Below are positions 1-30,323 of a stretch of 30,323 nucleotides of DNA, piece by piece; the stretch's first letter is position 1; every line of letters begins with the position of its first letter. Both the position numbers and the translations under genes were made by a program. Source of the DNA: a virus; IMG/VR virus record IMGVR_UViG_3300032562_000129, positions 1 to 30,323 of that record. The stretch is one strand, 5' to 3'. Below the pieces are notes generated by a model, which was not told the origin of the DNA, did no database searches, and saw nothing but the letters and a program-made list of their open reading frames with translations.

Positions 1-239
1 GTTGCTCCAATTAATTGAAGTGCAGCATAGATGGATTGATTTTGTGACGCAGTGCTTGAAGCACCATTCAAGTAAGTTAGAACTTGATTACTTGAAGTAA
101 TTGATACTTGTTGGTAACCAGCAATCGCCTGTTCTAAGATATACTGAAAGTTATTGTTTGTGGTTGCACCCCAGGTTCCAGCCTGGTCCCCAGTACCCAT
201 TAACTGAATTCTAAGATCTTGTGAATATGTACTTGACAT
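1..239 (-). CDS. Tail fibre-like protein, N-terminal part (cut by window edge)
   Basis: The reading frame starts at an ATG at 239 and stays open to base 1, so only the first 79 residues are present. The start has an AAGGGG ribosome site 4-5 bases upstream, just after the stop of the repeat-protein gene. The early residues contain GTGDQAGTWG followed by TTNNN. I associate this motif with the N-terminus of phage tail fibre or fibre-attachment proteins, often written as G-T-G-x-x-x-G-T-W-G-x-x-T-N. It continues the fibre and adhesin block to its right. The family is recognised by motif only, and nothing can be said about the missing C-terminus. Confidence 0.65.
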   Translation of the reverse strand, partial: MSSTYSQDLRIQLMGTGDQAGTWGATTNNNFQYILEQAIAGYQQVSITSSNQVLTYLNGASSTASQNQSIYAALQLIGA

Positions 240-251
240 TTTTTCCCCTTA

Positions 252-3200
252 CTAAGTACTGTTGTTAACCGCTTGCCATCCTGCTGACTGCGCAGGCGCT
301 CCACCAAAAGTATCAGGCCAACCAGCAGATTGAGCTGGCGCACCGCCGCCACCTGTAGGCCAACCAGCAGACTGGGATGGCGCGCCACCATTACCTGTAG
401 GCCAATCAGCGTTTTGCACGTTCACCACTGTCCCAAAGCCTGTCTCATCCATTGTCTCAATTGATTGAAAATCTTCAACAATCGAAAGCGCTGTTGCAAC
501 CGATATGAAAACAGCATCACCCATGGACATGCCATCTGTGACGTTCCAAATTACAATCAAACTTAAAACATCTGCAAGTGTAATGGTTTCTGTTACATTA
601 GCATAGAATTTAGTTAAATTTGATTCAGTCTCAGCCCACCCAGCGTTTTCAGTTATGCTCGCAATTGCAGCTAAATTTAAGTATAACGGCGCATCATAAA
701 TATTGTACGATTCTTCGATTGAATTAACCCAGTCCCACCTTGTCGCATTTGTATCTGCGTACTGGGCATCTTCGCTAACACTCAAATAGTATATAAAGTG
801 CAGGTCTGAAGATTCAGCAAATTGTTGGCCTTCTGTAACGGAACCGGCAAATCCAGCAGAAACAAATACTGTGTCTCCCCATTTGGTGTCTTCAGTGATT
901 GACAAATTAAGGGTGGCAGTATTTGACTCCGAATCCGCCAATTGGTTGTCTTCAATAATACTTAAGAAGTACAAAAACTGAAGGGCCGAGAAATCTGTGA
1001 ACTGTTGGTCTTCAGTAATCGACAAATCAAGCGTCGCGTTATTAGATTCAGTATCTGCATACTGAGCATCCTCAAAAACAGAAACATAAAATTCACCAAG
1101 AACGCTTTCTGTGTCAGCTAGTTGGGTATTTTCAGATACTGATATGTTTAGTGTTGCAGTGTTTGATTCTGCATCCGCTAATTCATTATCTTCAGTAATA
1201 CTTAAGAAGTATAAAAACTGAAGAGCTGAAAATTCTGCGGGTTGGTTGTTTTCAGTAATAGAAGCTACAAAAGCGTTTGATGTAGACGAATTATCGTTAT
1301 ATTGGCTGTCCTCAGAAATTGAAACGTTGAATTCCCCAAGCACGTCTTCAGCATCTGCCCATTGAGCATTTTCTGTAACACTAAGAAAATACAAAGAATT
1401 AATTACGTCGGTTTCTGCAAACTGTTGGTCTTCAGTAATTGAATCGGTGTAGAAACTAATGTTGAACTCGGTTTCAGCTAGTTGGTTGTCCTCAGTAATG
1501 CTAAGGAAATACAAGAAGTTAAGAGCTGAAAAATCTGCGAGTTGTTGAGCTTCAACAATTGAAGCGCTATATGCGACTGCATTTGACTCAGTATTGTTGT
1601 ATTGTTGGTCTTCAGTAATACTGAGGAAGTACAAGAATTGCAGCGTTGAAAAATCTGCAAACTGTTGGTCTTCAGTGATTGAAAATGGGAATGTGTTTAT
1701 ATTAGCTTCAGTCTCAGCTAATTGATTGGCCTCAGTGATGCTGAAGAAATACAGGAACTGAAGCGCTGAAAAATCTGCGAGTTGTTGGTCTTCAGTGATT
1801 GATACATTGAGGTTTGCAGTATTAGACTCAGAATTGTTGTACTGTTGATCTTCAGTAACACTAAGGAAATACAGGAACTGAAGCGATGAAAAATCTGCAA
1901 ACTGTTGGTCTTCAGTGATTGAAGCAGTGAATTGATTGCTACTAGACTCCGAGTCGCTATATTGACTGTCTTCCGAGATTGATACATTAAGCGATGCAGT
2001 ATTTGACTCTGAGTCATCTACTTGCAACCCCTCAGTAATAAAAAACTGTAAAAGCTCTTGGAATGAATTTGAAGCTATAAATCCAACATCTTCAGCTGCT
2101 GTGAATAGAATAACAGCAAATGTTGTTGCAGCTTCAGCCCAAGCAACGTCTTCAGATACAGACGCTGCAAACGAAGCGGTTATGGTTTCCGATTCAGCCC
2201 AATTTGCGTCTTCGGAAATACTTAAGGCAATACTGTTGCCAGCAGAATTAGAATCAGCCCAAGCAACGTCTTCAGATACAGACGCTGAAAAATAAATTGT
2301 AAAAGACTCAGACTCAGCCCAACCCGTGTTTTCAGACCTGCTTAGTGGGAAGTTAGCCGTTGCGGAATCTGATTCAGCCCAATTTGTGGGTTCTGAGATT
2401 GATACACTTAACGTTGCAGTATTGGTTTCAGAATCAGCCCAGCTAGCATCTTCTGAAATAGATTCAGAAAACTCAGCGGCTAAAGACTCAGAATCAGCCC
2501 AACCAGTATTTTCTGATATAGATACAAAATAAGCTTCGATTAAAGATTTAGTATCAGCCCAGCTAACATCTTCTGATGTACTAAATACAAAGCTAATACT
2601 TGCAGATTCTGAATCAATCCAACCAACGCTTTCTGATACAGACAAAGAGAACGCTTCCGAAATAACTCGGGTATCGTCCCATCCCGCATTCTCTGATATA
2701 GATACAAAGAATACTTCTGATATAAATTCAGATTCAGCCCAGCCAACATTCTCTGATACAGATACAGAAAATATTTCCGCGACAGATTCAGCGTCGGCCC
2801 AACCAGCATCTTCTGTTGTACTAAACCTAAAACTAATACTTGCAGATTCTGACTCCGCCCAATTTGTATTTTCAAAAACACTAAAAGAAAAAACAAACGC
2901 AGCCGAATCCGTTTCAGCCCAACTTGCATCCTCAGATCTGCTTAGCGGGAAATTAGCTGTTGCTAAATCTGTTTCAGCCCAGCCAGCATCTTCGGATTTG
3001 CTGAGCGGAAAGTTTGCAGAAGCTGAATCTGTTTCAGCCCAACCAGCGTTCTCTGATGTGCTAAATAAAAGACTAAACGTTCCCGTTTCAGATTCAGCCC
3101 AGCCAGCGTTTTCTGAAGTACTAAATAAAAAACTAAATGCGCCTGACTCGGTTTCAGCCCAACCAGCATCCTCTGATGTGCTAAATAAAAGACTAAACGT

Positions 3201-3314
3201 TCCCGTTTCAGATTCAGACCAACCAGCGTCCTCCGAAATACTAAGAGCGTAGTTAGTACTTGTTTTTACTAATGCCGCAAACGGCGTTTGGGCGAATGCG
3301 GAGGTGCCGAACAT
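252..3314 (-). CDS. Giant 20-residue tandem-repeat virion protein (putative fibre or adhesin)
   Basis: This 1020-residue protein starts at an ATG with a GGAGGT site 7 bases upstream. After a 24-residue N-terminus (FAQTPFAAL) come 42 units of exactly 20 residues, then about four irregular units. Units 1-19 follow S-x-S-E-[DN]-x-x-W-[AS]-[ED]-[ST]-[ED]. Units 20-42 mostly replace Trp by Gln plus Phe, Tyr or Leu (TEDQQFAD), and several carry the hydrophobic block SALQFLYFL, which falls in every second unit between 23 and 29. The C-terminus has three 14-residue units of the type GWPTGGGGAPAQSA. The protein is acidic, with no signal peptide, membrane segment or enzyme motif seen. It sits among fibre genes, so a long repetitive fibre or adhesin is the likely role by context. 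I do not recognise the repeat as a named family. Confidence 0.8.
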   Translation of the reverse strand: MFGTSAFAQTPFAALVKTSTNYALSISEDAGWSESETGTFSLLFSTSEDAGWAETESGAFSFLFSTSENAGWAESETGTFSLLFSTSENAGWAETDSASANFPLSKSEDAGWAETDLATANFPLSRSEDASWAETDSAAFVFSFSVFENTNWAESESASISFRFSTTEDAGWADAESVAEIFSVSVSENVGWAESEFISEVFFVSISENAGWDDTRVISEAFSLSVSESVGWIDSESASISFVFSTSEDVSWADTKSLIEAYFVSISENTGWADSESLAAEFSESISEDASWADSETNTATLSVSISEPTNWAESDSATANFPLSRSENTGWAESESFTIYFSASVSEDVAWADSNSAGNSIALSISEDANWAESETITASFAASVSEDVAWAEAATTFAVILFTAAEDVGFIASNSFQELLQFFITEGLQVDDSESNTASLNVSISEDSQYSDSESSSNQFTASITEDQQFADFSSLQFLYFLSVTEDQQYNNSESNTANLNVSITEDQQLADFSALQFLYFFSITEANQLAETEANINTFPFSITEDQQFADFSTLQFLYFLSITEDQQYNNTESNAVAYSASIVEAQQLADFSALNFLYFLSITEDNQLAETEFNISFYTDSITEDQQFAETDVINSLYFLSVTENAQWADAEDVLGEFNVSISEDSQYNDNSSTSNAFVASITENNQPAEFSALQFLYFLSITEDNELADAESNTATLNISVSENTQLADTESVLGEFYVSVFEDAQYADTESNNATLDLSITEDQQFTDFSALQFLYFLSIIEDNQLADSESNTATLNLSITEDTKWGDTVFVSAGFAGSVTEGQQFAESSDLHFIYYLSVSEDAQYADTNATRWDWVNSIEESYNIYDAPLYLNLAAIASITENAGWAETESNLTKFYANVTETITLADVLSLIVIWNVTDGMSMGDAVFISVATALSIVEDFQSIETMDETGFGTVVNVQNADWPTGNGGAPSQSAGWPTGGGGAPAQSAGWPDTFGGAPAQSAGWQAVNNST
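282..407 (-). repeat. Three 42-bp coding repeats (14 residues each) at the repeat-protein C-terminus
   Basis: Three in-frame units encode W-P-x-x-x-G-G-A-P-x-Q-S-A-G. They differ from the 20-residue units upstream and form a Gly/Ala/Pro-rich tail ending in GWQAVNNST. Confidence 0.8.
723..3242 (-). repeat. 42 in-phase 60-bp tandem coding repeats
   Basis: The period is exactly 60 bp (20 codons) across 2520 bp without a phase break. Roughly 2103-3242 encodes Trp-type units and 723-2102 encodes QQ-type units. Some QQ-type units are nearly identical at DNA level: the stretches around 1640-1685 and 1880-1925 share a long run through 'aaatctgcaaactgttgg'. That suggests recent duplication or gene conversion. 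Neighbouring Trp units are more diverged. The protein-coding phase and variable third positions rule out a CRISPR array. Confidence 0.9.
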
Positions 3315-3329
3315 TTACGTACCTCCTAT

Positions 3330-4415
3330 TTATGAATGTGAATATACAGGTATACCGCTAGAATTATATCCAACTATAACTATTTTTGAACCATCTGATG
3401 CAGCCCCAGTAACAGTCACAGTGTTGGTAGCTTGCACAACAACGGCAGCGGACCAAGTAGAACCCGTGTTACTTGAATAGCTATATACAGGATAACTACT
3501 AGAATTTATCCCAATAGCCACCCAATACCCAGTGCCAGAAACGCTGCAATAAACAAGTTTAGACCAAGTAACACCGCTAGGAAGTGCTAATGTTGGACCG
3601 CTGAAACCGCCAGAAGCACCCACACTTACAACATAGCCGTTAGACGAGATTGCCATTTGGGTACCACTTGAGTATCCATTATTTGTTGCGGCTACCATAG
3701 GAGCCACTGCGGTATTTGAGTTTATTATCGCAGGCGCAGTAAATGTGGAATAGAGAGTTGTTTGCGTGTAATACACATAACCCGTTGATGGGCTGTTTCC
3801 ATAAAATATACTTCCACGAGTACTTGTGGGTGTTCCACAATTAAATGTGTACGCGGTCGACGAGATAGCTGCCCAGCTTCCAGCAGTGCCACTGAATCCA
3901 CTTTGAACAAAGTATGGCAGCCCGTTAGAACTACCACGACCTACAAAACCCGATCCAGAAGCAGAATTAGTAGCAACCGTTGGTGTAACTAAAAAAGCGT
4001 TAGAAATAATAGATGATGATGCTACAAAACTTGTTCCGCCATTACTTGTATATATGTATTCCCCAGTACCCGTAGCAGTAGCTCCAAAAACTGCCATGTA
4101 ATTAGTAGTTGTACTGGAGTTTTGGCTAACGCCAGTCATGTTGGGTAACTGAACAGACCCAACAGTTGCAGGTGTTGTCCAAGTAACACCGTCAGCCGAA
4201 CCAGCCCATGAAGGTAAATTACCGCTACTTCGACCGCCAATAACCCATCTACCATAATATGGGTTATAGCTAATACCGCACAAATAGTTGACGGTACCAC
4301 TACCGTTCACAGCTGAAAAATTTGTAAAAGTAAACAGGCCCGGTACAACGGCAGCGGCGCCTGCAAACCCATATCCTCTTGCTGCAGCGTTTCCGGCGGT
4401 AATAATCGTTGGCAT
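3330..4415 (-). CDS. Beta-propeller-like tail adhesin with Asp-box-type repeats
   Basis: The 361-residue protein starts at an ATG preceded by AAAGGG. It is rich in Ser, Thr, Gly and Tyr. It contains recurring segments of the form S-x-D/N-G-x-x-W, such as SADGVTWTTP, TSNGGTSF and SSNTGSTW. These resemble the Asp-box (BNR) turns of sialidase-like propellers. Between them lie repeated strands such as GYVVSVGASG and KIVIVGYNSS. No sialidase catalytic set is visible, so a binding role is more likely than catalysis. It lies 11 bases downstream of the long tail-fibre gene, as expected for a receptor-binding or fibre-tip protein. The fold is inferred from spacing and motif only. Confidence 0.55.
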   Translation of the reverse strand: MPTIITAGNAAARGYGFAGAAAVVPGLFTFTNFSAVNGSGTVNYLCGISYNPYYGRWVIGGRSSGNLPSWAGSADGVTWTTPATVGSVQLPNMTGVSQNSSTTTNYMAVFGATATGTGEYIYTSNGGTSFVASSSIISNAFLVTPTVATNSASGSGFVGRGSSNGLPYFVQSGFSGTAGSWAAISSTAYTFNCGTPTSTRGSIFYGNSPSTGYVYYTQTTLYSTFTAPAIINSNTAVAPMVAATNNGYSSGTQMAISSNGYVVSVGASGGFSGPTLALPSGVTWSKLVYCSVSGTGYWVAIGINSSSYPVYSYSSNTGSTWSAAVVVQATNTVTVTGAASDGSKIVIVGYNSSGIPVYSHS

Positions 4416-4426
4416 CCGATTACCCT

Positions 4427-6421
4427 TTAAAACTGAGTTTGTGAAGCAAGTACAGTATATGTAGGCGTACTTGCAGTTTTAATAATGGTAAAAGTATATA
4501 CGTCAATACCGCTCGCATACCCTTTTGCAGGCGCAGACCCACCCTGCCAATACACTGTCACACCAGAGGTGCTTCCATCAATTTGAAAACCCGTTTGGTA
4601 ATAACTTGCACCACCAGAACCTTGTGTAATTAATAAAGCACAAGTGGTTGACTGTCCAACTGCCAAAGCAGAATTTAAAGTTGTACCGCTACTAAAAGAA
4701 ACGTTGAGTGTCCATGAAGTAGATGTTGCAGTTTGAAAATACAACACGCTTCCGCTTTGTAAGTAAAAAGTATCAGTAGACGTTGGGGCGCCAGATTGAA
4801 CGTTAACTGTCTCAGCGGTGTTTAGTAACACGGAAGCAAAAGTGCTTGTCGATCCACTAAATGTTTGAGTGGCAGTCCAAGTATTTGCAGCGCTTAACAA
4901 AGGCACTGAAGTCCATGTTGGAGGGCTTGCACTACCAGCAGAGACCAAAGCTTGGTTGGAACTACCATATGACCCGTTAAATGCAAAAGCCCCTGACGTA
5001 TTAATAGTCATTGCATCGGTTGTATTGGTATTACCATTAATCAAAAAATGAATTGGATTACTGCTCCAAGTACCAATAACTAAGTCGCCACCACCAGATT
5101 CAATAAAGTTAGCATTAGCTAAACTAAAAGAATTATTAGGATAACCTGCTGCTGAGTAGCTATAAGCAGACGAGTTAGTACCCATCTCCATATAGTATGT
5201 AGCACCGTAGTTATTATTACCCACGGCATAAGCTGCATATGCTGTATTTGCGCTGCTGGTGTTGACCAAACTTACGTTTAAGTTTCCTGTGTCGCCACCA
5301 GAAAATGATGCAACTTGACCGCTAAACGAATTGCTGTACCCACCGCTACCAACGTTTAACCAACCAACGCTGGTAGCGGTATTTGCCGTATATCCTGTGA
5401 GAGATAAACCTGTTGATGTATAGGTAAATGCAGATGATGATGCATGAGGTGAAGTGCCATTACCGTAAGGTATGTACCCTGCAGTTAATGATGTTGTGCC
5501 AGTACCACCTGCTGCAACAGGTAAAGTACCTGCTGTTAAAGCTGAGCTGGATGTTGAATAAAGGGCATAGTTTGCAGCAGTAAACGTAGTTAAACCTGTA
5601 CCCCCGTTTCCGGTATTTAAAGTACCAGAAAGAGTTACTGCCCCACTTGTTGCAGTACTAGGGGTAAAGCCTGTTGTCCCAGCAGAAAAAGTAGATACAC
5701 CGCTACTAGAAGCTGGCTGCCAACTCGCTGTTGTACCGTTTGAAGTAAGTACGTAAGTGCTAGTGCCAATTCCAAGTTTTGTTGCACTGTTTGTACCATT
5801 TCCAATGATCAAATCACCCGTAGTGGTGATTGGTGAAAGAGCATTAAAAGCAGATGAAGCAGTTATTTGACCCGTTCCACCATTTGCAATTGGCAAAGTT
5901 CCAGTTACACCTGTTGTTAAAGGCAATCCTGAAGCGTTTGTAAGTGTTCCAGAGCTTGGTGTACCCAAAGCACCGCCATTGACAACAAACGCACCACTAG
6001 AACCTGTGTTAACTGCTAGCGCGGTTGCTACGCCTGTACCCAAACCAGATACGCCACTTGATATGGGTAAACCCGTTGCATTAGTTAGCGTGCCTGAACT
6101 GGGTGTACCAAGAGGGCCACCTGTATAAATAGCGTACTCAGCAGGGTATGTAATAAATACGTTAACTGTTCCACTAAATGTAACTACGCTTCCAGAATTA
6201 CTGGACGAAAGAATGGTTGTTCGCGCGAGTGCGCCCGTAGTGTACGTGCCGAGTCCCACCTCCCAATTGCCGCTACCATCAGTAGCCGCATAATAGGTTG
6301 TGTTTCCGCTTGTTAATGCGGTAAAGCTTTGATAGCCAGCAACAGCGGACCCAAGAGTAAAACTACTCGTTGTGTACGTTGAGCTGGTTACTTGGACTCT
6401 ATCGGCAAGTTGAAGAGCCAT
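4427..6421 (-). CDS. Tail fibre protein with Gly/Thr/Ser-rich repeats
   Basis: This 664-residue protein starts at an ATG with a GGGGT site. An N-terminal domain of about 110 residues (DGSGNWEVGLGTYTTGALAR, then TYPAEYAIYTGG) is typical of phage fibres. It is followed by degenerate repeats around GTPSSGTLTNATGLP, TTGVTGTLPIANGGTGQ and TLPVAAGGTGTTSL at residues 100-320. These motifs are common in fibres of environmental tailed phages. The C-terminal half is beta-rich and ends in a possible head domain (GSGGASYYQTGFQIDG). It should form the trimeric shaft between the virion and the adhesins encoded next to it. Confidence 0.75.
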   Translation of the reverse strand: MALQLADRVQVTSSTYTTSSFTLGSAVAGYQSFTALTSGNTTYYAATDGSGNWEVGLGTYTTGALARTTILSSSNSGSVVTFSGTVNVFITYPAEYAIYTGGPLGTPSSGTLTNATGLPISSGVSGLGTGVATALAVNTGSSGAFVVNGGALGTPSSGTLTNASGLPLTTGVTGTLPIANGGTGQITASSAFNALSPITTTGDLIIGNGTNSATKLGIGTSTYVLTSNGTTASWQPASSSGVSTFSAGTTGFTPSTATSGAVTLSGTLNTGNGGTGLTTFTAANYALYSTSSSALTAGTLPVAAGGTGTTSLTAGYIPYGNGTSPHASSSAFTYTSTGLSLTGYTANTATSVGWLNVGSGGYSNSFSGQVASFSGGDTGNLNVSLVNTSSANTAYAAYAVGNNNYGATYYMEMGTNSSAYSYSAAGYPNNSFSLANANFIESGGGDLVIGTWSSNPIHFLINGNTNTTDAMTINTSGAFAFNGSYGSSNQALVSAGSASPPTWTSVPLLSAANTWTATQTFSGSTSTFASVLLNTAETVNVQSGAPTSTDTFYLQSGSVLYFQTATSTSWTLNVSFSSGTTLNSALAVGQSTTCALLITQGSGGASYYQTGFQIDGSTSGVTVYWQGGSAPAKGYASGIDVYTFTIIKTASTPTYTVLASQTQF

Positions 6422-6433
6422 TCAAGACCCCAA

Positions 6434-7057
6434 TCAGGATGTAGCTGTTGTGTTGTATGTAACAGTTACAGTGTCACCTGCTGTTGTAGTCTTAGCAGTA
6501 GAAAATCCACCAGCGCTCCACAATGTTCCTGTGGTCGAGCTTTGAGCACTAGAAGCGCCTGAACCCGTCACCAAGAAACAACCTGTCACTGTACCACCAG
6601 CACCTGTGATGGTGTACACGGCGGGAGCTGAAGAGTTGGACAAAGTCACAACGTTAGAACCTGCTGTGGTGCTGTTGTTACCTGTTGAACCACCTGAGTT
6701 CCAAGCGATCGTAGCACGAACAGCAGAACCACTGTAAGTGTAGTTAGTAAACTCCACCCAGTCAGAATGCGATGCCATTGTGTCTGTAGGTGAATACCCT
6801 GTGCTTGAAGTAATCAAACCAAGGTAAGGACCAGTCAATGTATAGCCTGAAGAAGTATACAAAGTTGTGTTCATCATGAGGATTTTTCCAACCTGCATGA
6901 CTTGGTTCTCAAACCCTTGTTCCCACTTAACGTCGCCGTTTTCGTCTAAACAAGTCATTGTCCAAAAACCTTCAATACCCACTGAATTTTCGATCTGTGC
7001 ATTTGCTTGATATGATGCAACTGCAAAGTCTCCGCATCCTTGATGTTCGATAGTCAT
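6434..7057 (-). CDS. Virion structural protein, tail or fibre-associated
   Basis: The 207-residue protein starts at an ATG with AAGGAG 6 bases upstream. The N-terminal half (ENSVGIEGFWTMTCLDENGD, then GKILMMNTTLYTSSGYTLTG) looks like a compact conserved domain. The C-terminal half is Ser/Thr/Gly-rich (GNNSTTAGSNVVTLSNSS) and ends in VTYNTTATS. The first half resembles small proteins often placed between connector and fibre genes in uncultured phages. The role in the virion is inferred from position and composition, and I cannot name the family. Confidence 0.55.
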   Translation of the reverse strand: MTIEHQGCGDFAVASYQANAQIENSVGIEGFWTMTCLDENGDVKWEQGFENQVMQVGKILMMNTTLYTSSGYTLTGPYLGLITSSTGYSPTDTMASHSDWVEFTNYTYSGSAVRATIAWNSGGSTGNNSTTAGSNVVTLSNSSAPAVYTITGAGGTVTGCFLVTGSGASSAQSSTTGTLWSAGGFSTAKTTTAGDTVTVTYNTTATS

Positions 7058-7066
7058 GATAGCTCC

Positions 7067-7504
7067 TTAAGAAATTGTAATGATTGCCGATGAACTTGTC
7101 GGCGCTGGAAATTGAACCGTGAAAGTACTGTTCGAAGTCTTATCAGACCCAAAGTCAAGAACGCAAACTGTTGGGTTTGTTGTTCCATTCTTTAAGTATA
7201 TCAAAGCTCCCCTTGCAGTGAAAGCACCATTCCACACAGCGTTAGCAAATGAAATATACGCAATCTGCGTATTTACATCTACTGCTGGTACCTGGTTGAT
7301 GGTCAATAACTGACCACCTGCTGTGTAGCCTGTTGCAGACACTTCACCTACGGAAGTATATGCTGTTGTGTTTTGGTTGAGTGTTGCTGCGTTGGTGTAC
7401 AACGCAATGTAAAACGTCTCCGTCGTGCCCGTGTTGAAGTTATACACCCCACTCATTAAGCCCGATAAAAACGTATTACATACCCAGTTACCCGTAAAAG
7501 CCAT
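7067..7504 (-). CDS. Virion structural protein, tail-associated
   Basis: A 145-residue protein beginning MAFTGNWVCNTFLSG, with an AGGAA site before the ATG. The pattern ETFYIALYTNAATLNQNTTA, then GEVSATGYTAGGQ, then a mixed beta domain, is one I associate with small phage tail or baseplate-type proteins of unknown detail. It is followed by the 207-residue protein after 9 bases and preceded by the connector-like gene after 12 bases. A structural role is inferred from context. Confidence 0.6.
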   Translation of the reverse strand: MAFTGNWVCNTFLSGLMSGVYNFNTGTTETFYIALYTNAATLNQNTTAYTSVGEVSATGYTAGGQLLTINQVPAVDVNTQIAYISFANAVWNGAFTARGALIYLKNGTTNPTVCVLDFGSDKTSNSTFTVQFPAPTSSSAIITIS

Positions 7505-7516
7505 TGTTTGTTCCTA

Positions 7517-8479
7517 TCAGGTAACAGGTTGACGATATTGACCAGACCTGTAGGCATCCTGTCTTTCAAGGCCATCGCCAAGACGTTTAGCTTCCATAAG
7601 GGATTCTTTGTACTTAGTCTCATACAAAGCAAGCAAATCTTGTTCGCCCTTCATGAAAGTGTATGCTTCAACCAAAGAACCATACAAAAGTACAGAGTCA
7701 AAATTATCCCCAAGCCAGCTAGTACCCGTTGCATTACCAACACTAATTACACTTGCGGTAAAACCTGAACCGCTGGCTCCAATATATGATGAAGCTACGG
7801 ACAACGTATCTCCAACAATATACAAAGCTCCACCGCTGGTAACTGTCACAGATGCAACAGCACCGGCTGTTACTTTTATAATCGCAATACAAGAGTTACC
7901 ATTACCACCTGTGAGAGGCACGTCATAATAAGTTCCATTTACGTACCCCGAACCCGCCGTGACCAAATTCAAAGATGTCACATTACCTTGGATAATTGAT
8001 GGCGGGTAGTAGTAATAATTTAACTCAGTAGCGTACGCTTGATCTGGAGTTGGCCCAAGAATAAAACTAAGCTCGTTAATATTATTTGATTGGGGGCCAA
8101 ACAGCGCATAGTACTGCGGCATTGAATAGTAAAGAGACCCAGTATTTGGGTAAGCCTCACGTATAAAATTAACATCTTTATTAATTAAAAACGTATAGGT
8201 GTTGGCATTAGGGCCTGTGGTTGGATATACAGCCAAAGAATACACTGACAAAAAGTCATCTGGGCAAGACAAATACCCAACCCCCGCAGTTAAAGTACCT
8301 ATTTTGCTAGACCTTAAACTGGGGAACTGAATCGTGTTGTAAATACCTAGTTCGGCTTGCTCAATGAACCTGTTAATCTGCGAAGTAGTAGACTCAGTTG
8401 TTCCATCCGCCAAATAGACGACTGGAAACTGATTCTCAGTGTACGACTGTATTGCAGTTACAAGTTCAGTGTAAGTCAC
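7517..8479 (-). CDS. Tail connector/adaptor protein with an inserted beta domain
   Basis: This 320-residue protein starts at a GTG that overlaps the upstream stop (GTGA), with AGAGGA 8 bases before it. The N-terminus (MTYTELVTAI, then RFIEQAELGIYN) and the C-terminal block (TSWLGDNFDSVLLYGSLVEA, then FMKGEQD and YETKYKESL) match the helical and beta layout of short-tailed phage adaptor or tail-tube-A-like proteins. Residues about 164-251 (TAGSGYVNGTYYDVPLTGG through TGT) look like a separate beta domain spliced between YYYYPPSI and TSWLGDNF. The protein likely joins portal to tail. Adaptor family membership is inferred from pattern. Confidence 0.65.
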   Translation of the reverse strand: MTYTELVTAIQSYTENQFPVVYLADGTTESTTSQINRFIEQAELGIYNTIQFPSLRSSKIGTLTAGVGYLSCPDDFLSVYSLAVYPTTGPNANTYTFLINKDVNFIREAYPNTGSLYYSMPQYYALFGPQSNNINELSFILGPTPDQAYATELNYYYYPPSIIQGNVTSLNLVTAGSGYVNGTYYDVPLTGGNGNSCIAIIKVTAGAVASVTVTSGGALYIVGDTLSVASSYIGASGSGFTASVISVGNATGTSWLGDNFDSVLLYGSLVEAYTFMKGEQDLLALYETKYKESLMEAKRLGDGLERQDAYRSGQYRQPVT

Positions 8480-8736
8480 GCCATCGGTCCTCTAGCTATG
8501 CGGCCTTTGGTAGCAGCACCGTTACCGCGAGTCTCAATACCGGTTGATTCAATGTTGTCCATGTGCCCAATAGAAACTGTACCGTTCAAAGGTGTCCAGT
8601 TCTTACGGGTTGGCATTTCAACAGAAAAACCAATGTCTTTTTCTTCAAGGTCTTTACCCCCTGAAGTATGGGGCTTGGCATAGACGTCGGCTTGACCAAC
8701 TTCTTTACCGCCCATTTTTTTGCTAAACTTACCCAT
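8476..8736 (-). CDS. Small conserved phage protein with RGNGAATKG motif
   Basis: The 86-residue protein begins MGKFSKKMGGKEVGQ. Its ATG overlaps the TAA of the 56-aa gene upstream (TAATG), and its own TGA overlaps the GTG of the next gene. The C-terminus GIETRGNGAATKGRIARG resembles a basic motif seen in small structural-module proteins of environmental phages, and echoes AERGKTKGT in two other proteins here. No enzyme motif is present. Its position between connector genes suggests a minor virion or assembly role. Function is unknown. Confidence 0.7.
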   Translation of the reverse strand: MGKFSKKMGGKEVGQADVYAKPHTSGGKDLEEKDIGFSVEMPTRKNWTPLNGTVSIGHMDNIESTGIETRGNGAATKGRIARGPMA

Positions 8737-8906
8737 TATCTACCCCTTTGATTGTTGGCGCGGGCCATATTGCGTCCAACTGCACGCATTTGTTGACCTG
8801 TTACACCACCCTTTGCCATCTTTTTAGGAGCGAGTTTTTTCTCTTCCTTTTTGATGAGCTTATTGAAAAGCTTTTTATCTTGTGCTTCGTCATCGTGTTT
8901 TTTCAT
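8736..8906 (-). CDS. Small basic KGG protein (56 aa)
   Basis: An ATG at 8906 with AGGAG 7 bases upstream opens a 56-residue frame ending in TAA at 8738-8736. The first half is Lys/Asp/Glu-rich (MKKHDDEAQDKKLF, then KKEEKKLAPKK). The second half reads MAKGGVTGQQMRAVGRNMAR and is basic. It fills what would otherwise be a 180-base gap, and its stop overlaps the start of the next gene, which supports translation. It belongs with the other tiny KGG-rich proteins at 10726-11867. Function is unknown; DNA binding is conceivable from charge alone. Confidence 0.75.
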   Translation of the reverse strand: MKKHDDEAQDKKLFNKLIKKEEKKLAPKKMAKGGVTGQQMRAVGRNMARANNQRGR

Positions 8907-8915
8907 GATTTACTC

Positions 8916-9353
8916 CTAAGTAATAGCAACTGTAACTGTACCCAATGAAACGGTCAAGGCGAGATTGTTTGGAGTCAAAGCCCGGTCAAAAAGTTGAGAC
9001 CCACCAACTGGATTCCATCCCCATTGGAAAATTCGACTACCGCCTTCATTCGTACCCGTACCTAGGATTGATGTATCGTTTGGATTAACCTGCGTATCAA
9101 TCTGTAATCCGCTTGTACCAGACACCACATAACTGCGATCAGGTCTTGGGTTACGCAACCCTTGAGGATCATCAACTGGGTACATACCCAATTGTAGTTG
9201 TGGATGGTCAGGATCCCAACATTCTGGGCAAACCAAAAGATCATAATTTTTTGTTTTTATGATCTCACGTCTAAGTTCTTTCAACAGATACCTTTGCGCA
9301 CACCGATCACACTCAGCGATTGCCCATTTACCTGATGCAAATCTATTACCCAT
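8916..9353 (-). CDS. Zinc-ribbon phage structural-module protein
   Basis: A 145-residue protein whose ATG overlaps the upstream stop (TAATG). The N-terminal 50 residues contain C15-x2-C18 and C42-x2-C45 (CDRC and CPEC, followed by WDPDHPQ), a typical four-cysteine zinc ribbon. The next part (GMYPVDDPQGLRNPRPDRS) and a short beta-rich tail have no motif I can name. Small Cys4 proteins of this shape occur near connector genes in environmental phages. The zinc-binding call is from the spacing of visible cysteines. The role is unknown. Confidence 0.65.
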   Translation of the reverse strand: MGNRFASGKWAIAECDRCAQRYLLKELRREIIKTKNYDLLVCPECWDPDHPQLQLGMYPVDDPQGLRNPRPDRSYVVSGTSGLQIDTQVNPNDTSILGTGTNEGGSRIFQWGWNPVGGSQLFDRALTPNNLALTVSLGTVTVAIT

Positions 9354-10327
9354 TACGACCCACCAATATACTGTTGTCTTGGTACAAATCTAACAGCGGC
9401 TTTTTCTCGATCTTCATCGCTAGCCAAACCCCACGCCTCGTTATACTCAGCTTTGAGCATTTGCAGACGGGGCATACCTTCGGGAATTTTTTGAGCAATA
9501 TAGTAAGCCAATCCTGCTGCCATGCAAGGAATAAATCTAAAAGGTACGTCCATAACCAAGCCACCATACTGGGATGCGTCTTGAGTTCTGCGCAGTCTCC
9601 AGTAGGCAAATGTGTACTGCTGAGCATTGTCAGGAGTAGGCCAAACAGTAATGGCTGGGAGTTGGGCCCAAACTGCAACAGCGCCAGCCGTATGTGCTGC
9701 GGCTGTTGTATTGGCTTGACCTCTAAAACAGTTGTATAGGGTAGTCCCTACTATATAGCTGTAGTTGATAATCTCGTTGTCAAGCTGGATAAACCCAGAT
9801 GCGGGGAGCATATCAACTGCAGATAACTGAATGGTGGTGTCAGTCGCAGTAATTCCGGGGGTAGTTGATACCCCATTATTCACCAATAACCCGTCGGTTG
9901 GGGTTGAAGCAGCATCGTATCTTTGAATCCAAACTTGAATTGGACGAGCTTGTTGAATCTTGTTAGGTATAGTAGCGTATGTAGAAACACTGATACGAGT
10001 AATTGTTAAGTCTGCTTGGGTTGAAGCAACATTTGCCCCAGTCCTAATCACATGCTCAAGCAAATCAATCGTATCGCTAGGAAGCGCGTAAGTGTTTTGA
10101 CCCTGAACCAAGGAGATTGTCCCGGGTTCAATCGTCCACATGTTGATGCCTCTATTGGCCCAATCAGCAAACATAATGTTGAGGCTACGTCTTGCAGTAC
10201 GCAAGTCATAACCTGTGCGTAACTCACGCCCGGCCCGCTCGTATGCTTCCTCAACCAACTCTGTCAGTTGAAGATTGAACGAAGACGAACCAGAGGTATA
10301 TTGACCGGGCGTGGGTGTTAAGCTCAT
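9353..10327 (-). CDS. Head-tail connector protein (P22 gp4-like layout) with an inserted beta domain
   Basis: This 324-residue protein starts at an ATG four bases after the upstream stop, with no clear ribosome site, so translation is probably coupled. The N-terminal helical block (LTELVEEAYERAGRELRTGY, then NIMFADWANRGINMWTIE) and C-terminal block (AITVWPTPDNAQQYTFAYWR, then FIPCMAAGLAYYIAQKIPEG) fit the connector or tail-accessory family that includes P22 gp4. Residues about 141-224 contain TTIQLSAVDMLPASGFIQLD, EIINYSY and CFRGQANTTAAAH, a beta module found in many phage structural proteins, inserted between QVWIQR and LPAITVWP. It likely binds the portal ring. Family call by pattern. Confidence 0.65.
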   Translation of the reverse strand: MSLTPTPGQYTSGSSSFNLQLTELVEEAYERAGRELRTGYDLRTARRSLNIMFADWANRGINMWTIEPGTISLVQGQNTYALPSDTIDLLEHVIRTGANVASTQADLTITRISVSTYATIPNKIQQARPIQVWIQRYDAASTPTDGLLVNNGVSTTPGITATDTTIQLSAVDMLPASGFIQLDNEIINYSYIVGTTLYNCFRGQANTTAAAHTAGAVAVWAQLPAITVWPTPDNAQQYTFAYWRLRRTQDASQYGGLVMDVPFRFIPCMAAGLAYYIAQKIPEGMPRLQMLKAEYNEAWGLASDEDREKAAVRFVPRQQYIGGS

Positions 10328-10330
10328 TTT

Positions 10331-10729
10331 TTAAGCTGCTGGTGCAGTGGTGCCTGTTGCTGCAGGTTCTTGTACTGCGGCTGGTGCAGTGGTGTCTGTT
10401 GCTGCAGGAAGTGCTGCAGGTTCTTGTACTGCGGCTGGTGCTGCAGGCACCACGTCAGGCGTAGGAGCAGGTACAGGGTCCACAGGAGCAGGAGCAGGAG
10501 CAGGCTCAATAGGGCTATTAACAGTAGCGCCTTCAGGTCCATAAATGGTGAGAACCATAGGATCTGCATCTGGGGCTCTAGTTGCATCCATATGTGCTTT
10601 AACATCATCTAACAACGCCTGTGTTTTGGATTGAACTCCACCATAGTTTATACGTTGGAAGTTTGCCATATGGTCAAGCAATTGATACAAATGCTCGGCT
10701 TCGGCTTCTAGTCTGGCTAATAAACTCAT
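10331..10729 (-). CDS. Coiled-coil protein with Pro/Ala-rich repeated C-terminus
   Basis: The 132-residue protein overlaps the previous gene by ATGA and has GAGG 8 bases before its ATG. Residues 1-60 form a likely helical segment (MSLLARLEAEAEHLYQLLDH). From about residue 75 it is almost wholly Pro, Ala, Val and Thr, with repeated units TTAPAAVQEPAA. Such tails are usually flexible linkers. It lies directly upstream of the connector gene. Function is unknown. The Pro/Ala tail is encoded by short direct DNA repeats and may vary in length among relatives. Confidence 0.65.
   Translation of the reverse strand: MSLLARLEAEAEHLYQLLDHMANFQRINYGGVQSKTQALLDDVKAHMDATRAPDADPMVLTIYGPEGATVNSPIEPAPAPAPVDPVPAPTPDVVPAAPAAVQEPAALPAATDTTAPAAVQEPAATGTTAPAA
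10338..10433 (-). repeat. Two direct coding repeats (42 and 54 bp) in the Pro/Ala-rich tail
   Basis: Units 10338-10379 and 10380-10433 begin and end with the same sequence and differ mainly by a 12-base insertion. A partial third copy follows. They encode the TTAPAAVQEPAA units. Confidence 0.75.
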
Positions 10730-10974
10730 TTTGACATCCTCATGTTATCAATTAGGTTAGGGTACGGTCTCCCTGCCCGTTTAGCTGCGGCTTTCGCTGC
10801 GGCTTTCTTGGCTGGGTTCAGCTTTTTATGTTTCTTCGCAGGGTTAGGTGTGTCCCACACTTCACCGCCGCGCTTATACATATCTACATCTTGGGGTTTA
10901 TCCTTGCGATGTATAGTCTTTTTACCAGGCATTTTTGACGGGCTGATGTCACCCATGCCACGACTTGCCATCAT
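10726..10974 (-). CDS. Small highly basic protein (82 aa)
   Basis: The protein starts at an ATG overlapping the upstream TGA and begins MMASRGMGDISPSKMPGKK. It has KRGGE in the middle and a Lys/Ala-rich stretch (KKHKKLNPAKKAAAKAAAK) that resembles histone-tail or DNA-condensing sequences. No folded domain is recognised. It belongs to a run of tiny genes joined by ATGA overlaps between 10331 and 11431, all after the capsid genes. A virion or DNA-associated role is possible from charge and position but is not shown. Confidence 0.65.
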   Translation of the reverse strand: MMASRGMGDISPSKMPGKKTIHRKDKPQDVDMYKRGGEVWDTPNPAKKHKKLNPAKKAAAKAAAKRAGRPYPNLIDNMRMSK

Positions 10975-11237
10975 AGGTAAGTACCTTTTGTATGACCTCG
11001 CTCAGCACAGCCATCAGCACGGGAATGAGCTGAACCACCTTTTTTCATACCAGGCATAGCGGGTGGACCACCAGCACCAGGTTGAGCTTGGGGCATAGGC
11101 CCAGCAGGTGGACCTCCAGCGGGACCAACCGCTGGTGCTTCTGCGGGCATATTACCAGCAGGAGCTACTGCGTTTTTACGCGCAATCATAGCTTGCACAA
11201 GGGCTGGACTAACACCAGAGATTTTTTTCTTTTTCAT
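10971..11237 (-). CDS. Small Pro/Ala/Gly-rich protein with KKGG and AERGHTKGT motifs
   Basis: The 88-residue protein overlaps the previous gene (ATGA). It begins MKKKKISGVSPALVQAMIAR, continues as a Pro/Ala/Gly-rich linker, and ends with GMKKGGSAHSRADGCAERG followed by HTKGTYL. The motif D-G-x-A-E-R-G-x-T-K-G-T recurs in the 141-aa protein encoded at 11442-11867. That suggests a common short linear motif or shared ancestry. No function is recognised. Confidence 0.65.
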   Translation of the reverse strand: MKKKKISGVSPALVQAMIARKNAVAPAGNMPAEAPAVGPAGGPPAGPMPQAQPGAGGPPAMPGMKKGGSAHSRADGCAERGHTKGTYL

Positions 11238-11431
11238 TTGTATTTACCCATTCCACCGCCGCAAAGTTTTTCAACTTTTTCATGCTCTTTCATATGACCA
11301 GCGGCGTGCTGACCATAGTGGTGGTGATGATGAACATGACCTCCAGCCTTGTGGTTTTTTTCCACATGGTGCACATGATGCATGTGCTTGGGGGTCTCTT
11401 CTTTCATGAGTGGGGGATGATCCATCTTCAT
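11234..11431 (-). CDS. His-rich small protein (65 aa)
   Basis: The ATG has AAGGAG 6 bases upstream. The 65 residues include about 18 histidines, with clusters HMHHVHHVEKNH and HVHHHHHYGQHAAGH, and end with CGGGMGKYK. Its stop overlaps the next start (ATGA). Metal binding is plausible from composition. No family is recognised. It is part of the same tiny-gene chain, which supports that it is expressed. Confidence 0.6.
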   Translation of the reverse strand: MKMDHPPLMKEETPKHMHHVHHVEKNHKAGGHVHHHHHYGQHAAGHMKEHEKVEKLCGGGMGKYK

Positions 11432-11441
11432 AAAGTTCTCC

Positions 11442-11867
11442 TTATTTTTTCATTTTTTTCATAGCCATACCGCCTTTTTTCATGCCGGTACTGCCATTCA
11501 TTTTGACTTCTGTGCCTTTGGTTTTGCCGCGTTCAGCAATACCGTCTTTGCTAGGAGCGCCAGTGCGAACTGCGCCCATTTTCTCTGTGGTCAGGCCGTT
11601 CTTTTCTTTAACGCCGCCACCCATAGCCATTTTCTTTTTCATAAGTCCACCTTCTTTAAAGAGAGCCATCGCGCCGTGTCTCGTTTTGGCTTTGTTAACA
11701 CCTTCTAAATCCGGACGGGACACTCCGCCGCTCCCAAACTTTTTACCCTTGTCGGCGGCGCTAAAGTCCTTACCAACTGACTGGGGTACCCCAGCCTTCT
11801 TTGCAAACTGCGCATTGTGCGCAATTGCTTCCATGAAATTATGCTGCTTCTTGCTAGTTGAGGGCAT
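11442..11867 (-). CDS. Lys/Gly/Met-rich basic protein (141 aa)
   Basis: The ATG has GGAGG 6 bases upstream and lies within the end of the coiled-coil gene (14-base overlap). The N-terminus MPSTSKKQHNFMEAIAHN resembles the start of a small family (DUF3008-like, by memory). The rest is basic and Gly/Met-rich: LFKEGGLMKKKMAMGGG, then DGIAERGKTKGTEVKMNG, and finally MKKGGMAMKKMKK. The AERGKTKGT motif is shared with the 88-aa protein. It lies between capsid and connector genes. Function is unknown; an unstructured virion-associated or DNA-associated protein is one possibility. Confidence 0.7.
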   Translation of the reverse strand: MPSTSKKQHNFMEAIAHNAQFAKKAGVPQSVGKDFSAADKGKKFGSGGVSRPDLEGVNKAKTRHGAMALFKEGGLMKKKMAMGGGVKEKNGLTTEKMGAVRTGAPSKDGIAERGKTKGTEVKMNGSTGMKKGGMAMKKMKK

Positions 11868-12099
11868 GCTGGGCCTCCATCAATCTATCAATCTTTGCTT
11901 CCAACCGGTCCAGCCGATCCAGCACTCTGCCTATATCGGCATGGGCTTCGGCTCTGCTCACATACTCTTTTGCCATCTCTTCCCTCGTCCGATTTAGCAA
12001 AATAGTTACGCGTTGCAATTCTGCTGATTTCTCTCTCAACACCCAACCTAGCAAGGCGACAAGCAAAGAGAGAACTGCATTCCACATCGTCGTGTCCAT
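11854..12099 (-). CDS. Small membrane-anchored coiled-coil protein
   Basis: An 81-residue protein with a hydrophobic N-terminal segment (WNAVLSLLVALLGWVL) that could cross the membrane once. A charged helix with heptad character follows (IGRVLDRLDRLEAKIDRLME). The ATG directly follows the upstream TAA, with GGAAG 8 bases before it. The layout recalls small spanin-like or holin-accessory proteins, but no lysis enzyme is nearby and no lipobox is seen. It could equally be a minor virion protein. Function is unknown. Confidence 0.65.
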   Translation of the reverse strand: MDTTMWNAVLSLLVALLGWVLREKSAELQRVTILLNRTREEMAKEYVSRAEAHADIGRVLDRLDRLEAKIDRLMEAQHALN

Positions 12100-12345
12100 T
12101 TAACACTTCCATGCTCTTAGTGATTTGTTAATCCTTGAATTCGGGTCTTTTGCCGTCTTTTCTGACGTCAACTTGGCCTTCATCCCTGACATTCTTGCGC
12201 AAAAGGATTTTTTCCTTGAGCCGCCCTCGGGTTGGGGAGGCTTTAAATTCATCCCCTCCTTCTTTGCTGAAGCACGACCTTTGGCGTTTAGACCGCCATT
12301 CGGATTCTTCCCTTCTTTGCGTTGCCATGCTGGTGACTTTGCCAT
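12100..12345 (-). CDS. Small basic phage protein with SFCARM-GMK signature
   Basis: The 81-residue protein starts at an ATG with AGGAAG upstream. It contains WQRKEGKNPNGGLNAKGRAS, then KSFCARMSGMKAKLTSEKTA and DPNSRINKSLRAW. This is a strongly patterned sequence I associate with a conserved phage domain of unknown function (DUF6321, from memory). It is very basic. It lies just after a virion protein gene and before the coiled-coil gene. Small proteins of this type are widespread in environmental phages. The role is unknown. Confidence 0.75.
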   Translation of the reverse strand: MAKSPAWQRKEGKNPNGGLNAKGRASAKKEGMNLKPPQPEGGSRKKSFCARMSGMKAKLTSEKTAKDPNSRINKSLRAWKC

Positions 12346-12347
12346 GA

Positions 12348-13127
12348 TTAGGTGCTTCCTGCATCAGCAGAATTCTTAATCAACTTACCAGCAATAACAA
12401 TACCAGCAGCAATTGTGCCTGTACTAGCTTTCAACTGCCATTGAACATCAGTTTTTTCTGTATAAACAAATGGTTCAGAAGCTCTATTAACTGTATAAAT
12501 AGAGACAAAAGGTTGTTGCAAAACGTTAATCGTAACTCCAGTTACATTATTGGTAGCCTGCACACTGTAAGTAACGATCGTACTACCTGTGTAGCTGTTA
12601 GAAGTATTAGCTTCTGCGAGATCCAAATAAAAACTGTACCCTGCTGGAACAGTGTAAATGGTGCTTTGGCTTTTACCAATAGCCGCATTAATCTGTGCGT
12701 AAGTCGCAGTTCCGCCTGAATTTTTAGCAGTAATCGTACCTACATTTGACGTTTGACCCGAGGCCACGCCAACCATAAACAAACTGTTGACCCGCAAATA
12801 CGACTTTGTAGTTACCACGCCTGTTTGACCAGTAAGCGTAATAACTTCTGAAATGGGGTTAAAGTTAGCATCCAAACCATTAATCAGCACGGCTGCAGGT
12901 GCTACATCAGATGCAGAACTACTCGCTATAGTCACTGCGGCAGCAGAAACTGGGTAGGTATATGTTGTTGCATTTTCCCAAATGGGAATAGAAGTTGTAC
13001 CAACTGAAGGTTGATACCCAAAAAGACTCAGTGTTGAGTGCCCATAAACTTGCCCGCGTGCAACTTGCAAGTCAAATGGCTCGTATTTACCCATGCGGGT
13101 CATTGACGATAAAGCAGCATTTGCCAT
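12348..13127 (-). CDS. Virion structural protein (beta-rich)
   Basis: I chose the ATG at 13127 because AAAGGAG lies 6 bases upstream. An in-frame ATG at 13148 would extend the protein by 7 residues but has no such site. The 259-residue product begins MANAALSSMTRMGKYEPFDL, continues with QVARGQVYGHSTLSLFGYQP and IPIWENATTYTYPVSAAAV, and is rich in strands with GLDANFNPISEVITL in the middle. I recognise this as a conserved type among environmental phage structural genes but cannot name it. It probably decorates the head or forms part of the tail. Confidence 0.65.
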   Translation of the reverse strand: MANAALSSMTRMGKYEPFDLQVARGQVYGHSTLSLFGYQPSVGTTSIPIWENATTYTYPVSAAAVTIASSSASDVAPAAVLINGLDANFNPISEVITLTGQTGVVTTKSYLRVNSLFMVGVASGQTSNVGTITAKNSGGTATYAQINAAIGKSQSTIYTVPAGYSFYLDLAEANTSNSYTGSTIVTYSVQATNNVTGVTINVLQQPFVSIYTVNRASEPFVYTEKTDVQWQLKASTGTIAAGIVIAGKLIKNSADAGST

Positions 13128-13151
13128 ATTAATCTCCTTTAAATTCAAAGA

Positions 13152-13169
13152 TGGGGGCCGAAGCCCCCA
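13152..13169 (-). terminator. UUCG-loop hairpin between two virion genes (weak terminator or mRNA stabiliser)
   Basis: On the minus strand, TGGGGGC and GCCCCCA form a 7-bp GC-rich stem around a TTCG loop. Only TCTTTG follows, so the U-tract is poor. It could reduce read-through or protect the 3' end of the upstream message. Confidence 0.5.
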
Positions 13170-13174
13170 GGAAA

Positions 13175-13897
13175 TTAATCGAAGTTACCGTAGGGGTAAG
13201 TTGTAGTGTTACCGATATTCAAATCAGGTTGTACATAGCGTACGACAAAATTAAATTGACCTGCTGTAGGAGCAGTCAATCCAGATGCTGCAGCAATACC
13301 AACTGTGAATACCAACTGAGAAAACCATGCGGGTTGTGTACCAACTTGGGGGTTCTGGATGTCTTGAGTTGTAGACAACAGGTTATTCAACTGAGTTGCT
13401 GAATATGTAACGGTTTGACGACCAGCAGAACCTGTAGTTGTCGTTCCAAGGGCAACAGAAGCGTATGTGGGAGTACCACCGTTTGCTGTAATACCGCTAG
13501 AAATATACAGGTTTACCCCAGTAGGAGTTGCTGTAATACCTGACATTACTGTTGGCATGTCAACAATAAAGTCAAAAATCTGGCAATTCTGTGGCAAATA
13601 CATGATAACGCCACGATAGACGTTAGTAGCTGTATCTGCGGGAGGATTTGCAGTTGTGGGGCCAGAAGCGCTAAACACACCAGCTTGGGGTGTATAAAGC
13701 TGACCAGGCAAATTGGGGATTGTGTTGCTGTTGACGAATTGACCAGAACCACCAGCATAACCGGGTGTACCGCTACCTGTGGTAACAGCGAAGTCAATGT
13801 AAGCGTCTTGCTCTAAAACTGTGTAACCGATGTTACGGAGGGGGCCAAAGCGTTGGTCACCAGATATGACTGGGCCAGAAAACGTGGAACGTGCCAT
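13175..13897 (-). CDS. Virion structural protein (putative head decoration)
   Basis: A 240-residue protein whose ATG has AAGGAA upstream. It is the first gene after the internal promoter. It begins MARSTFSGPVISGDQRFGPL, contains YRGVIMYLPQNCQIFDFIVD and ends with a beta-rich segment (FNFVVRYVQPDLNIGNTTTY). It is Ser/Thr/Gly-rich with no enzyme motif. Separate transcription right after the capsid gene, and its size, suit a high-copy virion surface protein. That role is inference. The family looks familiar from environmental phage contigs but I cannot name it. Confidence 0.6.
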   Translation of the reverse strand: MARSTFSGPVISGDQRFGPLRNIGYTVLEQDAYIDFAVTTGSGTPGYAGGSGQFVNSNTIPNLPGQLYTPQAGVFSASGPTTANPPADTATNVYRGVIMYLPQNCQIFDFIVDMPTVMSGITATPTGVNLYISSGITANGGTPTYASVALGTTTTGSAGRQTVTYSATQLNNLLSTTQDIQNPQVGTQPAWFSQLVFTVGIAAASGLTAPTAGQFNFVVRYVQPDLNIGNTTTYPYGNFD

Positions 13898-13985
13898 GAT
13901 AATTCCTTATGCAAAAGTCTCTTGTTAATCGTTGCATCGTCTGCTGGGCCAGTCGCAACAAGAGAAAAAAATCCCAGACACTCAC

Positions 13986-14013
13986 AATATACACTATTTT
14001 TTAGTGTTGTCAA
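13986..14013 (-). promoter_or_regulatory. Internal late promoter (minus strand)
   Basis: On the minus strand, TTGACA (14013-14008) and TATATT (13991-13986) are 16 bases apart, a strong sigma70 match. The predicted start is near 13979, about 80 bases before the 240-aa virion gene. It lies directly beyond the terminator of the capsid unit. Confidence 0.7.
13991..14007. repeat. Inverted repeat filling the promoter spacer (candidate operator)
   Basis: ACACTA and TAGTGT flank five T bases. The dyad occupies the spacer between the -35 and -10 hexamers and overlaps the last base of the -10. That position suits a repressor or activator site, but it could be chance given the AT-rich sequence. Confidence 0.45.
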
Positions 14014-14015
14014 CA

Positions 14016-14046
14016 ATAAAAAAGGGCCCCTTTTGGGGGCCCCTTT
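14016..14046 (-). terminator. Intrinsic terminator after the major capsid gene
   Basis: On the minus strand, a GC-rich stem of about 10 bp (AAAGGGGCCCC with GGGGCCCTTT, one bulged G, loop CAAAA) is followed by a T-run ending TTTTTTATT. It begins 5 bases after the capsid stop codon. Confidence 0.85.
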
Positions 14047-14050
14047 CCGA

Positions 14051-14953
14051 TCAATAGGAACCGTAGATTCCCAATGGATCTGACCAGCCGAAGCTGTAAC
14101 GCTCACGAGACTTGTAACGTACGTTACCAGTGTCAAAGTCACCATCCATGCTGTTTTGCAGAGGTGTACGAACGAAGTGTTTAAGTCCGTTTGGCACGTC
14201 TGTGGTCAAGAACCAAGCATTAGGTGTGGTCAAGAAGTGGTTAACTGTATAACCTTCAGGAACGGCACCATTGTTTTTAATTGCATTGATGTCGTTGTTG
14301 TTTGTACCAACACGCAATTCAGTGTCGAGCAAACGAGTTGCAACGAACATGAGTGCAGGAGGAACAACCAACTTCTTGGGTTTAGCGGCGATCAAGAGGC
14401 CACGCTCATCTGTCCATGCAGCGATCTGAATAACGGCATTCTCAAGAGAAGTCTCGTTCAAATCAGCAGGAGTAGAAGGAGTGTTGGCGTTGTTACCACC
14501 ATTCACCAAGGGATGAGCAGTAGAGAACAAAGACTGTCCGTCACCGCCAGTGTAGGCTGCGTTGAAGCCGTTGTTCAAAACGGCAGCAGCTTTAACTTGC
14601 TTGGTGTATGCCATGGCGCGAGCCAAGCCTTTGGTATAACGAGCAGACAAAGAGTCATACAAGTTATCTTCGATCGCTTCTTCAGTGATCGAGAAACCAA
14701 GGGCGATGGTTTCGTGGTTATAGCGAGTTGTCCATGCTTCCTGAGCATTGTCATAAGCGATGGCTGAACCCTCGTTTTTAACAGGTGCTGCAGAGAAACC
14801 TGACAGTTTCGTTTCTTCTTCAAAAGAACGCTCAGAGGTTTCTGTTTCGTAGATCTCTTTGTGCTCTTCGCCGTAACGTGCATACTCTAAACCGAACAAT
14901 GCGTTCAAGCCTGGGAGCAGTTCTTTCAATAGTTGTGCGCGTGAAATAGCCAT
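14051..14953 (-). CDS. Major capsid protein (Mu gpT-like, HK97 fold)
   Basis: The 300-residue protein starts at an ATG with AAGGAG upstream. It begins MAISRAQLLKELLPGLNALF and contains the gpT-family block GFSITEEAIEDNLYDSL, then STAHPLVNGGNN, KPKKLVVPPALMFVATRLLD and a C-terminal YKSRERYSFGWSDPLGIYGS. This match to the Mu-like major head subunit family is clear by pattern. The length is typical. It follows scaffold and head genes and precedes a strong terminator, as expected for the most abundant virion protein. Confidence 0.9.
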   Translation of the reverse strand: MAISRAQLLKELLPGLNALFGLEYARYGEEHKEIYETETSERSFEEETKLSGFSAAPVKNEGSAIAYDNAQEAWTTRYNHETIALGFSITEEAIEDNLYDSLSARYTKGLARAMAYTKQVKAAAVLNNGFNAAYTGGDGQSLFSTAHPLVNGGNNANTPSTPADLNETSLENAVIQIAAWTDERGLLIAAKPKKLVVPPALMFVATRLLDTELRVGTNNNDINAIKNNGAVPEGYTVNHFLTTPNAWFLTTDVPNGLKHFVRTPLQNSMDGDFDTGNVRYKSRERYSFGWSDPLGIYGSY

Positions 14954-14965
14954 TTATGTTACTCC

Positions 14966-15847
14966 TTATACTGAAACTGGATAATAGTATCCGTGTGTGC
15001 CTTGGTTAAATTTAACCAAAACTTCAGGATAATTAGTGAACACGATAGTAGAACCGCTAGGAATAGCAGTGACACCACCAGGGACTGCAATAGCCACGTT
15101 AATTGTGATGGAAGTTGTACCAGCAGCATAAGCTGAAGTCACAAAAGATCCAGTCTCAATCAATTGACCATTAGGAGCCAAGTAAGCAACGTCAGCACCT
15201 TGGAGGATGGCGGAGGGCAAGCCAGCGCCAGTCAAAGTGATGGTTGTTGAACTTGAAGAACCTGTTGCAGAAACAGCGTAAGCTGTATCAGGCACCAAAC
15301 CAACTATACGCAAAGGCAGTTGAGCTGCTGTGCTGAGTGAAGATGGAGAAGTTGCGCCAACATAAGAGTCACCTGTATTAATGTTACCTGTGCCAGCGGC
15401 CCAGCTACGGTTAATAGCGATGTTTTGACCGATCATGGGGACGGCGGCAGAAGCCAAAGCACCACCAGAAGTGAGTGCAACCATCTTAAAGACTTGGTCA
15501 GGATCATCAGCTACAACAGCTACACCATCACCAGCCAATGTACTAGCAGCCCAATATTGTGCATATTGTTTCTGCTTGTTGCTGGGGTTAGTGTAGTTAC
15601 AACCCAAGAAAACACCAACGATGTTATTTGTAGGAGCTGTAGTACCAGGAGTGGTTTGACCGTTAGAGCTAGTGATCGTGGATTGATTAACAAATCCTTG
15701 AACCAACTCAACTAAGTCACCGTTGTACAAGTTACTTGCGTAACCGTACTGAATTGGCAGCATGCGGGTTGAACCTGCGAATAGCTGCCCGCCAATCAAA
15801 TTGACTGGCTTGAACCCATAAGGGGCTGAAATTGCTGGATAAGCCAT
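14966..15847 (-). CDS. Head structural protein with an inserted beta domain
   Basis: A 293-residue protein beginning MAYPAISAPYGFKPVNLIGG, a start I associate with head proteins that sit just upstream of capsid genes in environmental phages. Residues about 187-270 (TTITLTGAGLPSAI, ending in SGSTIVF) look like an extra Ig-like or capsid-decoration-type module between LPLRIVGLVPDTAY and NYPEVLVKFNQGTHGYY. The ATG has AAGGAA upstream, and the capsid gene follows after 12 bases. It is probably a head-decorating or stabilising protein; the exact role is not recognised. Confidence 0.65.
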   Translation of the reverse strand: MAYPAISAPYGFKPVNLIGGQLFAGSTRMLPIQYGYASNLYNGDLVELVQGFVNQSTITSSNGQTTPGTTAPTNNIVGVFLGCNYTNPSNKQKQYAQYWAASTLAGDGVAVVADDPDQVFKMVALTSGGALASAAVPMIGQNIAINRSWAAGTGNINTGDSYVGATSPSSLSTAAQLPLRIVGLVPDTAYAVSATGSSSSTTITLTGAGLPSAILQGADVAYLAPNGQLIETGSFVTSAYAAGTTSITINVAIAVPGGVTAIPSGSTIVFTNYPEVLVKFNQGTHGYYYPVSV

Positions 15848-15864
15848 TTTATTTCCTTAAAAAT

Positions 15865-16323
15865 TTAAGAGCCTTTGCCAAAACTTACGTTCGATCTGCG
15901 CTCTGCAAACAAAGGCATACGAGGATCATTCTGGCGCATAAAACTGTTATCCACGGACTCCATTTGTGCTTGATTCTGCTTGGCGTAATATTCATCACGC
16001 TGCTTCTCAAACTCTGCTGGAATACGGCATAACAACAAACCACCTACTTCAATATTGCCTTTAAATCGGCCTTCTTGAGTGGCGTGCATCATTAACTCGG
16101 GATAATCTTCCGCCTTAACAGGCTCGTATCCCTCGCGTAACCTAGATGAAATGTTAGTCGCGTCAGCTCCACCTAACATACTTATACGAATCCAACGATG
16201 TTTCCAGCCGTCCCTTGGTTTAGGTTCGGGCAGAAGCTCCGGGGGCTTCCACATTTCTGGGCGAAAAGCAACAGCTTTTCGGTCATCGAGTTCACGGTCT
16301 AAGCGGTTTTGTTTATCTGACAT
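15865..16323 (-). CDS. Conserved head-module protein of unknown function
   Basis: This 152-residue protein begins MSDKQNRLDRELDDRKAVAF and contains WKHRWIRISMLGGADATNIS, REGYEPVKAEDYPE and LLLCRIPAEFEKQRDEYYAK. It is charged and mostly helical in the C-terminal half. Its ATG has AAAAGG upstream and its position is between scaffold and head protein genes. I recognise it as a recurring head-module protein but know no function. A minor head or scaffold-partner role is inferred from order. Confidence 0.65.
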   Translation of the reverse strand: MSDKQNRLDRELDDRKAVAFRPEMWKPPELLPEPKPRDGWKHRWIRISMLGGADATNISSRLREGYEPVKAEDYPELMMHATQEGRFKGNIEVGGLLLCRIPAEFEKQRDEYYAKQNQAQMESVDNSFMRQNDPRMPLFAERRSNVSFGKGS

Positions 16324-16325
16324 GA

Positions 16326-17294
16326 TTAAGCACCTTTTCTAAGTAAAGCAACCTGTTTTGCGTATTGTTCAATGGGCACTCCAAGTCTTCGAGCAATCTC
16401 GGCTTCTGAGGCTTTCAATCTAATACGACTCGGCGGCGTACTGCGTGTAGCGGGAGCTACAACAGACGCGGGTTTTGAGGCACGGCGTTGAGGTGGTTCA
16501 TCATCCTCTTCGTCGGAGTAACGGCTCTGAGCGTCTTCAAAGTGCTCAGGAAATCTTTTGCGCATTGTTTTATCAATGAGCTGAAAGTACTTTTCAGTAC
16601 CAATGAAGTCTTGACCATACTCCCGCTGGAGTTTCTTGTCAAGCCCCACGGCAGATGCAGTCATCTCTTCATCCACCCCGTACCAATCGCTGTTGTTGTC
16701 TACCCACTGTTGAGTGCGCGGATGCAAGCGTGGTGCTTCGGGTTGTTGAGGCGCTGGTTTAAATTCACGTTCCTCGACCTGCACAGGTCTCATATCCTGT
16801 ACACGACTAGCTTTTACTGTTGCCGCTGCAATCATGGCTTGAGCTTCAGCTTGCGCTTGTGCATCACCTGATTCATATGCTTTGGTAAATTTGTCTTTGG
16901 CTGCGGCAAGCTGAGCTTCTGCGGCTTGTTTAAAAGTCTCAATGTACTCTTTGCTACCGTTAGCCAACTGTTGCTGTAGACGTTTGTTTTCCTCCAGCAC
17001 TTGACGTGCATAGGCTTCAGCGGCTTGGCGTTCACGAAGCGCTTCTTCTTTAGCTCTACGTTCGTCGTGATAACCACGAGTAAACTTCTTGATTCTGGCT
17101 TGAACTTTTTCGTCGTAGCTAGACAGTTCATCTTCCGTTGGATCCTCGGGAGGTTTAGCCATAGGCTTGCGACCGCGATCTTCGGGAGGTGTATCGTCTT
17201 CAATCTCTACTTCAAACTTATCCTCGGGTTCCTTTGCAGTAACCTTTGGTACTTCGTCGTCGGGGAACTTAAACTCTTCAAATGATGTTGCCAT
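16326..17294 (-). CDS. Scaffold protein (putative)
   Basis: The 322-residue protein is highly charged, with an acidic N-terminus (KFEVEIEDDTPPEDRGRKPM), a long coiled coil at about residues 75-165 (RRAKEEALRERQAAEAYARQ, then Gln/Ala-rich) and a basic C-terminus (RIRLKASEAEIARRLGVPIE). No enzyme motif is seen. It sits between the co-chaperonin/portal genes and the capsid genes. This layout is typical of phage scaffolding proteins, which drive procapsid assembly and are then released. Assignment rests on composition and order. The ATG has AAGGAA upstream. Confidence 0.7.
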   Translation of the reverse strand: MATSFEEFKFPDDEVPKVTAKEPEDKFEVEIEDDTPPEDRGRKPMAKPPEDPTEDELSSYDEKVQARIKKFTRGYHDERRAKEEALRERQAAEAYARQVLEENKRLQQQLANGSKEYIETFKQAAEAQLAAAKDKFTKAYESGDAQAQAEAQAMIAAATVKASRVQDMRPVQVEEREFKPAPQQPEAPRLHPRTQQWVDNNSDWYGVDEEMTASAVGLDKKLQREYGQDFIGTEKYFQLIDKTMRKRFPEHFEDAQSRYSDEEDDEPPQRRASKPASVVAPATRSTPPSRIRLKASEAEIARRLGVPIEQYAKQVALLRKGA

Positions 17295-17303
17295 GGTTTT
17301 TCC

Positions 17304-17708
17304 TTAAGCAGCGCGGGAAATTCCGCGTGGATCTTCTACAACGGCCTCAACAGAATCATCGTTGATGATTCTGAATTCACGACCGTGAATTTTCAGGCGG
17401 GTGCCTGAGTTAGGTCTGGTGATAACAAAATCCCCTTCTTTACAAGACGGACCGCTAGGAAAGCGAGTCGTATCTTTATAAGCGTCGGGGCCCATTTTGA
17501 CTACGAATAACACTGGGGTCAGTACTTCTTCATAGTGCATTGTTTGACTAGACTTTACAATCCCAGAGTCCGCATATTCCTCAATAGCTTCGGGAACCAC
17601 GCAGAGCAAATGAAATCGCTTAGGGTCTGGCAACTGTTTGGCTTTATCCTCGGTGCCCTTGTTAAGGATCCCAGATAAGTCCACAGCGGATACGTCAAAA
17701 CTCGTCAT
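17304..17708 (-). CDS. GroES-like phage co-chaperonin
   Basis: The 134-residue protein fits the Cpn10 layout: a flexible loop at residues 43-60 (EYADSGIVKSSQTMHYEE) with G49-I50-V51 where GroES has its GIV/GIVL contact for GroEL, then VVKMGPDAYKDTTRFPSGPS, CKEGDFVITRP, GTRLKIHGREFRIINDDSVE and AVVEDP. These match the GroES order of loop, V-x-x-x-G, G-D-x-V and the terminal acidic strand. Like T4 gp31, it would cap host GroEL during capsid protein folding. Its place between portal and scaffold fits. The start overlaps the upstream gene by 14 bases. The call is by pattern and moderately sure. Confidence 0.7.
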   Translation of the reverse strand: MTSFDVSAVDLSGILNKGTEDKAKQLPDPKRFHLLCVVPEAIEEYADSGIVKSSQTMHYEEVLTPVLFVVKMGPDAYKDTTRFPSGPSCKEGDFVITRPNSGTRLKIHGREFRIINDDSVEAVVEDPRGISRAA

Positions 17709-17889
17709 CGTCTTTCTCCATTTTTTGCACGAGGTCGTCTACAATTTGATCTGCGAGTTCTAGACCCCGGATAATCCCACAGATGTGCCGATATTCGGCG
17801 AAATCAACGCATCTGCCACTCGCTACAAAGTCCACCTGTTTTTGGCGTTCTATGTGCATCAGGGCAGAGAAATTAGCACGTTCTCTCAT
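17695..17889 (-). CDS. Small head-module protein (64 aa)
   Basis: The ATG overlaps the portal stop (ATGA), and a GGTG-AAG site precedes it inside the portal end. The product is helical and acidic at the C-terminus (DQIVDDLVQKMEKDDDEF), with RHICGIIRGLELAD in the middle. It is translated between portal and co-chaperonin with overlaps on both sides, so expression is coupled to theirs. Similar small proteins follow the portal gene in many environmental phages. Function is unknown. Confidence 0.7.
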   Translation of the reverse strand: MRERANFSALMHIERQKQVDFVASGRCVDFAEYRHICGIIRGLELADQIVDDLVQKMEKDDDEF

Positions 17890-20471
17890 TCTTCACCTTT
17901 TGGTTCTGGTTTTTTAGCCGCTGCTTTAGCTTGAGCTTTTCTATCTTCAGACTGTTTGTCAATGTTGTGCTTCTGCACAGCCATTGAGTGTTTGTGCTTC
18001 TGCATATCAATGCCAATTCTCATGCCCTCTAGCTTGTTGCTTGAAGTCAATCTGGCGCGGTTGATGTCGTAGTCTCTGATATTTTTCTCTTGCTGGATCG
18101 TAGTCTGAGCAGCGACCTGCATCTGAGCAATCTGCTTTTGAGTCTCAATGCGAGCCTGCTCGATTGCCAAGCGTGCTTGTTTCTCTTGCGCGTCTGCTTG
18201 TTGCTTCTGAGCTTTGAGCTGAAGATCTTGCGCCTTGAGTTGAAGCTCTTGCTGTTGCATCTGAACGATCGGATCTTGAGCTTGTTGTTGGGCCTGCTGT
18301 TGAGCTGCTGCTTGCTGATTCTGTTGAGTCAACTGTTGTGCAGCTTGAGCTGCCATCGCCGCGATCTGGTCTGCCATTGCTGGATCAACCTTGGGATAGT
18401 TACCCTCTTTATCTTTAGCTGGCAACGTAGCGCCCAGTGACTGCTCGATTTGTCTGCGGTACTCGAAGCCTAAGTGCTCGTTGACGTGGGCCATCAATGC
18501 AGCTTGGATCTGAGGAGCTTGTGGGTTGTTTGCCATCAACTGCTGCATATGTGGATCCTGCATCAATGACATATGCGCTGTGATGTGAGCTTGATGATTT
18601 TGCTCCATGAACGCCTTGACTGGCTTCATGGTCAACAAGTCTTGGTTCTCTTGAATAGGATCTGTTGGTACCTCATCGTCCTCTGTTGGTACAAGTTTGG
18701 CTGCGTTCTTCACGCCCAACACCTCAATCATCTGACGATGCAAGAGTGGCAAGTTGTACAACTGGGGAGCTGACTGAGCCAACTGAAGAACCGCTTGGTA
18801 CTGCGTAATCTTCTGAGCCATGGTTGCTGCGTTGGGATCTGACACGGGGATGATGTCCACCAAGTCATAGTCAGCACGCTTGGCTGATTTCGTACCATAC
18901 TCAGGCTCATAGTCATAATCTTCTGGAGTGTCGGCAGCGATCAACTCTTTCAAGAGTCTAAACTCCATCTTCATCGCATAATGCAGTCGGCTTTGAACAG
19001 CCGTCATGACTTTAAGCGTGCGCTCCAATATGGCTAACGTCGTACCCACAGGGGCTTGACTTGACATGTCACTAACTTTAATGTCGCCAGATGATGCAAA
19101 CGCACGGCCTTCTTGCACGATGTTTTGGAACAGTGCAAACAGAACTTGACTGGGTTCTTTGTATGGGAGCGGAAGAATGTTGTCCCTGATTGAACCACTG
19201 GGTACGTCTACATCTCTAAACTCTCCAGGTGCTATCGGTGTGTCATCGCCTTTAACTCTGAGGCCACGCGACTTAAGACCGCCCGGCAGATTCGATAAAG
19301 TTCCAGCGTCAACCAACTGACGAATAAGCATAGTAGCTGACTTAGCGTAACCACCGATAAGATGGATAAGACCGTAGCCATAAAAACCAAATCCAGGGAT
19401 GTATTGATAATGGACAAAATGCTGTCGCTTAAGTTGTAGTTTGTCTTCCTCAAGCCAATTTCTCCTGATGGATAAAACTTTACGGCTGCCCTTTTCGACA
19501 GTCACAACATAAGGCAGAGCAATCTTGGTCATCTCACCCTTCTTGTTCTTGTGCTCAAAGCCATCCAAGTCCAAGTGGACGTGCATCTCTAAGATGTGAT
19601 AGCGGTCATCGTTCAACGCGGTGATGCCCATCTCTTCGTTCTTTTGTTTCTCAATGTCATCAATGTCGTAAGATGGATCGCCCAACTCAATGTCCATATA
19701 GAACCCTGCTTCTTGCAGTTTTCTAACATCGTTCTCAGTCTTACGCATCACGTGCGTGACGCGCTCGGCGGTCTCAAGATTTGACACGCCGTAAGGTACA
19801 ACTATGTCTTCAGCGGGAATGAACATCGCTACTTGACGACCACGAGCAGGATCGTAGTAGACCTTCTTGAATGCAGACCCAGCCAATGGCAAATTCCACA
19901 ACATCTTTTCATGCTCGGTGCGATACTCAGACATCACCTCCATGAGCTCGTAGTTCATGTCCTCTTGCACGCGCGCAGCGGCCTCTTGCGTCTCAAGCGT
20001 ATCAAATCCAAGGATCTTTGTTTTCACAGGCCCCATGGCGGGGAAGGTCTCCATCATTGCCTCAGACTGGAAGCGCACAACTGATTCAGTTAACATGGGG
20101 TGAAACACGCCACACGCGCCTTGCCATGGTTCAGTGCGGTCCTCATACTTAAGGCCCAATAGCTTTAAACCTTCAACGTAAGTCTTGATCCAATCACGCC
20201 TGTCACCCATGTCTTTATCAAAATCTTCGACAAGATCCATGCCCAAAGATTGAAGCGCGCTGTCATCAACGTACTCAGCTAAGTTGGCGTCAAATTTATC
20301 TGCGCCTTTTTTCTCTTTGTTTGCTTTGGGGTCGAGGTCGATCTCAAACTCGCCCAAGTGCATCTTAACTGACTCGGGGTCTTCGATCTCAATCTCGATG
20401 TCAGGTTCTTGTGCCATACCAATACCCATCGGTGCTTGATACGGAGATTTGTCAATACTACTTGTTGCCAT
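17886..20471 (-). CDS. Portal protein
   Basis: This 861-residue protein starts at an ATG with AAGGAC upstream. The N-terminal acidic segment is followed by a conserved portal core: DRTEPWQGACGVFHPMLTES, RFQSEAMMETFPAMG, MLWNLPLAGSAFKKVYYDPA, GRQVAMFIPAEDIVVPYG and HFVHYQYIPGFGFYGYGLIH. I know this set from podovirus portals of the P22-related type. From about residue 711 to 795 there is a Gln/Ala-rich coiled coil, then a basic tail; this resembles the barrel helix of P22 portals. It forms the dodecameric vertex ring for packaging and tail attachment. It follows terminase with an 8-base gap. Confidence 0.88.
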   Translation of the reverse strand: MATSSIDKSPYQAPMGIGMAQEPDIEIEIEDPESVKMHLGEFEIDLDPKANKEKKGADKFDANLAEYVDDSALQSLGMDLVEDFDKDMGDRRDWIKTYVEGLKLLGLKYEDRTEPWQGACGVFHPMLTESVVRFQSEAMMETFPAMGPVKTKILGFDTLETQEAAARVQEDMNYELMEVMSEYRTEHEKMLWNLPLAGSAFKKVYYDPARGRQVAMFIPAEDIVVPYGVSNLETAERVTHVMRKTENDVRKLQEAGFYMDIELGDPSYDIDDIEKQKNEEMGITALNDDRYHILEMHVHLDLDGFEHKNKKGEMTKIALPYVVTVEKGSRKVLSIRRNWLEEDKLQLKRQHFVHYQYIPGFGFYGYGLIHLIGGYAKSATMLIRQLVDAGTLSNLPGGLKSRGLRVKGDDTPIAPGEFRDVDVPSGSIRDNILPLPYKEPSQVLFALFQNIVQEGRAFASSGDIKVSDMSSQAPVGTTLAILERTLKVMTAVQSRLHYAMKMEFRLLKELIAADTPEDYDYEPEYGTKSAKRADYDLVDIIPVSDPNAATMAQKITQYQAVLQLAQSAPQLYNLPLLHRQMIEVLGVKNAAKLVPTEDDEVPTDPIQENQDLLTMKPVKAFMEQNHQAHITAHMSLMQDPHMQQLMANNPQAPQIQAALMAHVNEHLGFEYRRQIEQSLGATLPAKDKEGNYPKVDPAMADQIAAMAAQAAQQLTQQNQQAAAQQQAQQQAQDPIVQMQQQELQLKAQDLQLKAQKQQADAQEKQARLAIEQARIETQKQIAQMQVAAQTTIQQEKNIRDYDINRARLTSSNKLEGMRIGIDMQKHKHSMAVQKHNIDKQSEDRKAQAKAAAKKPEPKGEE

Positions 20472-20479
20472 GATAGTCC

Positions 20480-22015
20480 TTAAACTGTGTAGTACCGTTC
20501 GCTGTTGCGACGGCCTTTAAACCATTGAATATCTTCGGGCTCGTCAGTCGGTAAACGCAGAAAGCCGCCCTGCCTAAATCTCATTAACGCAAGCGTAGTA
20601 GCATCCACCAAGTCATCATGCTCGCCGGAGGGGAACGCCGCAATCTCATCAACTAATTCTTCAGCCCAACGGGTCCGTGGAACCCATACTTTTCCAGATG
20701 CAATTATGTCGGAAACCGAGTTCAAACGGGCAATTTTGTCTTGACCTTTTGACGGTGTGTAATCTTGTACAGGGATGCCCATGGCCCTTAAATCGTAGAT
20801 TAATGGGGCCCCAGAAGCCTTTTTTTCGACCAAAACAGCGTCTGGATCGAAGTTTTTGTACTCATTTAGCACGTCTTTTTTGAGCTCTGGATACTCAACA
20901 CGCTTCTTATAAGTGTTTAAAAGTATGATATTTGGGAGGTTATAGTCCTTACGGTGGCTAAAAATACCCCAAGTTGTGCCTGCAGAGTAGTCAGCACGGT
21001 TGTTTTTCTCGAACGCCGTGTCCCAAGTCTGCAAAATAAACTCGCATTCGGGTGGATCTTCCTCTTCCCACCACTGCCACCAATCCCTTTTGACGATCGC
21101 GGACTCATTTCCGATGGGATTTTGCTGGTATTGGGCCTGCCATTTACTGTTTGGAATGGTTTTCTTGATGGCTTCGAGCTCTGATAGCTTCCAAAACTCG
21201 GGCCAAAGCGGATTTCCCGAGGGCAATATGGCTGGAAACTCAATAACTTCCCACTTATCAGCGCCTAAAGCCGCAGCTTTTAGCACTTGACCCGTTAAAT
21301 CTCTTGCCGCCCAGCGAGTCATCACGATTACAATGGAACCACCAGGTTGCAAACGTTGGCGAGGTCCAGATGTATAGTATTCGTAGACTTTATCGAAGAT
21401 TTCGGGGTTCGAAGCCGCCATCGTCGCCTCTTGTTCGCTGTGTGGGTCGTCTATTATTAGTAGGTCAGCACCTTTACCAGTCACTGCTCCCCCGACACCG
21501 ATAGCAAAATAGTCTCCGCCCTCGCTGGTGTTCCAGCGACCCGCAGCTTTTGAGTCTGCTCGCAGGTTTAGACCTGGGAATGTTTCTTTAAACACTTCAG
21601 TATCAACCAGATTTCGAACCTTACGACCAAAACCCGTAGACAATTCGCTAGTGTGCGCAACTTGAATCACCTTTTTGTGTGGGAATCTACCTAAGAACCA
21701 AGCCGGAAGTAGATAAGACGCGAACTCTGACTTAGTGTGTCGAGGAGGCATATTAATAATAAGGCGCTTACACTCACCACGAGCAACACGCTCAAAAGCA
21801 TCAGCCATACGCGCATGGTGTCTCCCTGAAATAAACGTGGGCCAACAACGGTTGACAAACTTCAAGAACTTTTCTTGAGCTAATTCTTTTTCTTTGAGCT
21901 TCTCAAGTTTATCGAGAGACGCTTCCAACACCCGCAAATCGGATTCCGAAAGCTTGCCAGAGTTTATGGCTGCTTCAATATCCTTAAGCGTAAGATTACT
22001 CAATGTTGTCCTCAC
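20480..22015 (-). CDS. terL: Terminase large subunit
   Basis: The 511-residue protein has the packaging ATPase and nuclease. Walker A is MPPRHTKS at residues 89-96, Walker B is LLIIDD at 185-190, and SIVIVMTRW near 226-234 is the coupling motif. Nuclease acidic residues appear as QTWDTAF (D331), VLVEKK (E396) and HDDLVDA near 465-471. The frame opens with GTG at 22015 without a clear ribosome site. A TTG at 22003 has GAGG 6 bases upstream, overlaps the small-subunit stop, and may be the true start. The enzyme pumps DNA through the portal encoded next and cuts it. Confidence 0.93.
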   Translation of the reverse strand: MRTTLSNLTLKDIEAAINSGKLSESDLRVLEASLDKLEKLKEKELAQEKFLKFVNRCWPTFISGRHHARMADAFERVARGECKRLIINMPPRHTKSEFASYLLPAWFLGRFPHKKVIQVAHTSELSTGFGRKVRNLVDTEVFKETFPGLNLRADSKAAGRWNTSEGGDYFAIGVGGAVTGKGADLLIIDDPHSEQEATMAASNPEIFDKVYEYYTSGPRQRLQPGGSIVIVMTRWAARDLTGQVLKAAALGADKWEVIEFPAILPSGNPLWPEFWKLSELEAIKKTIPNSKWQAQYQQNPIGNESAIVKRDWWQWWEEEDPPECEFILQTWDTAFEKNNRADYSAGTTWGIFSHRKDYNLPNIILLNTYKKRVEYPELKKDVLNEYKNFDPDAVLVEKKASGAPLIYDLRAMGIPVQDYTPSKGQDKIARLNSVSDIIASGKVWVPRTRWAEELVDEIAAFPSGEHDDLVDATTLALMRFRQGGFLRLPTDEPEDIQWFKGRRNSERYYTV

Positions 22016-22586
22016 TTTGAGGAATGGATTCTTGTTCGATGGGTGGACCTAACTGTGCATCTAGGTCATCCAAGGGTGTCACATCTGTTACGTCAGAATT
22101 AAGCAAACGTTTGATGCGTTCCTTAATAGACTTCTCAAGGGATTCGGAGGTTGTGTGGTGGACGGTGATTTCACTGCGTTCTGTAAAGAGTCCAATGTCG
22201 GAATGTTTGCCAAGCAATTCTAATGCCTTGAGTTCAACTTTGATGTCACCGCAGTCAGCTAACTGAATGAGTTTATTTGTTACAAAGTTTCGGGCTTGAT
22301 GTACGTCTGCGAATGCTTGGAAATCAAATTCTCGAATGAGCACCTGGGCAGCTTTGGCCTGTGCTAGTACTGTAGTAGTTGCAGGCTTGGATTTTTTCTC
22401 CGCGCCCGTTATTAAATCTTGTGCTGCAAATAGATCAGAATTCTCAAAGTCGATCGAAGGTCCCAAGTTCTCCATTAGGTCTACTGTGTTAACAGCAATA
22501 GACACGGCGTCCTTATGAGTCTTTGGTTCCTCATCGGACATGTCGAACGGCATCGGGTGATCGGCAGTAGGTTCTACGTTAATCAT
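21996..22586 (-). CDS. Terminase small subunit (putative)
   Basis: I chose the ATG at 22586 (MINVEPTADHPMPFDM) because the minus-strand promoter predicts transcription from about 22607. The longer frame would open at a TTG at 22652, upstream of that point. The 196-residue protein has a conserved helical core: QALNF-like DVHQARNFVTNKLIQLADCG, then VELKALELLGKHSDIGLF, then TERSEITVHHTTSESLEKSI and an acidic tail. The KALELLGKHSDIGLFTERSE block is typical of small terminase proteins that bind the packaging site. Position directly before the large subunit, with a stop-start overlap, supports it. Confidence 0.75.
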   Translation of the reverse strand: MINVEPTADHPMPFDMSDEEPKTHKDAVSIAVNTVDLMENLGPSIDFENSDLFAAQDLITGAEKKSKPATTTVLAQAKAAQVLIREFDFQAFADVHQARNFVTNKLIQLADCGDIKVELKALELLGKHSDIGLFTERSEITVHHTTSESLEKSIKERIKRLLNSDVTDVTPLDDLDAQLGPPIEQESIPQSEDNIE

Positions 22587-22613
22587 ATGCACCAAGTTTA
22601 ATGGGTTGGGCGA

Positions 22614-22642
22614 AATATAACATAGAAATATATAGTACGCAA
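22614..22642 (-). promoter_or_regulatory. Late promoter for the terminase-to-capsid unit (minus strand)
   Basis: On the minus strand, TTGCGT (22642-22637), 17 bases, then TATATT (22619-22614) preceded by TG-T, an extended -10. The same TGTTA context is found in the three right-arm promoters. The predicted start near 22607 leaves a leader of about 20 bases before the ATG at 22586. Confidence 0.55.
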
Positions 22643-22858
22643 ATGGTACCAAAATAAAAAGTGACGGGGGGGTGTTTGGAAAACTTTTTGATGTAATCGT
22701 TTGAGCGGATTAGAGTGTATGTCACTGCTGGAGTCCCTTTCCATAAAAAGGGGTGATGGGGGTATTTACGCGGTCTAGTCGGCGAAAACGGTTTTTTTTT
22801 CGTGGTTTAGTCGGAGAAAGATTTTTTTTGCCTAAGCTAATTATGAAACACGAAATGT
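22643..22858. other. Divergent intergenic control region
   Basis: About 390 bases separate the two divergent modules (22587-22979). Besides the promoters listed, this stretch holds CCCTTT and AAAGGG forming a short inverted repeat at 22735-22752, a run of seven G near 22670, and an imperfect direct repeat. No gene is supported here. The plus-strand frame at 22753-22953 runs through promoter and leader elements and is not credible. Confidence 0.6.
22772..22829 (+). repeat. Imperfect direct repeat with T-tracts
   Basis: Two copies (22772-22800 and 22804-22829) share GGT[CT]TAGTCGG[CA]GAAA followed by 8-9 T bases. Their spacing of 32 bases is about three helical turns. They lie just upstream of the first right-arm promoter and could be regulator or bending sites. 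Confidence 0.5.
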
Positions 22859-22887
22859 TTGCAATTATCATTACATTGTGTTATAAT
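22859..22887 (+). promoter_or_regulatory. Right-arm promoter P1
   Basis: TTGCAA (22859-22864), a 17-base spacer, then consensus TATAAT (22882-22887) with an extended TG-T upstream. The spacer end ACATTGTGT matches promoter P2. Predicted start near 22894. Confidence 0.75.
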
Positions 22888-22893
22888 ATAGTC

Positions 22894-22916
22894 ATGATGC
22901 GAAACAAAAGCATCAT
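22894..22916 (+). other. 5'-terminal stem-loop of the P1 transcript
   Basis: ATGATGC and GCATCAT form a perfect 7-bp stem around a 9-base loop. The stem starts 7 bases after the -10, which is at the predicted transcription start. P2 and P3 have different sequences with the same placement. Confidence 0.55.
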
Positions 22917-22922
22917 AAAAGA

Positions 22923-22944
22923 AAATCTGACAAATGTCAGATTT
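22923..22944 (+). repeat. CTGACAAATGTCAG dyad, copy 1 (10-bp arms)
   Basis: The 14-base core is at 22927-22940, and the arms extend to 10 bp (AAATCTGACA and TGTCAGATTT). It lies in the P1 leader between the 5' stem-loop and the ribosome site. Confidence 0.9.
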
Positions 22945-22979
22945 ACAAAGTAAGTTAATCAACATTAGAGGATTAGAAA

Positions 22980-23540
22980 ATGCAAGTAGAAAATACAACA
23001 TCGTCAATTAACGACGGTATGCTTGAGAAAGATACCAATGAGTTAGTTAAAGCGTTTGGTAAGACTGGCGAGTTACAGCGTAACGTGGCGCTATCCATGC
23101 ACCATCGTTTCACTATGTTAACTGAGGGCGCTAATCGTGCTGAGTTTAAGACAATCGAGGATTACAAGGCAGGCATTGAAAATGGGAAAGTGTTTAAAGC
23201 TTGGTTTGCTTTGACTGGTAATCTTGGCAAAGGTGTCGCAGAGTACAAGAAAATATTACAAAGACGTTTGCAAGATGAATCGGGTTTAACTGCTAATAAT
23301 GCTTACAAAGTATGGCAAAGGATACAAGAACAGGCGGGCAAAGAAAAGTCAGAGTCTGATTCTAGCGAAGCCGATAAATCTTGCGATACCGTGACAATGA
23401 AAGAGCTAGCTACGATATTACGTCGCATACAGAAAGCCGAACAGGGCAAAGAGTATATGCCTAAGTCACTCAAAGCTTTGGAAGCTTTAGAGAATGCGTT
23501 TGTATGTTTTGGTTCATTGGCTGACGTATACAAGGACTAA
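22980..23540 (+). CDS. Unknown early protein (186 aa)
   Basis: First gene of the right arm. Its ATG has AGAGGAT 5-6 bases upstream within the leader shared in type with P2 and P3. The product is helical and charged. It contains LVKAFGKTGELQRNVALSMH, then YKKILQRRLQDESGLTANNA, a Ser/Glu-rich linker (KSESDSSEADKS) and a C-terminal helix region (MKELATILRRIQKAEQGKEY). The two helical halves joined by a linker could bind DNA or a protein, but no known domain is recognised. First position after P1 makes a regulatory role possible. Confidence 0.7.
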   Translation: MQVENTTSSINDGMLEKDTNELVKAFGKTGELQRNVALSMHHRFTMLTEGANRAEFKTIEDYKAGIENGKVFKAWFALTGNLGKGVAEYKKILQRRLQDESGLTANNAYKVWQRIQEQAGKEKSESDSSEADKSCDTVTMKELATILRRIQKAEQGKEYMPKSLKALEALENAFVCFGSLADVYKD

Positions 23541-23551
23541 TTAACCACTCT

Positions 23552-23579
23552 CTAGAATCTGACAAATGTCAGATTCTAG
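23552..23579 (+). repeat. CTGACAAATGTCAG dyad, copy 2 (13-bp perfect arms)
   Basis: The core is at 23559-23572. Flanks CTAGAAT and ATTCTAG extend the arms to 13 bp, the longest in the set. It lies between the first two genes. No U-tract follows, so it is not a classic terminator. Confidence 0.92.
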
Positions 23580-23594
23580 TTCAAAGGGGAAACT

Positions 23595-23861
23595 ATGCGT
23601 AACAGAGTAAATATAGCAGAGCGTAATGCTCAGGATAGAATGATTCAAGCACTGCTTGATGACATTAGAATGAGCGCAACAAAGTCTGAAGGTTTGCAAG
23701 GTAATACAAGAACTAATCCATATCGTGCAAAGGTGGCTCAGTTTTTCAAAATCCATGGTTTGCCTTACAGTTACGTCACGTCGTTTTGGATTGCATTCGC
23801 TGACGATTTGCGTTTTGATAGAAACCTGCACAATCGAGCGCAAATTGCGAATCGAGTTTAA
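23595..23861 (+). CDS. Unknown early protein (88 aa)
   Basis: The ATG has AAAGGGGA 4-5 bases upstream. The product has a helical, acidic N-terminus (NAQDRMIQALLDDIRMSATK), and a basic middle followed by an aromatic segment (NPYRAKVAQFFKIHGLPYSY, then VTSFWIAFADDLRFD). No domain is recognised. It follows copy 2 of the dyad and is the last gene before the terminator, so genes 1 and 2 form one short unit from P1. Confidence 0.65.
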   Translation: MRNRVNIAERNAQDRMIQALLDDIRMSATKSEGLQGNTRTNPYRAKVAQFFKIHGLPYSYVTSFWIAFADDLRFDRNLHNRAQIANRV

Positions 23862-23884
23862 CTAAAATTTATTCTGTTACATTT

Positions 23885-23911
23885 AGCCCACTTCGGTGGG
23901 CTTTTGTCGTT
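23885..23911 (+). terminator. Intrinsic terminator closing the P1 unit
   Basis: AGCCCAC and GTGGGCT form a 7-bp stem around TTCG, followed by TTTGTCGTTT. It lies 24 bases after the stop of the 88-aa gene. Confidence 0.85.
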
Positions 23912-24435
23912 TCTGTAACATCGTCATTCTTTGTGCTATTGATTTACATGGTGACTCGGTTTACTATGTTGCACCAGTTCCCAAGCCAGCGCTCGGGCTT
24001 GGCCTTACCGCATGTTATGTTTTAGCTCATGCTTTGTTACGTTTTTTAGGGCTTTGTTACGTTTTGTTTTTGCTAAGTTGTTGATTTTAAAGCAATGTTA
24101 TATGTTACGTTTTTTTTTGAAATTGAATAAGCGGGTAATCGCTCGACCTTCTCGGCAAGTGCGGAGCAAATCTGCATAACTTAATTTTGGCGCCGTTTTC
24201 TCTATTTTCTATTTTTTATAACTTTATTACATTACATACCTAAACACATATTTTCACCTTACAAATCAACAACTTACGGCGTTACGTTTTGCGTTACGTT
24301 TTACCCTAATGTTACATAACATTATCACATCGACCCTATTCATTTTGTAACAACCTGAACCAGTTCCGTGATTTAGCCCTACGCTCACATTGCATATGCG
24401 TAACATCGTGTTGCGCCAAAAACGGCTCAAAACAC
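23912..24435. other. Long AT-rich non-coding region with GTTACGTTTT repeats
   Basis: No gene is supported in these 520 bases. Five exact GTTACGTTTT copies lie at 24036, 24056, 24104, 24281 and 24293, with a one-base variant (GTTATGTTTT) at 24014, all in one orientation. Pair spacings of 20-22 and 12 bases recur. T-tracts and an AATGTTA/TAACATT dyad accompany them. The layout is iteron-like and could mark a replication origin, or be a regulatory zone upstream of P2. Confidence 0.6.
24308..24323. repeat. Inverted repeat AATGTTA-CA-TAACATT
   Basis: Perfect 7-bp arms with a 2-base centre, beginning six bases after the last GTTACGTTTT copy and about 110 bases upstream of P2. Candidate protein-binding site. 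Confidence 0.55.
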
Positions 24436-24464
24436 TTGACATAACTATAACATTGTGTTATACT
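24436..24464 (+). promoter_or_regulatory. Right-arm promoter P2 (near consensus)
   Basis: Consensus TTGACA (24436-24441), exactly 17 bases, then TATACT (24459-24464) with an extended TG-T. Predicted start near 24471. Very similar to P3 at 26517. Confidence 0.88.
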
Positions 24465-24470
24465 ATATAG

Positions 24471-24492
24471 ATGGTGGGAGATCACCCATCAT
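24471..24492 (+). other. 5'-terminal stem-loop of the P2 transcript
   Basis: ATGGTGGG and CCCATCAT form an 8-bp stem with one G-U pair around loop AGATCA. It starts 7 bases after the -10, at the predicted transcript end. Confidence 0.6.
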
Positions 24493-24512
24493 AATCAGAG
24501 CAGTTAGTTTTT

Positions 24513-24545
24513 CTGACAAATGTCAGATTTTATTAGAGGAGTTAG
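24513..24545 (+). repeat. Dyad copy 3 and shared 33-bp leader segment
   Basis: The core CTGACAAATGTCAG is at 24513-24526 and the arms reach 7 bp. These 33 bases, through the ribosome site ATTAGAGGAGTTAG, are identical to 26584-26616 downstream of P3. Confidence 0.92.
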
Positions 24546-24549
24546 TACC

Positions 24550-24768
24550 ATGGACAACTGGAAAGAATGTCACACTTGCGGTGACGACATACACATAGAA
24601 CGATGGTCATTAGGTTATCGTCATTGCTTATTTTGTGGTGAAGACCACGCTCGTGCCGAACGTGCATCATGGACGATAGTCCAAGAGTACAACAAAGGTG
24701 GCTACATGTTTGTTACATCTACGCAAGCACCTACAACTGTGAAACAGATTAACCCCAAAAAGATTTAA
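24550..24768 (+). CDS. Small four-cysteine zinc-finger protein (72 aa)
   Basis: I chose the ATG at 24550, 8 bases after AGAGGAG. An in-frame ATG at 24520 lies inside the dyad and has no ribosome site. The product has C7-x2-C10 and C26-x2-C29 (CHTCGDD, then RHCLFCGED) with ERWSLGYRH between them, then a basic segment. It ends TTVKQINPKKI. I recognise the type from environmental phages, but it has no named function. It heads the P2 unit. Confidence 0.75.
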   Translation: MDNWKECHTCGDDIHIERWSLGYRHCLFCGEDHARAERASWTIVQEYNKGGYMFVTSTQAPTTVKQINPKKI

Positions 24769-24772
24769 CATC

Positions 24773-25024
24773 ATGGCACATTTTAAATTTACCTCAACAC
24801 AACCATTGCTAGGTCAGGCACAAATACCCCATAAGTACTTGGTCAAAGCATTAAAGCCATACAAGCGTGACTTGAAACGACGTTCTGTATCTGCATACAA
24901 GTACGAACTTGAACTTGAGCGGAGTTCTAGAAAACTCAACAGAAGAATGCCGATTGGCGTGATTAGAGCGTTCGGACATACGCACTACTTTGCAGGGTGC
25001 TATATCGGTGCAGAGAATGATTAA
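24773..25024 (+). CDS. Unknown basic protein (83 aa)
   Basis: The ATG lies 4 bases after the upstream stop and lacks a clear ribosome site, so translation is probably coupled. The product is basic: IPHKYLVKALKPYKRDLKRR, then SSRKLNRRMPIGVIRAFG, ending HYFAGCYIGAEND. No known domain is recognised. High positive charge may mean nucleic acid binding, but nothing else supports this. Confidence 0.6.
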   Translation: MAHFKFTSTQPLLGQAQIPHKYLVKALKPYKRDLKRRSVSAYKYELELERSSRKLNRRMPIGVIRAFGHTHYFAGCYIGAEND

Positions 25025-25031
25025 CAAAAAT

Positions 25032-25045
25032 CTGACAAATGTCAG
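25032..25045 (+). repeat. CTGACAAATGTCAG dyad, copy 4
   Basis: Exact core 7 bases after the stop of the 83-aa gene. The next arm position could form a U-G pair. It precedes the ribosome site of the 59-aa gene. Confidence 0.92.
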
Positions 25046-25073
25046 GAAAGCATAACATCAGTAAAGGAACAAC

Positions 25074-25253
25074 ATGGACATTACAGTAAGAGTTAAGAAC
25101 ACATACGGCAAAACGGTTTTTTATCCTGAGTGCAGATTGGCTCAGCAGTTTGCCGACATGCTCGGTCAGAAGACGTTGACCCGTGACGACTTGACCAAGA
25201 TCAAGAACATGGAAGTTAACATTGTCATTAAACACGAGGAGGTTCAGTTATGA
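25074..25253 (+). CDS. Unknown small protein (59 aa)
   Basis: An ATG with AAAGGAA upstream opens a 59-residue frame: MDITVRVKNTYGKTVFYPEC, then LAQQFADMLGQKTLTRDDLT and a C-terminal strand MEVNIVIKHEEVQL. The alternation of strands and a helix looks like a small folded domain. Its stop overlaps the start of the next gene. No family is recognised, but its ribosome site, position and overlap support it as real. Confidence 0.7.
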   Translation: MDITVRVKNTYGKTVFYPECRLAQQFADMLGQKTLTRDDLTKIKNMEVNIVIKHEEVQL

Positions 25254-25345
25254 GTTTATTCACGCACGAGGAGCGCATCATGCGCATTGTTTTCTTAGTT
25301 GCCATTATCGTGGTGCTATTAGATGTATTTATTTGGAGGACATGA
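25250..25345 (+). CDS. 31-residue single-pass membrane protein
   Basis: The ATG overlaps the previous stop (ATGA), with GAGGAGG 7 bases upstream, one of the best ribosome sites in the window. The product is a charged N-terminus (MSLFTHEERIMR) followed by a hydrophobic span (IVFLVAIIVVLLDVFIW) and RT. Its stop overlaps the next ATG (TGATG). Small inner-membrane phage proteins of this size often modify host functions or lysis. No specific role can be given. Confidence 0.65.
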   Translation: MSLFTHEERIMRIVFLVAIIVVLLDVFIWRT

Positions 25346-25542
25346 TGACACAGTTTTACGCACGAGTCGCTAACAAGAGCGACATGGGCAAAGAGGGCGA
25401 GGTTCTACATATTGTGCAATGGGAAACTGAATCGAGTTTTCGTGAGATGCACGTTTATGCGTCAGATCCGATGCAAGCCATCAAAAAGGTTCGTAGTTTA
25501 TTAACACAAAGACTAGCGCAAGCTATAACAGAGGATATTTAA
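25345..25542 (+). CDS. Unknown small protein (65 aa)
   Basis: GGAGG lies 5 bases before the ATG at 25345, which I prefer to the adjacent ATG at 25342. The product (MTQFYARVANKSDMGKEGEV, then SDPMQAIKKVRSLLTQRLAQ) shows N-terminal strands and a C-terminal helix. The frame upstream of this start lacks a ribosome site and runs through the membrane-protein gene. It is coupled to its neighbours by a TGATG overlap. No family is recognised. Confidence 0.7.
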   Translation: MTQFYARVANKSDMGKEGEVLHIVQWETESSFREMHVYASDPMQAIKKVRSLLTQRLAQAITEDI

Positions 25543-25543
25543 C

Positions 25544-26506
25544 ATGGGATATAGAACAGTACAAGCGTGTCCGTTTATACGGAACTATTCGGAAGCATTG
25601 CATTTCCACAGTGTTATCAAGCCCTTACGAGGTAGACCTGACATGCGCCCACTCGGTAATCGCAGAGATGCCGACGCATACAACATTCGCATGGAAGGCG
25701 AAAACGTACAGATAGTGCACTATCGTCGCCCAGTCATTACGTTTAGACCCGACAACACCATCAAGCTCAATATGTACTACGATAGTGCGAACTGTAATCA
25801 GCTCTTTGAACAGGTTTTGGCTCTGCGTGCGTATCAGGAGGATTTTAACAACGTCATTCAATTGCCCAACGGCAATAAGTACATCTACAAGCACGAGGTC
25901 AATCTGAAGGTTGAGGAGAACGTGTTGAGCAAAGATCGGCTGAGCGTGATTGACCCAAAGGCCGTGATTGACTTGGTACTGAAGAAGGACGTAGCTCGTG
26001 ATTTGCGTAAGCGTTATGCTCCGTTTCTGACATATGTCAGAAATATGATTAAGTTGCGCAAGCACACACTTACACATTCAAGCCATCAGTACTATGCAAG
26101 GCAAGTGGACCAAGAGATTGTTACATTTTACTATGATGAACTAAAAGATTACTTTGACTTATCACCATCATCAGCAGGTAACGCATATTTTCACTTAGAT
26201 CGTAGCCATTGCAAATATCTATTGGGTGGTGCGGATCGAGAACTGCATACGTTCAGATTCATGGAGTTATTGGAGAGCGGTGACACTTCTAAGTATCACG
26301 AAGCCATGTTGCAGTTAGCAATTACTTCACTTAATCATGCGATACGCAGAGAATTGACATCGTTCAACGTGACTGTGGCTAGACTCAAATCAATAGTGAC
26401 TGAGCCTATTTACTACCACTATCGTAAAGAATGCCTCGAATGGGTTAAGTTGCCGATTGGCAAACTCCCACACAACAGGTACGACGGTTGGTTGCCCCAA
26501 GAATGA
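25544..26506 (+). CDS. Unknown phage protein (320 aa)
   Basis: The ATG follows the upstream TAA by one base, with GAGGAT about 7 bases upstream. The N-terminal part (RPLGNRRDADAYNIRMEGEN, then VQIVHYRRPVITFRPDNTIK) looks like a beta domain seen in other phage hypothetical proteins. The rest is helical and charged, with RDLRKRYAPFLTYVRNM and HAIRRELTSFNVTVARLKS. There is no catalytic motif I can name. The gene carries a fully palindromic relative of the dyad at 26024-26043. It ends just before P3. Confidence 0.65.
   Translation: MGYRTVQACPFIRNYSEALHFHSVIKPLRGRPDMRPLGNRRDADAYNIRMEGENVQIVHYRRPVITFRPDNTIKLNMYYDSANCNQLFEQVLALRAYQEDFNNVIQLPNGNKYIYKHEVNLKVEENVLSKDRLSVIDPKAVIDLVLKKDVARDLRKRYAPFLTYVRNMIKLRKHTLTHSSHQYYARQVDQEIVTFYYDELKDYFDLSPSSAGNAYFHLDRSHCKYLLGGADRELHTFRFMELLESGDTSKYHEAMLQLAITSLNHAIRRELTSFNVTVARLKSIVTEPIYYHYRKECLEWVKLPIGKLPHNRYDGWLPQE
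26024..26043. repeat. 20-bp perfect palindrome related to the dyad, inside a coding region
   Basis: The core is CTGACATATGTCAG with TA in place of AA in the centre, flanked by TTT and AAA. It encodes part of FLTYVRN in the 320-aa gene. It is the only copy found inside a gene, and lies about 560 bases upstream of the P3 dyad. Confidence 0.8.
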
Positions 26507-26516
26507 GCCAAAATGC

Positions 26517-26545
26517 TTGACATAGTTATTATACTGTGTTACAAT
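26517..26545 (+). promoter_or_regulatory. Right-arm promoter P3
   Basis: Consensus TTGACA (26517-26522), 17 bases, then TACAAT (26540-26545) with an extended TG-T. Closely matches P2. It drives the moxR-like gene and those after it. Confidence 0.88.
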
Positions 26546-26548
26546 GTT

Positions 26549-26578
26549 ATATATAGTAGAAATTCGTCTGCTATATAT
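26549..26578 (+). other. 5'-terminal stem-loop of the P3 transcript
   Basis: ATATATAGTAGA and TCTGCTATATAT pair over up to 12 bp with one G-U around loop AATTCG. A transcript starting near 26552 would keep about 9 of these pairs. Confidence 0.65.
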
Positions 26579-26583
26579 TTTTC

Positions 26584-26616
26584 CTGACAAATGTCAGATT
26601 TTATTAGAGGAGTTAG
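26584..26616 (+). repeat. Dyad copy 5 and shared 33-bp leader segment
   Basis: Core at 26584-26597, identical through 26616 to the P2 leader. It ends 2 bases before the moxR-like ATG at 26619. Confidence 0.92.
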
Positions 26617-26618
26617 AA

Positions 26619-27683
26619 ATGTCAGAAGTTAGATTCGGTAAAACAGTTACCCTTAAGCAAGCAGCCACATTGATTCGCACCAATCCTGAGACTCGATTCT
26701 GTCTATTAGGCGAGCCAGGTATCGGTAAGAGTTCATTGCTCAAAGACGTTGCCGAGGGGCTTGGATATGAGTACGCATACATTGACGTACCCAACATGGA
26801 CTTAGGCGACATTGCGATGCCAGTCATTGACCACGATACCAAGACTACTAGGTACTATCCTAATGCTAGGTTCAAGTTGCATGAGGGCAAACCATTGGTA
26901 ATTATGCTCGACGAGTTTACCAAGGGTGCTGACCCAGTAAAGAATATGCTACACCCAATGCTTGAGAAGGCTAACCCACGATGCGGTGATGTGTCATTGC
27001 ATAAAGACTGTATTGTGTTTCTGACTGGTAACCTTAGCTCTGACGGAGTAGGGGACACGATGAAAGCGCACAGCAGAAACCGTCTTGTGCCTATTCAAAT
27101 ATCCAAACCAACTGCTGACGAGTGGTTATCATGGGCTATCAACAAAGGCATCGAGCCCGAGGTGTGTGCATGGGTGTCTCGGTTCCCACAGGTTCTAGCA
27201 TCGTATACCGATGGTGGACAAAATGATAACCCCTACATCTATAACCCCAAGAAAACAACTGGAGCATTTGTATCTCCACGTTCACTTGAGACTGCTTCGA
27301 ATATCGTGAAGTCTCGCAGAGAAAATGATGCCGACTCTGTTATATCTGCATTGTCAGGTGCAATCGGTGAAGCTGGTGCTCGTGATATGCAAGCGTATAT
27401 CGAGTTCGCAGATCAACTGCCAACATGGGAGCAAGTTATAGCTACGCCAACAGTCACAAAGGTTCCCACATCACCTGGGGCTTGTGCGATTACTGTGTTC
27501 TCTGCTATCAGTAGAGTGGACAAAAACACCATTACTCCATTCATGGACTACTTAGAGCGGTTCGATGCCGAGTGGCAAGCCGTGTTCGCTATCAACATTG
27601 CGAAGACTCCAATTAAGCAGAGCATTGCGTTCTCATGCAAAGCGTTCGCTGATTGGGTTGCTAAGAATCAAGACTTACTGTAA
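26619..27683 (+). CDS. MoxR-type AAA+ ATPase
   Basis: I chose the ATG at 26619 (MSEVRFGKTV) with AGAGGAG 6 bases upstream; the longer frame from 26544 would read through the promoter leader. The 354-residue protein has Walker A GEPGIGKS at 31-38, Walker B VIMLDE at 94-99, sensor-1 FLTGN with N138, and HSRNR near 151-155 with the arginine finger. MoxR ATPases work as ring chaperones with a VWA-domain partner (RavA-ViaA, NorQ-NorD, CbbQ-CbbO). The VWA gene three genes downstream is the probable partner. The substrate is unknown. Confidence 0.88.
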   Translation: MSEVRFGKTVTLKQAATLIRTNPETRFCLLGEPGIGKSSLLKDVAEGLGYEYAYIDVPNMDLGDIAMPVIDHDTKTTRYYPNARFKLHEGKPLVIMLDEFTKGADPVKNMLHPMLEKANPRCGDVSLHKDCIVFLTGNLSSDGVGDTMKAHSRNRLVPIQISKPTADEWLSWAINKGIEPEVCAWVSRFPQVLASYTDGGQNDNPYIYNPKKTTGAFVSPRSLETASNIVKSRRENDADSVISALSGAIGEAGARDMQAYIEFADQLPTWEQVIATPTVTKVPTSPGACAITVFSAISRVDKNTITPFMDYLERFDAEWQAVFAINIAKTPIKQSIAFSCKAFADWVAKNQDLL

Positions 27684-27685
27684 AG

Positions 27686-27699
27686 CTGACAAATGTCAG
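27686..27699 (+). repeat. CTGACAAATGTCAG dyad, copy 6 (supplies a start codon)
   Basis: Core two bases after the moxR-like stop. Bases 27693-27695 are the ATG of the next gene, so the right arm encodes Met-Ser. Confidence 0.92.
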
Positions 27700-27920
27700 A
27701 ATTATTTGATTACTCTATAGATGGTTGGATAACACAAACACCATACTTAATGGAGCTATACAGAGCGGGTTACTCCGTGGGTATAGTTGGCGATGAGTAT
27801 TTGCTTGTGCGTGTACCACACCAAGACTCGGGTAGCGTTAAGCCCGAGACGATAGCCAAATTCAAAACCAAAGAGGAGTTAGCAAATATGGTTAGGTTAC
27901 TTATTGACTCAGGATCCTGA
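27693..27920 (+). CDS. Unknown small protein (75 aa)
   Basis: The ATG is inside dyad copy 6 and the TGA stop is inside copy 7. There is no good ribosome site, so translation is probably by re-initiation from the moxR-like stop 9 bases earlier. The acidic product (MSELFDYSIDGWITQTPYLM, then GYSVGIVGDEYLLVRVPHQD, then FKTKEELANMVRLLIDSGS) looks like a small alpha/beta domain. No family is recognised. Lying between the AAA+ and VWA genes, it may serve that pair. Confidence 0.65.
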   Translation: MSELFDYSIDGWITQTPYLMELYRAGYSVGIVGDEYLLVRVPHQDSGSVKPETIAKFKTKEELANMVRLLIDSGS

Positions 27921-27930
27921 CAAATGTCAG
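27917..27930 (+). repeat. CTGACAAATGTCAG dyad, copy 7 (stop and start in one element)
   Basis: TGA at 27918-27920 ends the 75-aa gene and ATG at 27924-27926 starts the next, both within the 14-base core. Confidence 0.93.
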
Positions 27931-28175
27931 AAGTAAGAACTGCATGGGTTAGACGACAGACTGGCATTGATGAAACATCGAACGGTTTGTATTTTACAGG
28001 TAAGTACGAAGTGGTAGTTACCGAATCTGGTTGGGGGCAAGTAGGCAAATTAGTATCAATTCACGATACGAAAGACGAAGCCCTCAACATGTGCTTACTG
28101 ATAAACGGTCGCACAAAACAAGAAGTAACTGAAGAAATTAGTTGGTATGGAGGAAATTATGAACGAAGAACGTAA
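27924..28175 (+). CDS. Unknown small protein (83 aa)
   Basis: The ATG is in dyad copy 7, with AGGA 9 bases upstream. The start MSEVRTAWVR is like the MoxR start MSEVRFG at both protein and DNA level, probably because both carry the dyad-type start context. The product is a small alpha/beta protein (LYFTGKYEVVVTESGWGQVG, then IHDTKDEALNMCLLINGRT). Its end overlaps the next gene by 17 bases. No family is recognised. Confidence 0.65.
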   Translation: MSEVRTAWVRRQTGIDETSNGLYFTGKYEVVVTESGWGQVGKLVSIHDTKDEALNMCLLINGRTKQEVTEEISWYGGNYERRT

Positions 28176-29346
28176 GTTGCAGAAGTGCAAAATCGCACTA
28201 ATGCGTAACCCAAAGTTTGCTTTATTGCAGGGCGTGATGATGATTGGTCGTACGCACGTACGTGATGACGTATCAAGTGCATGTACCAATGGTCGTGACG
28301 AGATCTATGGTAGGCAGTTTGTCAAAGAGTTATCCGATGCTGAGTTATGTTTTGTGATTGCTCACGAGACTGCACACAAAATGTATCGACACTTAACAAC
28401 GTGGACTAAGTTGCATGAGATTGATCCAGCATTAACCAATGCGGCTTGTGACTACGTTATTAACCTGATGCTCTGTGATCTGGATCCGACTGCGAGTGTC
28501 ATTGCTATGCCACGTTTCAAGAGCGGACCGAACAAGGGTAAGTTCATGGGTCTTATCGACGAGCGGTTCAAAGGCATGAACACCAAGCAGGTCTTTGACA
28601 TACTCAGGGAGGAGCAAGGTGAGGGTGGTGACGATGAAGGGTTCGACATTCACGACTGGGAAGGTGCGAAGAATCTAACCGACGAGGAGAAGAAGGTTCT
28701 TGAGCGTGAGGTTGACCAAGCTATTCGCCAAGGACTCATGGCACATCAGAAGAATGTGGGTAGTGGCGCAGGTGGAATGGATCGTGAGCTTGGGGATCTT
28801 ATGCAACCCAAAGTGGACTGGCGAGATCTACTGCGTGAGTTCGTTAAGTCTACATGCAAAGCCAAAGACACATCGTCATGGCGTCGTGTCAATCGTAGGT
28901 TCTTGGGCACAGGTACGTACATGCCAAGCATGATTGGACAGAAGGTCGGTCACTTGGTAATTGGTATCGACACATCAGGCTCTATCGGTAACGATGAGTT
29001 GGCTGAGTTTTTATCTGAGGTTAAAGCTATTGCCGAGGAGGTTAATCCTAGCGCAGTAGATCTAATCTATTGGGATAGCGAAGTAGCATCGCACGAGACG
29101 TATGATGAATCAACAGTATCCACAATCATCGAATCAACAAGGCCCGCTGGCGGGGGCGGGACTTCACCTAGTTGCGTATCCACATATCTCAACGAACAGA
29201 AGATCGTACCCGAGTGCGTCATTATGTTGACCGATGGTTATGTGGGCGATGACTGGGGTAGTGACTGGACTGCACCAACCATATGGGCAATCACACAAGC
29301 CAACCACGCTACTGCGGACAACGGCAAAACAATTTATCTTAATTAA
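28159..29346 (+). CDS. VWA-domain protein with HExxH metalloprotease-like N-terminus
   Basis: I chose the ATG at 28159, with GGAGG 5 bases upstream. The 395-residue protein has H69-E-T-A-H73, then N94-A-A-C-D98-Y-V-I-N, the layout of the putative-metallopeptidase/VWA family (DUF2201-type). After an acidic linker comes a VWA domain with a complete metal site: D271-T-S-G-S275, T335 and D359 in MLTDGYVGDDW. VWA proteins partner MoxR ATPases, and the ATPase gene is three genes upstream. The pair may remodel or cleave a host or phage target; the target is unknown. No membrane segment is seen. Confidence 0.85.
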   Translation: MNEERKLQKCKIALMRNPKFALLQGVMMIGRTHVRDDVSSACTNGRDEIYGRQFVKELSDAELCFVIAHETAHKMYRHLTTWTKLHEIDPALTNAACDYVINLMLCDLDPTASVIAMPRFKSGPNKGKFMGLIDERFKGMNTKQVFDILREEQGEGGDDEGFDIHDWEGAKNLTDEEKKVLEREVDQAIRQGLMAHQKNVGSGAGGMDRELGDLMQPKVDWRDLLREFVKSTCKAKDTSSWRRVNRRFLGTGTYMPSMIGQKVGHLVIGIDTSGSIGNDELAEFLSEVKAIAEEVNPSAVDLIYWDSEVASHETYDESTVSTIIESTRPAGGGGTSPSCVSTYLNEQKIVPECVIMLTDGYVGDDWGSDWTAPTIWAITQANHATADNGKTIYLN

Positions 29347-29347
29347 T

Positions 29348-29361
29348 CTGACAAATGTCAG
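29348..29361 (+). repeat. CTGACAAATGTCAG dyad, copy 8
   Basis: Core one base after the VWA gene stop. It is followed by GAAAGGAAA and the ATG of the next gene, the same layout as copy 9. Confidence 0.92.
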
Positions 29362-29374
29362 GAAAGGAAAAATC

Positions 29375-30226
29375 ATGAGTATTAGTGAATCAGCGTTATT
29401 AGTAGAGTTGAATATCAGCGTATGGCCCGCCACGAAGGTGGATAGGGATATTACCGAACAGGTAAATGCCAATGCGTCAGCAAGCAGAGACGCATCGCAG
29501 ACCAAGAAGAATCTGTTTGCAGGAACTGGTGCACGCAAGGAAATCGAGAAGTTCGCTGCGAGAGCACGCTTGTATCACAATCAGCACACACTACCTTGGG
29601 CTGACAAAGGCGAACGCTTACTGCCTACTAAGTTAGTGATGGAATACTTGACTAACATCAAAGCATACGAAGCCACGTTCAACAGTATGTGCATGAACTT
29701 CTTTGCCGACTATGACCGATTGGTGGCTGAAGCACCGATGCACTTAGGTTCTATGTTCAAAGCGAGTGACTACCCCAGTCTTGACGAGGTGAAAGATAAG
29801 TTTGGGTTCAGACGTAGCGTCAACCCCTTGCCCGAGTCTGGTGACTTTCGCTTAGATATACCGTCGCATGATTTAGAAGATCTGAAGCGGGACTACGAGA
29901 CTAAGTTTGAGGAACGGTTAGCCGATGCAATGAAGGCTCCATGGGAGAAGCTACATCGTGTGCTTACGGATATGTCAGAAAAGCTAAAGGACAATGGGGA
30001 CGACGAGAAGAAGCGGTTCCACGATTCGTTTGTGTCTAACCCAGTAGAACTGTGCGAGCTATTGACTAAGCTGAACGTGACCAATGATCCTAAGTTAGAA
30101 CAGGCAAGGCAAGAGCTTGAGCGCACCATGGTGGGTGTGCACGTTGAGGCTATCAAAGATAGCGGATACGAGCGTGAAGAACTCAAGAAGAAGGTCGATG
30201 CAATCCTCAACAAATTTGATTTCTGA
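29375..30226 (+). CDS. MoxR/VWA-associated unknown protein (283 aa)
   Basis: The ATG has AAGGAAA about 6 bases upstream. The protein is charged and mostly helical: LLVELNISVWPATKVDRDIT, then ARKEIEKFAARARLYHNQHT, a mid region (WADKGERLLPTKLVMEYLTN) and a long helical C-terminus (DYETKFEERLADAMKAPWEK, ending KKKVDAILNKFDF). Proteins beginning this way tend to accompany AAA+/VWA pairs in phages and resemble DUF3150 from memory. It could be the adaptor or substrate of that pair. Its stop lies inside dyad copy 9. Confidence 0.7.
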   Translation: MSISESALLVELNISVWPATKVDRDITEQVNANASASRDASQTKKNLFAGTGARKEIEKFAARARLYHNQHTLPWADKGERLLPTKLVMEYLTNIKAYEATFNSMCMNFFADYDRLVAEAPMHLGSMFKASDYPSLDEVKDKFGFRRSVNPLPESGDFRLDIPSHDLEDLKRDYETKFEERLADAMKAPWEKLHRVLTDMSEKLKDNGDDEKKRFHDSFVSNPVELCELLTKLNVTNDPKLEQARQELERTMVGVHVEAIKDSGYEREELKKKVDAILNKFDF

Positions 30227-30236
30227 CAAATGTCAG
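30223..30236 (+). repeat. CTGACAAATGTCAG dyad, copy 9 (supplies a stop codon)
   Basis: TGA at 30224-30226 ends the 283-aa gene. The element is followed by GAAAGGAAA and the next ATG, so the dyad series probably continues beyond the window. Confidence 0.92.
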
Positions 30237-30249
30237 GAAAGGAAACAAC

Positions 30250-30323
30250 ATGTTTGAATATTTACCCAATGTGATCGTAAGCAAGAAACTACTTGCGCAT
30301 ATGCCGACTGCAACCAAAGAGAA
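30250..30323 (+). CDS. Unknown protein, N-terminal fragment
   Basis: An ATG with AAGGAAAC about 5 bases upstream opens a frame that stays open to the window end (24 residues, MFEYLPNVIVSKKLLAHMPT). It follows dyad copy 9 with the same leader layout as the previous gene. The fragment is too short to assign. Confidence 0.55.
   Translation, partial: MFEYLPNVIVSKKLLAHMPTATKE

Follow-up and report, generated by a model that had tools for sequence, protein, structure and literature searches.

The window analyzed here is a complete IMG/VR virus record of 30,323 bp. The features of the repeat gene and of the tail-module genes around it, all on the minus strand, are as follows.

3-239, minus strand: start of a fiber-type gene (PHROG match, phrog_31104), truncated by the contig end and downstream of the repeat gene
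252-3314, minus strand: gene for the 1,020-aa repeat protein, with a reading frame open throughout
255-416, minus strand: C-terminal 14-aa repeats (GGAPAQSAGWP), residues 967-1020; TRF period 42 at 315-410
417-716, minus strand: degenerate units 43-46 with small indels, plus linker, residues 867-966 (20-residue layout)
717-2036, minus strand: units 21-42, mostly Gln-type (TEDQQFAD), residues 427-866 (20-residue layout)
1437-1916, minus strand: units 23-30, hydrophobic (SALQFLYFL) alternating with polar; TRF 120 and 240, unit distances 2 and 4 enriched
2037-2096, minus strand: unit 20, transitional, residues 407-426 (20-residue layout)
2097-3236, minus strand: units 1-19, Trp-type (SEDAGWAES), residues 27-406 (20-residue layout)
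3237-3314, minus strand: N-terminal cap MFGTSAFAQTPFAAL..., residues 1-26 (family alignments)
3322-3327, minus strand: Shine-Dalgarno sequence AGGAGG, 7 nt before the ATG of the repeat gene
3330-4415, minus strand: gene for a 361-aa protein without a family match, upstream of the repeat gene
4427-6421, minus strand: 664-aa tail-fiber-like gene (PHROG match, phrog_5906 at the C terminus)
7067-7504, minus strand: phrog_644 tail-module protein (PHROG match)
7517-8479, minus strand: SU10-type adaptor protein (PF24175, E = 6e-19), used as the synteny anchor

The repeat gene thus lies downstream of the adaptor and phrog_644 genes and adjoins fiber-type genes. The gene set of the window, which includes terminase, portal, capsid protein, and SU10-type adaptors, is consistent with a short-tailed phage like HTVC023P and HTVC027P. 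The portal, at <60% identity, resembles those of Pelagibacter phages HTVC023P and HTVC027P, Planktothrix phage Pag-Yong1, Roseobacter phage CRP-901, and others. The 361-aa gene had no match among Pfam and PHROG families and no relative in a peptide-pattern scan of viral contigs; its product carries repeated "GW...W" and "DG.TW" type motifs and is possibly a beta-propeller. Proteins with RCC1-like 50-aa repeats are encoded in the region of this gene in loci L062, L065, and L070. Elsewhere in the window, an AAA-type ATPase-like ORF (379 aa) is paired with a VWA/metallopeptidase-like ORF (399 aa) at 26544-29346 on the plus strand, both assigned by eye; in Pag-Yong1, genes annotated as ATPase and VWA-like protein are close together. 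At 10331-10729 on the minus strand lies the gene of a small protein with a repetitive Pro-Ala rich tail and a 27-bp repeat (10354-10447).

Residues 27 to 866 of the repeat protein divide into exactly 42 units of 20 aa without a single indel, as the preliminary description of this DNA had stated. Self-identity was 0.34 at lag 20 and 0.37 at lag 40, versus a maximum of 0.119 among 500 residue shuffles over lags 5 to 60. The array does not end with unit 42, however; four degenerate units with indels of 1 to 2 residues follow (residues 867 to ~947), giving a total of ~46. The unit consensus is [ST]-E-[DN]-x-x-hydrophobic-A-[DE]-[ST]-x-[ST]-x-x-x-x-[FYL]-x-x-S-[IV], with the conserved residues mostly on even-numbered positions. 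Position 2 is Glu in all 42 units, position 8 is acidic (Asp or Glu) in 39/42, and position 16 is aromatic or aliphatic in 42/42; the corresponding numbers in units from relatives were 97, 81, and ~97 of 100. The acidic positions, which had been suggested to bind metal ions, are conserved. As described before, two unit classes occupy opposite ends of the array. Trp is at position 6 of units 1 to 19 (units 32 and 40 also have Trp), and Gln is at position 5 in most of units 21 to 42, with units 35 and 40 as exceptions. The hydrophobic [SAT]L[QN]FLYFL unit recurs at 23, 25, 27, and 29, the alternation already described, with additional copies at 34 and 38 and a variant at 41. The protein has 168 Asp and Glu residues, 10 Lys and Arg residues, no Cys, and only 4% Gly.

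We ruled out an assembly artifact because the longest exact DNA repeat in the gene is 47 bp and the units have diverged in DNA. Between-unit identity by codon position was 0.50, 0.55, and 0.35, with the lowest value at the third position, and more than half of all matching residues (3,207/5,935) are encoded by different codons. Some units had been described as near-identical in DNA; this holds only for a few pairs (at best 55/60 nt, units 1 and 3), mean pair identity being 46.5%. A 40-residue super-repeat had also been described, and it is present in the window gene: among units 21 to 42, identity at unit distances 2 and 4 exceeds that at 1 and 3, and TRF finds periods of 120 and 240 bp. However, 39 relatives had no excess identity at even lags, only a smooth fall with distance. 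The super-repeat is therefore peculiar to the window protein and reflects a history of 120- and 240-bp duplications rather than a structural rule of the family.

Direct tblastn searches of phages with the window protein, at E thresholds of 1e-5 and 10, gave no relatives, nor did scanning viral contigs with peptide patterns from the full protein or its C terminus. These searches were empty because proteins encoded at the same place have the same layout but low identity, and relatives were found only via synteny of the adaptor gene and via a DNA pattern for the cap. A similar protein is encoded in the same tail module in 35 of the 40 contigs that were selected by the adaptor gene and extend at least 3 kb downstream; in one of the remaining five (L009) the member is cut by the contig end. 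A few members of the clade seemingly have no repeat protein within the sequenced stretch. In the relatives' loci the adaptor, phrog_644, and fiber-type genes are same-strand neighbors, and in most loci a fiber-type N terminus lies directly downstream of the repeat gene. phrog_31104 has a same-strand match in 72 relatives, usually adjoining the repeat gene, and phrog_5906 has matches in 90 loci.

The cap motif M-F/Y-G-x3-F-A-x-x-P-F, present in the window protein (MFGTSAFAQTPFAAL), is conserved across family alignments, and the DNA pattern for MFGxxxFAQxPFA matched at least 120 viral stretches. The cap-pattern matches listed, together with the earlier loci, amounted to 116 distinct ORFs, 107 of them complete; four short ORFs among the 116 (L129, L138, L148, and L172) were rejected as chance matches to the pattern. 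Among the matches listed, the top lag was 20, 40, or 41 in 96/116 ORFs and 22 or 44 in 10/116, and 99 of the 107 complete ORFs had a Trp-rich C terminus. Most members therefore have the same layout, namely, a cap, an array of even period (mostly 20, some 22, rarely 18), and Trp-rich 11-aa C-terminal repeats. There are two main unit classes in the family, SE/TE-type (SITENxxLADS) and TG-type (ALTGVSASGxVGTV), and members of both have the cap, C terminus, and period in common. The proteins are strongly acidic (median pI of 4.05, ∼1% Lys plus Arg). Median length is 282 aa among the matches listed, and the window protein, at 1,020 aa, is the longest complete member, followed by one of 618 aa; an incomplete member has at least 792 aa. 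Searching with DNA patterns of the two unit types (Trp and QQ) recovered one family member (L211, via its C terminus) and three unrelated loci.

The C-terminal 14-aa repeats of the window protein have only a Q-S-x-x-W core in common with the 11-aa W-x-x-I-[DN]-[DN]-x-Q repeats of the family, of which they appear to be the counterpart. The core of the C-terminal repeats, [EQ]-x-x-x-W, resembles positions 2 to 6 of the Trp-type unit, and SEDAGWA motifs occur in the C-terminal repeats of L020 and L211; the C-terminal repeats may be shortened units. Extra cap-like motifs (FAxxPFAG) were seen between C-terminal Trp repeats in L050 (16765-18270), L081 (16036-17034), and L211 (6174-7172), so that the cap looks like a module that can be reused.

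Searching 84,980 cellular genomes with the cap pattern gave one match, in which the reading frame breaks soon after the cap, so the family looks restricted to phages. This match (L207; JALRFH010000180.1, a Halieaceae MAG) continues into unrelated sequence after ∼44 residues and is probably a chimeric or broken viral fragment.

Copy number ranges from ∼4 to 46 units between lineages but is constant within them, and close relatives have proteins of equal length in most cases. Two pairs, L091/L097 and L146/L165, are each separated by a single clean gap of 60 aa, that is, three units; L168 and L188 differ in length by 59 aa, and L156 and L173 differ by one 11-aa C-terminal repeat. These clean gaps in close pairs indicate that array length changes rarely and by whole units. 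Recombination had been suggested as a means of altering fiber length, and whole-unit changes do occur, but they are rare, and length is fixed among close relatives. Fixed length within lineages fits a structural length and not frequent slippage.

The repeat had not been assigned to any named family, and we found no credible match for it in Pfam, PHROG, or the PDB, nor a description of such a repeat family in the literature searched. The sole Pfam model above its cutoff, PF17728 (34.1 versus 27 bits), is an unrelated HTH domain with no single stretch passing, and we regard the match as spurious. Matches to the Pfam families BsuBI_PstI_RE_N, BppU_N, and HupF_HypC are repeat or composition matches, and those to the PDB entries DotG (phmmer, 0.002) and Crov588 (profile, 7e-5) are low-complexity repeat matches. 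Weak PHROG "tail fiber" matches (E of 1e-4 to 4e-4) may be compositional. One of the relatives, L160, has a weak HMM match (E = 1e-4) to phrog_28766, "tail fiber protein," and over the same stretch a weak tblastn match to the fibers of Synechococcus phages S-CBP3 and S-CBP4, which phrog_28766 may represent. Those fibers resemble the window protein in having short Ala-Asp repeats (VTTAKLAD), but they are T7-like, have a period of 10, and have neither the cap nor the Trp repeats. We rejected them as relatives; the matches fall on the 10-aa VTTAKLAD repeats and are probably due to composition.

Trimeric shafts in which the count of short beta repeats determines the length are known from the adenovirus shaft (triple beta-spiral) and the T4 gp5 spike (triple beta-helix). 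The general idea is alike, but the published periods differ; the adenovirus shaft repeat has a period of 15, and identity at lag 15 in the window protein is 0.057, the background level. An annotated member of the family is a 376-aa hypothetical protein (WJZ48131.1) of phage DSL-LC04 (OR003939), a metagenome-assembled genome (PMC10611076). Its gene adjoins a phrog_644-like gene and precedes a fiber-type gene, and the protein has tandem repeats, W.V.DDSQ repeats at the C terminus, and an aromatic N-terminal cap that is repeated (WG..WG). It differs in having a period of 22 and TG-type units (VTGVQATGxVG).

AlphaFold2 monomer predictions contained strands only and were of low reliability. For nine units, with an alignment of disjoint segments, the best model had a pLDDT of 76.6 and the other four had values of 36 to 49; a relative of 300 aa, modeled from an alignment of 32 sequences, had a pLDDT of 45.8 and a pTM of 0.34. 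Because AlphaFold2 yields confident but unrealistic solenoids from 20-residue repeats (Pratt et al., PMC11795689), the single good nine-unit model is weak evidence. Foldseek found no PDB match below an E value of 0.3 and no viral model below 0.0046. Mutual information between units peaked on the diagonal, but common descent confounds this signal. At position 20, one of 20 positions tested, neighboring units matched with a frequency of 0.426, compared with 0.339 in order-shuffled proteins (z of 5.6). Because this coupling exceeds that of the order-shuffled proteins, it suggests that successive units stack in register. The even periods and the conserved even positions would fit the continuous alternation of an extended strand.

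The preliminary description had proposed a solenoid or stacked fiber. The in-register coupling, which suggests stacking, would be compatible with either; AlphaFold2 did not support a monomeric solenoid, as four of the five models fail. We consider it unlikely that the protein is a monomeric beta-solenoid with 20 residues per coil and stacked acidic ladders, perhaps stabilized by calcium, that forms an adhesin-like spike. The one good nine-unit model, the coupling at position 20, and the conserved acidic positions 2 and 8 would agree with such a structure, but the full-length relative failed even with 32 homologues, the PDB search returned no fold match below an E value of 0.3, the known bias applies to repeats of exactly this length, Gly is scarce, and the repeat protein has no Pfam match to RTX or pentapeptide repeats. 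The poor monomer models are compatible with an obligate oligomer.

Most likely the repeat protein serves the adsorption apparatus as a shaft or spacer, because it has no enzymatic motif and its gene has fiber-type and adaptor genes as neighbors; the PHROG tail-fiber matches point the same way, subject to their possible compositional origin. We put at roughly 60% the probability that it is a structural protein of the tail-fiber module of an HTVC023P/027P-like phage, with the array as a shaft whose length is set by the number of units. The short hydrophobic N-terminal cap and the Trp-rich C-terminal repeats would form the two ends of the protein, and the array of 20-residue units, presumably beta-structured, would be a stiff, acidic shaft between them. 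Since each unit would add a fixed step, the unit number would set the length of the shaft, and the window phage, with ∼46 units, would have the longest one found. The protein would assemble as a homo-oligomer, probably a trimer, trimerization being a guess by analogy with other phage fibers. Located in the virion, the shaft would present or space the receptor-binding fibers encoded next to it, for attachment to the cell.

It is rather improbable that the protein is instead a surface or spacer protein of the virion, such as a decoration of the capsid or tail with affinity for extracellular matrix. An acidic, repetitive, phage-restricted protein of variable length could serve in this way, but the gene lies among fiber-type genes downstream of the adaptor and not among capsid genes, and the conservation of cap and tail points to fixed sites of attachment. 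Several genes nearby are unassigned, which would leave room for a nonvirion role, for example, as a fiber-assembly chaperone or an internal ejection protein; such a role is very improbable, since an array of 4 to 46 units without an enzymatic motif would be an unusual chaperone and fixed length within lineages is what is expected of a structural part.

Repetitive fiber proteins are a known kind, within which the repeat family described here is new. As a tentative extension of the shaft reading, the family might have a fibrous beta fold not described before. Units of even length (18, 20, or 22 residues) but markedly different sequence (SE-, TG-, and Trp-type) would be interchangeable steps between common end caps, and each lineage would then set its own shaft length, with changes by whole units, often by three. 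In the libraries searched, neither a name nor a family model nor a structure exists for this tail-module protein, which is nearly universal in what seems to be a common phage clade. The family is a natural test case for the known solenoid bias of AlphaFold2, since its repeats could plausibly form a true solenoid or be falsely modeled as one. With a strict period, unit types that can be exchanged, and changes in length by whole units, the family would make fiber length, and the effect of that length on adsorption, directly testable.
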